From an uncultured OCS116 cluster bacterium (lineage in GTDB: Bacteria; Pseudomonadota; Alphaproteobacteria; Rhizobiales; TMED25): 64,000 nt of DNA. Made by a program: the position numbers and the translations under genes. The stretch is from assembly GCA_902613795.1 (NCBI GenBank), contig CACMIP010000001.1, positions 230,087 to 294,086 on the forward strand. The letters run 5' to 3'. The notes below the pieces were generated by a model. It was not told the origin of the DNA. It ran no database searches and saw only the letters and a list, made by a program, of their open reading frames with translations. Below, one piece after another: positions 1 to 64,000 of the stretch. The first letter of the stretch is position 1; every line of letters starts with the position of its first letter.

Positions 1-4
1 TGCT

Positions 5-1612
5 ATGAATGCTCAAACTTATGCAAGTGATATTGATGAGGTAGCAAGTGGTGGAACCTTCATATATGATAATAGTATCCAAAGGAAATTTGATAGAAAT
101 GATATCCGAGTCATTGGTATACCAATAGCAAAACTGTGTGCAGCGGAATATACCGATCAAAGACAGAGGCAGTTATTCAAAAATATTGTGTACTTAGGAG
201 GCTTAAGCCTACTTATAGGAATTGATATTGATGTAATAGAGAAACTATTATCAGAACAGTTTAAAGGAAAGCAAAATCTCTTTGATGCAAACATAAAAGC
301 TCTAACAATTGGCAGAAAGTACGTTGCTGACAATATCGAATATCCCTTGGACAAACAAGTGAGAAAATGTAATAGAAACGCCAATAAGATAATGATTAAT
401 GGGAATGAAGCAGCCGCACTTGGGGCGCTTTACGGTGGTGCTACCGTTGCATCTTGGTATCCAATAACTCCATCCACATCTCTAGTTGAGGCTTTTGAAA
501 AGCATGCAAATAAATTACGCAAAGATAAAGACGGGAATATAAATGCTGCGGTAATTCAAGCAGAAGACGAACTTTCATCTGTTGGTATGGCTATTGGTGC
601 AAATTGGAATGGATCTCGGGCCTTCACATCTACATCAGGACCTGGTGTTTCACTGATGGGTGAATTTTTAGGGTTAGCCTATTTTGCCGAAATACCTCTT
701 GTATTATTCAATATTCAAAGAGGTGGTCCATCAACGGGAATGCCAACAAGAACGCAGCAATCGGATATCTTGACATGTGCTTATGCATCACATGGTGATA
801 CAAAACATATACTATTATTACCGGCCGACCCAAATGAATGTTTCGAGTTTGGATACAAGGCATTTGATTACGCTGAAAAATTTCAAACACCGATTATGGT
901 ATTAAGTGACCTTGATATTGGAATGAATGACTGGGTTGTTGATCAGTTTAAATGGGATGATAATTATTCACACGATCGTGGTAAACTTGTGACCTCAGAA
1001 GATATTGAAAAGCTAAAATCATTTGCGCGTTACAGAGATGTCGACGGTGATGGAATACCCTACAGGACCATACCTGCCACACATCCAGACTATGGCTCGT
1101 ACTTCACTAGAGGGACATCACATACAGATACAGGTGGGTATACCGAGAATGGAATTATACACGCTGAAATGCTTGACAGAATTACAAAAAAATTCGATAC
1201 AGCTAAAGAGTATTTGCCGTCCCCAATAATAAATTTAAATAGCCCAAAATCAAAAATTGGAATAATTAACTTTGGTAGCACGAATGTTGCACTAAATGAT
1301 GCTATGCAAGATTTAACAAGAAATGGCTTTGGTATAAATCATCTGAGAATTAGAGCATTCCCCTTCTCAAAATCAGTCGTTGATTTTATAAACGACCATG
1401 AATTTGTATTCGTGCTTGAGCAAAATCGTGATGCACAGATGAAAAAACTCCTAATTTCTGAAGAAGATTTAGATACAAATAAATTAATCTCGATACTTAA
1501 TTATGATGGCATGCCACTAACTGCTAGTTTTATTGTAAACAATATTACTGAGACTATAAATAATAATAAGAATATAAAAGCCGCAAACTCACCACCAATA
1601 AAGATAGTATAG
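5..1612 (+). CDS. korA: 2-oxoacid:ferredoxin oxidoreductase, fused gamma-alpha subunit (KorA-type); 5' end lies outside window
   Basis: Translation contains a C-terminal part of the gamma domain (NAQTYASDIDEVASGG) fused to the alpha pyrimidine-binding domain (GNEAAALGALYGGATVASWYPITPSTSLVEAFE, QRGGPSTGMPTRTQQSD). It opens mid-domain at the window edge, so it is truncated. Confidence 0.9.
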   Translation: MNAQTYASDIDEVASGGTFIYDNSIQRKFDRNDIRVIGIPIAKLCAAEYTDQRQRQLFKNIVYLGGLSLLIGIDIDVIEKLLSEQFKGKQNLFDANIKALTIGRKYVADNIEYPLDKQVRKCNRNANKIMINGNEAAALGALYGGATVASWYPITPSTSLVEAFEKHANKLRKDKDGNINAAVIQAEDELSSVGMAIGANWNGSRAFTSTSGPGVSLMGEFLGLAYFAEIPLVLFNIQRGGPSTGMPTRTQQSDILTCAYASHGDTKHILLLPADPNECFEFGYKAFDYAEKFQTPIMVLSDLDIGMNDWVVDQFKWDDNYSHDRGKLVTSEDIEKLKSFARYRDVDGDGIPYRTIPATHPDYGSYFTRGTSHTDTGGYTENGIIHAEMLDRITKKFDTAKEYLPSPIINLNSPKSKIGIINFGSTNVALNDAMQDLTRNGFGINHLRIRAFPFSKSVVDFINDHEFVFVLEQNRDAQMKKLLISEEDLDTNKLISILNYDGMPLTASFIVNNITETINNNKNIKAANSPPIKIV

Positions 1613-1615
1613 CAA

Positions 1616-2671
1616 ATGACATATATAAAAAAACCAATATTTAGGCATCCATCACTACCGACAAACGAAATAGGTTTGACGTATCGTGATTATGAAGGTG
1701 TTGTTTCGACTTTATGCGCTGGATGTGGTCACGACTCAATTACAGCTTCAATAATTGATGCATGTTATGAATTATCATTACCAGCACATAAAATTGCGAA
1801 GCTATCAGGTATCGGTTGCTCATCAAAAACGCCAAACTATTTCTTAAATAATGCACATGGTTTCAACTCCGTGCATGGCAGAATGCCATCCGTTGCAACC
1901 GGCGCAAACCTAGCTAATAGAGACTTGGTATACATAGGTGTTTCTGGTGACGGTGACACTGCATCTATTGGTCTTGGTCAGTATTGTCACGCAATCAGAC
2001 GACAGCTAAACTTAACATACATATGTGAGAACAATGGAACTTATGGTCTTACAAAAGGTCAGTTCTCAGCTACAAATGATAAAGAATCAAAGAATAAGAA
2101 AGGTCTAGATAACCCATTTGGTGCCATAGACTTGGCCATAATGGCAATTGAACTTGGTGCTGGTTTTGTAGCAAGGAGCTTTTCAGGAGATAAAGAACAA
2201 CTTGTCCCTTTATTGAAATCTGCCCTTCAATATAACGGTTTTTCATTCATTGACGTTATATCGCCGTGTGTAACGTTCAATAATCATGGATATTCAACGA
2301 AGAGTTATGATTATATACGTGAGCACAGATCGCTTTTTGGTGAGCTCGACTTTATACCAGAAGAAGAGACAATTAATACCTCATATGCAGAGGGTGAGAC
2401 AGTTACCATAAAACTTCACAACGGTAATGATATTAGTTTTAAAAAACTAGGAGCAGATCACGATCCTACCGATCCTCATAAAGTATTAAATACACTCAGG
2501 AATAATAGGAGTGACGGGAAAGTCACGACTGGACTATTATATGTCGATCCCGATAAGTCTGATCTACATGATACACTCAACACGTCCTCAAAACCATTGA
2601 ATTCACTTTCAATGAACGATCTATGTCCGGGAGGCGAAGAATTAGAAGAAATTAATAATCAATTTCGTTAA
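1616..2671 (+). CDS. korB: 2-oxoacid:ferredoxin oxidoreductase beta subunit (KorB-type)
   Basis: TPP-binding beta subunit motifs (LCAGCGHDSITASI, GIGCSSKTPNYF, GVSGDGDTASIGLGQ, NNGTYGLTKGQFS); starts 3 nt after korA stop. Confidence 0.92.
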   Translation: MTYIKKPIFRHPSLPTNEIGLTYRDYEGVVSTLCAGCGHDSITASIIDACYELSLPAHKIAKLSGIGCSSKTPNYFLNNAHGFNSVHGRMPSVATGANLANRDLVYIGVSGDGDTASIGLGQYCHAIRRQLNLTYICENNGTYGLTKGQFSATNDKESKNKKGLDNPFGAIDLAIMAIELGAGFVARSFSGDKEQLVPLLKSALQYNGFSFIDVISPCVTFNNHGYSTKSYDYIREHRSLFGELDFIPEEETINTSYAEGETVTIKLHNGNDISFKKLGADHDPTDPHKVLNTLRNNRSDGKVTTGLLYVDPDKSDLHDTLNTSSKPLNSLSMNDLCPGGEELEEINNQFR

Positions 2672-2672
2672 T

Positions 2673-3230
2673 CTAATCCCAAATCTCAACAAAATTGTTG
2701 CTATTTGGTGTCTCAATTTTTTTTTCTGGACCAACATTAGTGCCGACATACAAGTATCCAATAACTGACTCATTATCAGCAAGCCCCAATAGATTTGATA
2801 TCGAACGATTAAACGACAGTTTACCCGTCCGCCACATGCCAGAGTAATTTAAAGCATTTAGTGCTAGTAATATTGATTGTGCCGAGCAAGCAGTTGACAT
2901 CATTTGCTCTATTTCAGGCACACCCTTTTCTTGCTTAAATGCAGATACAAGAATTATAATTAAAGGTGAACGATAAGGCATTCGCTGATACTTCTCTATT
3001 TGCTCTTCACCCTTATCTGATAAGTTTTGTTTAGCAAATTCAACAAAAATATTTGATAGCTTAGTTAGACCGTTACCACTCACCTCTATAAAGCGGGAAG
3101 GCTTTAAATTTTTATGATCCGGTGCCCTTAGCGCAGCCCTGTATACTAATTCAAGCTCTTCTCGCGATGGAATAGGAGGAGCAAGGCGACCAGATGATGA
3201 CCTTTCTGTTAGATTTTTTATTGCATCCAT
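2673..3230 (-). CDS. Nitroreductase family protein (YdjA-like)
   Basis: MDAIKNLTERSSSGRLAPPIPSREELELVYRAALRAPDHKNLKPSRF is typical of the family. The ATG at 3230 has a GGAG-like SD upstream, so the longer ORF start at 3323 is probably not used. Confidence 0.85.
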   Translation of the reverse strand: MDAIKNLTERSSSGRLAPPIPSREELELVYRAALRAPDHKNLKPSRFIEVSGNGLTKLSNIFVEFAKQNLSDKGEEQIEKYQRMPYRSPLIIILVSAFKQEKGVPEIEQMMSTACSAQSILLALNALNYSGMWRTGKLSFNRSISNLLGLADNESVIGYLYVGTNVGPEKKIETPNSNNFVEIWD

Positions 3231-3395
3231 GATTATCTCCTTTGCTAAATAATACCAAACATCTATTTTGAATACTGTCAAGTGAGCTATTACAAAAAAA
3301 CAAACAGTTATATTGAGTATCATTTAGAAACTTAATCATATATAATTGAATTATATAACTTATAACAACCATTGAATAAGTATAATGGGCGCATA

Positions 3396-4166
3396 ATGGA
3401 ACAATCAACAACACTTGAGCTTAGAAATATACATAAATCATATGGAGAACTCAAAGTCCTGAAAGGAGTAGATTTATCTGCAAAAACTGGGCAAATCATC
3501 ACAATCATTGGCTCATCGGGTTCAGGCAAGTCTACACTCTTACGATGCATCAACCAGCTTGAAAAGATTGACTCTGGCGAAATATATTTTAATGGGAATG
3601 TAATTGTAAATGATGAAATTAGCAACAAATCGAAGATAATAAAAGAAAATATTAATGATTTAAGAAAAAGAGTATCTATGGTTTTTCAACAATTCAATCT
3701 TTGGTCCCACATGACTGTTATACAAAATGTTACGGAGGCGCCAACCTCAGTCTTAAAAATGAGACGACCAGAAGCGCTTGAGCGTGCAAGAAAGGTCCTC
3801 ACTAGAGTTGGGTTGGAGGATAAACTAAACGAATACCCAGCAAATCTATCAGGTGGACAGCAACAAAGAGCCGCCATTGCCCGCGCGCTAGCCATGAGCC
3901 CAGAAATCATTCTCTTTGATGAGCCCACATCAGCTCTAGATCCTGAGCTTGAACACGAAGTTGTGAGGGTTATAAAGACGCTTGCAGAAGAGAATAGAAC
4001 AATGATTTTAGTCACACATGATATGAAACTTGCAAAAGATATATCTAACTATATACTGTTTATGGACGAAGGGAAAATCATCGAAAAAGGTGAACCTGAC
4101 GTTATTTTTAATAAAACTAAAACAGACAGGCTGAAAAAATTCTTGGAATCTGTCAGTTTTGAGTAA
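3396..4166 (+). CDS. Polar amino-acid ABC transporter, ATP-binding protein (HisP/ArtP type)
   Basis: Walker A GSSGSGKSTLLRCIN, signature LSGGQQQRAAIARALAM, Walker B ILFDEPTSALDPE. First of a four-gene ABC operon. Confidence 0.93.
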   Translation: MEQSTTLELRNIHKSYGELKVLKGVDLSAKTGQIITIIGSSGSGKSTLLRCINQLEKIDSGEIYFNGNVIVNDEISNKSKIIKENINDLRKRVSMVFQQFNLWSHMTVIQNVTEAPTSVLKMRRPEALERARKVLTRVGLEDKLNEYPANLSGGQQQRAAIARALAMSPEIILFDEPTSALDPELEHEVVRVIKTLAEENRTMILVTHDMKLAKDISNYILFMDEGKIIEKGEPDVIFNKTKTDRLKKFLESVSFE

Positions 4167-4183
4167 CACATGAGAGGTATGTT

Positions 4184-4927
4184 ATGAGAAAAATAATATT
4201 AACTGCTTTGGCAATTGGTTTATTATATGCGCCTGCGAATGCTTTCTACCACGCTAAGGCCGATACTGTAAGAATGGGAACCGAGGGTGCATATCCGCCA
4301 TACAACTTCATTAATGATAATGGAGAAATTGATGGTTTTGAAAGAGATCTTGGAGATGAACTTTGTGACAGAGCTGGATTAGACTGTGAGTGGGTACAAA
4401 ACGACTGGGACTCAATTATTCCAAATCTAGTATCGGGTAACTACGATACAATCATAGCCGGTATGTCAATTACAGCTGAGAGAGATGAAGTTATTGATTT
4501 TACACAAAATTATCTTCAACCAGATCCATCTGCATACATAACAACAGGTGATGGTAACAAAGCCTCATATATTGGTGTAGTTGCTGCGCAAACTGCAACA
4601 ATCCAAGCAAGTCACGTTGCTGAGTCAGGCGCAATTCTTGCTGAATTTGCAACTCCCGATGAGACTATTTCAGCTTTAAGAAATGGTGAAGTTGAAGCAG
4701 TGATGGCTGATAAATCATTCTTGGCTCCAATTGTAGCTGAGTCAAATGGCGGTCTGAAATTCATTGGACAAGACGTCTATATTGGTGGTGGCGTCGGAAT
4801 GGGTATCAGAGAGTCAGATAGTGATCTTAAAGATACATTTGATGCTGCAATTGACTCAATGAAAGAAGATGGAAGCCTAAATACCCTAATCGAGAAATGG
4901 TTTGGGGATGAGGCATCTCTATTCTAA
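4184..4927 (+). CDS. Polar amino-acid ABC transporter, periplasmic substrate-binding protein
   Basis: Signal peptide, then VRMGTEGAYPPYNFINDNGEIDGFERDLGDELCDRAGLDCEWVQNDWDSIIPNL, characteristic of lysine/arginine/ornithine/histidine-type SBPs. Confidence 0.92.
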   Translation: MRKIILTALAIGLLYAPANAFYHAKADTVRMGTEGAYPPYNFINDNGEIDGFERDLGDELCDRAGLDCEWVQNDWDSIIPNLVSGNYDTIIAGMSITAERDEVIDFTQNYLQPDPSAYITTGDGNKASYIGVVAAQTATIQASHVAESGAILAEFATPDETISALRNGEVEAVMADKSFLAPIVAESNGGLKFIGQDVYIGGGVGMGIRESDSDLKDTFDAAIDSMKEDGSLNTLIEKWFGDEASLF

Positions 4928-4934
4928 TTAGTGC

Positions 4935-4954
4935 GGGGGGCTAACAAGCCTCCC
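4935..4954 (+). promoter_or_regulatory. Intercistronic RNA hairpin between SBP and permease genes
   Basis: GGGGGGCT-AACA-AGCCTCCC: 8-bp stem with one G-U wobble and a 4-nt loop, 7 nt after the SBP stop; no immediate T-tract. Confidence 0.65.
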
Positions 4955-4976
4955 AAACATATAACAATGATTTTTT

Positions 4977-5819
4977 ATGTTTGAGTATTGTACTGATCCA
5001 GACGTTTTATCAACTTTTGAGTGGTTCAGTTGCTATCTCACTAATGGTAAACATCTATTATTCTACAAATCATTTGGTTTAATTATCCTTTTATTATTTA
5101 TAACGGCCCCCCTCGCAGCACTACTTGGTCTTCTAGCAGCTGTAGCAATTAAGTCCAAATTCTTTTTACTAAGATTATTCAGTAAAGCTTATGCAAATAT
5201 TGTTAGAGGGATCCCTGACATTATATTCTTTTTGTTTATTCCAATTACAATTGATCAATTAATTGAATTCTCGAGACATAAGATTAAATGCCCTGAAATT
5301 GTTGACAGTATATGGCAAGGAAGTGATTTTATTGTCTGCAGTGCTGCAAAGCTTCCACTAAATTCAGATCCCCAATGGATTCACGATATTTATGGTTTTT
5401 TGCTTGCTGTGCTGTCGTTTACGATTGTCTATGGTGCATTCGCTGCAAACACGTTTTACGGAGCAATGAATTCTGTTCCCCAATCACAAATTGAAACAGG
5501 TAAATCTTTTGGAATGTCTCGCAAACAGATATACATCAGTATCATCTTTCCTCAGATGTGGAGGTACGCACTTCCTGGCCTATCAAACCTCTGGATGCTA
5601 TTAATAAAATCAACACCCTTACTCTTTCTTTTAGGAATTCAAGATGTTGTCTATTGGGCAAGGGAGTTAGGGGGGTCCAAGACCTCAATATTTCAGTATC
5701 CACATCCGGATTGGAGGGTCTGGTATTTTCTTTCGCTGTTAGTTTTCTATCTTCTCCTTACAAAAATAAGTGAGTTAATTTTGAATAGAATATCTAAAAA
5801 AATATACGTACCAATTTAG
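4977..5819 (+). CDS. Amino-acid ABC transporter permease (HisQ-type)
   Basis: Multi-TM protein with binding-protein-dependent permease EAA-like loop (QIETGKSFGMSRKQIYISIIFPQMWRYALPGLSN). Confidence 0.88.
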   Translation: MFEYCTDPDVLSTFEWFSCYLTNGKHLLFYKSFGLIILLLFITAPLAALLGLLAAVAIKSKFFLLRLFSKAYANIVRGIPDIIFFLFIPITIDQLIEFSRHKIKCPEIVDSIWQGSDFIVCSAAKLPLNSDPQWIHDIYGFLLAVLSFTIVYGAFAANTFYGAMNSVPQSQIETGKSFGMSRKQIYISIIFPQMWRYALPGLSNLWMLLIKSTPLLFLLGIQDVVYWARELGGSKTSIFQYPHPDWRVWYFLSLLVFYLLLTKISELILNRISKKIYVPI

Positions 5820-5828
5820 AGGCTGATA

Positions 5829-6668
5829 ATGGTTTGTAATGCAACTATAGAAGATTATGCCCTTAGATCAATTGGGATAGGAGAAAAGATTCTACCCAAA
5901 AGTGACATAACTCTATGTGACCAATTTGTTTTAATTGGAAGTGGCGTGATTTGGAACTTATATTTTTGTGTTATAGCACTTGCATTTGGTTTCATATTTG
6001 CGATTTTTACTGCTATTGCAAGATTCAATAAATACAGATTCCTATCAAAGGCAATTGATATATATGTATTTATTTTTAGAGGGTCTCCGCTATTTATCCA
6101 ATTTTTTTGTGCCTATGAGATTTTTGTCTTGCTCCCGAAAATTGGTTTTGATATTAATCTCCTATTTGCAACCATTACCGTCGAAACCTCATGGCTAACA
6201 AAAGCCTGGCTTGGTGCTGTGCTTGTTTTATTCCTAAATACAACCGCATACAGCTCTGAGATCTTTTATGGCGCTTTAAAGTCTATCCCAAAACATGATA
6301 TCGAAGCCGCTGAAGCTTTTGGTTTATCAACGAGACGAAAATATAGAAAAATTATCATTCCAACAATGCTCAGAAACTCATGGTCCTCTTATACCAACGA
6401 AGCTATATTTCTCTTTCACGCAACGACACTTGTATTTTTCAGCAGTTTCCCAGCATGGAGGCAATCGGGAGATGCATTATATTATGCGAGCTACTTTGCT
6501 GATAAAACTTTTAACCCCTTTATTCCCTATCCCATTATTGCTGTTTACTTCATATCAATCACATTGCTTATCATATTGATATTTAAAATTATAAATGTAT
6601 ACTTCACTAAACATCTACCAAAGGAGCGAAAAATGCCAATAAAGCTCTTCACAAATATGGTTAGATAA
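5829..6668 (+). CDS. Amino-acid ABC transporter permease (HisM-type)
   Basis: RGSPLFIQFFCAYE and EAAEAFGLSTRRKYRKIIIPTMLRNSW permease motifs; adjacent to the partner permease. Confidence 0.88.
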   Translation: MVCNATIEDYALRSIGIGEKILPKSDITLCDQFVLIGSGVIWNLYFCVIALAFGFIFAIFTAIARFNKYRFLSKAIDIYVFIFRGSPLFIQFFCAYEIFVLLPKIGFDINLLFATITVETSWLTKAWLGAVLVLFLNTTAYSSEIFYGALKSIPKHDIEAAEAFGLSTRRKYRKIIIPTMLRNSWSSYTNEAIFLFHATTLVFFSSFPAWRQSGDALYYASYFADKTFNPFIPYPIIAVYFISITLLIILIFKIINVYFTKHLPKERKMPIKLFTNMVR

Positions 6669-6739
6669 AATTATTTGTTAACCTAAAATTGAACCGAAAA
6701 CGTATATTATTCAGTTGAATTTGTAAAAATCGATAAATA

Positions 6740-7807
6740 ATGAAAAAAAAATCAATATTTTCGGCAATCTTAATCCTGACCTTTATTGGGCTATGGGTTG
6801 GCTCTGGTTATTTTGGTGATGACTCGGAGAATATAGACGTTACCGAAAACGATACAAAAGTGAATGATTTTATAGTCAAATACATCGAAAGTAATGCCTC
6901 TGATTTCACTGACACATTCAAAATAATCGGTAAAACTGAAGCTGACGCTATCGTTGAACTTGGTATGCAGACAAATGGAAAAGTTGAAAATATCTATTTT
7001 AAAAAAGGGCAAAATGTACAGAAGGGTCAGACTATTTGCGCTCTTGAGACACAGAATAAATACGAATTACTTGAAGCCGCAAGGGCTAATTTGAATGACA
7101 CTAAATCAAAATATGAAAGTCAGCTAAAGTTGGCCCAAAAAAGTTTTGTATCTGAAAATAGTTTAAACTCTCTTGAGGCAAGCTATGAAAAAGCGAAGGC
7201 AGATTATCGAAACGCAGAGCTAAACAAAGAATATTTAAATGTCAAAGCGCCGATAGACGGAATAATAAACGACATAAATATTGAAGTAGGTGAATTAGCC
7301 ACAAAGGGTGAAATTTGTGCTGTACTGATGGATAGTGATCCAATAATCGTAAAAGGTAACGTTTCGGAAAAGAATATATCAAAGCTGAACACAGATGCGC
7401 CTGCAAAAGTCCAGCTGATTGGGGGAGCTGTTTTAGAAGGTAAAATAAATTATATATCAAGCATTGCAGATCCAGATACAAGAACATTCACAGTCGAAGT
7501 AGCTATAGAGAATCCTGATAAACAAATCAAAGTTGGAACAACAGCAGAGATATTCGTCAGTAATCAAATTAAAAATTCACATCTCATACCATCTTCTATT
7601 TTGAGCCTAAGTGACGATGGGAACATTGGCATTAAAATTATATCAAAAGAGAATGTTGTAGAATTTATTGAGGTGAAAGTATCTAATCTAAATAATAAAG
7701 GTGCTTATGTAACTGACTTACCGCCGACAATAAGAGTTATCACGGTTGGTCAAGATTTTGTTACGTCAGGTGATATTGTGAATGCAGTTCAAGACGTGAC
7801 CGGCTGA
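6740..7807 (+). CDS. RND efflux periplasmic adaptor (membrane fusion protein)
   Basis: N-terminal TM, lipoyl/barrel-sandwich (VENIYFKKGQNVQKGQTICAL ... VKAPIDGIINDINIEVGELA), alpha-hairpin; followed directly by an RND pump. Confidence 0.9.
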   Translation: MKKKSIFSAILILTFIGLWVGSGYFGDDSENIDVTENDTKVNDFIVKYIESNASDFTDTFKIIGKTEADAIVELGMQTNGKVENIYFKKGQNVQKGQTICALETQNKYELLEAARANLNDTKSKYESQLKLAQKSFVSENSLNSLEASYEKAKADYRNAELNKEYLNVKAPIDGIINDINIEVGELATKGEICAVLMDSDPIIVKGNVSEKNISKLNTDAPAKVQLIGGAVLEGKINYISSIADPDTRTFTVEVAIENPDKQIKVGTTAEIFVSNQIKNSHLIPSSILSLSDDGNIGIKIISKENVVEFIEVKVSNLNNKGAYVTDLPPTIRVITVGQDFVTSGDIVNAVQDVTG

Positions 7808-7809
7808 GT

Positions 7810-10800
7810 ATGAACAAGTTCATTGACATATTACACTCACAGCCAAGAACGATCATCACACTTCTACTGGCTTTAATAATCGGTGGTATTTACTCCTACA
7901 TAACAATACCAAAGGAGTCAAACCCTGACATAGATATACCTGTATTTTATGTATCTGTCCCTCAGCCGGGAATTAGTTCCCAAGACTCAGAGAGGCTTAT
8001 ACTTCGACCACTAGAAAATAAACTCAAGGGGATGGATGGGCTGAAGCAGATACAATCAATTGGGGCCGAAGATTATGGAGCTGTAATCTTGGAGTTTGAT
8101 ATCAAAATTGATAATGAAAAAACATTGGCTGATATTCGTTCAAAAATATCTGAAGTTGAGTCTGAACTACCCGATGAGGCAAAGGAGCCAAAAGTCGTAG
8201 AAATTAATTTTGCTCTCATACCATCGATAATCGTTACAGTATCTGGTAATGTGCCTGAACGTACGCTTAATAAATACGCCAATAACCTTCAAGATGAGAT
8301 TGAAGAGTTGGACTCAGTATTGAGCGCCGACTTAGCTGGCGCAAGAGATGAGATGGTTGAGGTTATCATTGACACATCAAAACTTGAGTCTTATAACCTT
8401 ACAGCTCTTGAACTAATCAATGCCATCAATCAAAACAATAAAGTTGTATCTGCGGGCGCTGTAGAGAGTGAGAATGGCAAATTTAGCATAAAAGTTCCAG
8501 GCCTATTCAAGACCATTCAAGATGTTTATTCAATCCCTGTAAAAAGAAATGGGGATATTATAATCACACTTGGTGAAGTTGCTGAAATTAAGCGAACTTA
8601 TGCTGATCAAAACGATTTCAGTAAATTTAATGGCAAACAAGCAATATCAATTGAAGTTGTTAAAAGATTGGGCGTGAATATCATTGAAAATAATAAGAAT
8701 GTTCGATTGGTTGTCGATAACTACACAAAAGACTGGCCAGATGTTATAGAGGTTGACTATTCGTTTGATCAATCAACAAATATTTTTGAAGTCTTGAAAT
8801 CGCTTGAGGCAGCTATTTTAACGGCGGTAGTGCTGGTCATGATAACTGTAATTGCAGTTTTGGGAGTCGGTCCCGCGCTGCTTGTTGGCATTGGTATTCC
8901 AATTACTTTTACCATAAGTTTTCTTATTGTAAATTTACTTGGTATGACGGTAAATATTATGGTGCTATTTGGTCTTGTTCTGACCGTTGGTATGCTGGTT
9001 GATGGCGCTATCGTTATTGTTGAATACTCTAAAAAACTTACAGAAAGAGGATCACCACGCAGAGATGCTTTCCTGAACGCATCCAAGCGAATGTTTTGGC
9101 CAATTGTTGCATCAACTGGTACAACATTAGCTGCATTCTTACCCATGTTATTATGGCCTGGCGTAGCTGGACAATTCATGAGTTATTTGCCAATTATGGT
9201 CATAATAGTACTGAGCTCAGCTTTGGCGACCGCTTTAATCTTCATTCCAGTAATAGGGTCTGTAGGGGGGGATAATGCAGATAATGCGTATCAAAAAATT
9301 ACAAACTACGATGAGACGCTATACGGGAAAGTTGTTGAGACTGTAATCAGGCGTCCATTTGTAGTGCTAATATCCGCATTAGTATTGGGTTATATCATAA
9401 TGAGTAGCTTTGTTAAGTTTAATAATGGTGTTGATTACTTTGTCGATCAAGAACCAGAAGAGGCAGTAATATTTATCTCAGCCAGAGGCAATCTATCATT
9501 ACACGAAAGCAAAAAAATGATTGAAGAAGTTGAGGCGGCCGTTCTGAACGTACCTGGCATTGAAAATATAAATACAAAATCTAAAATTGATAGTGGTGGC
9601 AGTCCTGCCGATCAGCAAGATGTACCAGTTGATGCGATAGGTCAAATAAGTATTGAATTGTTAGATTTTGAAAAGAGAAGGAAGGCGAGAGAGATTTTTG
9701 ATGAGATCATAGAAAATACTAAAGGTATTGCGGGGATCAACGTTGAGATAAGAAAAGTTGAAGGAGGGCCCCCTACGGGTAAAAATATCAGACTTGAGGT
9801 AACTTCAGCAAATTATGAAAATGCATTCAAAGCCACTCAGCAAATTAGAAGTTACTTTGATAATAACCTTGATGGTATTAAGGATATTGAGGATACACGA
9901 CCTCTGCCGGGTGTAGAGTGGACTGTTAATGTAGACAGAGAAAAGGCTGGCATCTACAACACAGACGTTGCTACAATTGGTTCTGTAATAAGACTTGTAA
10001 CTAATGGGGTATTGGTTGGCAACTTTAGACCAGATGATTCAGAGGACGAAATTGAAATCCGCGCCAGACTTCCAAAAAGTGATAGAAATATAGATCAATT
10101 AGACCAGCTGAGCATTGAAACCCAGGTGGGGTCAATTCCAATCAGTAATATCATAACTAAATCTTACCGTGACTCAGTTCCAAACATAAGTAAGTTAAAT
10201 GGTAAATTTGCCTTTGTTGTAAAAGCTAATACTGATTATGGCGTTAACACAGATCAAAAAGTTGGTGAGATTGAACAATGGCTTTCGACTCAGCAATGGC
10301 CCGAAGATCTTAAATTTAAATTTCGTGGCGCGGATGAAGAACAAAAAGAGGCTGGTGATTTTCTCAGTAAGGCTGCAATAGCAGCACTTGCATTGATGTT
10401 CATAATTCTTATTACGCAGTTCAATAGTTTTTACCAAACATTCCTAACCCTCTTCACTGTAATCTTATCAGTATTTGGAGTTATGTTGGGTATATTAATA
10501 ACGGGTCAAACATTTTCAATAATCATGACTGGAACAGGTATTGTTGCACTTGCAGGAATTGTAGTAAATAATGCAATTGTATTTATAGATACTTACAACA
10601 CAAATCTCAAAGAAATGAAAGATCCCATAAAATCTGTCATTCAAACTGCTAATGAGAGATTTAGGCCAATTCTTCTAACAACAATAACAACAATTATGGG
10701 ATTAATCCCGATGGCAACGCAAATAACATTTGATTTTATTGGGCGTGACGTTTTAGTCGGCGGAATAACTTCATCATGGTGGGTTCAGATGTCAACAGCG

Positions 10801-10941
10801 ATAATATTTGGACTCTCTTTTTCCACTATACTGACGCTAATATTATTGCCAACATTATTAGTAATGCCTTATGTTATAAAAAATAGGAAGATGCTAAAAG
10901 TTAAGAACCAGGAACCATTAAAACCTGCCCAGGAAATATAA
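7810..10941 (+). CDS. RND efflux transporter permease (AcrB/HAE-1-like)
   Basis: 1043 aa with the two-repeat RND layout (LVLTVGMLVDGAIVIVEYS; GIVALAGIVVNNAIVFIDTYN; RFRPILLTTITTIMGLIPMA). Confidence 0.94.
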   Translation: MNKFIDILHSQPRTIITLLLALIIGGIYSYITIPKESNPDIDIPVFYVSVPQPGISSQDSERLILRPLENKLKGMDGLKQIQSIGAEDYGAVILEFDIKIDNEKTLADIRSKISEVESELPDEAKEPKVVEINFALIPSIIVTVSGNVPERTLNKYANNLQDEIEELDSVLSADLAGARDEMVEVIIDTSKLESYNLTALELINAINQNNKVVSAGAVESENGKFSIKVPGLFKTIQDVYSIPVKRNGDIIITLGEVAEIKRTYADQNDFSKFNGKQAISIEVVKRLGVNIIENNKNVRLVVDNYTKDWPDVIEVDYSFDQSTNIFEVLKSLEAAILTAVVLVMITVIAVLGVGPALLVGIGIPITFTISFLIVNLLGMTVNIMVLFGLVLTVGMLVDGAIVIVEYSKKLTERGSPRRDAFLNASKRMFWPIVASTGTTLAAFLPMLLWPGVAGQFMSYLPIMVIIVLSSALATALIFIPVIGSVGGDNADNAYQKITNYDETLYGKVVETVIRRPFVVLISALVLGYIIMSSFVKFNNGVDYFVDQEPEEAVIFISARGNLSLHESKKMIEEVEAAVLNVPGIENINTKSKIDSGGSPADQQDVPVDAIGQISIELLDFEKRRKAREIFDEIIENTKGIAGINVEIRKVEGGPPTGKNIRLEVTSANYENAFKATQQIRSYFDNNLDGIKDIEDTRPLPGVEWTVNVDREKAGIYNTDVATIGSVIRLVTNGVLVGNFRPDDSEDEIEIRARLPKSDRNIDQLDQLSIETQVGSIPISNIITKSYRDSVPNISKLNGKFAFVVKANTDYGVNTDQKVGEIEQWLSTQQWPEDLKFKFRGADEEQKEAGDFLSKAAIAALALMFIILITQFNSFYQTFLTLFTVILSVFGVMLGILITGQTFSIIMTGTGIVALAGIVVNNAIVFIDTYNTNLKEMKDPIKSVIQTANERFRPILLTTITTIMGLIPMATQITFDFIGRDVLVGGITSSWWVQMSTAIIFGLSFSTILTLILLPTLLVMPYVIKNRKMLKVKNQEPLKPAQEI

Positions 10942-11923
10942 GGTCTGGATCAACTATCTGGTTTGAATTAGCCAAGTAAATAACCGTATATTGCATTCCG
11001 GTTCCATACTTTGTCCTTGAGATATTCCATAAATTATCCCCCGGTTCAATAGTTATAGTATTTATCCCAAAATTACCGTCCACATCATCGAATAATCTGG
11101 TAAATTTGGTTGATGTTCTTGCGATAACAAATCTTTCATCATCGACCATATCAGCTCTAATTTCATATTCACCAGGTACGATGTTATCATCTATATTTAA
11201 TGTCCACTTGCCTAATTTATCAGAGATTGCGGTACCAACGTACTCATTATCAATATATGCGTTTACCTCTTTATTCGCTTCAGCATTACCGCCCAATACC
11301 AAATTTTCTTCATTATAGTCGATGCTTTGAATATTAACGATTGTTTCATCTTGTAAAAAACTTGGATCATTGGATAATATCTGACTAGCTTTATCATCTT
11401 GGGTCAAAAGTACAATATTTTCATCACTTAATAAATTCTCTGCTTTATCAACTATTTTATTTGGCATAATTGTTACAATTTGATCCGAGAAAACCTCGAT
11501 TTGATCCCCTGGATTGGTCGTTGAAATTTTCAAATTCAAAACCTCATTGGGAATATTATCATCAAGAGTTATAACCCAATTCCCTTGGGTATCAGATAAA
11601 CCTTCTGCTATCAAAAAATCATCTTTATAGATCTTAATTATTTGATTTGGAGGTGATTTTCCAGCTAAGACAGATACACCGTCATTATCTATCCTGACAA
11701 CGTCAAATGAACCCTGGGCTTTCTCGACGGGAAAAGTTTCTGTTTTGGCTTCATCCATACTTTTTTGGCCTACTTCGGATGTTCTTGTAATAACTTCGTC
11801 CTCAGTCATAACGGCATCTTCTTGTTTCTGAGACGATAAGTATTGGAAAATAAAAAGGAATAAGACTAATAGAAAAAATGCTAGAATAGATAAATTTTTT
11901 TTATTGTTAAACATTGGAAACAA
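10901..11923 (-). CDS. Membrane-anchored protein with two Ig-like repeats and a C-terminal LysM domain
   Basis: N-terminal TM (LSILAFFLLVLFLFIFQYL); two repeats of the GxVxxxLD type (DTQGNWVITLDDNIPNEVLNL; DKLGKWTLNIDDNIVPGEYEI); LysM (ITIEPGDNLWNISRTKYG...DPDLIFPGQVLMVP). Confidence 0.85.
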   Translation of the reverse strand: MFPMFNNKKNLSILAFFLLVLFLFIFQYLSSQKQEDAVMTEDEVITRTSEVGQKSMDEAKTETFPVEKAQGSFDVVRIDNDGVSVLAGKSPPNQIIKIYKDDFLIAEGLSDTQGNWVITLDDNIPNEVLNLKISTTNPGDQIEVFSDQIVTIMPNKIVDKAENLLSDENIVLLTQDDKASQILSNDPSFLQDETIVNIQSIDYNEENLVLGGNAEANKEVNAYIDNEYVGTAISDKLGKWTLNIDDNIVPGEYEIRADMVDDERFVIARTSTKFTRLFDDVDGNFGINTITIEPGDNLWNISRTKYGTGMQYTVIYLANSNQIVDPDLIFPGQVLMVPGS

Positions 11924-12028
11924 TCACTTAATGTTTTATTTTATTATAGTATTATAAAAAGCAAATTAAAGTATTTTCTATCCGGATAAGGTATATAAAT
12001 TTCTATTAATAATTAATATGGTGTTCAA

Positions 12029-12574
12029 ATGACCAAAACTGTATGTATTTTTTGTAGCACATTTAATCCTGAAAATCGCTTCCTAGATGAAGTTACACAT
12101 CTCAGTGAGTTATTTTCAGAAAAAAAAATTAATATGGTTTATGGCGGAGGCGATAAAGGTCTCATGGGTCATGCGGCACGATCAATGATCAATAAGGGTG
12201 TCAAAGTAACAGGAATTGTGCCTAAGTTTCTCATGAAATATATTGATAGGAATATTGGCTTCCACAGGCTAATAGAAACTAAAGACATGCATGAACGAAA
12301 GCTGACAATGTACAGCTTATCTGATATTTTTCTTGTCTTACCTGGTGGTATTGGCACCCTTGATGAGATGACAGAAGTCTTGACCTGGAACCAACTTGGG
12401 GTTCATACTAAAAAAGTAATTATTGGAAATTTCGAAGAATTTTGGACTCCGTATATAGATTTACTCATTCACCTAAATAAATTTAAATACCTCAGCGATT
12501 TATCTCGCATAAATTATTCAATCGCCAGCAACGCAAGTGATATACTGAAATTGATTGAAGCGCCCGATCACTAG
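12029..12574 (+). CDS. LOG family protein (TIGR00730 type nucleotide 5'-monophosphate phosphoribohydrolase)
   Basis: MVYGGGDKGLMGHAA and PGGIGTLDEMTEVLTWNQLG, matching the PGGxGTxxE motif. Confidence 0.9.
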   Translation: MTKTVCIFCSTFNPENRFLDEVTHLSELFSEKKINMVYGGGDKGLMGHAARSMINKGVKVTGIVPKFLMKYIDRNIGFHRLIETKDMHERKLTMYSLSDIFLVLPGGIGTLDEMTEVLTWNQLGVHTKKVIIGNFEEFWTPYIDLLIHLNKFKYLSDLSRINYSIASNASDILKLIEAPDH

Positions 12575-14178
12575 GCTATATTATAAGCCTTTGAGTGTAT
12601 TAATCTATAATTTATAGAGTCGTATAGAGCTTGAAATGATGCATCCATTATATTTGGCGATACTCCTATGGTAACCCACCTCTCACTGGTCTCAGTATCA
12701 GCAGACTCGACAAGTACACGCGTAACAGCACCTGTACCTCCGGATAAAACACGAACTTTATAGTCTACTAACTTCGTATTCTTGAGATATTTGTTATACT
12801 TACCAAGATCTTTCCTCAAAGCATTATCAATAGCATTAACCGGTCCATTACCTTCACCTGATGAGATAAACCTCTCACCATCGACTTCTAGCTTTACAGT
12901 CGCTTCAGATACAGTTATGAGCTCACCCTTTGCATTGTTCCTTCTTTCTACAAGAGTACGAAAACTTTCAACATTGAAAAAATCCTTTGATTTACCAAAA
13001 ATACTTCGAGCCAAGAGCTCAAATGATGCTTGCGCGCTCTCATATGTATAGCCCGCGGCTTCACGTTCTTTAACAATATTTAATAAATCTGCTATCCTAG
13101 AGTCATCTTTATCTACATTGAGTCCAATATCTTTTAAAGATGATAAAATATTCGAACGTCCACCTTGGTCAGAAATCAGAAGTTTTCTATCATTTCCGAT
13201 TAATTTTGGATCCACATGCTCATAAGTTTTAGGATCTTTTACAATTGCGGATGCGTGAATACCCGCTTTTGTTGAAAATGCACTATCACCGACATATGGG
13301 GCCTGTTTGTTAGGCGCCCTATTCATAATATCATCGATGATAAGGCTTGTTTTTCTGATATTCTTGAGTGAGTCTTTTGTAATAGATATATTAAAATTTT
13401 TATTAAACCTCTCCTTTAATAGTAAAGTTGGTATTAGCGTGATGAGATTTGCATTTCCACACCTTTCACCAATACCATTGAGGGTTCCTTGAATCTGACG
13501 AACGCCAGATTGAACAGCGGCAAGACTGTTTGCTATTGCATTACCAGTATCATTATGGGCATGGATACCGAGGTGATCTCCAGACACCGTTTTACACACA
13601 TCACTCACAATTTCAGATACTTCATCAGGCAATGTACCACCATTTGTATCACATAAAATAATCCATCTTGCTCCCGAGTCGAAAGCTGCTTTTGCGCAAG
13701 CGAGCGCGTATATTTTATTTTTTTTGTATCCATCAAAAAAATGTTCGCAGTCGACCATAACTTCTGAATGTGTTTTTGATGCCTCTTTTACTGACTCTGT
13801 TATTGAAGCTAGATTTTCATCGAGTGAGCAGCCAAGAGCCTTTTCAACATGAAAATCCCAAGATTTTGCTACAAAACATATCGCGTCTGCTTTATTTGAT
13901 AAAAGATCATTAAAACCAGGGTCATTTGATATTGATCTCCCAGGTCTTTTTGTCATTCCAAATGATACAAATTTTGATTTTTTAAGGTCTGGTAGCGCGT
14001 TAAAAAAATCTGTATCAATTGGATTTGCTCCTGGGTATCCACCTTCGATATAATCGACGCCAAGCTCGTCTAGAATATTTGATATTCTGTTTTTATCATC
14101 AAGCGTGAAATCAACGCCAGGCGTCTGATTACCGTCTCTTAGCGTGGTATCAAATATATATAAATTATCCTTGGTCAC
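12571..14178 (-). CDS. cimA: Citramalate synthase
   Basis: HMGL-like domain (IFDTTLRDGNQTPGVDFTLDDKNRI, YIEGGYPGANPIDTDFF, LCDTNGGTLPDEV, GIHAHNDTGNAIANSLAA) plus a LeuA-type allosteric domain; 535 aa length fits CimA. Confidence 0.9.
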   Translation of the reverse strand: MTKDNLYIFDTTLRDGNQTPGVDFTLDDKNRISNILDELGVDYIEGGYPGANPIDTDFFNALPDLKKSKFVSFGMTKRPGRSISNDPGFNDLLSNKADAICFVAKSWDFHVEKALGCSLDENLASITESVKEASKTHSEVMVDCEHFFDGYKKNKIYALACAKAAFDSGARWIILCDTNGGTLPDEVSEIVSDVCKTVSGDHLGIHAHNDTGNAIANSLAAVQSGVRQIQGTLNGIGERCGNANLITLIPTLLLKERFNKNFNISITKDSLKNIRKTSLIIDDIMNRAPNKQAPYVGDSAFSTKAGIHASAIVKDPKTYEHVDPKLIGNDRKLLISDQGGRSNILSSLKDIGLNVDKDDSRIADLLNIVKEREAAGYTYESAQASFELLARSIFGKSKDFFNVESFRTLVERRNNAKGELITVSEATVKLEVDGERFISSGEGNGPVNAIDNALRKDLGKYNKYLKNTKLVDYKVRVLSGGTGAVTRVLVESADTETSERWVTIGVSPNIMDASFQALYDSINYRLIHSKAYNIA

Positions 14179-15539
14179 TCAATTTGCTCCCATTCAGTTC
14201 CATTTTCCATATCTTTAAGCCTAATTCCCATTATTTCAAGCTTATTTCTTATTTCATCTGATTTTTTGAAATCTTTATTTGCGCGAGCCAAATTTCTTTC
14301 CTCAATCAAAATATGTATTTCATCTTCATTAATCTTAGATATTTTTTTATCTTTTTTGATGCTATTATTGAAACTTTTCAGATCAATACCCAAAAAATCT
14401 AATGACGCATAAAGTTTATTATATTCATGTTTATTAAAATATTCATGCATGTGAGTAATCGCCATTGGAGTATTCATATCATCAAAAAGTGACTCATGTA
14501 CCTCCTTTGGAACTTCTTTATTAGCTTCGGTATTTATATCTTTAGCCGCTGATAACCATTTTCTTATTACATTTTCTGTTTGTTCAAGACTTCTTTCTGT
14601 CCAATCAATTGGTTGTCTGTAGTGTGTTCGAAGCATATTTAGTCTTACAATAGAACCATGGTAGTTTTGAAGCGTGTCCGTCAACAACGTTACATTGCCA
14701 GCTGATTTAGACATTTTTTTACCTTCAATATTCAGAGTTCCATTGTGAATAAAATAATTTGCCATTTTGTCGTTATCATTGTAGCTACATGATTGAGCAA
14801 TTTCATTCTCGTGATGGGGAAAAGCAAGATCGATACCCCCACCATGAATATCAAAAACCTCGCCTAAATATTTTGCGGACATAGCAGAGCATTCTATGTG
14901 CCAACCGGGTCTTCCCCTACCCCACGGACTATCCCAAGATGGCTCATTTACTGCACTTGGCTTCCATAATACAAAATCTAAAGGATCTCGTTTATAGGTT
15001 GCAACTTCAATGCGCACCCCAGCCATTAAATCTTCCTTTGATTTATTAGATAAATGACCATAATTAGAGTATGAGTTAATATCAAAAATTACATGACCTT
15101 CGTTTACATATGCCTTTTTATTTATTAATAGGCTATCAATGATATTAATCATTTCGGTAACATGTTCTGTAGCGCGAGGCTCTTTTGACGGCTCAAGGCA
15201 GCCCAATTTGATTGCAGTATCTTTAAATATTACTTCGATTTTATTGGTAATTTCACGTATTGCTTCGTTGATATCTAAATCTGGATATTTTTGTAATGCT
15301 ATCTTATTAATTTTATCATCAACATCTGTTATATTTCGGACATAGTTGACTTTATCATTCCCATATTTATACCTAAGTAATCGAAATAATAAATCAAAGA
15401 CAATGACGGGCCTTGCATTCCCAATATGCGGTTCATCATAAACAGTTGGCCCGCATACATACATTTTAATAGATCTAGGATCTAAAGGGATAAATCTCTC
15501 TTTTTGTTTGGACAGTGAATTATAAAGAAAAATATCCAT
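14175..15539 (-). CDS. cysS: Cysteinyl-tRNA synthetase
   Basis: YVCGPTVYDEPHIGNARPVIVFDLLFR, GRPGWHIECSAMS, HGGGIDLAFPHHENEIAQS, KMSKSAGN. Confidence 0.97.
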   Translation of the reverse strand: MDIFLYNSLSKQKERFIPLDPRSIKMYVCGPTVYDEPHIGNARPVIVFDLLFRLLRYKYGNDKVNYVRNITDVDDKINKIALQKYPDLDINEAIREITNKIEVIFKDTAIKLGCLEPSKEPRATEHVTEMINIIDSLLINKKAYVNEGHVIFDINSYSNYGHLSNKSKEDLMAGVRIEVATYKRDPLDFVLWKPSAVNEPSWDSPWGRGRPGWHIECSAMSAKYLGEVFDIHGGGIDLAFPHHENEIAQSCSYNDNDKMANYFIHNGTLNIEGKKMSKSAGNVTLLTDTLQNYHGSIVRLNMLRTHYRQPIDWTERSLEQTENVIRKWLSAAKDINTEANKEVPKEVHESLFDDMNTPMAITHMHEYFNKHEYNKLYASLDFLGIDLKSFNNSIKKDKKISKINEDEIHILIEERNLARANKDFKKSDEIRNKLEIMGIRLKDMENGTEWEQIE

Positions 15540-15545
15540 AATATA

Positions 15546-16112
15546 TTAATCCAAGATATTTTTTGTAATAGTTAATAATATATTCTCGAGGGCTCTATTA
15601 AAACTCTCAAAATCACCTGTAGCTCTTGCAAAAACAAGAGCGCCTTCGATTGAAATGATAATTTCTTCTGACAGCAGAATTGCCCTATTATTATCAATTC
15701 CTTCGTCCTCAATAATTTTAACGAGCGAGTCTTTCCAATAGAGCGCCGCATTCTTTATTTGCGTATTGAAAATATCCTTAGTCGAACCAATAGCAAATAC
15801 GTCCAAAAGGCATGATCTCTGACCATTATTGTAAAATAAATTAATACCCTCTAACATATTTTTAATTTTTGTTGGAAAATTGTGATCGCTCGCAAGAGGT
15901 GATAAAACTAATTTTGTAAAATCGCGAGATATTTTCTCATATACCGCGTTGGCCATCTCTTCTTTTCCCCCGGGAAAGTGATAGTACAAACTTGCACGCC
16001 CTAACCCTGTATTTTGGGATAAAATTGTCAAACTTGTGCCGTCATAGCCATATTCACAGAATATATCTGTAAGCTTATCAACTAAATCTTTATATGATAC
16101 GATTTTGACCAT
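15546..16112 (-). CDS. TetR/AcrR family transcriptional regulator
   Basis: N-terminal HTH YGYDGTSLTILSQNTGLGRASLYYHFPGGKEEMANAVYE; C-terminal domain of the LmrA/YxaF-like kind. Confidence 0.9.
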   Translation of the reverse strand: MVKIVSYKDLVDKLTDIFCEYGYDGTSLTILSQNTGLGRASLYYHFPGGKEEMANAVYEKISRDFTKLVLSPLASDHNFPTKIKNMLEGINLFYNNGQRSCLLDVFAIGSTKDIFNTQIKNAALYWKDSLVKIIEDEGIDNNRAILLSEEIIISIEGALVFARATGDFESFNRALENILLTITKNILD

Positions 16113-16121
16113 GGAGCCACC

Positions 16122-16141
16122 AATAGAACGATCGTTCGATT
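16122..16141. promoter_or_regulatory. Candidate TetR operator (autoregulatory)
   Basis: AATaGAACGATCGTTCgATT: 12-bp perfect palindrome GAACGATCGTTC (16126-16137) inside a 20-bp near-perfect palindrome, about 14 nt upstream of the TetR start codon. Confidence 0.7.
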
Positions 16142-16173
16142 ATATACCACTGTAAATATAAATCAATTTTTTT

Positions 16174-17526
16174 TTACTCTAAAATACTCAACCTCTTTAA
16201 GACTAATTCTCTTCCAAGGAGTAATATAAATGTTGCAAGTTCAGGGCCTGAATTTTCACCAGTTAGCGCAATTCTCAATGGTAGAAATAATTCCCTTCCT
16301 TTAAGCCCCGTTTTTTGTGATATTTTTTCTGTCCAAATCGACCAGGTTTTGTTGTCCCATGGTATATTTGGAAGAGATTCTTGAGCAATTTTTAAAAAAT
16401 CACGATTAATTTCTCCGTCGTTTATATTTATTTTATCATTAGTTATTAAATTCCACCATTTTTGTGCTTCATTTACGGTATTAATATTTGTCTTAACTAC
16501 ATCCCAGAACATCTCTGCATCATTTCCATCTATGCCCAACTCAGCGAGCCGTGAGTCTAGTGTTTGAAATGAAATATTCTGTATAATTTTCTTATTTAAT
16601 CCTATGAGTTCATCAAAGCTAAATCTTGCTGGTGAACGCGATATTTTTGTTAGACTATAATCATTGACTAATTCGTCGATCGATTGAAACGCTTCTATCG
16701 CATCTGATGTACCAATTCGAGCACAATAATTAATTAATGTCATTGGTTCAATTCCACGATCTCTGATATCTTTTAATGACATTGAACCAATCCGCTTAGA
16801 CATGCGCGACCCATCCTTTTGAACCATCAAGCTATGATGACCAAAATTTGGTATATTTGAACCTAAAATTTTAAATAATTGAATTTGGGTAGCAGTGTTT
16901 GACACATGATCTTCACCTCTTAATACATGTGTGATACCCATATCAATGTCATCAACTACACTCGGCAATGTGTATAAAAATGTCCCATCAGCCCTTATCA
17001 GGACAGGATCTGAAAATGAGTCGCATGCAATGCTCTGCTCTCCCCTTATAAGGTCATTCCAAGTTATATTTTTTCTGTCTAATTTAAATCTCCAATATGG
17101 CTTTATACCATTTGCTTCATAGTCTTTTATTTCGTCCTTTGTTAGTTTTAATGAAGCTCTATCATAGATCGGAGGCAGACCACTGGATAAGCTGACTTTT
17201 CTTAATCTATTCAACTCTTCATCTGTCTCATAACAAGGATATAAATGACCCTCTTTGATTAGGTAATCTCTGATTTCTGTATATTTTTCAGTTTTTGATG
17301 ATTGTCTCTCAATTGCAGAGGGTGAAATTTTTAACCATTCAATATCTTTAATTATGGAGCGATAGTATTTTTCCTCAGATCTATCTTGATCCGTATCATC
17401 AATTCTCAGGATTAAATCTCCTAAGATTGATTTAGAATAAACATAGTTGAGAATCAATGTTCTGGCGTTACCGATGTGGAGGTCACCAGTAGGGCTTGGA
17501 GCAAATCTGAGCTTATTATCTGCCAT
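16174..17526 (-). CDS. gltX: Glutamyl-tRNA synthetase
   Basis: LRFAPSPTGDLHIGNARTLILNYVYS, LRIDDTDQDRSEEKY, HHSLMVQKDGSRMSKRIG. Confidence 0.96.
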   Translation of the reverse strand: MADNKLRFAPSPTGDLHIGNARTLILNYVYSKSILGDLILRIDDTDQDRSEEKYYRSIIKDIEWLKISPSAIERQSSKTEKYTEIRDYLIKEGHLYPCYETDEELNRLRKVSLSSGLPPIYDRASLKLTKDEIKDYEANGIKPYWRFKLDRKNITWNDLIRGEQSIACDSFSDPVLIRADGTFLYTLPSVVDDIDMGITHVLRGEDHVSNTATQIQLFKILGSNIPNFGHHSLMVQKDGSRMSKRIGSMSLKDIRDRGIEPMTLINYCARIGTSDAIEAFQSIDELVNDYSLTKISRSPARFSFDELIGLNKKIIQNISFQTLDSRLAELGIDGNDAEMFWDVVKTNINTVNEAQKWWNLITNDKININDGEINRDFLKIAQESLPNIPWDNKTWSIWTEKISQKTGLKGRELFLPLRIALTGENSGPELATFILLLGRELVLKRLSILE

Positions 17527-17531
17527 AAATT

Positions 17532-19211
17532 CTAACTTTTATCTCTAAAGTTATTAGTTATTGGATAACGTCTATCTTTACCAAAATTTTTGTTAGATAT
17601 TTTTACACCTGGTGGAGCTTGTCTTCTTTTGTACTCAGATATGTAAAGTAGATTTTGTATTTTAGATACCCAATTACTATCATGACCAGAGTCAATTATA
17701 TCTTCAACAGACATTTCTTCTTCAATTAATTTAAATAAAATATCATCAAGAATATCGTAGTCGGGCAATGAGTCTTGGTCCGTCTGATTTTCCCTTAGCT
17801 CCGCTGTTGGCGCTTTGATAATGATATTTTCCGGTATGACCTCTCCCTCTGGACCAAGGCATCCTGGTGGTCTTATTTTATTTCTCATTTCGGCTATCTT
17901 ATAAACTTCTGTTTTATAGAGATCTTTTATTGGATTAAAAGCACCTGACATATCACCATATAATGTGGCGTAACCAACAGCCATTTCAGATTTATTTCCT
18001 GTTGTCAGCAATAATCGATTGAACTTATTAGATAATGCCATTAATAGTACAGCCCTTATTCTTGATTGAATATTTTCTTCTGTTATGTCTTTTTCTGTAT
18101 CTTTAAAAAATGGGTTAAGCTGTATTTCAGCTGTCTCGACAATTTTATTTATTGCAATCTCATCAGGGCTTATTTTAAGATTTTTTGCACATTGAATAGC
18201 ATCGTCTAAGCTTTCATCGCTAGTATATTTTGATGGTAGCATTACGCATTGAACATTTTGATGGCCAAGCGCATCAACAGCAATACAGGAAACCAGAGCA
18301 GAGTCTATGCCGCCTGATAATCCAATAATTACTTCTGAGAATTTATTTTTCTTTATATAATCTCTTAAGCCAACAACACAGGCAGAATAATTATCTATCA
18401 ATTCATTGGTTTTCGGACCTTGAATATTACTGCTACAAAACCATTTTTCGTCTTCTTTTCTCCATTCAGTAGTCTTAATTTCAGAAACAAAATTTGATAA
18501 TTTTGTGACAATGCGATAATCTGAATTAACTACAAAAGAACCTCCATCAAAGACAAGTTCGTCTTGACCTCCCACTTGATTTACATAAATTAGAGGCAAT
18601 TTGGTTTCCACCACTCTTTCTAGTACAACATTCATCCTCTTTTCTTCTTTATTTCGGTTATATGGGGAACCGTTTAGTATCACCAGCAACTCTGAGCCAG
18701 TCTCCATTAGACATTCGGTAACATCATCAAACCAAATATCCTCACATATCGCGACACCAATCTTTAGCCCACGAAAATTCATAGGACCGGGCATTTCTCC
18801 TTGACTAAAAATTCTCTCTTCATCAAATACATCGTAATTGGGTAAATGAACTTTATTTTGCATGGCAATTATTTCACCATTATCAATTAAAGCAGCAGAA
18901 TTAAAAATCTTATCCTTCTGAATTGTTGGTAAGCCAATAAGGATTGCTGGTCCACCATCCTCTGTTTTTTTTACCAATTTCTCAAAATAGTATGTAATTT
19001 CCTCAAGAAATGAATTCCTCAGGACCAAATCCTCAGGTGGATAACCAGATAAGAAAAGCTCTGAGAAAACGACTAGATCGGCTTTTTCATTTACTGCATA
19101 ATCTCTTGCCTTCAGCACGAGGTCAAAGTTTCCGGATACATTTCCAACAGTTGGATTATACTGAGCTAAAGCTATATTAACTTTATTTTTTATTTCATCT
19201 ACCATGAGCAA
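17532..19211 (-). CDS. nadE: Glutamine-dependent NAD+ synthetase
   Basis: N-terminal nitrilase/amidase domain (FSELFLSGYPPEDL, AICEDIWF) and C-terminal synthetase with the P-loop IIGLSGGIDSALVSCIAVDALG. Confidence 0.95.
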   Translation of the reverse strand: MLMVDEIKNKVNIALAQYNPTVGNVSGNFDLVLKARDYAVNEKADLVVFSELFLSGYPPEDLVLRNSFLEEITYYFEKLVKKTEDGGPAILIGLPTIQKDKIFNSAALIDNGEIIAMQNKVHLPNYDVFDEERIFSQGEMPGPMNFRGLKIGVAICEDIWFDDVTECLMETGSELLVILNGSPYNRNKEEKRMNVVLERVVETKLPLIYVNQVGGQDELVFDGGSFVVNSDYRIVTKLSNFVSEIKTTEWRKEDEKWFCSSNIQGPKTNELIDNYSACVVGLRDYIKKNKFSEVIIGLSGGIDSALVSCIAVDALGHQNVQCVMLPSKYTSDESLDDAIQCAKNLKISPDEIAINKIVETAEIQLNPFFKDTEKDITEENIQSRIRAVLLMALSNKFNRLLLTTGNKSEMAVGYATLYGDMSGAFNPIKDLYKTEVYKIAEMRNKIRPPGCLGPEGEVIPENIIIKAPTAELRENQTDQDSLPDYDILDDILFKLIEEEMSVEDIIDSGHDSNWVSKIQNLLYISEYKRRQAPPGVKISNKNFGKDRRYPITNNFRDKS

Positions 19212-19216
19212 TATTT

Positions 19217-20575
19217 TTACAATGTCGAGCTCAATTCATCAGCGACTAAGAATGCCAACTCTAATGCCTGATCTGCATTTAATCTTGGATCACAGTGCGT
19301 GTGATATCTACTTGATAAATCTTCATCTCGGATTGGAACAGCTCCGCCTACACACTCCGTAACATTTTTACCAGTCATTTCAATGTGTATTCCGCCAGGA
19401 AAAGAGCCTTTATCCTTATGAATTTTCATATAATTCCTGACTTCATTCATTATAAGTTCAAATGGGCGAGTCTTGAACCCTGACTCAGATTTAATTGTAT
19501 TGCCATGCATGGGATCACAAGACCATAAAACGCTTCTATCTTCTTTTTTAACTATATCTATAAATCCTGGTAAATGTTTTTCTACATTTTCATGCCCAAA
19601 TCTGGCAATGAGGGTTATCCTTCCTGGCTCATTAGTTGGATTTAGAATATCTAACAAAGTAATTAAGGTTTCAGGATCAAGGGATGGTCCACATTTTATT
19701 CCTAGGGGATTATTGATCCCCCTACAATACTCAACATGTGCTTCCTTTGGATCTCTTGTTCGATCACCAATCCAAACCATGTGACCTGAAGTTGCATACC
19801 AATCATCAGTTATTGAATCGACTCTTGTCATTGACTCTTCATAGCCAAGCAATAAAGCCTCATGACTCGTGTACAAATCTGTTGTTCTTAATTGAGGGAC
19901 TGACTCAGGAGTGATACCACAGGCCCGCATGAACCCCAATGATTTTGAGATTTGCTCTGCTAAATCTGAGTATTTTTCCCCAATTGGAGAATTTTCAAGA
20001 AAATCAAGCGTCCAACTATGAACTCTCTCCAAATCAGCATAACCGCCTTGAGAAAATGCCCTTAGTAGATTTACAGTTGCTGCCGATTGCCTATATGACT
20101 TCAAGAGTCTTTCAGGATCGGGGTTACGAGCAGCTTTGTCAAATTCAATACCATTAATAATATCACCTCTGTAGCTTATAAGCTCTTCGCCATTTGCTTC
20201 TTCTGTGTCAGAGGATCTTGGCTTTGCAAATTGTCCTGCAATTCTACCAACTTTTATTACAGGTAGTGACGTCGCAAATATTAAAACAGCTGACATTTGT
20301 AGGAATAATCTAAAAATATCCCTAATGTTATCTGGGTTATGTTCAGCAAAGGATTCAGCACAGTCACCACCCTGGAGCAAAAACGCTTTTCCTTGGCTCG
20401 CTAAAGCAAGCTTTTCTTTAAGATCTCTTGCTTCCCCAGCAAAAACAAGTGGTGGATAAGTTGCAATAGTTTTTTCAACTTCATGAAGGTGTGCCTCATG
20501 CCCATAGACTGGCACATGCCTGATAGGCTTCTCTCTCCAACTTGAAGGTGACCAATTTTGCATAGATTTCTCCAT
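19217..20575 (-). CDS. 3-deoxy-7-phosphoheptulonate synthase, class II (plant type)
   Basis: [74 protein letters not shown]. Start may be the internal Met at about 20563. Confidence 0.96.
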
Positions 20576-20650
20576 AAATAAATTCCGTTTAATATATATA
20601 TAATGCTACTTGTGATAACAAGCTATTAATATTCGTAAATAATATATTTT

Positions 20651-22045
20651 TTATATTTCCTTCGTTACCATATCTCTCATCGTCATAATTTCTTCTGACG
20701 TTGAGGGGTGAAGAGGGATTGTGTTATCTAAATCACTTTTATTGATTTTTTTATTAATTAGTGTGGAGATTATTTGTGTAATCTCTGCAGCGTCATCCCC
20801 AACCATATGAAAGCCGACCAATCTTTGAGACTTATTATCTATAATCAATTTAATGTAAGTTCTAATATTGATATCTGATAGTGTGTAATAAAGGGGTCTA
20901 AATGATGATGTATATATATCTATTTTTTTGTATTTTTTTAGAGCCTGATCCTCGTTAAGCCCAACAGTCCCAATTTCTGGACTCGAAAATACTGCTGTTG
21001 GGATATTTTCAATAACATAGTTACCATTGTCTTTTTCAAATTCATTTCTTGCAAAAATCATAGCTTCTCTTATTGCAACTGGCGTCAAATGATCACTATT
21101 TGAAACATCGCCAACCGCAAATATACTTGGAATTGTTGTTTGATATTTCTTATTAACACATACGCTATTATTCGGATTAATTTTAATTTTTAAATCTTTA
21201 TTTATGCAATCAACGTTCGCGAGTCTTCCTGTTGCAAATAATACCAAGTCAGCCTTAAGACGTTCACCATCATTTGTTAATACTTCAAACTGATTTTTAT
21301 TCTTAGTTATTTCAATAACGTCTGTATTTAATTTCACATTACATTTTTCGGACCGCAATTCTTGTGTAATAATTCTGCTAATATCTTGATCAAAACCTTT
21401 TAATAATTTTTCACCGCGATAGAGCAAATCACACTTACTACCTAAACCTGAAATAATCGACGAAAATTCAAGTGCAATATAACCGCCACCAACAACTATT
21501 ATCTTTTGCGGAAGTGTCTCCAACTCGAAAAAATCATCTGATGATATACCGTATTCCGCACCTTTAATATTAGGGAAATTTGGTTTTGCACCTGTTGCAA
21601 TTAATATTTTTTTTGCATAATATTCATCTCCGTTTGAGAGTCTAACGATATTTGATCCAATAATGCTTGCCTCCGACTCAAAAATCTTGACGCCTGCCTT
21701 TTCTAAATTGGAGCGATATATATTACTTAACTTCTCAATTTGTTTATTTTTATTCTCCATTAATTTATCCCAGGAGAATGTTGTTTCTTCATGATTCCAT
21801 CCATAGCTTTTAGCTACAGCATTATGCTTGGAAAACTTACTACCATAGCTAAAAAATTTCTTTGGTACACACCCTCTAATAACGCACGTACCACCTATTC
21901 TATCCTTTTCAGCAATACAGACCTTAGCACCTGACTGTGATGCAAGTCTAGCAGCTCTTACGCCGCCGGACCCAGCTCCGATGACAAATAAATCAAAATC
22001 TGTGTTTGTATTTTTCATTGTTGAGTATTTACCGCTGTTCTGCAT
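20651..22045 (-). CDS. gor: Glutathione-disulfide reductase
   Basis: FAD motif VIGAGSGGVRAARLAS, redox centre GGTCVIRGCVPKKFFSYGS, C-terminal IPLHPSTSEEIMTMR. Confidence 0.93.
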   Translation of the reverse strand: MQNSGKYSTMKNTNTDFDLFVIGAGSGGVRAARLASQSGAKVCIAEKDRIGGTCVIRGCVPKKFFSYGSKFSKHNAVAKSYGWNHEETTFSWDKLMENKNKQIEKLSNIYRSNLEKAGVKIFESEASIIGSNIVRLSNGDEYYAKKILIATGAKPNFPNIKGAEYGISSDDFFELETLPQKIIVVGGGYIALEFSSIISGLGSKCDLLYRGEKLLKGFDQDISRIITQELRSEKCNVKLNTDVIEITKNKNQFEVLTNDGERLKADLVLFATGRLANVDCINKDLKIKINPNNSVCVNKKYQTTIPSIFAVGDVSNSDHLTPVAIREAMIFARNEFEKDNGNYVIENIPTAVFSSPEIGTVGLNEDQALKKYKKIDIYTSSFRPLYYTLSDINIRTYIKLIIDNKSQRLVGFHMVGDDAAEITQIISTLINKKINKSDLDNTIPLHPSTSEEIMTMRDMVTKEI

Positions 22046-22095
22046 ATGTTAACTCACTCTCAATCATACCATCAATGGAAATAATCCCAATAACT

Positions 22096-22818
22096 TCACT
22101 CTTTGCAATTGAAGTTCACTGATTCAAAAAAAACCTCGGTAGAACCTCCCTCATCACCAACAAAAACCGATTTTAACATATTTAAAAAAAACCCACTTGT
22201 AATGACATTTGGTATCTCCTCAATTTTTTTCTTCAATAAATTTGGATCTGAAATCTCTCCACAATGGCAATCAAGGATTATATTACCACCATCTGTAATC
22301 ACATTAGAACCATCGCTATTTACCCTAATTACTATTTCTGGGTCTAAGTTGCATGTTTTGAATGCTCTTTTTAATAGATTAATAGTTGTATTGGGCGAAA
22401 AATTTATTATCTCCACAGGCAGTGGAAATTTACCCAGATACTCAACCATTTTTGTATCATCAACAATGATAAGATAGTCTTTCGAAATAGATGCAAGCAT
22501 TTTCTCTCTCAGCAACGCTCCACCGCCACCCTTTATCATATCACCATATCTGCTAACTTCATCAGCGCCATCAACTGTAAGATCTAGTTGATCAAATTGG
22601 TCAATGTCTTCACAAATAATTGAGTAATTCTTTGCAAATATCTCAGTTTGGATGGATGAACTCGCGTATCTTAGGGTTTTTAATAATTGCTTTTCCTGAC
22701 CAAGTAAATTTATGAACTCATTTGTGGTTGATCCCGTACCTAGTCCAACACACATTCCAGGCCTGACTCTCTTCAGGGCCATTTTCGCTGCATTAATTTT
22801 TTTTTGTTGTGTAGTCAT
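22096..22818 (-). CDS. rpiA: Ribose-5-phosphate isomerase A
   Basis: VGLGTGSTTNEFI, DLTVDGADEVSRYGDMIKGGGGALLREKMLAS, ITDGGNIILDC. Confidence 0.96.
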   Translation of the reverse strand: MTTQQKKINAAKMALKRVRPGMCVGLGTGSTTNEFINLLGQEKQLLKTLRYASSSIQTEIFAKNYSIICEDIDQFDQLDLTVDGADEVSRYGDMIKGGGGALLREKMLASISKDYLIIVDDTKMVEYLGKFPLPVEIINFSPNTTINLLKRAFKTCNLDPEIVIRVNSDGSNVITDGGNIILDCHCGEISDPNLLKKKIEEIPNVITSGFFLNMLKSVFVGDEGGSTEVFFESVNFNCKE

Positions 22819-22893
22819 TAGAAATTAATTGGACCAAATGATACATTAATATATTAATATTTTTAACATATATAAAAAGAAAAGTAATTTAAA

Positions 22894-23574
22894 ATGATTA
22901 AGCGCGTACGGCAAAAAATGGTTGTTTTTGACCTTGATGGAACATTAATTGACACCGCTCCCGATCTAATAGAGTCCGCCTGGCAAGTAATAAAAGAAAT
23001 TATTGAAGTGAAATTAGACTATGAAACATCTCGAAAGTTTATTGGAAAGGGTGGAGAGTACTTCATAAAGAAACATCTGGAATATAACAAAATAGAACTG
23101 CCGAAAGAAGAATTGGATAACTTAATTTCACAATTTTTAAAAATTTATAAGAAAAATATATCCAAAAAAAGCCAACCTTATCCAGGTGCTGAAAAATTAT
23201 TATCATGGTTACAAGAGATGGACTTTATTATTAGTATCTGTACCAACAAGCCTGAAGAATTGGCAAAATTAGTACTTAGTAAACTTAGAATTAGTGATTA
23301 CTTTGATGAAATAATTGGTGGAGATACACTTTCACAGAGCAAACCCAACCCACTACCTCTATTGAGTCTTATGAGTAAATTTAACATCAAGCCCAATGAC
23401 ACTCTAATGGTTGGTGATACAACAACTGATATTCTAACTGCAAAAAACTGTAATGTCCGATGCGCATGCGTAAACTTTGGTTACTTTGACGAAAAAATCG
23501 AGGGTGTAGATCCTGATTATTGGATCTCAGATTTAAGTGATGTACGAAATATTATTGAAGGGAAATACTATTGA
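22894..23574 (+). CDS. gph: Phosphoglycolate phosphatase-like HAD hydrolase
   Basis: HAD motif I VVFDLDGTLIDTAPDL, motif III SKPNPLPL, motif IV LMVGDTTTDILTAKNC. Confidence 0.88.
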   Translation: MIKRVRQKMVVFDLDGTLIDTAPDLIESAWQVIKEIIEVKLDYETSRKFIGKGGEYFIKKHLEYNKIELPKEELDNLISQFLKIYKKNISKKSQPYPGAEKLLSWLQEMDFIISICTNKPEELAKLVLSKLRISDYFDEIIGGDTLSQSKPNPLPLLSLMSKFNIKPNDTLMVGDTTTDILTAKNCNVRCACVNFGYFDEKIEGVDPDYWISDLSDVRNIIEGKYY

Positions 23575-24959
23575 TATTTTGCAATAACTCTTGCCCAAGT
23601 TTTAATCCCCTTCACATATGATGAGATATTATATTTTTCATTGGGGCTGTGAATACGATCATCGTCCAGAGCAAAACCGATCAAGACGGTATCCATATTG
23701 AGTAAAGTCTTAAATGCTTCAACCACAGGGATTGAACCACCACCTCCGGTAAAAACAGGACTCACTCCCCACTCCTCTTCAATGGCCTCTGAAGCAGATT
23801 GAAAATAATAGCTATCTGTGTCGAACTCGATAGCCCGGCAATGGTCAGCTCCATCGAAAATTACCTGCACGCCATCAGGTAAACTACTTTTAATGTATTT
23901 ATGAATATTCTCTAAGATCTTTTCAGGGTCCTGATTACCGACCAGTCTACAAGTAATTTTTGCATTTGCTTCCGATGGAATTACAGTTTTTGTGCCCTCA
24001 TCAGTATAACCACCAAATATACCATTTATCTCGAAAGTAGGTCTGGACCATGTCTTTTCAAAAATTGATCTACCAGTTTCTCCAGATGAAGATTTTTGAC
24101 CGATTTTATTCAAATATTCAGCTTCATTAAAAGTCAATTTTTTCCAACTATTGATAATATTCTCGTTTACTTCATTAACGCCATCATAAAAGTTAGGTAT
24201 AGTTATTTTTCCTTCGTCATCATAAACATCCGATAAAATCTTAGTGATTATTCTGATTGGATTCCAAGCCACTCCTCCAAATTCTCCAGAGTGAAGATCA
24301 CGATCAGGTCCTATTATTTTAAATTCCTCAGACAGAAGGCCTCGGAGGCTTCTTGTGATTGCGGGAGTATCTTTGTCCCACATTCCTGTATCACAAACAT
24401 ATGCAATATCCGCTGATAACTTATCCTTATAATCCTCTAGGAAAATTGGCAACGTTTTAGATCCACACTCTTCCTCTCCTTCTAAAATGATTTTTAAGGA
24501 GAAGGGAAGCTCTCCAGCTTCATCCTTGATATATTTCAGCGCAATTAGAAAAGTTAATAACTGACCTTTATCATCACTGGCCCCCCTAGCTATGATACAA
24601 GGCTCATTGTCAATTGAAGATAAAACGGGATCAAAGGGGTCAGAGTCCCATAAGCTAACAGGATCAACTGGCTGAACATCATAATGTCCATAAAACAAAA
24701 TTGTTTTAGCCTCTGGTCGTGAGGTTTGATAGTTCGAAAAGACTATTGGATGCCCCTCAGATTCATAGATTATTGCGTCCATTCCAAAACTATCCAAGAA
24801 TGCTTTAAGCCAACCTGCGGCCCGATAGCATTCATCTGCATAATCAGGTATAGTTGATATAGATTTTATTTTTAGTAGGTCTGCCAGTAAGTCAATATTT
24901 TGATCACTATCTGCTTCTATATCTGCCAAGACTTTTGCAATATTAAACATCATATCCAC
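23568..24959 (-). CDS. M20 family dipeptidase/metallopeptidase
   Basis: ILFYGHYDVQPVDPVSLWDSDPFDP, RGASDDKGQLLTF, LEGEEECGS, RDLHSGEFGG. Confidence 0.93.
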   Translation of the reverse strand: MDMMFNIAKVLADIEADSDQNIDLLADLLKIKSISTIPDYADECYRAAGWLKAFLDSFGMDAIIYESEGHPIVFSNYQTSRPEAKTILFYGHYDVQPVDPVSLWDSDPFDPVLSSIDNEPCIIARGASDDKGQLLTFLIALKYIKDEAGELPFSLKIILEGEEECGSKTLPIFLEDYKDKLSADIAYVCDTGMWDKDTPAITRSLRGLLSEEFKIIGPDRDLHSGEFGGVAWNPIRIITKILSDVYDDEGKITIPNFYDGVNEVNENIINSWKKLTFNEAEYLNKIGQKSSSGETGRSIFEKTWSRPTFEINGIFGGYTDEGTKTVIPSEANAKITCRLVGNQDPEKILENIHKYIKSSLPDGVQVIFDGADHCRAIEFDTDSYYFQSASEAIEEEWGVSPVFTGGGGSIPVVEAFKTLLNMDTVLIGFALDDDRIHSPNEKYNISSYVKGIKTWARVIAKYQ

Positions 24960-25048
24960 CTAGTTTGTTGTTTATTCAATTTTAAATAAAATATAAACTT
25001 AATAAAGTATAAAACATAAATTTTTTATTGAGTATTAACGTTATTATT

Positions 25049-25573
25049 ATGCCCAACTATCTAGTCATTGGCGGAATTAGCTCAGGTAAATCTTCTTATG
25101 CCGAGCAAATAGTGAAAGACGTATGTAAAGTTAATAAGAATTCAAAAATTTATTATCTTGCAACAGCGCCAATAACCGATGATGAGATGTATGAAAAAAT
25201 AAGAATACATCAAGACAGACGATCCAAAGACTGGACAACAATTGAAGAGGAAATTGACATTGTCTCTCGCATTATGGAGATTGAAGAAACTAATATAATA
25301 GTTTTAATTGAATGTCTCACAACTTGGTTATCAAACTTAATTTTCCATAAAGCTGACGTTGATTACAACACAAAAAAACTGATAAATTTTCTTGCAACCA
25401 ATACTGATGCCACCATCATTTTAGTTACAAATGATCTTGGTGAAAGCGTAATATCTGCGAATAAAGAAACGCGAGAATTCCAAAAATACAACGGTAAGCT
25501 TAACCAAGACACAGCAAAAATTTGTGATAGTGTCTATAAGGTGACAGCTGGAATAGGTATTAGGATCAAATAA
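25049..25573 (+). CDS. cobU: Bifunctional adenosylcobinamide kinase / cobinamide-phosphate guanylyltransferase
   Basis: N-terminal P-loop YLVIGGISSGKSSYAEQIV, RRSKDWTTIEE, IECLTTWLSNLIF, VTNDLGESVIS. A TTG-initiated extension to 25028 is possible but less likely. Confidence 0.9.
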   Translation: MPNYLVIGGISSGKSSYAEQIVKDVCKVNKNSKIYYLATAPITDDEMYEKIRIHQDRRSKDWTTIEEEIDIVSRIMEIEETNIIVLIECLTTWLSNLIFHKADVDYNTKKLINFLATNTDATIILVTNDLGESVISANKETREFQKYNGKLNQDTAKICDSVYKVTAGIGIRIK

Positions 25574-28500
25574 ATGCATTTGATAAACAATAAATCATTT
25601 ATCACAAATAATGGACCTCATGGACATGAAAATAAACAATCGCCCGCTGACATAATATTTCTAACCTCAGCGGATACTGAAATCACGTTGCTATCAAAAT
25701 CTCTTAAAAAAATAAAAGGGCGACCGTCTGTAAGATTACAAAATATTCTCAATCTCAATGATAATAGTGCTGTTGACAGTTACATTAAAGAAACTTTATC
25801 AAAGGCGAAGATTGTGATTGTAAGAATTTTGGGTGGCAGAAACTACTGGAGCTATGGTGTCGATCAAATTCTTGCAGACCAAATGAAGAAGAAATACAGG
25901 ATTATCTTTTTACCAGGTGATGATAAATTTGATGAGCAATTATTTGCGATGTCGTCGATAAAGGGGAATGATTACAGAAATATATGGTCGTATTTTATTG
26001 AAGGTGGACCTGAGAATGGTGTCAATTTACTTAAATATATTTTATATCTCAACAGCGGTATAAGAAAACCCCCAGCTGCAAAAAAAATTAGCTCAGTTGG
26101 TATCTATTATCCAGATTTAAATGAAATAAATGCAGAAACTCTCGAAACAAAATGGCGTATCAAAAAGAGACCAGTAATTGCAATCACATTCTATAGTGCC
26201 CTTCTTCAAAGCGGACAAACAGAGGTAATTGACGCACTTATTACAGCACTTGAAAAAGACTATAATTGTATACCAATACACTCAAAGAGTTTCAAAGATA
26301 AAAAAAACCGAGACGTTACACGTTTCCTATTAAAAAAGTATAACCCAATTTCAGTTATAAATCTTACAGGGTTCTCTCTAAGCGGAATATCATCATCCAA
26401 AACCATTTTTGATGATGCTCGTAGGCCTGTGTTTCAGGTAATTCTATCCAGTATGTCCGAACATGAATGGCAACACTCAAGCAAAGGATTAAATAATCGA
26501 GACATCATTATGAGTATTTCATTGCCTGAAATTGATGGCAGAATTATAACAAAAACAATTGCCTTCAAAGAGGAGATTAGTTTCGATAAAATAACCCAAA
26601 CAAAGCTCTTAGAATATATTCCACATGATTTTGGAATTAATTACATATGTAATTTAGTAAAAAACTGGAGCAAACTATCCCTTACTTCAAATGAAAAGAA
26701 AAATATATTTATTACCCTTGCAAACTATCCAAATAAGGACTCTCGAATTGCAAATGGAGTTGGGCTCGACACACCAAGTAGTATTGTTCATCTGATTAAA
26801 AAATTAAAGAAACTTAATTATAAAATCCTCAATTTTCCGTGTAATTCAGATGAATTAATGAAAAAGTTAATTTCTGGTCAAACCAACTCACATGAGAAAA
26901 TCAAATTAAAAACTAATAAATATTTATCACTGGATGACTATAAGAATTATTTTGAGGATTTGCCGAAAAATATTCAAAGCGCAATAAATAAGAAGTGGGG
27001 CTCAATAGAAAAAGATCCATTTACACGCGGGAAAAATATCATTTTACCTATACAAAAATTTGGAAACTTATCGCTGGGAATTCAACCGTCTCGAGGATAC
27101 AATATAGACCCAAAGAACTCATATCACAGTCCGGACTTGGTACCCCCACATTCATATTTTGCATTTTACTTTTGGGTAAAATATAAGTTTAAAGCCCATG
27201 CAATTATTCAATTTGGTAAACATGGCAATCTTGAATGGCTTCCTGGAAAATCACTATCACTGAGTCAAAATTGTTATCCAGACCTTATTTTGGGTCCAAC
27301 CCCACTACTATATCCATTTATCGTAAATGACCCGGGCGAAGGTACTCAAGCAAAGAGACGAAATGCTGCTGTTATTGTTGATCATCTCACACCGCCTCTC
27401 ACGAATGCAGATACTTATGATGAACTTATTCAAATTGAACTTTTATTAGATGAATATTACGAATGCTTTCAAACAGATCCAATCAGAGCGCATAATATTG
27501 AGCATGAAATAATTGAGCTAACACAATCGACTGGGCTATATTCTGATACGCTAATTGACGATAATGACACGACTGAGACAAAACTTAATAAAATAGATAC
27601 ATACTTATGCGAACTGAAAGAACTGCAAATTAGAGATGGATTACATATCTTTGGAAAATCACCAAAGGGGCAGGAATTAATAAATTTAGTTATGAGTATA
27701 TCAAAAACTTCAAGGAAAAATGGTCTTGGAGAAAATAAAGCCATCACTCAGGCCATAGCTGATGATATAGGCATAAAATTAAGTATAAATGAATGTAAAT
27801 TAAGTGACACATATACTGGAGATAAAAATAATCAACTACAAAATGTGATTGATGGGGCGTGGCGAACAAATGCTGATACAATTGAGAGGTTGAGAATGCT
27901 CTCTGAAGAAATACTGCTTGAAAAAGCAATCATACCAAAAAGCTGGACCAACACCATGGATGTTCTCAAAAATATTAAAACTGAAATTGTGCCGTCAATA
28001 AAAATCTCTGGCAAGAAGGAGCATGCCGGTATAGTTACACTCCTGGATGGAAAATTTCTACACCCAGGTCCTTCAGGAGCACCCACCAGGGGTAAAATTG
28101 AAGTATTTCCAACTGGTAAAAACTTCTACTCTATTGATATGCGATCACTGCCAACACGCATGGCTTGGAATATTGGCAAACGCTCAGCCGAATTAATGAT
28201 ATCAGATTTTCACAAAAAAAAGGGGTATTACCCAACTCACTTTGGCTTATCTGCATGGGGGACATCTAATATGAGAACAGGTGGAGATGACATATCGCAA
28301 GCTCTTGCATTAATTGGAGCAAAACCAAAATGGGATAATACATCAGGAAGAGTTTGCGGATATGAAATCGTACCTGTGAACATACTAAAAAGGCCCCGAA
28401 TAGATGTTACATTAAGAATATCTGGATTTTTCAGGGATGCATTTCCTAACCTAATTGATCTATTTGATCAAGCAATTCGAGAGATTGCTTTACTCGATGA

Positions 28501-29293
28501 AGATGATAGTCTAAACCCGATAAAATTTGCATTCAATAAAGATCGAGAATTTTTTAAAAAGGAGAAGCTAAAGAGCCCAGAGATTGATCGGCTAGCCACG
28601 TATCGAATATTTTCATCGATGCCAGGTTCCTATGGGGCTGGACTTCAATCTATGATTGATGAAGGAGTCTGGAAATCCACAAGTGATCTCGCAGAGAATT
28701 ACATAAACTGGGGATCATACGCCTACGGAACGGATAACTATGGCTATGAAAATAAAAAAATACTCACAATGAGGCTCGAGAGGTTACAAGCTGTTGTCCA
28801 AAATCAAGACAATCGAGAACACGATATTCTGGACTCGGACGATTATTACCAATTTCATGGAGGAATGGGTGCGGCCGTAGAGAGTTTATCTGGAAATAAA
28901 CCAATTTATTACCATAACGATCACTCAAATCCAAATAATTTAAAGATAGGCACATTAGATCAAGAAATTGGGAAAATAGTTAGAGGTAGAGCTACAAATC
29001 CAAAATGGATAAAAAGTATAATGAAACATGGCTACAAGGGTGCTTTCGAGTTACTTGCGACCCTAGATTACTTATATGCCTATCAGGCAACAACTGGATT
29101 AGTCAAAAATCATCATTTTGATTTATTATTTGAGTCATATATTGCTGATGAAAATGTCTATGAGTTTATTAAATACTATAATCCAGATGCACTAAATGAC
29201 ATAAAGATAAAATTCATCGATGCCATAGAAAGAAAATTGTGGCACCCTAGACGAAATGATACAAAGTCACTGCTTGAAATTGAGAGGGAATAA
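25574..29293 (+). CDS. cobN: Cobaltochelatase subunit CobN
   Basis: 1239 aa; CobN/BchH signature regions (HAIIQFGKHGNLEWLPGKSLSLS, VNDPGEGTQAKRRNAAVIVDHLTPP, DVTLRISGFFRDAFPNLI). Confidence 0.96.
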   Translation: MHLINNKSFITNNGPHGHENKQSPADIIFLTSADTEITLLSKSLKKIKGRPSVRLQNILNLNDNSAVDSYIKETLSKAKIVIVRILGGRNYWSYGVDQILADQMKKKYRIIFLPGDDKFDEQLFAMSSIKGNDYRNIWSYFIEGGPENGVNLLKYILYLNSGIRKPPAAKKISSVGIYYPDLNEINAETLETKWRIKKRPVIAITFYSALLQSGQTEVIDALITALEKDYNCIPIHSKSFKDKKNRDVTRFLLKKYNPISVINLTGFSLSGISSSKTIFDDARRPVFQVILSSMSEHEWQHSSKGLNNRDIIMSISLPEIDGRIITKTIAFKEEISFDKITQTKLLEYIPHDFGINYICNLVKNWSKLSLTSNEKKNIFITLANYPNKDSRIANGVGLDTPSSIVHLIKKLKKLNYKILNFPCNSDELMKKLISGQTNSHEKIKLKTNKYLSLDDYKNYFEDLPKNIQSAINKKWGSIEKDPFTRGKNIILPIQKFGNLSLGIQPSRGYNIDPKNSYHSPDLVPPHSYFAFYFWVKYKFKAHAIIQFGKHGNLEWLPGKSLSLSQNCYPDLILGPTPLLYPFIVNDPGEGTQAKRRNAAVIVDHLTPPLTNADTYDELIQIELLLDEYYECFQTDPIRAHNIEHEIIELTQSTGLYSDTLIDDNDTTETKLNKIDTYLCELKELQIRDGLHIFGKSPKGQELINLVMSISKTSRKNGLGENKAITQAIADDIGIKLSINECKLSDTYTGDKNNQLQNVIDGAWRTNADTIERLRMLSEEILLEKAIIPKSWTNTMDVLKNIKTEIVPSIKISGKKEHAGIVTLLDGKFLHPGPSGAPTRGKIEVFPTGKNFYSIDMRSLPTRMAWNIGKRSAELMISDFHKKKGYYPTHFGLSAWGTSNMRTGGDDISQALALIGAKPKWDNTSGRVCGYEIVPVNILKRPRIDVTLRISGFFRDAFPNLIDLFDQAIREIALLDEDDSLNPIKFAFNKDREFFKKEKLKSPEIDRLATYRIFSSMPGSYGAGLQSMIDEGVWKSTSDLAENYINWGSYAYGTDNYGYENKKILTMRLERLQAVVQNQDNREHDILDSDDYYQFHGGMGAAVESLSGNKPIYYHNDHSNPNNLKIGTLDQEIGKIVRGRATNPKWIKSIMKHGYKGAFELLATLDYLYAYQATTGLVKNHHFDLLFESYIADENVYEFIKYYNPDALNDIKIKFIDAIERKLWHPRRNDTKSLLEIERE

Positions 29294-29297
29294 TTAA

Positions 29298-29924
29298 ATG
29301 CCTGAAAAAAAACATCTGACAGAACAAGAACTCAATAAAAGACATGCAGAAAAAATGTATAAGAAAAAAGAAGCGAGAAAGAAAATACTGGCAACAAAAA
29401 CAATTGAAAAAGGTCTTATTATTGTTAACACCGGCAAAGGTAAGGGTAAAACAACAGCAGCTTTTGGAATGATATTTCGGGCCTTAGGAAATAAAATGAA
29501 TGTTGCTGTAGTTCAATTTGTAAAGGGGCAATGGCTTTCAGGTGAAAGAGCAGCTCTTGAAAAATTTCAAGATCAGGTAGAGATCTATAAAATGGGTGAG
29601 GGCTTTACATGGGAAACGCAGGATAGAATGAGAGATATCGAGGCTGCAAAAAATGCATGGGAAAAAAGTAAAGAGTTAATCTTTGATGAGAAAAACCAAA
29701 TTGTGCTCCTCGATGAATTGAATATTGTTCTACGCTATGACTACTTGTCTTTAGATGAGGTTTTGGAGACTTTAAAAAATAAACCTGAAAAAACTCATGT
29801 TATAATTACTGGGCGTAACGCAAAAGAAGAACTTCTCGAAATTGCTGATCTTGTCACAAATATGGACTTAATAAAGCACCCTTTCAGACGCGGTGTAAAA
29901 GCACAACTTGGAATAGAATTTTAG
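29298..29924 (+). CDS. cobO: Cob(I)yrinic acid a,c-diamide adenosyltransferase
   Basis: GLIIVNTGKGKGKTTAAFGMIFRALG, VVQFVKGQW, VLLDELNIVL, VIITGRNAKEELLEIADLVTNM. Confidence 0.96.
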   Translation: MPEKKHLTEQELNKRHAEKMYKKKEARKKILATKTIEKGLIIVNTGKGKGKTTAAFGMIFRALGNKMNVAVVQFVKGQWLSGERAALEKFQDQVEIYKMGEGFTWETQDRMRDIEAAKNAWEKSKELIFDEKNQIVLLDELNIVLRYDYLSLDEVLETLKNKPEKTHVIITGRNAKEELLEIADLVTNMDLIKHPFRRGVKAQLGIEF

Positions 29925-29936
29925 GAGGTTAAGCCA

Positions 29937-31430
29937 ATAGGAAAAACACCAGCAATTATGTTTCAAGGAACTGGCTCAAGTGTAGGCAAATCAATAATTG
30001 TTGCTGGGCTATGCAGGCTATTCAGAAGAAATGGAATATCTGTAGCACCATTCAAACCACAAAATATGTCAAACAACGCAGCTGCAACTTTAGATGGTGG
30101 TGAGATTGGTAGAGCGCAAGCACTACAGGCAATTGCTTCTGGGCTAGAGCCCAGTATTTTACATAACCCAATACTTCTAAAACCCCAAAGCGAGCGGGGT
30201 TCACAACTTATAATTAATGGTAAATTTGAGAGATCAGTGAGCGGATTTGAGTATCAAAAAATTAAAGGCTCACTCATGCCGCATGTTGAGAAGGCGTTTA
30301 TGAATTTATCAGCAAAGCATGACCTCATCTTAGTTGAAGGCGCAGGAAGTCCCGCAGAAATTAATCTGCGTGATGGAGATATTGCAAATATGGGATTTGC
30401 AACAAAATTATCAGTGCCAACTATAATTATAGGAGATATTGACCGTGGAGGTGTCATTGCGAGCTTAGTTGGAACAAAAGCTGTTTTGGACTCAGAAGAT
30501 AATAAAAGTCTAATTGGATTCATAATCAACAGATTTCGTGGCGATCCTAAATTATTTGAAAATGGCATTTTAGAAATAGAAAAAAGAACTCAATGGAAAT
30601 TCTTAGGCTTAGTTCCATATTATGAAAATATTCATAAATTGCCTGCCGAAGACTCTCATGATCTTGAAAAAATTTTTATAAATAACAAAAAATCAGATGC
30701 AACACTTACGATATCAGTTCCAATTCTAAGTAAAATATCAAACTTTGATGACCTTGACCCGCTAAGAAACCAAAAAAATATCAATATAAATTATGTCAGA
30801 CCAGGAGATAATATACCGCAAAAAACTGATATTATTTTATTATTAGGTTCAAAATCAACAATTAGCGATTTGAGAGAGCTACGAGAAAATAACTGGGATA
30901 GAGAAATAAGGATGCATCATGACAACAATGGGGTTGTCATTGGTCTATGTGGCGGATACCAAATGCTTGGCAAATTCATTAATGACAATGAGAAAATAGA
31001 GAGTAGTGTAAGAGTCACAAGGGGTCTAGAACTTTTAGATGTCGAAACCGAGATGATAAATAGTAAAATCGTCACAAAAATCAATGGAACACATATAGAG
31101 TCGAATAAGAAAATGGTTGGTTATGAAATTCATATTGGTAGAACCCATGGAAAAGACTGTGAGAGACCCCTGTTTTTAATTGATAATAAGTATGATGGCG
31201 CTCAATCAGCCAATGGGAGAGTCTTTGGTACCTATGTGCATGGAATTTTCCACAATAGACATCTTATTGAGTGGTTATTTAGTATTACGAATAAATCAAT
31301 TGATAGTGGCGAAATAGATGATTATGAGACAATACTTGATCAAGCATTAAATGATTTGGCCGATCATCTCGAGAAACATATTTCTTGGAAGGCGATATTG
31401 GATTTATCAAAAAATTATACGAAGCAATAA
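29937..31430 (+). CDS. cobQ: Cobyric acid synthase; start proposed at AUA 29937 (first in-frame ATG is 29958)
   Basis: (I)GKTPAIMFQGTGSSVGKSIIVAGLCRLF, APFKPQNMSNNA, GLCGGYQMLG, YVHGIFHN. A strong AGGAGG lies 8 nt upstream of ATA 29937. Confidence 0.93.
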   Translation: MGKTPAIMFQGTGSSVGKSIIVAGLCRLFRRNGISVAPFKPQNMSNNAAATLDGGEIGRAQALQAIASGLEPSILHNPILLKPQSERGSQLIINGKFERSVSGFEYQKIKGSLMPHVEKAFMNLSAKHDLILVEGAGSPAEINLRDGDIANMGFATKLSVPTIIIGDIDRGGVIASLVGTKAVLDSEDNKSLIGFIINRFRGDPKLFENGILEIEKRTQWKFLGLVPYYENIHKLPAEDSHDLEKIFINNKKSDATLTISVPILSKISNFDDLDPLRNQKNININYVRPGDNIPQKTDIILLLGSKSTISDLRELRENNWDREIRMHHDNNGVVIGLCGGYQMLGKFINDNEKIESSVRVTRGLELLDVETEMINSKIVTKINGTHIESNKKMVGYEIHIGRTHGKDCERPLFLIDNKYDGAQSANGRVFGTYVHGIFHNRHLIEWLFSITNKSIDSGEIDDYETILDQALNDLADHLEKHISWKAILDLSKNYTKQ

Positions 31431-32375
31431 AAAAATAATTACAAAAACAAGATAAATTACAACAGATGTAGAATAAATCCAAAGCGCTCTTGTTATAAAA
31501 TCAAAACTAATAATTTTTTCACCACTCCCGTTTATCCAATCTGATTTAATTAGTTCACCATCATAAAAATTATCCCCACCTAGTGAAATATCCAATGCTC
31601 CCGCCATTGCAGACTCTGGCCAACCTGAATTTGGAGATGGGCTCTTTCTCGCATCCTGTTTTATGCACAATAATGCCTGCTGCCAGTTTTCTTTGAGTAC
31701 AAAGCTTGAAAATACAAGAAGTAAAGAGGATAAACGCGCGGGTATAAAATTCAAGATATCATCTAAGTAAGCGGTACATTTACCGAAATTATGATATTTA
31801 TCGTTCTTATAGGCAATCATGCTATCAGCTGTATTTATAAACTTATATATGAAAATTCCCGGTAAGCCCCCAATAAGTAACCAAAATAATGGAGCAACAT
31901 ATCCATCGCTAAAATTCTCTGACAAGCTCTCAATTGCCCCTCTTGTTATTGCACTTTCGTCATATTCATCAACTTTTCGAGAGACAATTTTCGATAAGTT
32001 TATTTTAGCATTATCCAGATCATCCCTCATAAAATCATCATATATATTCTTTACATGAACAAATAATGACTTCCCTGCAAGCAAGATTGAAATTATCAAT
32101 CCTAAAATTAAATTCCCAATAATATTTCCGAACAATAACCCTTCTATAATTGAAGATAGAAACCAGATAATGATTATGGACATTGCAATTACAATAAAAC
32201 CATTAAATGTACGAGATGATTCGGAGAACTCATTCCGGTTAAACTCAACATCAAGGAAATTAATAAATCGACCAACAAGAGCAACCGGATGCTTGAACTT
32301 CCTCCAGACCCAGTGATCATCTCCCCATATAAAGTCAACTATGACAGCGATAAATATAACTATTAATAGATCCAT
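31407..32375 (-). CDS. cbiB: Adenosylcobinamide-phosphate synthase (CbiB/CobD)
   Basis: Multi-TM; IWGDDHWVWRKFKHPVALVGRFI, SRKVDEYDESAITRGAIESLSENFSDGYVAPLFW, PSPNSGWPESAMAGAL. Confidence 0.94.
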   Translation of the reverse strand: MDLLIVIFIAVIVDFIWGDDHWVWRKFKHPVALVGRFINFLDVEFNRNEFSESSRTFNGFIVIAMSIIIIWFLSSIIEGLLFGNIIGNLILGLIISILLAGKSLFVHVKNIYDDFMRDDLDNAKINLSKIVSRKVDEYDESAITRGAIESLSENFSDGYVAPLFWLLIGGLPGIFIYKFINTADSMIAYKNDKYHNFGKCTAYLDDILNFIPARLSSLLLVFSSFVLKENWQQALLCIKQDARKSPSPNSGWPESAMAGALDISLGGDNFYDGELIKSDWINGSGEKIISFDFITRALWIYSTSVVIYLVFVIIFLLLRIIF

Positions 32376-32385
32376 TTTTAAACTC

Positions 32386-33438
32386 TTATAATATATCCAT
32401 TATTGTATTGGCTAAATATTCAAATTCAAATTTATTTTTTGTAAGCCCCATTCGTAACCATTTTTGATTGTAATTAAATATTCGTGTCCAAATACCATGA
32501 TTTGCAAGCGCCTTGTGCATCTGTGATGCGCTATCAAGTTCAATTGTCTTAAAAAAATAACAATCACCAACTGTCTTTAGTTTTTGATCATGCAGAAAAT
32601 TTGATAACGCTGTCGATTTCATTTTCAAATCTGTAATTGTAGCGCTTATCCATACTGTATCTAACATCGCTTTACGTGCAATTAGCAATGATGATGATGA
32701 GATGGGCCAAGGTCCAACTAAGCTAGATACTTTATTGATGTAATGATTATCACCATATACAAAGCCAAGTCTAAGACCTGGAAGACCAAAAAACTTTCCA
32801 AATGATCTTATGACGATTACGTTATCTCTGCAGTTATCAAATCTTAATGACATATCTGGTGTGCCATCCATAAATGACTCGTCAAGGATCAAAAATCCAC
32901 CTGCTTTTCTTATTCTTTCCCACAGTTCTTCGAGGTATTTTGGTTGAAATAACTTTCCATCTGGATTATTTGGATTAACCAGAACAAAGGGGATTGATGG
33001 ATCTAATTCATTTTCGATATTCGTAACTAATCGTATTTTAAATCCGTGGTCATTCCACACTCTGTAATGTTCAGTATAGGTTGGCGTCAAAATTTGTATT
33101 GTATCATGAATATTTTTGTTAACTATATTGGGTAGGATATTTATGACTCCCTGAGCTCCCTGATAGGCACAAATTTTTATTTCTTGATTTAAATTGTAGT
33201 ACCCTCTGGCGATTGACATCAACTCCGCCAATTGGTTACCGCTCGGTAAATGCGAGTAAACTGTTTTATCAATATTAAAGTCATTATATGCATTGGGATT
33301 TATTCCAGTTGATAAATCAATCCACTTTTTTATTTTTCTATTAACCCTGACTGCATCCGATAAATCTCCACCGTGCTTATCATCCAAAAATATATCAACT
33401 TTATTATGCGTAATTTGGTCGGAATTTGTGGTCATCAC
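32386..33438 (-). CDS. cobC: Threonine-phosphate decarboxylase-like PLP enzyme (cobalamin biosynthesis)
   Basis: HGGDLSDAVRV..WIDLSTGINPNAY, LVNPNNPDGKLF, ILDESFMD, VIRSFGKFFGLPGLRLGFVYG. Confidence 0.93.
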   Translation of the reverse strand: MMTTNSDQITHNKVDIFLDDKHGGDLSDAVRVNRKIKKWIDLSTGINPNAYNDFNIDKTVYSHLPSGNQLAELMSIARGYYNLNQEIKICAYQGAQGVINILPNIVNKNIHDTIQILTPTYTEHYRVWNDHGFKIRLVTNIENELDPSIPFVLVNPNNPDGKLFQPKYLEELWERIRKAGGFLILDESFMDGTPDMSLRFDNCRDNVIVIRSFGKFFGLPGLRLGFVYGDNHYINKVSSLVGPWPISSSSLLIARKAMLDTVWISATITDLKMKSTALSNFLHDQKLKTVGDCYFFKTIELDSASQMHKALANHGIWTRIFNYNQKWLRMGLTKNKFEFEYLANTIMDIL

Positions 33439-34466
33439 TAACTCTTGTTTGGTACGGAGGACTCTGCAAAAGTAGATGTATTGTTGTGTATATTTACCGA
33501 TGATTGAAATATTGGCGTAACCATAGCGGCTCCGCTCCCCTCACCTAGGCGCATTTTAAAATCAACCAGGGGTTTTTTATTGATGCGCTCCAATAATCTT
33601 TCATGGCCAGGCTCACTCGATAAATGGCTTACATAGCAGTGATCAAGGGCATCAGATGATATAGCATGCAATAAAGCTGCTGCTGCACATACAGGAAAAC
33701 CATCCAATATCACTGGGATTCGTTCAAAGCGTGCAGCTAAAATTGCACCAAAGATTGCTGCGAATTCCCTACCACCAAAACATTGAAGTATTTTCATTGG
33801 CTCACGGCTTTCATGTAGCTTCAAGCTTTTTTCAATTACTTCAATTTTAGTTTTTATCATTTCTTTATCAGCTCCAGTTCCAATTCCTACCCAATCAGAT
33901 GTATTTCCGCCGTATAGCGCGGCGCAGATACTAGAAGCAATCGTTGTATTTCCGATGCCAGCCTCACCTAAGCATATTATATCTGGGCTAGTGTCAAGAG
34001 CCTCTCTTCCATACAAAATCGTTGTAATACAATCATTTTCGGTCATTGCAGCATTTTCAGTGATATTTTTTGTTGGCATTTCTAATGCAAGATCAAAAAC
34101 TTGCAAACCAACTTTATGAGTTTTACATATCTGGTTTATCACAGCATGATCGGATCTAAAACTTTTGACCAATGCTTCAGTTACAGCAGTTGGATATGGA
34201 GAGATTTTATGTGTATCAGCGGTACCATGATTTGATACGAATATAGATAAGGTAATATTATTTACCTTTGGAGGATAGGAACCCTGCCACCCCGCTACCC
34301 ACTCAACAATGTCTTCAACTATCCCAAGAGAACCTGACGGCTTTAATAGCTGTTCATTTCTTTGTTTAACTAAACTAACGGCTTCTCCGTCTATTGATGG
34401 CATTTGAGATATAAACTCAACTAATTCATTGAATGTTGGAACTGAATTTGATTTAATATCAACCAT
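33438..34466 (-). CDS. cobT: Nicotinate-nucleotide-dimethylbenzimidazole phosphoribosyltransferase
   Basis: LKPSGSLGIVEDIVEWVAGWQG, SNHGTADTHKISPYP, CLGEAGIGNTTIASSICAAL, MRLGEGSGAAMVTPI. Confidence 0.94.
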   Translation of the reverse strand: MVDIKSNSVPTFNELVEFISQMPSIDGEAVSLVKQRNEQLLKPSGSLGIVEDIVEWVAGWQGSYPPKVNNITLSIFVSNHGTADTHKISPYPTAVTEALVKSFRSDHAVINQICKTHKVGLQVFDLALEMPTKNITENAAMTENDCITTILYGREALDTSPDIICLGEAGIGNTTIASSICAALYGGNTSDWVGIGTGADKEMIKTKIEVIEKSLKLHESREPMKILQCFGGREFAAIFGAILAARFERIPVILDGFPVCAAAALLHAISSDALDHCYVSHLSSEPGHERLLERINKKPLVDFKMRLGEGSGAAMVTPIFQSSVNIHNNTSTFAESSVPNKS

Positions 34467-34499
34467 AATTAGTTTTGAATCTCTCTACATAAAAGATAT

Positions 34500-35297
34500 A
34501 TGATAAAACATTTTAATCTTAAAGATATAAATATTTTTTTTAAAAATATAATTCCAGATACACTTAGCGGACTAATTTTCTTTTCACTACTGCCCATAAA
34601 AAATGGATCAAAAAACTTATCTCAAATAATCTATACTATCCCATTCATAGGTCTCATACTTGGTTCTATAATTACTTTTCCTGTTCTTCTTATCTCGATC
34701 TTTAAAGATATAGATATAATTAACTCGATTATAATCATTATAATGTCCTCACTTATTACGGGCTGCTTACATGAAGATGGGCTTGCAGATTTCTGTGACT
34801 CATATGGCGGAAATACTAAAAAAAGAAAACTAGAAATTATGGATGATAGCAGTATTGGAGCCTATGGGGTCATATCTGTAAATTTATCCCTTTTGACACG
34901 GTTTATGTCCATTTATTATCTATTTAGCATTTTGGGAACAATAGAAGTACTTCTCATTATTGTTTCTGTTGCAATATTATCGCGAACATCCATATTATAT
35001 ATATTAACAACATTACCTCCAGCAAAAAAAACTGGCCTCGGCAGTGCCGCCCATCAGAAAAATATTAAAAGTACATATATTGCATTTGGTGTTTCTGCAT
35101 TAATTACATTTCTAACAATTTGCATATTTATTGGGTATAAGATATATTTTGTATCTATTTTTGCAGCTGTATTTTCAACATTACTGGTCTCATATTTAGC
35201 TTGGAGGGCAATCAAAGGGCAAACCGGAGATGTCTGTGGTTCATCACAACAATTTTCAGAAATTATGATTTATTTGTCAATCTGCGTTGTAATTTAA
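34500..35297 (+). CDS. cobS: Adenosylcobinamide-GDP ribazoletransferase (cobalamin synthase)
   Basis: Multi-TM; GCLHEDGLADFCDSYGGNTKKRKLEIMDDSSIGAYGVIS. Confidence 0.94.
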   Translation: MIKHFNLKDINIFFKNIIPDTLSGLIFFSLLPIKNGSKNLSQIIYTIPFIGLILGSIITFPVLLISIFKDIDIINSIIIIIMSSLITGCLHEDGLADFCDSYGGNTKKRKLEIMDDSSIGAYGVISVNLSLLTRFMSIYYLFSILGTIEVLLIIVSVAILSRTSILYILTTLPPAKKTGLGSAAHQKNIKSTYIAFGVSALITFLTICIFIGYKIYFVSIFAAVFSTLLVSYLAWRAIKGQTGDVCGSSQQFSEIMIYLSICVVI

Positions 35298-35310
35298 TCA
35301 ATTCGAAGCA

Positions 35311-36297
35311 TCAATACTTAAACTCCACTCCATCAATAAAATTAGCATGTAATTCTGTGATGTAATCCAAAGCTGAATAATTACTATTTCTGTATTGATC
35401 TAATCCTCTTCGCCATTTTTTTGCATTTGGTCTATTGTTAAACAAACTCATAATTGGCTTTATTATTTGCGACCGTGAAGTCCCTATACTAGTCTGTCGA
35501 TCAGCATAATCACTATAATTTTCAATTATTCGCTTAAGATTTTTGTTTCCGTTTGGTGAAAATAATTTTTCATCAACTTCAAGGGCAAATATTGGATCAT
35601 TGATAATTTTCCTTCCAAGCATAACCCCGTCTGTATATTTTAAATGCTCATAAATTTCACCGATTGAGTTGATCCCACCGTTAATAATAATTTCTTTACC
35701 TGATATATACTCTTTGATCGCATAAACAGCATTATAATTAAGCTCAGGTATTGTCCTGTTTTCTTTTGGGGTAATACCACTCAATATCGCCTTACGTGCG
35801 TGAACTATAACAAGATCGACACCAGCTCCAGTGATTGAATTCATGAATATAGGTAGTTCTTTTTCAATATCTTGGTCATCAATACCTAAACGACATTTTA
35901 CAGTGACTGGGATTTTAACTCTTTTTTTAATAGCGAAAATAATTTCACTAACGAGATTAGGATCGGACATCAGGCATGCTCCAAAGTTCCCTTTCTGGAC
36001 TCTTGGCGATGGACATCCAATATTGAGGTTTATTTCGTCATAGCCAAATGCTTCTCCAATAATTGCAGCCTCCGTCATCTTTTCAATTGAGGAGCCGCCA
36101 ATCTGCAAACCAACAGGATGCTCTCCTGGATGATATTTTAGAAGCCCATCCCTGTTTCCAAAAATAATGGCATCACATGATACCATTTCAGTATATAAAA
36201 AAATATTTGAGGAAAGCTGCCTCAGAAAATATCGAAAGTGAGTATCAGTATAGTCCATCATTGGAGCAACACAAAATTTATGGGAATGAATTTTCAT
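35311..36297 (-). CDS. dusA: tRNA-dihydrouridine synthase (DusA-type)
   Basis: FCVAPMMDYTDTHFRYFLRQLS, INLNIGCPSPRVQKGNFGACLM, VDLVIVHARKAIL, INGGINSIGE, DGVMLGRKI. Confidence 0.92.
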   Translation of the reverse strand: MKIHSHKFCVAPMMDYTDTHFRYFLRQLSSNIFLYTEMVSCDAIIFGNRDGLLKYHPGEHPVGLQIGGSSIEKMTEAAIIGEAFGYDEINLNIGCPSPRVQKGNFGACLMSDPNLVSEIIFAIKKRVKIPVTVKCRLGIDDQDIEKELPIFMNSITGAGVDLVIVHARKAILSGITPKENRTIPELNYNAVYAIKEYISGKEIIINGGINSIGEIYEHLKYTDGVMLGRKIINDPIFALEVDEKLFSPNGNKNLKRIIENYSDYADRQTSIGTSRSQIIKPIMSLFNNRPNAKKWRRGLDQYRNSNYSALDYITELHANFIDGVEFKY

Positions 36298-36894
36298 TTA
36301 GTGCCCCAAGCCAAAATATTCTTCGCCATATTCTGAGACAAGAGGTATCAGAAGATCTTCTTCGTCATGAAGGTGTGCTATGAGTAACTTATCAAAGTCA
36401 TCATTCACTTTACTATAACCGCCAATCAATAACTTATGGTCAATATCTTTTTTCTCGTTAAAGGTTGTAATTATTTTTTTACCCTCGGATGTAAGTATAT
36501 CAATAGACTGATGAATTAAATGATGATCATTCTCTAGCAATTCTAATCCGTATCTAAATTTCTCACTTTTTTGATGAAATTTTGGAAATATATAGTTGTC
36601 CTCTACAGCATGGTGAGAGTCCAAATTGTGAAGCATCATATTCATTAAGTGGATATATTGTTGCATGAAATTTTGATGAGAGATACTACCATCTAGTAAT
36701 TGATTAATAATATGCTTTATTGAATTACAAATTTCTCTAAAAACAGAATGCCTTCCAAGCCAAAAACCAACCCAGTTACCGTTTAATGTATCTTTGGTCC
36801 AAGTATCTCTGGGGTACTTGTTCAAAAGCTCACATAATTGTTTCGGCAAGCCATCTCGCTCTGTCAGTTGATCTATTTTCTTTATCGGACTCAA
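36298..36894 (-). CDS. Hemerythrin HHE-domain protein
   Basis: His/Glu-rich pattern (MMLHNLDSHHAVEDNYIFPKFHQK, LLENDHHLIHQSI, LIAHLHDEEDLLIPLV). Confidence 0.85.
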   Translation of the reverse strand: MSPIKKIDQLTERDGLPKQLCELLNKYPRDTWTKDTLNGNWVGFWLGRHSVFREICNSIKHIINQLLDGSISHQNFMQQYIHLMNMMLHNLDSHHAVEDNYIFPKFHQKSEKFRYGLELLENDHHLIHQSIDILTSEGKKIITTFNEKKDIDHKLLIGGYSKVNDDFDKLLIAHLHDEEDLLIPLVSEYGEEYFGLGH

Positions 36895-37101
36895 TGTAAT
36901 CTCTTTAGAATAATTTATACAAATAATAATAGAACAATAGTAATTTAATCTAAAAAAATACAGCAGAATTTGAAAAAAATCTTAATTTTCTATTAATTTT
37001 TTTTTATCAATAAAATCAGTATTTTATATAAATATTTTCATTATTTTATAAAAAAAAATAATATTTTTCGTCATTTTTTACTTTACATTTTCTCCTAATT
37101 G

Positions 37102-37123
37102 CGAATCAATAGTAAGTGATTCG
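37102..37123 (+). promoter_or_regulatory. Inverted repeat upstream of the histidine kinase gene (operator or 5'-UTR hairpin candidate)
   Basis: CGAATCA-atagtaag-TGATTCG: 7-bp perfect arms, 8-nt spacer, about 32 nt before the ATG. Confidence 0.4.
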
Positions 37124-37155
37124 ATATTGCGGAAACGGATCACGAGGAGGAAACA

Positions 37156-39006
37156 ATGCAGTTGGGCAGAAAAAGACCAGCTGTTAATCTACAGAGCCAA
37201 ATTAAAGAGATTTGCTTATCTGTAGTATTAACTATATTACTTATCACCACTATCTTTATGGCATACAACCAGTATGTGGCTTCTGTTGATTTTATAAATT
37301 TAAATAACAGTCACTTATTTTTTGTTATTGTTGGCTCTAATACACTTCTTATTTTGTTAGTTTTTCTTCTCTCCCGGAGCCAGAAAAATGAGAAAAATTT
37401 GATACTAAATAGCTACTCTACCCTCGAGCACCATCAGAAACTTTTATTGAATAACAAAGATACACGATATTTTACATGGGACGTAAGGAACAAGAAAATT
37501 TATATATCAAACAAGTGCTTTTCTCTTTCGAAAATAAAATCAATGAGCTCAATCTCTTTTGAAGAGTTTATCAGTCGTGTTCATGCAAAAGATATCAATT
37601 TTTATCAATTGGCAAATAGAGCAATCCAAGGGAAAATTGATCAAATCGAAGTAAGCTTCAGATACCAAACAAATATTGCAAATAAATGGTTCAAACTCAA
37701 GGGTTCTCTTGTGAATAATTCTCATGGTAACCCATATATTTCTGGATTATTATTTGATATTACACGCGATAGGAGTCAAGAGATTAATGCCCAGCGCTTA
37801 CAAAAAACACTAAGTGAAGTTATAGACTCACTTCCCCTATCTTTTGCCTTATGGAATAGCAAAAATCAACTCGTCATGTGTAACTCTAAGTATAGAGATT
37901 TCTATTCCCTACCTCCAAGCGTAACGAAGCCTGGTACTTCAAAATCTGAAATTACTCAGCTTTCAATGAAATCCATGGTTGAAATTGACGTTCAAAAAGA
38001 TCCAAATAACCAACTGCCGGGCTTAATAAGTCAACAAGAAATTCAATTAAGAGACAAGAGATGGATATTGAAAACTGAAATTAAAACCGGCGCAGGATAT
38101 ATTGCATCGATGGCCCTTGACATCAGTAATCAGAAAATCAGTCAGCAAGATCTCTTAAATAATGAGAATGAGCTTATTAATAAAGTTGAAGAACTCGATA
38201 ATCTTCGGCGTAAACAAGATATACAGTCAAAACAGCTAATCGAACTTACGGAAAGATATAGCTCAGAGAGAGATAATATTGAAGAACTTGAGAACAATAA
38301 GTCAAAATTCTTACTAAATATGAGTCATGAGCTGAGGACACCTCTGAATGCGATAATTGGCTTTTCTGATTTCCTAAAAAACCAGGTCATTGATGACCCA
38401 GATAAGATCAGAGAGTATGCCCAAGATATATATGAGAGTGGAAATGAATTACTTGGTATTATTAGCAATATAGAGTCAATGACACATCTTGAAAAAGAAG
38501 ATGTAAAAATAAATAAGAAAAGCCAAAAAATAAATGCTGTTGTCGATGAGGTATTAGCAGACTTTCGTGCTGATATAATCGAAAAAAACATCATTGTTAA
38601 AAATCACTTCGACTTTAGAGAAAATATATTTTGTAATGAGACAGCTATAAGGCAAATAATCACAAATATCATATCTAATGCAATCAAATATAATAAGGAT
38701 GGTGGTACCATCAGTATTAATAATAATGAACAAAATGGATGGCTAAACTTGGAGATAGGCGATAACGGTCATGGAATGACGAATGAAGAAATAGATATAA
38801 TTTTTAAACCATTCAATAAATCAAGAAGAAGTAATATTATAAATCAAGAAGGATCAAGACTTGGATTACCAATTGCAAACACTCTTATTCAAATTCACGA
38901 TGGTAACATAGACATAAAGAGTACGCCAGGTAAGGGAACATGTGTTACAATATCGGTGCCCCTCATATCCCATGAAAATGCCCCAAAAACTCAAAAATCT
39001 GCATAA
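37156..39006 (+). CDS. Membrane-bound PAS-containing sensor histidine kinase
   Basis: Two N-terminal TMs, PAS-like region (LSEVIDSLPLSFALWNSKNQLVMCNSKYRDFY), H-box FLLNMSHELRTPLNAIIGFSDFL, N-box NIISNAIKYN, G-boxes. SD AGGAGG precedes the ATG. Confidence 0.92.
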   Translation: MQLGRKRPAVNLQSQIKEICLSVVLTILLITTIFMAYNQYVASVDFINLNNSHLFFVIVGSNTLLILLVFLLSRSQKNEKNLILNSYSTLEHHQKLLLNNKDTRYFTWDVRNKKIYISNKCFSLSKIKSMSSISFEEFISRVHAKDINFYQLANRAIQGKIDQIEVSFRYQTNIANKWFKLKGSLVNNSHGNPYISGLLFDITRDRSQEINAQRLQKTLSEVIDSLPLSFALWNSKNQLVMCNSKYRDFYSLPPSVTKPGTSKSEITQLSMKSMVEIDVQKDPNNQLPGLISQQEIQLRDKRWILKTEIKTGAGYIASMALDISNQKISQQDLLNNENELINKVEELDNLRRKQDIQSKQLIELTERYSSERDNIEELENNKSKFLLNMSHELRTPLNAIIGFSDFLKNQVIDDPDKIREYAQDIYESGNELLGIISNIESMTHLEKEDVKINKKSQKINAVVDEVLADFRADIIEKNIIVKNHFDFRENIFCNETAIRQIITNIISNAIKYNKDGGTISINNNEQNGWLNLEIGDNGHGMTNEEIDIIFKPFNKSRRSNIINQEGSRLGLPIANTLIQIHDGNIDIKSTPGKGTCVTISVPLISHENAPKTQKSA

Positions 39007-39021
39007 TAATTTGTTTGGGTA

Positions 39022-39417
39022 TCATTTTTTTAACTTATGGAAAAAGATAAAAAACCCAAGGGATAATAGAAAGAACGGCAATATCCATAAAACATAAGTG
39101 TTGGTTTGAACTGGTGGCGTCATAAGTATCTCATCACCATATTTTTGATGTAGGTCATTTATAATATCTCTTGAGTCCGTTCCTCTTGTTAGCTCCTTAC
39201 TAATATATGCTTTTATTGATTGAGAAAAATTTGAATTTGACTCATAAACATTTTGCCCTTCGCATTCAAGGCATTTCAGCTCAATTGCAATTTCCATAAT
39301 ACTCTTTGATAAACTCCCATCATTATTTTCTGAAACCGAGTGCCCCAACGGCGCAGAAAAAAATAAAAAAAATGAAATGAAGAAGAATATTTTAATGAAA
39401 TTATTTTTTTTATGCAT
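39022..39417 (-). CDS. ccmH: Cytochrome c-type biogenesis protein CcmH (thiol-disulfide)
   Basis: Signal peptide/TM, LKCLECEGQNVYESNSNFSQSIKAYI (LRCxxC motif variant), RGTDSRDIINDLHQKYGDEILMTPP, C-terminal TM. Confidence 0.88.
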   Translation of the reverse strand: MHKKNNFIKIFFFISFFLFFSAPLGHSVSENNDGSLSKSIMEIAIELKCLECEGQNVYESNSNFSQSIKAYISKELTRGTDSRDIINDLHQKYGDEILMTPPVQTNTYVLWILPFFLLSLGFFIFFHKLKK

Positions 39418-41347
39418 TTGTAGTACCAAATATTTTTGATCGAAAAATAGTTTTAAATAATACGCCAAAAGCCATCAAAAAACCACCCAGCCAAATAAAT
39501 CGTACGAAAGGTTTGTAAGACACCGATGCATATATGAATTGTTCTTGCACTTCCCCAACGGTTATATACATATGATCAAAATAATATTTCTGAATGCTAG
39601 CCTCAGTTGTGATATCTCCACTTTTCCTAAAAAACCTCTTCGCGGGAGTCATATTAGCTATTTTTTTGTCATCCTTTATCAGTGAAAAATTTATTTGAAG
39701 GTCATCGTAGTTTTCGCCAATATGTGTTCCAAAACCATCATATTGCAACTCAAATCTATCAATTTGAATTTTATCACCTAAATTCATTTTTAAATCTTTA
39801 TTTTCACTGTAAGCTGAGGCATATATGATACCAAATAGCATAATACCAAATGCCATATGCGTGATTCTTGAACCAATTATTGGTAAATTTTTTCTCTTTA
39901 ATCCAGAAAATTCTATTCTAAATTCTGACAAATTTCTTGGTAATAAATCTACAATTGAAGCAATAAAAATCCATAGAGCTAGGGATATTAGCAATAAATG
40001 AAACGCATCAGCATTTTCATAGATTACTAATTGCATCGATATGATCAGGAATATTGTAATTACAAAGGATATCATTAATCTCTTTACAGCAAGCTGTGTC
40101 CAATTATCTTTCCACGAGAGATTTGGCCCTATTGGCATGAGGATTGCGATCAAAATTACTAATGGTGCTATTACAATATTAAAATATTTTGGACCGACGG
40201 TAATGCGATCTCCAGTTATTGCCTCAAGTAAAAGCGGGTACATCATTCCAAAAAAAATGACAACTACTGATACCATTAATAAGTAATTATTTATTAGAAT
40301 AAACGTCCCTCTTCTGAGAAAAACAAAGTCTTTTTTTTCACTCTCTTTTTGCAGATTACGTAAAAAAATAAAAAGTGAAAAAAAGATAAAAAATGACAGG
40401 ATGATTAAAATCCATAGGCCTCTCTGTGGGTCTGATGCGAATGAATGTACGGATGTTAATATACCTGATCTTACAAGAAAAGTTCCAATGAGACTGAAAG
40501 AGAATGTTAAAATTGATAATAATAACGTCCAGTCTCTATGCTGGCCTGTAGATTTGTAATTTAGAAGTGAATGTATTAGAGCAGTTCCTGTTATCCAAGG
40601 CAAAAGTGATGCATTTTCGACTGGATCCCAAAACCACCAACCACCCCATCCCAGCTCATAGTACGCCCACCACGAACCGATACAAATTCCAAGTGTAAGA
40701 GCTATCCATGAAATATAAGCCCATTTTTCGATCCATCTCGCCCAATTATCTGTTAATTTATTTTCTAACATAATTGCTACTGAGTATGAGAATAGCACTG
40801 AATATCCAACGTATCCTATATAGAGTAATGGTGGATGAATTATAAGACCTGGGTCTTGTAAAAGCGTATTCAGTCCGATGCCATCAATTGGGATAGGTAA
40901 TTGCAGAGCAAACGGATTGGATGTAAATAATATAAACAATAAAAAGGCAAATATGATAGATGTTTGAATTGCTATTGTATTGAGTTGTACGTGTTTGGGA
41001 ATTTTTCCGTCATATTTTATGATAAAAAACAAACAGATGCTCAAAATTAATAGCCAGAGTAGCATCGATCCTTCATGATTACCCCATACACCCGTAATTT
41101 TATAAATCAGAGGTTTTTGTATTTCAGAATTTTGCCAAACTGTCACTAAAGAGAAATCTGAGACCACAAAGCCATAGGTTAAAAGAAAGTAGGAAAATAA
41201 TATGAACAGAAATTGAAATATACCAAAGAGACATGCAAACTTATATTTTTTATGCTCATTGATTGCTGGAGTCTTTGCAAAGAATAGTGTTGCAATTGAT
41301 GATAGTAAAGCAAATAAGAGTAGTAAGTTTCCGGTGAGCGCAATCAT
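39410..41347 (-). CDS. ccmF: Heme lyase CcmF/NrfE family
   Basis: WGNHEGSMLLWLLILS, WWAYYELGWGGWWFWDPVENASLLPWITGTALIHS (WWD domain), FLVRSGILTSVHSFASDPQRG. Confidence 0.96.
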   Translation of the reverse strand: MIALTGNLLLLFALLSSIATLFFAKTPAINEHKKYKFACLFGIFQFLFILFSYFLLTYGFVVSDFSLVTVWQNSEIQKPLIYKITGVWGNHEGSMLLWLLILSICLFFIIKYDGKIPKHVQLNTIAIQTSIIFAFLLFILFTSNPFALQLPIPIDGIGLNTLLQDPGLIIHPPLLYIGYVGYSVLFSYSVAIMLENKLTDNWARWIEKWAYISWIALTLGICIGSWWAYYELGWGGWWFWDPVENASLLPWITGTALIHSLLNYKSTGQHRDWTLLLSILTFSFSLIGTFLVRSGILTSVHSFASDPQRGLWILIILSFFIFFSLFIFLRNLQKESEKKDFVFLRRGTFILINNYLLMVSVVVIFFGMMYPLLLEAITGDRITVGPKYFNIVIAPLVILIAILMPIGPNLSWKDNWTQLAVKRLMISFVITIFLIISMQLVIYENADAFHLLLISLALWIFIASIVDLLPRNLSEFRIEFSGLKRKNLPIIGSRITHMAFGIMLFGIIYASAYSENKDLKMNLGDKIQIDRFELQYDGFGTHIGENYDDLQINFSLIKDDKKIANMTPAKRFFRKSGDITTEASIQKYYFDHMYITVGEVQEQFIYASVSYKPFVRFIWLGGFLMAFGVLFKTIFRSKIFGTTNA

Positions 41348-41384
41348 TTAAATGCCAGAATTTCTTATTTGATCGTAGTCAAAT

Positions 41385-41798
41385 TTATTTGTTTTTAAGA
41401 CTCTCATATACTTCCTTTGGCATATAATTTTCGTCATGTTTCGCAACGATCTCATTCGCAATAAATAAGTTATCGATAAATTTCCCTTCAGCAATAACGC
41501 CTTGCCCTTCTCTGAATAAATCTGGTAATATACCATTATATATGACAGACACTTCAGCTATATTATCCTCAATAATAAACTTTATTCCTAGATCGCTATC
41601 TTTTTTTAGTGATCCATCTTTAACAAGACCGCCAACACGAAGTAAGGTAGCCGCCTCTGATTGATTGACTTCACTGGGCGAATAGAAGTATATGATATTT
41701 TCATCAAGCGCTATTAGGACGAGTGCAACAGCAAGGGCAGAAAGTAGAGTCGCGGTTGTGTAGAAATATAATCTTTTTGCTTTATTTGTCATAATCAA
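41385..41798 (-). CDS. ccmE: Cytochrome c maturation protein CcmE
   Basis: RLRVGGLV-type motif LLRVGGLVKDGSLKKDSD, VIYNGILPDLFREGQGVIAEG, VAKHDENYMP (heme-binding HxxxY). Confidence 0.94.
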   Translation of the reverse strand: MIMTNKAKRLYFYTTATLLSALAVALVLIALDENIIYFYSPSEVNQSEAATLLRVGGLVKDGSLKKDSDLGIKFIIEDNIAEVSVIYNGILPDLFREGQGVIAEGKFIDNLFIANEIVAKHDENYMPKEVYESLKNK

Positions 41799-42228
41799 CT
41801 ATTTCTCTTGTTATATAGTCTTCATAATCTGCTTTTTCTACATCTGTCTCGCTTTTTGTTCCATCTGTAACAACAGTATTTCTTGTCTCATGTATTGTTT
41901 TGTAATTTCCAGATATCAAATGATGCCAACTATATAAATCTTTTCCCTCAGCAACTAATTTATATGCACATGTATCAGGCAACCAATTAAGCTCATGGAT
42001 ATTATCAACGGATAACTTAATACAGTCTTTTACGTATTTATGTCTTTGTGCATAGCTTTTACATTGACAATTATTTTTATCAAATAGTTTGCAAACCAAA
42101 GATGTATCGTAGAGCTGACCACTTAATTCATCTTGCAATTTGATAGTGCAACATTTGCCACACCGGTCACAGAGCGCCTCCCACTCTTCACTAGACATTT
42201 CACCTAAGCGTTTCTCTTTCCAAAACAT
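41782..42228 (-). CDS. YcgN family cysteine cluster protein (UPF0260)
   Basis: WEALCDRCGKCCTIKLQDE, VCKLFDKNNCQCKSYAQRHKYVKDCIKL, WLPDTCAYKLVAEGKDLYSWHHLISG. Confidence 0.9.
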   Translation of the reverse strand: MFWKEKRLGEMSSEEWEALCDRCGKCCTIKLQDELSGQLYDTSLVCKLFDKNNCQCKSYAQRHKYVKDCIKLSVDNIHELNWLPDTCAYKLVAEGKDLYSWHHLISGNYKTIHETRNTVVTDGTKSETDVEKADYEDYITREIVDYDK

Positions 42229-42337
42229 AATTTAATATTAATAACTGACGTTGATCGTTAAAATAAAATAAAATTCGTATAATATAACTTTATAAATATA
42301 TATATACTAATTCAAATATAAATATTATTCATAGCCT

Positions 42338-42757
42338 ATGGAAAAAATCGACGAAATACTTGAAAATATGGAGTTCCTAGATAATTGGGAAGATAAGTAC
42401 AAATATATCATCGAGCTTGGGCAAGGTCTTGATATCCTGCCTGATGATCTTAAGAACGCACAAACAAAAGTCAATGGCTGTGTTAGTCAAGTCTGGCTTC
42501 ATTCCACAGTTACAGATAGCACAACAAATGAAAAATATATCAAATTTGTTGGGGATAGCGATGCTTTCATTGTAAAAGGTCTCATAGCAATATTAATTGC
42601 GCTGTATTCTGATAAGAAACCTGATGAAATTTTGGATATTAAACATGAAAATATATTTGCAAAATTTGGTCTTGAAAGTCACTTATCCCCTCAGCGTTCA
42701 AATGGTTTATTATCTATGATTGAACGGATTAAAAGTGATGCAATGCGAGAAGTATAA
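42338..42757 (+). CDS. sufE: SufE family Fe-S cluster sulfur-acceptor protein
   Basis: WEDKYKYIIELGQGLDILPDDLKNAQTKVNGCVSQVWL (VxGCxSxVW motif), GLESHLSPQRSNGLLSMIERI. Confidence 0.93.
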   Translation: MEKIDEILENMEFLDNWEDKYKYIIELGQGLDILPDDLKNAQTKVNGCVSQVWLHSTVTDSTTNEKYIKFVGDSDAFIVKGLIAILIALYSDKKPDEILDIKHENIFAKFGLESHLSPQRSNGLLSMIERIKSDAMREV

Positions 42758-42764
42758 TTGAGTT

Positions 42765-43268
42765 TTGATGATGAATAAATATATCCTTTTCCTTGCTCAG
42801 TTTTTTATATTGTTTCTATTTTGGTATTTGCTCTCAGGCAAGAATATTGTCTTATTGCTATTACTTGGAGTAATCATCTCAATGTTAATCACGACCTATC
42901 AGCAAAAATTAAAAATTCTAGATGATGAGTCACTACCAATTGCAATACTTCCTCGTGCAATAATATATTGGGTATGGCTTTATAAAGAAATCTTATTATC
43001 GAGTATATTTGTCTCAAAATTAATTCTGAAATTTCCACTCAACGTCTCTCCAAAATATTTTAAAATTAAATCTAATCAAAAGACAGCAATGGGCTTCAAT
43101 ATATACGCAAACTCAATTACGATGACCCCAGGAACAATCTCTGTTGTAACAAACAATGCAGAAAAAGAGATCCAGATACATGCGATTTCCGAAGAGACAA
43201 AATTAGGACTTGAAAGTGGAGTGATGGATGAAAAAATAAGAAAACTTATGTGTGATAAAGATGTTTAG
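42765..43268 (+). CDS. mnhE: Monovalent cation/H+ antiporter subunit E (MrpE/MnhE)
   Basis: Two TMs, then ITMTPGTISVV motif; first gene of the antiporter operon. Confidence 0.88.
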   Translation: MMMNKYILFLAQFFILFLFWYLLSGKNIVLLLLLGVIISMLITTYQQKLKILDDESLPIAILPRAIIYWVWLYKEILLSSIFVSKLILKFPLNVSPKYFKIKSNQKTAMGFNIYANSITMTPGTISVVTNNAEKEIQIHAISEETKLGLESGVMDEKIRKLMCDKDV

Positions 43269-43530
43269 TTTCCTTATTATCATTATCTCAATTACACTTG
43301 CAATTTCTCTATATAGGGCCTTAATTGGTCCAACATTATTTGATAGATTGCTCGCTGCAAATATTATTGGCACAACCACAGTATTGTTTTTGGTGATGTA
43401 TGGATATCTCACTGGTAGAACGGATTTCTTAGATATAGCAATAGCTTATATTTTATTAAATCTTATTGGAACTTTTGCAGTTTTAAAATACTTCAGATAC
43501 GGAACATTAAGTCATGGGGAAGAAGATTAA
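43252..43530 (+). CDS. mnhF: Monovalent cation/H+ antiporter subunit F
   Basis: YRALIGPTLFDRLLAANIIGTTTVLFLVMYGYLTGRTDFLDIAIAYILLNLIGTFAVLKYF. Confidence 0.92.
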   Translation: MIKMFSFLIIIISITLAISLYRALIGPTLFDRLLAANIIGTTTVLFLVMYGYLTGRTDFLDIAIAYILLNLIGTFAVLKYFRYGTLSHGEED

Positions 43531-43536
43531 ACGGCA

Positions 43537-43857
43537 ATGGATATAGTATCATCATACCTTTCAAATCTTATGCTAATTGTCGGTTCACTGTTTCTTTTAA
43601 TTGGTGCAATTGGCTTAATTAGAATGCCAGATGTTTTCACAAGAATGCATGCAGCTTCAATTATGGAGACAGCTGGTGCAAGCCTAATTATTATAGGTCT
43701 CATAATAAACACAGGATTCACAGTCGTGTCATTAAAACTAATTGTTATAATGCTTGCCATATTTTACATATCCTCAGTGGCAACACACGCACTGGCAAGG
43801 GCGTGTATACACGACAATTTAAAACCGAATGCAATGAATAAGGAGTCTGATCAATAG
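43537..43857 (+). CDS. mnhG: Monovalent cation/H+ antiporter subunit G
   Basis: LFLLIGAIGLIRMPDVFTRMHAASIMETAGASLIIIGLI. Confidence 0.92.
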   Translation: MDIVSSYLSNLMLIVGSLFLLIGAIGLIRMPDVFTRMHAASIMETAGASLIIIGLIINTGFTVVSLKLIVIMLAIFYISSVATHALARACIHDNLKPNAMNKESDQ

Positions 43858-43871
43858 AAATTTATCTAAAC

Positions 43872-44378
43872 ATGATTATACTCTCCCTGATGGCGCTAAC
43901 AACACTCGGTATTATAAGACTGAGAAATCTATTCAGTGTTGTCATTTTAAGTACAATATATAGTTTTTTAATGGCAACATTATTACTCATCTTTGATGCT
44001 GTAGATGTCGCACTGACAGAAGCGGCAGTCGGAGCTGGTATATCAACTGTGCTTATGCTTACAGTTTTGTATTATACCAAAGTGAACGAAGAAAAGCCCA
44101 AATTCAAATCAATTCTTCCTCTAATAATTTGCTTAACTATCGGTGGTTTATTGATTTATGGAACCTATGGCCTGCCACCTTTTGGTGCTTCCGATACGCC
44201 AATTCACACACATATCTCAGTTCAATATCTTGAGAGGTCTATTAGTGAGACTGGTGTTCCGAATGTTGTTACATCTGTCCTGGCAAGTTATAGGGGCTTT
44301 GATACTCTTGGTGAGGTTATAGTTGTATTTACAGCAGCGATTGGTGTTCTGTCAATTCTCAAGCGTGATAAAATATAG
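43872..44378 (+). CDS. MbhD/MbhE-like antiporter subunit (equivalent to the C-terminal part of MrpA)
   Basis: LRNLFSVVILSTIYSFLMATLLLIFDAVDVALTEAAVGAGISTVLMLTVLYYT (DUF4040/MbhD-like) and TSVLASYRGFDTLGEVIVVFTAAIGVLSIL (MbhE-like). Confidence 0.85.
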   Translation: MIILSLMALTTLGIIRLRNLFSVVILSTIYSFLMATLLLIFDAVDVALTEAAVGAGISTVLMLTVLYYTKVNEEKPKFKSILPLIICLTIGGLLIYGTYGLPPFGASDTPIHTHISVQYLERSISETGVPNVVTSVLASYRGFDTLGEVIVVFTAAIGVLSILKRDKI

Positions 44379-44387
44379 GGTGATATT

Positions 44388-44807
44388 ATGAGATTGGACT
44401 TACTACTTAGAATATCTTCAAAGATTTTTCTTCCTTTTATTATCTTGTTTGCATTTTATGTGCAATTCCATGGTGATTTTGGACCCGGGGGCGGCTTTCA
44501 AGCAGGTGTAATTTTTGCAGCCGGTATCATACTCTACACAATAATTTTTGGAATAAAAAAGGCCCAGAAGGACTTTCCTGAGACGATATTTAATTACATG
44601 GTACCACTCGGTGTTCTGATCTTCACAGTTACGGGTTTGATAAGTTTATCTAAAGGCTTCAATTTCCTTGATTATGACGCACTCGCGCACTATCCAAAAC
44701 ATGGTCAGCATATTGGAATAATTGCAATTGAATTGGGTGTTTTTGTCACAGTAATTGGGTCCATGGTCTCAATATTTTATGCATTTGTTGCACGAGGTAA
44801 AAAATGA
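44388..44807 (+). CDS. mnhB: Monovalent cation/H+ antiporter subunit B
   Basis: LPFIILFAFYVQFHGDFGPGGGFQAGVIFAAGIILY, GQHIGIIAIELGVFVTVIGSMVSIFYAF. Confidence 0.92.
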   Translation: MRLDLLLRISSKIFLPFIILFAFYVQFHGDFGPGGGFQAGVIFAAGIILYTIIFGIKKAQKDFPETIFNYMVPLGVLIFTVTGLISLSKGFNFLDYDALAHYPKHGQHIGIIAIELGVFVTVIGSMVSIFYAFVARGKK

Positions 44808-45175
44808 GTTCTGCTCTTTATAATTTTATTTCCTCATACAATTACTACGTCATTATTTTTTTAATGATAAGTGGCTTATTTATTGTCGTATCAAGAGGGA
44901 ACATGGTAAAAAAGCTTGTGGGTTTGGCGCTTTTTCAAACGTCTGTCTATATACTATACATATCACCTGGAAAAATTCTAAACGGGACTGCCCCAATCCT
45001 AGACGATGGATATAGTATTTATTCAAGTCCCTTTCCTCATGTATTGATCCTGACAGCTATAGTAGTGGGAATTGCCACCCTTGCATTAGGATTATCTCTG
45101 GTGATCAGAGTAAATGAAGAATTTGGAACAATAGAAGAAGATGAACTATTTGACAATGAGCTCAATAATGAATGA
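44804..45175 (+). CDS. mnhC: Monovalent cation/H+ antiporter subunit C (NuoK-like)
   Basis: NMVKKLVGLALFQTSVYILYISPG, PFPHVLILTAIVVGIATLALGLSLVIRV. Confidence 0.92.
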   Translation: MSSALYNFISSYNYYVIIFLMISGLFIVVSRGNMVKKLVGLALFQTSVYILYISPGKILNGTAPILDDGYSIYSSPFPHVLILTAIVVGIATLALGLSLVIRVNEEFGTIEEDELFDNELNNE

Positions 45176-46649
45176 ACACGCCCCTGCCTTAGTAGTTATG
45201 CTTCCAATTATTGGTGCTGTATTAATTATGTTAATTAGGCATAATAACCTTAACTGGGGCATTGCACTCATCTCAGGCATTAGTACAATATATTATTCAA
45301 TTATATTATATCTCAATGCGCGATCTATAGGGACAATATCATATGCGATGGGCGGTTGGGAACCCCCAGTTGGCATTGAATACCGGATTGATGAATTTAA
45401 TTCACTATTAATTGCACTAATTGCTATTGTGTCTTTTCTAATTCTGGTTTATGCCAGATCCAGTTTAAATATTGAATTAAAGAAAAATAAAATCTCAACT
45501 TTCTACTCCATGTATCTGCTCTGTTTGGGAGGATTAATCGGGATACTCTCCACGGGAGATGCATTTAATGCTTTTGTTTTCTTGGAAATATCATCTTTGG
45601 CAACCTATGTGATAATTTCAATGGGCAACGATCGAAGAGGTCTCCTCGCTGCATATCAGTATTTGATAATTGGAACTATTGGCGCGACTCTCTATGTAAT
45701 TGGAGTAGGATTAATTTTTATTATAACTGGTAGCCTTAATCTCTATGACATTTCCGTAAAACTCGGAGATATTGAGCTTTACCGTCCGTTGCTAGCATCA
45801 TTAGCCTTCATTACAGTTGGTATAGCGCTAAAAATAGCATTATTCCCTTTGCATGCTTGGCTACCTAACGCATACGCTTTTGCGCCGTCCGTCGGAACCG
45901 CGTTCCTCGCCTCAACAGCAACAAAAGTTGCTATTTATCTCTTAATTAAGTATCTATATCTCGTTTATGGATTTGACCTCGTATATTCTAATCAAATTTT
46001 TATTTTTGTTGTACTTTCGCTATCCATTATTGCGATGTTTGGAGCTTCCATGATTGCAATATTCCAAAGTAATCTTAAAAAACTATTTGCGTATTCCTCG
46101 GTTGCGCAAATTGGATATATAACTCTTGGTATTGGTATTGCGAATTATAATGGGCTCACTGGCTCCACAGTGCACATAATCAATCATTCAATAATCAAAG
46201 CGGCAATATTTTTAGCCATAGGTTGTTTGGTTTTTAGCTCCAAAATAGTAAATATAGATCAACTCGCGGGTCTTGGTAAGCGAATGCCTGTGGTGGCTGT
46301 TTGTATCACAGTATCGTCATTAAGTTTAATCGGCGTTCCTGGTACCGTTGGTTTCATATCAAAATGGTATCTTGTTTTAGGATCGCTAGAACAGGGCTTG
46401 TGGGTTGTTGTGTTTGCACTCGCTGTGAGCTCTATTCTGGCACTTATCTATGTAGGTAGGATTATTGAATTGATCTGGTTTCATACGCCCGTTGGTGGTA
46501 TGGTTAGTCCGAATAAAATGCCATTTGAAATGATAGCCGTAACAGTCTTGATGACAATAGCTACAGTATATTTTGGGATTGATACAAGGCTCACTGGTGA
46601 TCTCGCAAAAATTGCAGTTGAAAATGTTTTACTGGGTGAACAATTATGA
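45156..46649 (+). CDS. MrpD-like antiporter subunit, paralog 1
   Basis: NuoL/M/N fold; FLEISSLATYVIISMG, ALKIALFPLHAWLPNAYAFAPSVGTAFLASTATKVAIYLL, HIINHSIIKAAIFLAIG. Confidence 0.92.
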   Translation: MSSIMNEHAPALVVMLPIIGAVLIMLIRHNNLNWGIALISGISTIYYSIILYLNARSIGTISYAMGGWEPPVGIEYRIDEFNSLLIALIAIVSFLILVYARSSLNIELKKNKISTFYSMYLLCLGGLIGILSTGDAFNAFVFLEISSLATYVIISMGNDRRGLLAAYQYLIIGTIGATLYVIGVGLIFIITGSLNLYDISVKLGDIELYRPLLASLAFITVGIALKIALFPLHAWLPNAYAFAPSVGTAFLASTATKVAIYLLIKYLYLVYGFDLVYSNQIFIFVVLSLSIIAMFGASMIAIFQSNLKKLFAYSSVAQIGYITLGIGIANYNGLTGSTVHIINHSIIKAAIFLAIGCLVFSSKIVNIDQLAGLGKRMPVVAVCITVSSLSLIGVPGTVGFISKWYLVLGSLEQGLWVVVFALAVSSILALIYVGRIIELIWFHTPVGGMVSPNKMPFEMIAVTVLMTIATVYFGIDTRLTGDLAKIAVENVLLGEQL

Positions 46650-48106
46650 GCCAGCAAATCATATATTTATTACCGGTACTTATACCAATATTTTTGTCGA
46701 TTTTAATCAAAATCACCTGGGAAATTCAAAGTTTGCGTTACCCAATCCTGTTATCGGGACCTATTCTGGCATTATGGAGTGTATATAAAATACAACAAAA
46801 TTCTGATTTTATGAGCTCTAGCATCAATATTTTTGATATTTTTCCGAATATTGGTATCTCATTAGGTCTTGAACCCATAAGTTTTGTATTCATAATCATG
46901 GTCAATTCTCTGTGGTTGGTCGCCACCTTATATTCATATGGGTATATGCGAACCAATAATGAAAAAAGACTTGGAAATTTCTTTTCTTTTTTTGCCATAG
47001 CTATTGGTTGTGCCAACGGTGCAGCCCTATCAAGTAACCTGCTAACATTATTCATATTTTATGAATTACTAACCGTATCAACATATCCCCTCGTGACGCA
47101 TAAAGGCGACGAACAATCAAAGCAATCAGGCAGAAAATATCTACTTATATTACTGGGTACTTCCTTATGCTTTTTTCTCCCCGCAATGGGATATGTATAT
47201 TACCTCAGTGGTAATCTTGATTTTGTATCAGGCGGTCTTCTAACCACAACTCTATCTAGCATGGAGGTAAATAATATCGCAATGTCGATATTATTAATTC
47301 TATTTATATTTGGTATCTCAAAAGCAGCGGTTATGCCTTTTCATTCATGGCTACCTGCTGCTATGGTTGCACCGACGCCCGTATCAGCGTTATTACACGC
47401 CGTTGCCGTCGTAAAAGTTGGTGTATTTTCAATTATTAAAGTATTGGTTTATATTTTCGGCCTTGATATTTTGCTTGGTCTATTCACTGTTGATTTTATG
47501 ATTTATATTTGCGGATTTACAATAATAACAACCTCAGTAATTGCAATAAAACAAGATAATTTAAAAAAATTACTAGCTTACTCGACAATCAGTCAATTGT
47601 CATATGTCGTCATTGCTATTTTAATATTAACCCCTTCGGCAATAATTGCTGCATCCATGCATCTTGTCGCACACGCCGTCAGTAAAATAACATTATTTTT
47701 TGCAGCTGGTGCAATTTATTCATCCACAGGATACACAAAAATAAGTGAAATGGATGGCATAGGAAAAAATCTTAAGGTCGTAAGCATTGCATTCACTTTA
47801 GGAGCGATGTCGCTGGTGGGAATCCCGTTATTAGTTGGTTTTACGAGTAAATGGTATATTGTGCAGTCCTCTGTAGAGGTTGGCCAATGGTTTATCTTAC
47901 TCGTTATTACAATTTCTACTCTATTAAATATTGGTTATTTTACGCCGATTATATATAAGTTTTTCTTTAAAAATAAGTTGAAAGAAATTTCATTTAAGAC
48001 ACTACCACAGGATATTAACTTATCTATAATCATTTGTTGTGTGCTTATGGTAATTCTATTCATGCAACCAAACTTGGTCATGGAGGTAATAAGTAATGTT
48101 AAATAG
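46646..48106 (+). CDS. MrpD-like antiporter subunit, paralog 2
   Basis: FYELLTVSTYPLVTH, ISKAAVMPFHSWLPAAMVAPTPVSALLHAVAVVKVGVF, HLVAHAVSKITLFFAAG. Confidence 0.92.
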   Translation: MSQQIIYLLPVLIPIFLSILIKITWEIQSLRYPILLSGPILALWSVYKIQQNSDFMSSSINIFDIFPNIGISLGLEPISFVFIIMVNSLWLVATLYSYGYMRTNNEKRLGNFFSFFAIAIGCANGAALSSNLLTLFIFYELLTVSTYPLVTHKGDEQSKQSGRKYLLILLGTSLCFFLPAMGYVYYLSGNLDFVSGGLLTTTLSSMEVNNIAMSILLILFIFGISKAAVMPFHSWLPAAMVAPTPVSALLHAVAVVKVGVFSIIKVLVYIFGLDILLGLFTVDFMIYICGFTIITTSVIAIKQDNLKKLLAYSTISQLSYVVIAILILTPSAIIAASMHLVAHAVSKITLFFAAGAIYSSTGYTKISEMDGIGKNLKVVSIAFTLGAMSLVGIPLLVGFTSKWYIVQSSVEVGQWFILLVITISTLLNIGYFTPIIYKFFFKNKLKEISFKTLPQDINLSIIICCVLMVILFMQPNLVMEVISNVK

Positions 48107-48317
48107 TACGATCAAAAAATTATGGATAAGTTTTCTATTCATACTTGCAATTTTATTTTTTAGTGACCTTGTAATTCACCGACATGATTATTTTGGTGTA
48201 GACGGTTTTTTTGCATTTCCATCCATCTATGGATTCTTATCTTGCATATTTTTAGTTTTCGTCTCCAAAGCTATTGGAATTTTTTTAAAAAGACCTGAGG
48301 ATTACTATGACGAGTAG
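48096..48317 (+). CDS. Small two-TM membrane protein within the antiporter operon, unknown function
   Basis: 73 aa, overlaps both neighbours by a few nt in operon style; ends FVSKAIGIFLKRPEDYYDE. Confidence 0.75.
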   Translation: MLNSTIKKLWISFLFILAILFFSDLVIHRHDYFGVDGFFAFPSIYGFLSCIFLVFVSKAIGIFLKRPEDYYDE

Positions 48318-49983
48318 CTTATTACATCCCGGAATGATACTCATATTATTTGGGTTATTCATACCATTGATCAAGAACCGATTGATTGTGCTTTTATTTC
48401 CAATAGCGAGTTTTATTATTTTATTTTCATTAGATAATGGGACCGTAATCAAGCTTGATTACGGAAATTATGAGCTAGTATTATTAAGTATTGATAAATT
48501 AAGCAGGCTATTCTCATATATATTCCTGCTGATATTATTTGCCACAGCAATATTTAGCATAAACCAAGATAGTAAATCTGAGATATCGTCAGCATTCGTG
48601 TATGTTGGTTCATCAATATCAGTTGTTTTATCTGGTGATTTGATAACTTTATTCATATTCTGGGAAATTATGGCAATAACATCAACAATTGTCATATGGA
48701 GCGGATCTAAGCAGTCCTATTATCCCGGTATAAGGTACCTCGCTGTGCATTTACTCGGTGGTTCCATATTATTGATTGGAATAATTGGCTACGCAAATAC
48801 AACAGGAACCCTTGCTTTTGGACTGATGAGTCCTGATAATATATTCTCGTATTTTGTCCTAGCAGGCTTCTTAATAAATGCCGGAGCTCCACCATTTTCT
48901 AGCTGGATACCTGATGCATACCCAAGTGCATCATGGTCAGGAACAGTATTTTTGTCTGCATTCACTACAAAAACAGCAGTGTACGTTTTAATTGTTGGCT
49001 ACGCGGGTTACCAATTTCTTATATATGTTGGCATATTTATGATATTTTATGGAATTATTTTTGCAATACTTGAAAATGACATGAGACGTATCCTGTCGTA
49101 CTCTATCGTGAATCAGGTTGGCTTTATGATTGTTGCAGTTGGTATTGGAACTGAAATAGCAATAAATGGGGCATCCTCACATGCCTTTACGCACATTATA
49201 TACAAGGCCCTACTACTGATGAGTGCTGGTTCAGTATTTTACATTACAGGTCGCGTAAAATGTACTGATCTGGGTGGTTTGTATAAGACGATGCCTCTTA
49301 CCATGATTTGTGGTATCATTGGGGCGTTATCAATATCCGCATTTCCTCTAACCTCTGGTTTTATATCCAAATCTCTAACTGTACAGGCTACCGTATATGA
49401 AGAACTCAAGATATTGTGGCTTCTGTTGACAATGGCATCTGCTGGGGTTTTTCTGCATGCTGGCATAAAGTTTCCATGGTTTGTATTTTTTCAAAAAGAC
49501 GCGAAGATTAAAGCTGAGGACCCCCCAAAAAATATGAGGTTCGCAATGATACTTTTATCAGCGCTGTGTATATTAATTGGTGTTTTTCCTGGTGCACTTT
49601 ATTCAATTCTGCCATATGACGTCAAATACGTACCATATACATTGGATCATGTATCCTCACAATTGCAGCTTCTAATGTTCTCCGGTTTAGCATTTTTCAT
49701 TCTATTAAAGTATTTAAAACGCACACTTACCATTACGCTTGATTTCGACTGGTTCTGGAGAAAATTTGGCGTATTAGTTGTTAACTTATTTGATACTTAC
49801 CTACTCAAAAAAGCACAAACTCTCATTCAATCTATAGATAATTTAGGGACTCAAACAATTCGAAGTTTGCACAAGCATAGCGGTCCTTCTGGGATGCTTG
49901 GGCGCTCTTGGTCCACCGGAAATATGGCTCTTTGGACGGCAATTCTGCTTGGTTTATTTCTGCTATTTTATCTATTTGCGTAA
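48307..49983 (+). CDS. MrpD-like antiporter subunit, paralog 3 (variant)
   Basis: FWEIMAITSTIVIWSG, NAGAPPFSSWIPDAYPSASWSGTVFLSAFTTKTAVYVLI, HAFTHIIYKALLLMSAG; longer C-terminal extension with an extra TM. Confidence 0.9.
   Translation: MTSSLLHPGMILILFGLFIPLIKNRLIVLLFPIASFIILFSLDNGTVIKLDYGNYELVLLSIDKLSRLFSYIFLLILFATAIFSINQDSKSEISSAFVYVGSSISVVLSGDLITLFIFWEIMAITSTIVIWSGSKQSYYPGIRYLAVHLLGGSILLIGIIGYANTTGTLAFGLMSPDNIFSYFVLAGFLINAGAPPFSSWIPDAYPSASWSGTVFLSAFTTKTAVYVLIVGYAGYQFLIYVGIFMIFYGIIFAILENDMRRILSYSIVNQVGFMIVAVGIGTEIAINGASSHAFTHIIYKALLLMSAGSVFYITGRVKCTDLGGLYKTMPLTMICGIIGALSISAFPLTSGFISKSLTVQATVYEELKILWLLLTMASAGVFLHAGIKFPWFVFFQKDAKIKAEDPPKNMRFAMILLSALCILIGVFPGALYSILPYDVKYVPYTLDHVSSQLQLLMFSGLAFFILLKYLKRTLTITLDFDWFWRKFGVLVVNLFDTYLLKKAQTLIQSIDNLGTQTIRSLHKHSGPSGMLGRSWSTGNMALWTAILLGLFLLFYLFA
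48443..48464. repeat. 22-bp perfect palindrome inside the third MrpD-like gene
   Basis: CCGTAATCAAGCTTGATTACGG equals its own reverse complement; encodes (T)VIKLDYG. Confidence 0.9.
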
Positions 49984-50001
49984 ATGTGATAGAATAAAAT
50001 A

Positions 50002-50391
50002 ATGAATAAACGAAATGAAAATCTGACTGAATTGCAACATTATGTAACTAGGGAGTCTGGAACAGAACGTCCTTTTACAGGACCTCATCTAAATGAGAAA
50101 TCAGACGGCACTTTCACATGCATTTGTTGTAATACACCATTATTTGCTTCAACCCATAAGTATGATTCAGGGTCTGGATGGCCGAGTTTCTACGATACAG
50201 AATATAAAATGAATATTTCTGAGCACAAAGATAATAGTCATTTCATGATCCGAACAGAAGTGAAATGTGCAAATTGTGATGCCCATCTAGGACATGTTTT
50301 TAATGATGGACCTAAGCCAACTGGTCTTAGATATTGCATCAATGGAAATGCAATGAGCTTTGAGAAGAAAGATAAACTTAATGGCAAATAA
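50002..50391 (+). CDS. msrB: Peptide-methionine (R)-S-oxide reductase
   Basis: [60 protein letters not shown]. Confidence 0.96.
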
Positions 50392-51577
50392 TTTTGACAA
50401 AACACTACCTGATCAAGATTGGGACGATATTCTTGGCATTAGTGACGAATTTTCAGATGAAGAAAAACTTGTTCAAAAGACTGCGCGTGAATATTCATCT
50501 AAAGAATTATTTCCAAGAGTCAAAGAAGCTTTTAAAAAAGAAATATTTGATAAAAGCATCTTACAAGAGCTTGGAAAACTTGGCCTCATTGCACCGACAA
50601 TACCAGCAAAATATGAAGGGGCAGAATTAAATCATGTTTCCTATGGCCTCATAGCTTACGAGATAGAAAAGGTTGACTCTGGATATAGATCGGCAATGAG
50701 TGTCCAAAGCTCCCTTGTCATTCATCCAATTTTTGAATTTGGAAGCGATAAGCAGAGAAAAAAATATATTCCAGAACTTATTAAGGGAAAACTAATAGGC
50801 TGCTTTGGATTAACAGAACCAGATCATGGGTCAGACCCCTCAAGCATGCAAACCACGGCAAAGAAAGCTGATAATGGATGGGTTTTAAACGGTTCAAAAA
50901 CTTGGATTACTAATGCACCGATTGCAGATGTGGCAATCGTTTGGGCAAAAACTGATGATTATGATATTCAAGGTTTTATACTCGATAAAAATAAACATAA
51001 ATTTCGAACTGAAAAGATAGATGGAAAACTCTCACTGAGGGCCTCTTCTACAGGGCAGATTCATATGGATGAGACACACGTTGACGATGATTGTCGGCTA
51101 CCCGGTGTGAGTGGGCTGAAGGGACCTTTTTCATGCTTGAATAAGGCAAGATTTGGAATTTCTTGGGGAACAGTTGGTGCAGCAGAATTTTGCTGGCATG
51201 CAGCACGTGAATACGCCCTCGACAGGAAACAATTCAACAAACCAATTGCTAGTAATCAGCTCATTCAAAAAGATCTAGTGGATTGCCAAACGCAAGTCAC
51301 ACTGGCTAAACTTGGGGCCCTGAAACTTGGAAGGGAACTTGATAAGAGAAAAATCAATCCAGCTGCAATTTCTCTACTTAAACGAAATAATTGCTTAGTG
51401 GCACTGGATATTGCTCGTAAATCTCGAGATATATTAGGCGGAAATGGAATATCTGAAGATTATCATGTAATTCGACACCTACTTAATTTAGAAACTGTCA
51501 ATACCTATGAAGGTACATCAAATATACACTCGCTCATTCTCGGTAGATCTCAAACGGGAATTCAAGCTTTTTATTAA
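50381..51577 (+). CDS. gcdH: Acyl-CoA dehydrogenase, glutaryl-CoA dehydrogenase type
   Basis: [97 protein letters not shown]. Confidence 0.9.
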
Positions 51578-51669
51578 AATCCGTTTATTCATAATTTGAT
51601 ATTTTGATTTAAATTATTATATTTAGATGATAACATTTCTATAAATTTAATTTACAAACGGAGAAAAAA

Positions 51670-52266
51670 ATGGCATTTGAGCTACCTGATTTACCTTATT
51701 CACATGACGCGTTAGCGCCATTTATGTCGGCTGAAACATTAGAATTTCACCATGATAAACACCATTTAGCATATGTAACAAACGGTAATAATCTTTTGGC
51801 AGAGTCTGATTTAGCGAATGAGTCACTAGAAAATATTGTTATAAAGTCACATGGTACAAATCCAGGCTTATTTAATAATGCAGCACAACACTACAATCAC
51901 CTCCACTTTTGGAATATGATGACTCCAAATGCATCAGGAAAGATACCATCAAATCTTGAGAAGAAAATAGACGAAGACCTCGGCGGTATTGAGAAATTGA
52001 GATCTGATTTTATAAATGCAGGTGTCACTCAATTTGGATCTGGATGGTGCTGGCTTGAATTGAAAGATGGGAAGTTGAATATCTCAAAAACCCCAAATGG
52101 TGAAAATCCTCTGGTTAATGGAGCGACCCCATTACTTGGTTGTGATGTTTGGGAACACTCATACTATATTGACTACAGAAATGCTCGACCAAAATATTTA
52201 GAAGCATGGTTTGATAATTTGATAAATTGGGAATACGTGAATAGTCTCTTTGAGGCAGCAAGCTAA
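51670..52266 (+). CDS. sodB: Fe/Mn superoxide dismutase
   Basis: FELPDLPYSHDALAPFMSAETLEFHHDKHHLAYV, FGSGWCWLEL, LLGCDVWEHSYYIDYRNARPKYLEAW. Confidence 0.95.
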   Translation: MAFELPDLPYSHDALAPFMSAETLEFHHDKHHLAYVTNGNNLLAESDLANESLENIVIKSHGTNPGLFNNAAQHYNHLHFWNMMTPNASGKIPSNLEKKIDEDLGGIEKLRSDFINAGVTQFGSGWCWLELKDGKLNISKTPNGENPLVNGATPLLGCDVWEHSYYIDYRNARPKYLEAWFDNLINWEYVNSLFEAAS

Positions 52267-52290
52267 CTCACACCATAAATATTTTTTTAT

Positions 52291-52333
52291 GAACCCCCTA
52301 TTTTTTAATAAATAGGGGGTTTTTGTTTTTTTA
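52291..52333 (+). terminator. Rho-independent terminator after sodB
   Basis: ACCCCCTATT-loop-AATAGGGGGT, a 10-bp perfect stem followed by TTTTTGTTTTTTT. Confidence 0.92.
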
Positions 52334-52463
52334 GGAAAAAAAATAAGTCATAAAATACAATGCGTTATGAAGGAAACCCACAGAAAAAATGGCCTCACGG
52401 TTATAATTACTAAAAAAGTATGTTAAGGTATCCCCTCTTAAAAAAGAAAAAATAGGAAGATTT

Positions 52464-53483
52464 ATGAATAAATATATATTACCAATCGTCGTAGTAGTAT
52501 TAATTGCAGGCGGGATTATCCTCAATAATGCACTCAAAGAGGATACAAAACTCGCAGACTGTGGATCTGTTACTATAGCGAATATGAATTGGTCATCAGC
52601 GCAAGCGATTGCCGAAATTGATAAAATAATTCTAACACATGGATATGAATGTGACGTGGAGCTAGTTCCAGGAGATACTGTACCAACATTCACATCAATG
52701 AATGAAAAAGGTGAGCCAGATGTTGCTCCAGAGCTATGGTCGAACTCACTCAGAGCTCCACTTGATGCCGCGAAAGAAGAGGGAAGATTAATTTCAACTG
52801 GAAATGTATTCTCACAAGGCGGTGAAGAGGGCTGGTTCATACCAGAAGCAACACTAGCTGCAAATCCAGACTTAAAAACTTGGGAAGACGTTATCGCAAG
52901 ACCTGATTTATTCCCAAATCCTGAGAACCCTGAAAGAGGTGCATTAATTGGCTGTCCTGCAGGGTGGGCGTGCCAATATATAAACCAGAACCTATATAAA
53001 GCTTATGATATGGAAGCAAAAGGCTGGGATCTGATTGATCCGGGCTCATCAGCTGGATTAGACGCGCTTATTAGTAAAGCCATAAACGACGGAACAAACA
53101 TAGTAACGTATTATTGGGCACCAACAGCTATACTTGGAAAGCTGCCAATGTACATGCTTGAGCCCAATGTAACACATGATAGTGAAGAATGGGCTAGCTG
53201 TACATCTGTTGCAGACTGCGCGGATCCGAAACCAAATGCGTGGGGATTTTCATATGTTGAAACTGTTGTGACAGAAAACTTTTCTAATGAAGCTTCCGTT
53301 GCAATGGACTACATTTCGACAAGAGACTTTGATAGCGCAACAATGAACAGTCTGTTGGCCTGGATGGCAGACAACCAAGCAACTGGTGAAGAAGGAGCAA
53401 TCTATTATCTTCAGAATAACCAAGATGATTGGTCTGATTGGGTTTCTGAAGCAGTTAAGGATAGGGTACTCGAAGCCCTATAA
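52464..53483 (+). CDS. Glycine betaine/proline-type ABC transporter substrate-binding protein (OpuAC/ProX family)
   Basis: SVTIANMNWSSAQAIAEIDKIILTHGYECDVELVPGDTVPTFTSM, PDVAPELWSNSLRAPLDAA, YYWAPTAIL. Confidence 0.88.
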   Translation: MNKYILPIVVVVLIAGGIILNNALKEDTKLADCGSVTIANMNWSSAQAIAEIDKIILTHGYECDVELVPGDTVPTFTSMNEKGEPDVAPELWSNSLRAPLDAAKEEGRLISTGNVFSQGGEEGWFIPEATLAANPDLKTWEDVIARPDLFPNPENPERGALIGCPAGWACQYINQNLYKAYDMEAKGWDLIDPGSSAGLDALISKAINDGTNIVTYYWAPTAILGKLPMYMLEPNVTHDSEEWASCTSVADCADPKPNAWGFSYVETVVTENFSNEASVAMDYISTRDFDSATMNSLLAWMADNQATGEEGAIYYLQNNQDDWSDWVSEAVKDRVLEAL

Positions 53484-53493
53484 TTTCATTATC

Positions 53494-53525
53494 TACCCTA
53501 GGAGAGCAACATCTCTCCTAGGGTA
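53494..53525 (+). promoter_or_regulatory. Intercistronic RNA hairpin between SBP and permease genes
   Basis: TACCCTAGGAGAG-CAACAT-CTCTCCTAGGGTA: 13-bp perfect stem, 6-nt loop, 10 nt after the SBP stop and 14 nt before the permease ATG; no T-tract. Confidence 0.85.
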
Positions 53526-53539
53526 TAGATTTCAAACCC

Positions 53540-54430
53540 ATGTCAATACTTACTGAATTTCCATCAATAGACACAGAGACCCTTCGATCACTCAAAAAAT
53601 CTATTGATGCCGGGTTTAAAAATTTTTCACGCAATTATGGAGATAATATTGAGTCATTCTTTGAACCAGTAAGATTTCTTTTAATTGAGTCAGAACAGTT
53701 TCTTATAAACACCCCTTGGCCAATAATTATGGCAATAATTGCAATTATCGCATGGTCGGGTTCCAAAAATATTAAGATTGTCGTTTCTGTTGTTATGATA
53801 CTTCTTCTTATTGGTTACTTTGATATGTGGGAAAATACCATGAAAACAATATCCATCACTTTCGTGGCTGCACTACTGGCTATTGTTTTCGGAATTCCAA
53901 TTGGAATACTTATGGCAAAATCCAATTTCTTCCAAAGAGTAATGAATCCAGTTTTGGATGTGATGCAAACTATGCCAAGTTTTGTTTATTTGATACCAGT
54001 TGTAATGCTATTAGGTATAGGAAAAATCCCAGGGCTCATCGCCGTTGTTATCTACTCAATTCCACCAATGATCAGGCTCACAAATCTTGGTATCCGGCTA
54101 GTAAATCAGGCTGTCATTGAAGCCGCTGACTCCTATGGTGCTTCAAATACCCAAAAACTCATCTATATCCAAATACCTCTCGCACTGCCTACCATAATGG
54201 CCGGAATAAATCAAACTATCATGCTTGCATTATCGATGGTCGTAATCGCTTCAATGATAGGGGTTACCGGTCTTGGTCAACCAGTTCTAACAGCGATCCA
54301 GAATCAATACTTCACACTTGGCATATTTAATGGATTTGCAATTGTTGGCATTGCGATCGTTTTTGATAGAGTCAGTCAAGCATATGGTAAAAGGATACAA
54401 GAAAGCCATGGCACTATAAATGATAAGTAA
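53540..54430 (+). CDS. proW: Glycine betaine/proline-type ABC transporter permease (ProW)
   Basis: KTISITFVAALLAIVFGIPIGILMAKS, VLDVMQTMPSFVYLIPVVMLLGIGKIPGLIAVVIYSIPPMIRLTNLGIR, EAADSYGAS. Confidence 0.92.
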   Translation: MSILTEFPSIDTETLRSLKKSIDAGFKNFSRNYGDNIESFFEPVRFLLIESEQFLINTPWPIIMAIIAIIAWSGSKNIKIVVSVVMILLLIGYFDMWENTMKTISITFVAALLAIVFGIPIGILMAKSNFFQRVMNPVLDVMQTMPSFVYLIPVVMLLGIGKIPGLIAVVIYSIPPMIRLTNLGIRLVNQAVIEAADSYGASNTQKLIYIQIPLALPTIMAGINQTIMLALSMVVIASMIGVTGLGQPVLTAIQNQYFTLGIFNGFAIVGIAIVFDRVSQAYGKRIQESHGTINDK

Positions 54431-55457
54431 GCCATATATTAAACTTAAGAATGTCTCTAAGGTATTTGGACAAAACCCGGATACAGTCATAGATTTAGTT
54501 CAGAATAATATTGATAAAACTGAACTTCAAAATGATTATAATCATGTTATTGGCTTACAGAATATAAATATAGATATCCCTAAAAATAAAATCCAAGTCT
54601 TTATGGGTCTCTCTGGTTCTGGAAAATCCACTTTGATCAGGCACCTCAACCAACTAATAAGACCGACATCGGGAGAGATAGTTGTAAATAATGTTAATGT
54701 TACTGAATTGAATAAAAAAGATTTAATCAATTTCAGGCGTGAGAATTTTGCAATGGTCTTTCAGAAGTTTGCACTTTTACCTCATCGAACTGTTCTATCG
54801 AATACATATTTTGGTCTTCAAATTAGAGGTGTAAAGAGCCCAGAATTAGAAAATACTGCAAAATATTGGATTGATAAAGTTGGGCTTGATGGGTTTGAAA
54901 ATTATCACCCAAATCAACTTTCAGGGGGTATGCAACAACGAGTTGGTATTGCACGTGCATTGGCAAACGATGCACCCATATTATTGATGGATGAACCATT
55001 TTCAGCGCTAGACCCTCTTATCAGAATTGAAATGCAAGATATGCTTATTACACTTCAAAAAGAACTCAAGAAAACCATCATCTTTATAACACATGATTTA
55101 GATGAAGCGCTAAAGTTGGGAGATAATATTGCAATATTAAGAGATGGAAAGATAATACAATCAGGCACCGGTCAGGATATTATTTTAAATCCTTATGACT
55201 CTTATATATCAAATTTTACAGCCCAAGTGAATAGAGGCAAAGTAATCGAATGCGAAAAAGTTATGAAAAAGCTCTCGAAAGATGCGTTTTCAAAAGTGAC
55301 CATCACAAAAGAAACAAAGCTTGAAGAAGCTGCGCGAATCATGATTTCAAATAATATTAATGAGGTTGATGTCTTAAATTCAAAGAAGAAGTATATTGGT
55401 ACAGTATATTTGAATGACGTAATGGCCTCAATTATAAATCCTATTGATGAGCCGTAG
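54420..55457 (+). CDS. proV: Glycine betaine/proline-type ABC transporter ATP-binding protein (ProV)
   Basis: FMGLSGSGKSTLIRHLNQLIRPTSGEI, LSGGMQQRVGIARALA, LLMDEPFSALDPLIR, C-terminal CBS-like region. Confidence 0.93.
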   Translation: MISKPYIKLKNVSKVFGQNPDTVIDLVQNNIDKTELQNDYNHVIGLQNINIDIPKNKIQVFMGLSGSGKSTLIRHLNQLIRPTSGEIVVNNVNVTELNKKDLINFRRENFAMVFQKFALLPHRTVLSNTYFGLQIRGVKSPELENTAKYWIDKVGLDGFENYHPNQLSGGMQQRVGIARALANDAPILLMDEPFSALDPLIRIEMQDMLITLQKELKKTIIFITHDLDEALKLGDNIAILRDGKIIQSGTGQDIILNPYDSYISNFTAQVNRGKVIECEKVMKKLSKDAFSKVTITKETKLEEAARIMISNNINEVDVLNSKKKYIGTVYLNDVMASIINPIDEP

Positions 55458-55504
55458 AATATAAGATAGCTTGATCATGTTAGATAACTAATCATCAATG
55501 CTTC

Positions 55505-56731
55505 ATGAAACAATCTGTTCTAATAATTACAATATTCATACTTGGATATCTACTTGCTATAATATTTCGGTCAATTAATGGGATACTTGCTCCAAATTTA
55601 ATTGCTGATATTAATCTTACAGCTTCCTCATTAGGTTTTCTGACATCAACATTGTTAATAGCGCATGCACTCGCACAGATACCCCTTGGCGTTTATTTAG
55701 ATAGTCATGGACCAAAAAAAGTCCAAATAACCCTTCTCCTGCTTGCCGCGGTTGGTTGTGTTATTTTTGCGTTGAGCTCAAATATTTATGTAATGACATT
55801 CGCCAGATTAATGATCGGAGTTGGATTTTCTGGGGCTTTAATGAGTGGCTTCCGTGCCGTTAGCATGTATTTAAAACCAGAGAATGCAGCACTTGGAAAT
55901 GGAATAATCATGAGCGCAGGACAAGTAGGGTTACTCGTCACAAGCTGGCCCACTGAATACTTACTTAATTTCTTTACGTGGAGAGGAACCTATGGAGTGT
56001 TCATTATTCTCATTTTTATTGTTGTTTTTTTGACATACATCCTAATTCCAAAGCAAGGATATACAGATAACTCAAAACCTGTAATTGATAGGTTGAGGGA
56101 TCTAAAAATAGTTTTACGCGATCCATCAATATGGCGATTAGGCCCGCTTGTTTGGATTACAGGCGGTTCACATATTGCCTTGTTAACATTATGGGCGGGT
56201 CCATGGTTTAGTAATGTGGCATCATATAGTCGGGATGATGTTGCAACTGGATTAACCATAAATGCAACAGCTGCGATATCTGGTATTTTCTTGAGCGGTT
56301 TAACTGCCAAAATCCTCAATAGATTTCATATTGGAATTCTAAAAATTCTTACAATAATTTTAATTATTCATATATTTTCTCTAATACCTATTATCTTTTT
56401 TTCTCCAAATATAGGCGCCTATTTTTGGATTATATTTGCTATGACTGGCCAAGGAGGTATTTTATCTTATCCGTGGGTAACAGCGAAATTTGGAATGTCT
56501 TTGTCATCCCGTGCGAATACTATTGTCAACCTTGGTACTTTTGTAATTGCTTTTTTTATTCAATGGCTTGTGGGCGTTGTAATAGATTTATTCCCACTTA
56601 TTGATGGAATAACATATAACCCAATGGCATATAATGTAAGTTTTATGATAATATTAGCTATACAAATTATGGTATTATTTTGGTATTTCAGTGGTCTCAG
56701 GTACCTTAAATTAGAAAATGGAAGGACGTAA
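55505..56731 (+). CDS. MFS transporter
   Basis: 12-TM pattern; LGVYLDSHGPKKVQITLL (motif A-like), ARLMIGVGFSGALMSGFRAV. Confidence 0.85.
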   Translation: MKQSVLIITIFILGYLLAIIFRSINGILAPNLIADINLTASSLGFLTSTLLIAHALAQIPLGVYLDSHGPKKVQITLLLLAAVGCVIFALSSNIYVMTFARLMIGVGFSGALMSGFRAVSMYLKPENAALGNGIIMSAGQVGLLVTSWPTEYLLNFFTWRGTYGVFIILIFIVVFLTYILIPKQGYTDNSKPVIDRLRDLKIVLRDPSIWRLGPLVWITGGSHIALLTLWAGPWFSNVASYSRDDVATGLTINATAAISGIFLSGLTAKILNRFHIGILKILTIILIIHIFSLIPIIFFSPNIGAYFWIIFAMTGQGGILSYPWVTAKFGMSLSSRANTIVNLGTFVIAFFIQWLVGVVIDLFPLIDGITYNPMAYNVSFMIILAIQIMVLFWYFSGLRYLKLENGRT

Positions 56732-56735
56732 AATT

Positions 56736-57977
56736 ATGAAAGTAGAAATCATATGTACTGGCGATGAGGTACTTAGTGGGAAAATCATTAATTCTAATTT
56801 TGCACATATGAGTGGAAAGCTAGAAGAGGCTGGGCTCAATGTTATATGGGGAACTACTGTTGGAGATAACAAGGAAGACCTACTAAAGTCCTTTCACTTA
56901 GCATCAGAAAGAGCCGATGCTGTTATCGTTAATGGTGGTCTCGGACCAACCGTTGATGACCTATCGCAAGAAGTTGCAGCTATCGCTTCGGGTAATGAGC
57001 TTGAGCTTAGACAAGAATGGCTGGAAATTATGGAAAAGTTTTTCATAAAACGAGGTCGAGTAATGACTGAGAATAACAAAAAACAAGCAATGCTACCTAA
57101 AACTTCTGAATTAATTAATAACCCAATTGGTACTGCGTGTGGCTTTGCAGTAAATATTAAAAAGGCCCGTTTTTTCTTCACCCCAGGTGTTCCAAGAGAG
57201 CTTTTTCTAATGCTACAAGATGAGATTATCCCAAGGTTATTGGAATTATCGGGTGAAAATATAGTAACGAAGCTCAAAACATTCCATTCATACGGAATTG
57301 GAGAGTCGAGAGCAGATACGCTTTTGAAAAATGTCGTTGATTTATCACCTGACAAAATTGTAAAACTAGGTTTTCAAGCGCATTTCCCGCAGCTTGAAAC
57401 AAAGCTATCAATCAGGGCAAGCTCCTTGAGTGAAATAAAGAAAAACCTCAAACCTGTTGAAGATAAAGTAAGAGAGACTCTTGGTAATTATATATTTGCA
57501 GAAGACAAAAATACTCTTGAGGGATCAATCTTTGAATTACTGAAAAAATATAATAATACAATGTCCATCTGTGAATATCTTACATTGGGTAATATAAGTA
57601 AGAGAATTTCAACAATTGATAAGAAGGGTGATCATCTAAAATTTTCTGTTAGCTCAAATAATTTGGACGCTCTCGCAGATAAATTGAAGCTGTCAAAAAA
57701 TAAACTATCAATTGAACTCAATGAGGAGATTGCAACAAAAGTTAGAGAGCTTTATATGACTGACCTCTCCCTCTCTGTTATGATAAATTACCAAGAGGAA
57801 AACGAAGCTGATACATATATTACAATGTCTTCAGAGAATGATATGAAATCTAGAGTAGGTAAATTTATCGGTGACGAGCACAGAATTACACTCGGCAGTG
57901 TGGAAATGGCTTTGGACTGTGTGAGAAGATATTTTGCTAATTTACCGTTTGATGAGAAATCAGATTTTGAGAGATAG
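56736..57977 (+). CDS. CinA-like protein (MoaB/Mog-like N-terminal domain, divergent C-terminal domain)
   Basis: VEIICTGDEVLSGKIINSNFAHMSGKLEEAGLNVIWGTTVGDN, VNGGLGPTVDDLSQEVAA, NPIGTACGFAV, FFTPGVPRELFLML. Confidence 0.88.
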   Translation: MKVEIICTGDEVLSGKIINSNFAHMSGKLEEAGLNVIWGTTVGDNKEDLLKSFHLASERADAVIVNGGLGPTVDDLSQEVAAIASGNELELRQEWLEIMEKFFIKRGRVMTENNKKQAMLPKTSELINNPIGTACGFAVNIKKARFFFTPGVPRELFLMLQDEIIPRLLELSGENIVTKLKTFHSYGIGESRADTLLKNVVDLSPDKIVKLGFQAHFPQLETKLSIRASSLSEIKKNLKPVEDKVRETLGNYIFAEDKNTLEGSIFELLKKYNNTMSICEYLTLGNISKRISTIDKKGDHLKFSVSSNNLDALADKLKLSKNKLSIELNEEIATKVRELYMTDLSLSVMINYQEENEADTYITMSSENDMKSRVGKFIGDEHRITLGSVEMALDCVRRYFANLPFDEKSDFER

Positions 57978-59012
57978 CTAGCCTTTAATAAGTTCTTCTA
58001 ATTTTTTGAATAAAATATTTATGTTTGATGGATCCAAATCTATCTTACCGCTGTGTGTCATTTTCGCTATTTCCACAACAGCATCATTATACGGTGTTGA
58101 AATCCCAAGTTTGCGCCCCTCTCTTGAAACTCTACCGTTGATAAACTCAATCTCACTTCGCCGTCCTTTTACATGATCTTGAGCTGCGTGTGTCCTTGCA
58201 TTAGGGCCCACATCTTTAACCATTTTTTTCATAACAAGTTCAGCTGCATCTTCACCAGCATTCCCAATATCCTCGTTTGTCAGACCAAAAAGTGGTTCAA
58301 TCATATAACCCAGAGCTTTTCCAACTTTGAAGGACTCTCTTCCAACCCCAACAGAAAAATCAAACATACCGGGCAACTTTACCGCTTCCCAATTTTTCAA
58401 ATTCAAGGATGAAAATGGGCATGTCATTGAATTCGCAATTAACTTTGTCCATTTAGCCCCATAAATATTGTCAGTTAAATCACATTTTCCAACATTTAAC
58501 ATGATCTTCTGAACCTCTTTTAGTCTTGAAGTAATCTCACCGCTTAATTCTCCAACTGCAAACCAAGTCCCGGATGGAACTGTATTTCTCTGCACAAATC
58601 CAGGGTTGAATATTTCACAACTTAACTCAACGACAGCACCAATCACATTTTCTCTACCAACCATATCCGCATTTAAATCGTCATTATATGCATTTTGTAA
58701 GCCAACAAAAACACCTTTATCTTTTAAATATACTGAAGCAAATTTTGACACCCATTGAGTGTCATAGGCCTTAACAGCCATTAATATAAGATCAAATTGG
58801 GGCTGTAACTTTGCTAAATCACTCATATGATATGCAGAGACCTTTGTATTTTTTTCCCCCTCTTTGGTAGTTACAGTAAGGCCATCTCGTCTGATTTTAT
58901 TAATATGATCTGCCCATTGATCAACTAATATAATATCTAATCCAGCATCAGTAAGCGACGCCGAAACACAAGAGCCAATAGCCCCTCCACCTAATACACA
59001 TATTTTTTTCAT
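57978..59012 (-). CDS. Ketopantoate reductase (PanE/ApbA) family oxidoreductase; possibly an oxalyl-CoA reductase by context
   Basis: ICVLGGGAIGSCVSASLTDAGLDIILVDQ, AKWTKLIANSMTCPFSSL, GRRSEIEFINGRVSREGRKLGISTPYNDAVVEIAK. Last gene of a five-gene operon. Confidence 0.85.
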   Translation of the reverse strand: MKKICVLGGGAIGSCVSASLTDAGLDIILVDQWADHINKIRRDGLTVTTKEGEKNTKVSAYHMSDLAKLQPQFDLILMAVKAYDTQWVSKFASVYLKDKGVFVGLQNAYNDDLNADMVGRENVIGAVVELSCEIFNPGFVQRNTVPSGTWFAVGELSGEITSRLKEVQKIMLNVGKCDLTDNIYGAKWTKLIANSMTCPFSSLNLKNWEAVKLPGMFDFSVGVGRESFKVGKALGYMIEPLFGLTNEDIGNAGEDAAELVMKKMVKDVGPNARTHAAQDHVKGRRSEIEFINGRVSREGRKLGISTPYNDAVVEIAKMTHSGKIDLDPSNINILFKKLEELIKG

Positions 59013-59029
59013 ATTTTTTATCCTACTAT

Positions 59030-60706
59030 CTAGAACAGGCCTTCAATATTACCGCCCCTATCTAAATAAATATTCTCTGCAGCTGGCTTTCGCGGCAATC
59101 CGGGCATTGTCATAATATCACCAGATATTGCAACGATAAACCCTGCTCCGGCTGATAGCCTGAGCTCTCTGATTTCAATATCATGATCTACAGGCGCGTT
59201 TTTCAAAGTTGAATCTGTTGAAAATGAATATTGCGTCTTCGCCATGCAGATTGGTAGTTTACTAAAACCATTCTTTTCCAAATCACTAATTTGAGTTTTA
59301 ACTTTTTTAGTTAAAATAACATCCTTAGCACGATAGATTTCCTTAGCAATTTTAGTTATTTTATGCTCAATTCCCTCCTCAAGCTCATACAAATGTTTAA
59401 AATCTTGATCAGCATTTCCACACAAATCTATTACTTCTTTTGCAAGGTCAGTAATTCCACTTCCGCCCTCAGCCCAATGATTCGATAAAATCACTTTACT
59501 CTTAATGCCACTCTTATCTATTGCTTCAATTAGAGTGCTTATCTCACTGTCAGTGTCATTAATAAATCTATTTATGCATACGACGGTCGGTACACCAAAT
59601 TTTGATATATTTTCCAAATGTCTTATCAAGTTCGCAGAACCGGCATTGACTGCGTCATTATTCTCTTCTTTCAATTGATCGATCTTAACACCCCCATGCA
59701 TTTTTAGGGCTCTCACTGTCGCAACTACAACTGCAACGGACGGTTTTTCATCAAGATAGCGACACTTAATATCAAAGAACTTTTCAGCACCTAAGTCAGC
59801 ACCAAAACCGGCTTCCGTAATCACAAAATCAGATAATTTTAAAGCTAAGTTTGTCGATATGATTGAATTACACCCATGCGCTATATTTGCAAAAGGCCCT
59901 CCATGTACAAATGCTGGATTGTTTTCCAGAGTCTGCACAAGGTTAGGCTTTAGCGCATCTTTCAATAATACAGCCATTGCTTGATTTGCACCAATTTGCT
60001 TTGCTGTTATCGGTTCTTTATCTCTTGTGTATGCAACAACAATCTTACCGAGCCTTTCTGTGAGCTCTTTTAAGCTACTTGAAAGACAAAATATTGCCAT
60101 AACCTCGGACGCAACTGTAATATCAAATCCATCAGATCTCGGGTAGCCATTAGAGATACCACCAAGAGAGGTAACTATTTCTCTGAGCGACCTCTCATTC
60201 ATATCAAGTGCTCTACGGATTGCTATTCTTCGAGTATCGATGTTGAGTGCGTTACCCCAATAGATATGATTATCAACCATTGCGCAAAGCAGATTATGCG
60301 CAATTCCGATGGCGTGAAAGTCTCCTGTAAAGTGAAGGTTTATATCTTCCATAGGGATAACTTGTGAATAACCACCTCCTGCTGCGCCACCTTTCATTCC
60401 AAAGCAAGGTCCAAGTGATGGTTCACGAATACAAATTGTTGCTTTTTTTCCAAGCTTATTGAGACCATCACCCAGCCCAACTGTCGTTGTTGTTTTTCCT
60501 TCTCCAGCAGGTGTTGGCGTGATAGCAGTTACTAGTATCAGTTTCCCGTTTTTCTTACTTTTTAAATTATTAATGAAGTCAAATGAGACTTTTGCCTTTA
60601 GCCCACCATATGTTTCAATATCATTTTCACCTAATCCAAGCTTTTCTGCTATTTTATTAATATTTTGCGGTTTGGCGGCCCTTGCAATTTCTATATCCGT
60701 TGTCAT
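59030..60706 (-). CDS. fhs: Formate-tetrahydrofolate ligase
   Basis: [87 protein letters not shown]. Confidence 0.97.
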
Positions 60707-60739
60707 AATTGTATTCTCTTTTTTTATTTATATTTATTT

Positions 60740-61657
60740 TTAATTTCCCAGAATATCACCAGACTTCATATTACTAATTTCTGCGTATTCTATTGCACTC
60801 ATTTTTTTTCCATTATGTCGAAATTTTTGAATGGATATTGTACCATGCCCTGTACTTATTTGTATGCCAACTTCTTTATCAATATTACAGATATAACCGG
60901 GTATGTTTTGATGGTCATTAATTATTTTTACATCATATAACATAATTTCATTACCGTTATGTAGAGTCCAAGCACCCGGCTGAGGGTCACTTGCCCGAAT
61001 GAGAGCGTGAATTTCATTTGCATGCTTTGACCAGTCGATTTTTGATTGCTCTCTACCAAACCAGCTTTCATATGAGCCTTCATCAAGATTTTGATCAATT
61101 TTTGGTGCATTGCCGCTTTTAATTAATTGAATTGACTCTTCAATTGAGTCAACACCCATGGGAAATAATTTATTAAAATATAAAGCGCCAAGAGTTTCAT
61201 TTTCATCAATGGTGCATTCTTTTTGTAATAATATAGGTCCTGTATCGAGGCCATCATCAGGCCAAAATATAGTTATCCCTGTTTTTTTTGATCCTATTGA
61301 TATAGGCCAATTTATTGACGAGGGACCTCGGTGCATGGGTAACAATGATGGGTGATATTGAATAGACCCCTTCCGAGGTAAGTTTAGAATTGCACTGGGT
61401 ACAATCAGCGTCACGTATGCCATGACGCATAAATCTGCATCAAAAGATTCCATTAATTCATATGCTTCATCTGTTTTCCAGCTTGCTGGTTGATGAACTG
61501 GAATATTATTTGCATTTGCAGCTTCAACTAACGGATCAAGATTTCCATTTTTTTTATTGGGAGCGGCACAAACCGATACAATATCCTCATTATTTGATAA
61601 AAGTCTCTCCAATACTGCACTTCCGAATGCCTGCTGCCCGTGTACTACAATTCGCAT
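60740..61657 (-). CDS. Formyltransferase-fold protein resembling the N-terminal 10-formyl-THF hydrolase domain of 10-formyltetrahydrofolate dehydrogenase
   Basis: GQQAFGSAVLERL, GSIQYHPSLLPMHRGPSSINWPISIGSKKTGITIFWPDDGLDTGPILLQKEC. This resembles the ALDH1L1 N-terminal domain, by memory, more than Fmt. Confidence 0.82.
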   Translation of the reverse strand: MRIVVHGQQAFGSAVLERLLSNNEDIVSVCAAPNKKNGNLDPLVEAANANNIPVHQPASWKTDEAYELMESFDADLCVMAYVTLIVPSAILNLPRKGSIQYHPSLLPMHRGPSSINWPISIGSKKTGITIFWPDDGLDTGPILLQKECTIDENETLGALYFNKLFPMGVDSIEESIQLIKSGNAPKIDQNLDEGSYESWFGREQSKIDWSKHANEIHALIRASDPQPGAWTLHNGNEIMLYDVKIINDHQNIPGYICNIDKEVGIQISTGHGTISIQKFRHNGKKMSAIEYAEISNMKSGDILGN

Positions 61658-61666
61658 TATTAAACT

Positions 61667-62917
61667 CTATTTCATCGCATCTGTTTTATTGATTTCAACC
61701 AGCTCCTCGTCGCTGTAATTGAGAAAATCTTTTAAAATTTCTTCGTTATGCTCCCCTAATAAAGGCGACCTTTGGACATCCGCTTCCGAGTTTGATAATT
61801 TAATTGGACAACCGACAGTGATGTATTTACCTCTTTCAGGATGGTCAACTTCAACAACGGTTCCAGTTCGCCTCAAGGACTCATCATGAGCTATCTCTTT
61901 CATTGATAATATTGGCCCACAAGGAATGCCAAGTGGGTCACATATTGATACGACTTCAAATTTTGTCTTGGTCATTGTCCATTTTTCTATTGTCTCAAAT
62001 ATATGTGATAATTTATCTAATCTTGCTTTAGGAGATGAGTATTCGGGATCACTGATCCAATCATCTCGACCAATAACATTACAAATTTTATCCCATACAG
62101 GCGCTTGTGTAATAAAGTAGACATAAGAGTCAGGATCATCCTCCCAGCCCTTGCATTTAAGAATCCAACCAGGCTGCCCTCCACCAGAATCATTTCCTGC
62201 GCGGGGAGTCGTATCTGTGAATGGAATCCCCTGACCAAATTGACTATATTCAGATAGTGGTCCGCTGGATAACCTCTGATAATCTCTTAATTTTACCCGA
62301 CATAAATTCACAACCCCATCTTGCATCGCGACGTCAACCTTCTGTCCAAGACCTGATTTCTCTCGATGGAACAGAGCTGTTACAATTCCCAGTGCGAGGT
62401 GCAAGCCAGTACCCGAGTCCCCTATTTGTGCTCCTGTAACAAGGGGTGGACCATCAAGAAAGCCTGTGGTCGAGGCAGCGCCCCCAGCGCATTGGGCAAT
62501 ATTTTCATAGACCTTACAATCTTCATATGGCCCAGGCCCAAAACCTTTTACTGAGGCTAGAATAATTCTTGGATTTAATTTATGCATATGTTCCCAACCG
62601 TAACCCATCCTATCCAGCGTTCCCGGAGCAAAATTCTCAACAAACACGTCACATTTCAATATCAAATCGTCTAATATTTTTTTACCTTTGTCATCTTTAA
62701 CATTTAAAGTAATAGATTTCTTGTTATGGTTTAGCATTGTAAAATATAGTGAGTCCACACCATCTTTATCACGTAGTTGCGAGCGAGTGATATCACCACC
62801 GCCTGGTCGTTCAATTTTAATAACGTTTGCACCAAACCAAGCCAGGAGTTGGGTGCATGTTGGACCTGATTGAACATGTGTAAAATCAAGTATTGTTATA
62901 CCTTTTAATGCTTCCAT
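61667..62917 (-). CDS. frc: CaiB/BaiF family III CoA transferase, formyl-CoA:oxalate CoA-transferase-like
   Basis: [121 protein letters not shown]; very close to the known Frc pattern. Confidence 0.88.
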
Positions 62918-62927
62918 TTGATATTTC

Positions 62928-64000
62928 CTACTTATACATTGTCTGGGCTTTGGTGCCAGGTGCATACTCGTTGGGATCAACCCATATATTGACCACGACT
63001 GATTTCTTTGTTTTATTTATAAGCTTTCTTGCTTCATTCAGAGCAGAACTAATCTCATTTGGCTCATGAACTTCAATTCCATGCGCACCCCACATTTTTG
63101 GAAAATCTGAGAACTTCATATCACCAAGTTTATTGGCAATATCACCTTTTTGCTGACCATACTTCGCAAGCTGTCCATATCTAATTTGATTCATTGCTGA
63201 ATTATTTCCAATCACCGCAATAAATGGCAATCCAAACCTATCAGCTGTTTCAATATCAAAGGCCGTCATTCCAAAAGAACCATCACCATAGTAGCATAGA
63301 ACCTCCTTATCAGAATTAGCAAGTTTTGCCGCAAACGCGAAACCTGTTCCAACTCCAAGACTGCCGAGTGCTCCTGGGTCCATCCATTGACCAGGGTTTT
63401 TTGGTCTCACTGCTTGCGCTGATATTGTAACAACATCACCACCATCACCAATAAAAATTGTATTATCATCAAGAAACTCATTTATTTCATACGCGACTCT
63501 ATATGGATGGATTGGCATACTATCTGATTTGAATGTTGGTAGGAGTTTCTCATACTTTTCATCTTCTTTACTGGATAATAATTCTATCCATTTATCTCTA
63601 CTTTTTTCAATCTTTGCTTCGTAAGATTTTGGCATTAAATCGGTAATTTGTGACAAAACAGAGCCAGGATGACCAACAAGTCCAATGTCAATATCTCTAT
63701 TTTTTCCCACATTTGAATAATCCTGATCTATTTGAATTATCTTGATATCTGATGATATTCTTGATCCGTAGCCCATTCTAAAGTCAAAAGGAGTACCAAC
63801 AATGATTATGGTATCTGCCTGCTTGAATGCGTCTCCCCTCGTTCTATCAAATGAGTACTTACAACCTTTAGCGATCATTCCTCGGCTTGCACCATTTGTG
63901 TAAGCTGGTATTTTTAATTTCTCTATAAATTGATTTGCTTCAATATGACTTCTTGATTGCCACACCTGTTGCCCAAAAAGGATCGCTGGTCTCTCTGATT
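62928..64000 (-). CDS. Thiamine-pyrophosphate-dependent enzyme (acetolactate synthase / oxalyl-CoA decarboxylase superfamily); N-terminus lies beyond window
   Basis: TPP-binding [64 protein letters not shown]. The frame stays open to the window edge ([16 protein letters not shown]), so the GTG at 63965 is not the true start. Confidence 0.85.

Follow-up and report, generated by a model that had tools for sequence, protein, structure and literature searches.

Oxalyl-CoA decarboxylase and 2-hydroxyacyl-CoA lyases produce formyl-CoA, which formyl-CoA:oxalate CoA-transferase (Frc) needs for the activation of oxalate. We know of no enzyme that has been demonstrated to be dedicated to the passage of formyl groups between folate and CoA. 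In the 2-hydroxyisobutyrate pathway, a specific formyl-CoA-consuming enzyme could not be found (PMC7176365), and the supply and consumption of formyl-CoA apart from Frc is the question on which the gene described here bears. A supporting legend in PMC3720670 gives half-lives of 1.9 h for formyl-CoA and 29 h for oxalyl-CoA; the Frc cycle leaks because formyl-CoA is so short-lived. HypX has been proposed, from structures, to move a formyl group from 10-formyl-THF to CoA; the same paper notes that direct evidence is missing (PMC6802093). In FDH (ALDH1L1/L2), the formyl group is passed to the thiol of a 4'-phosphopantetheine arm (PMC8748788, PMC4388273), and the FDH hydrolase domain is known to hand it to a thiol, that of mercaptoethanol (PMC4388273).

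The window analyzed here is a stretch of 64,000 nucleotides from an uncultured OCS116 cluster bacterium (contig CACMIP010000001.1, positions 230,087 to 294,086). It carries an operon with the gene order ThDP enzyme, frc, FTH, fhs and a gene for a ketopantoate-reductase-like protein, separated by gaps of 1, 9, 33 and 17 nt (Table 1). The open reading frame that we call FTH starts with ATG and contains both motifs, HPSLLPMHRGPSSINW and FWPDDGLDTGPILLQKEC. Pfam assigned it two domains only, Formyl_trans_N (105 bits) and Formyl_trans_C (74 bits); an ALDH or fused carrier domain was not found in the scan of the 305-residue protein, nor was an N-terminal ACT domain. The initial annotation had described these motifs without an ALDH domain and had placed the gene between frc and fhs, and both points were confirmed, all three genes being on the same strand. 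The ThDP gene runs past the edge of the window, and its complete copy was read in another locus, L084.

Table 1. Features of the operon and of the FTH protein; positions are counted from the first letter of the window.
Feature	Position	Strand	Basis or remark
ThDP enzyme, 3' part; 2-hydroxyacyl-CoA lyase/ALS-like	62928..63998	minus	whole gene is L084 7015-8763
frc, formyl-CoA:oxalate CoA-transferase	61667..62926	minus	TIGR03253, 693 bits (cut-off 504); directly upstream of FTH
FTH, stand-alone FDH-hydrolase-like formyltransferase, 305 aa	60740..61657	minus	ORF, Pfam, sequence and fold matches, tree
FTH short loop, residues 33-47 (15 residues)	61517..61561	minus	20 residues in 13/13 Fmt
Active-site strand Q100-Y-H102-P-S104	61346..61360	minus	His102/Ser104 = FDH His106/Ser108; Gln/Cys replaces Asn of Fmt and Ile104 of FDH
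G136-L-D138-T-G140	61238..61252	minus	Asp138 = FDH Asp142, invariant
fhs, formate-THF ligase (Fhs)	59030..60706	minus	892 bits; downstream of FTH
Ketopantoate-reductase-like protein	57978..59012	minus	candidate oxalyl-CoA reductase from context alone

The host genome is 1.32 Mb in size and belongs to a marine alphaproteobacterium of OCS116/Rhodobiaceae type, judging from relatives whose proteins are 98–99% identical, and the fhs gene of the operon is its sole formate–THF ligase gene. It contains exactly three Formyl_trans_N genes, a PurN-like gene, a true fmt and FTH, with no PurU among them. Across the divergent promoter region lies the gene for an HPP-like membrane protein (read from sequence), possibly a transporter of small anions; an NAD formate dehydrogenase gene (677 bits, cut-off 329) is found there as well. 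In L084, this divergent region (9187–13979, outside the window) encodes the HPP-like membrane protein, the NAD formate dehydrogenase, a flavin monooxygenase and an amidase, and these genes are kept in close relatives.

FTH shares Formyl_trans_N and Formyl_trans_C with methionyl-tRNA formyltransferase (Fmt), to which it is ≈31% identical with fold TM-scores up to 0.94, and a database record names one FTH copy fmt_2, as would suit a second Fmt. However, the window copy scored 165 bits against TIGR00460 (Fmt), below the curated cut-off of 201.5, as did all nine relatives scored (132–176 bits), whereas the true Fmt of the host genome (G000:C1:482283) reached 268 bits. A superfamily search of 12 FTH-bearing genomes likewise found Fmt-like and PurN-like genes elsewhere in the genome beside FTH. 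The loop after strand 2, which in Fmt is long and basic, serves tRNA recognition and has 20 residues in all 13 Fmt compared, is shortened to 15 in FTH (14 in one member) and is 14 in FDH, and the catalytic Asn of the N-x-H motif, present in 13/13 Fmt, is replaced in the FTH family by Gln (34/38) or Cys (4/38). In a maximum-likelihood tree, rebuilt without HypX and ArnA because their branches were very long, the 13 Fmt split off at 100/100, and all FTH sequences grouped on the opposite side with zebrafish FDH, whose exact position among them is not settled. The reading of FTH as a tRNA Fmt paralogue was rejected on score, loop, tree and the separate true Fmt, and we give it almost no credence. 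The initial annotation had set the gene apart from typical tRNA Fmt, and this was borne out: FTH lies outside the Fmt clade, and another Fmt is encoded in the same genome.

The best match to FTH by E-value, in both sequence and structure, was the FDH hydrolase domain (PDB 4qpd, 1s3i). Among solved relatives found by sequence, FDH hydrolase domains came first (4qpd, E = 1e-59), followed by Fmt (E = 2e-42). In a fold search with the FTH model (pLDDT 95), the FDH hydrolase domain was again best (E = 1.6e-35), and HypX was also matched (E = 4e-21). The TM-scores of Fmt were slightly above those of FDH, and fold alone therefore cannot separate the two. FTH and the FDH hydrolase domain share HPSLLP, GLDTG, a Tyr–Glu pair at FDH positions 200–201 and the short loop. 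FTH differs in being bacterial, in standing alone without a carrier or ALDH domain, in its tie to Frc and in the replacement of Ile104.

His102, Ser104, Asp138, Tyr196 and Glu197 of FTH correspond to FDH His106, Ser108, Asp142, Tyr200 and Glu201 and were invariant in the 38 members compared. Most of the folate pocket is also kept, judging from residues mapped onto the zebrafish FDH contacts (PMC4388273), so that the catalytic triad and folate pocket expected of a 10-formyl-THF:CoA formyltransferase appear, by sequence, to be present. FDH position 104 sets hydrolases, which have Ile there, apart from formyltransferases, which have Asn; the I104N mutant keeps <10% of hydrolase activity (PMC4388273). 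The Gln or Cys found here, Gln100 in the window copy, seems to fit transfer better than hydrolysis, an argument from a single residue. Thus, the FDH-hydrolase active-site architecture initially ascribed to the protein holds for the His, Ser and Asp residues and for FDH as the best match, but not for the Ile that marks the hydrolases.

We collected 80 relatives of FTH, sampled as those sharing short peptides with it, so that remoter homologues are under-represented; the family is mostly proteobacterial, and we came across no account of it in the open literature searched. Upstream room to judge the neighbor was available in 75 loci, and in 60 of these the next gene upstream on the same strand was frc. 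The order TPP enzyme–frc–FTH was found in 50 loci, in which the first gene was ThDP 2-hydroxyacyl-CoA-lyase-like in 26 and oxc-like in 24, and 33 loci had the full order TPP enzyme–frc–FTH–fhs. Open reading frame picking misassigns genes in high-GC loci, and later neighbor calls were blast-anchored only.

Horizontal transfer could by itself carry adjacent genes together, and co-occurrence was therefore tested in 241 genomes of the class studied, where FTH proteins scored at least 281 bits and non-FTH proteins at most 137 bits. Frc over the curated cut-off was present in 15/15 FTH genomes, which belong to 12 families, compared to 19/241 overall (p = 1.5e-20), and Fhs in 15/15 compared to 96/226 genomes without FTH (p = 5e-6); these p-values assume independent genomes, which the genomes are not fully. 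FTH lies away from frc in seven of the 15, adjoining fhs in two and sitting among genes without evident connection in five, and operon adjacency alone was accordingly judged an unlikely source of the Frc link. In a wider set, 42 of 46 genomes with an FTH relative had Frc over the cut-off; the other four include outlying relatives (L036 and L071) and draft assemblies. The tie of FTH to formyl-CoA metabolism is strong and extends past the operon, and FTH, usually mislabelled as Fmt, is a separate conserved partner of oxalate-degrading enzymes. This also bears on the idea that FTH, in the manner of ArnA or VioF, formylates a sugar or an amine. It has the same fold as these enzymes and a comparable two-domain architecture, and Gln chemically resembles the Asn found in amine formyltransferases. 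No recurrent sugar or amine pathway genes were found around FTH, which tracked Frc instead, making such an acceptor very improbable.

FTH could also be a 10-formyl-THF hydrolase, a PurU-like valve that releases formate and THF and offsets Fhs under oxalate-derived formate. Its nearest characterized relative is the FDH hydrolase domain, and none of the 15 genomes with FTH in the class has PurU. PurU deformylase (TIGR00655) has the Formyl_trans_N domain and 10-formyl-THF as substrate in common with FTH, but FTH, which has no ACT domain, scored only 24 bits over residues 63–159 against a cut-off of 286. The PurU count lost weight once conditioned on Fhs: PurU was found in only 15 of 96 Fhs-positive genomes without FTH (p = 0.22 for the difference), and its absence with FTH is thus explained by Fhs. 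Furthermore, PurU was present alongside FTH in all four of the Comamonadaceae without Fhs that were checked, showing that FTH is not simply a PurU substitute, and substitution as the sole explanation was rejected. A hydrolase beside fhs would also make a futile cycle, would be at odds with the replacement of Ile104 and would leave the tie to Frc unexplained. We consider a hydrolase unlikely, and the earlier suggestion of a formyl-folate release valve is weakened.

From these observations we infer that FTH is rather probably a formyltransferase between 10-formyl-THF and CoA. The formyl-CoA-making direction is favored, as it agrees with the operon and the Fhs correlation. FTH would be the soluble, unfused equivalent of the FDH hydrolase domain, with free CoA in place of the phosphopantetheine arm; CoA bears the same arm, and by analogy a thiol route would be natural for this fold. 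FTH shows no obvious CoA domain like that of HypX, and the family-conserved residues K163, W199, R280 and K285 are candidates for a CoA site. In the proposed mechanism, 10-formyl-THF would sit in the conserved folate pocket, where His102, Ser104 and Asp138, together with Gln100, would bind the formyl oxygen during attack by the thiol of CoA, yielding formyl-CoA and THF in a reversible reaction. The N-terminal domain of HypX (PDB 6j1f) has the same fold, and its proposed reaction is the one we ascribe to FTH, but it is only 16–18% identical, is fused to a decarbonylating CoA domain and makes CO for hydrogenase. The initial annotation had called such an activity new; the chemistry has precedent, as a proposal in HypX and in the phosphopantetheine thiol of FDH, while transfer between formyl-THF and CoA itself stays plausible.

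Coupled to its neighbors, FTH might take part in a cycle that activates oxalate with ATP and uses formate solely as a catalyst, a scheme that we offer tentatively and with more doubt than the transfer itself. Fhs would convert formate, ATP and THF to 10-formyl-THF, FTH would pass the formyl group to CoA, and Frc would turn formyl-CoA and oxalate into oxalyl-CoA and formate, returning the formate. The net effect would be activation of oxalate at the expense of ATP, starting the Frc/decarboxylase cycle, and Fhs and FTH would replace the CoA thioester that hydrolysis destroys or that is removed when oxalyl-CoA is reduced to glyoxylate. The same role, supply of oxalyl-CoA to the Frc/Oxc cycle, would be filled by the acetyl-CoA:oxalate CoA-transferase YfdE/UctC (PMC3720670), which is unrelated to FTH and takes CoA from acetyl-CoA, not via folate. 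Activation driven by Fhs and ATP cannot be universal, because Fhs is absent from Comamonadaceae that keep FTH; in these bacteria, either serine must supply the 10-formyl-THF or the flow is reversed.

In another use of the same enzyme, formyl-CoA would be converted to 10-formyl-THF, bringing oxalate carbon into folate without Fhs. Thioester energetics favor this direction unless Frc and the decarboxylase pull the other way, and it is conceivable that FTH works only so, capturing the formyl group made by the decarboxylase or lyase into folate and sparing the ATP spent by Fhs. Such use would be thermodynamically easier and would account for FTH in Comamonadaceae without Fhs, and a plasmid copy of FTH has glyA, ppc and sucCD in its neighborhood, which hints at a serine cycle. 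On the other hand, FTH would then compete with Frc for the formyl-CoA needed to activate oxalate, whereas the family goes together with Frc and, in the class studied, with Fhs. We therefore regard an exclusively reverse role as quite improbable. If our reading of FTH as a 10-formyl-THF:CoA formyltransferase is correct, it would be the first dedicated enzyme of this kind, and one FDH-fold enzyme that tracks Frc would join the CoA and folate one-carbon pools. If the ATP-driven cycle holds as well, it would explain how bacteria that lack a second CoA-transferase set going and replenish an oxalate cycle dependent on formyl-CoA. The enzyme would also provide a ready-made bridge for engineering formyl-CoA and formate pathways. 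Some proteins annotated as fmt would then be something else.

One such protein is the FTH of the marine Paracoccaceae plasmid pLA6_002 (L119, 9001–9918), which is labelled fmt_2 (methionyl-tRNA formyltransferase), likely a misannotation; it sits within an oxc–frc–fhs operon alongside tripartite transporter genes. Two outlying relatives, both from genomes without Frc over the cut-off, have other surroundings. The divergent relative in L036 (5454–6395) adjoins an opposite-strand formate dehydrogenase alpha gene, and that in L071 (8001–8927), which has Cys at the Gln100 position, lies directly before glcD/glcE-like glycolate oxidase genes.

The slot before frc is filled either by a true oxalyl-CoA decarboxylase or by a 2-hydroxyacyl-CoA-lyase-like enzyme. 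All seven oxc-type copies scanned were canonical oxalyl-CoA decarboxylases, at ≈1000 bits. The ThDP enzyme of the window, in contrast, reached none of the NCBIfam cut-offs and is without the Tyr–Glu pair of oxalyl-CoA decarboxylase (YEE is changed to LQE or LQD). Enzymes of this type, related to 2-hydroxyacyl-CoA lyase and ALS, are a candidate for a second, unrecognized formyl-CoA-producing decarboxylase or lyase; both oxalyl-CoA decarboxylase and the known lyases of the 2-hydroxyacyl-CoA lyase group yield formyl-CoA. At the other end of the operon, the ketopantoate-reductase-like protein may, instead of being PanE, reduce oxalyl-CoA or glyoxylate; an oxalyl-CoA reductase is attributed to Schneider 2012 in PMC3720670. 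Members of the ketopantoate-reductase superfamily, partly of a different subfamily, recur near other FTH loci (La6, Polaromonas and others).
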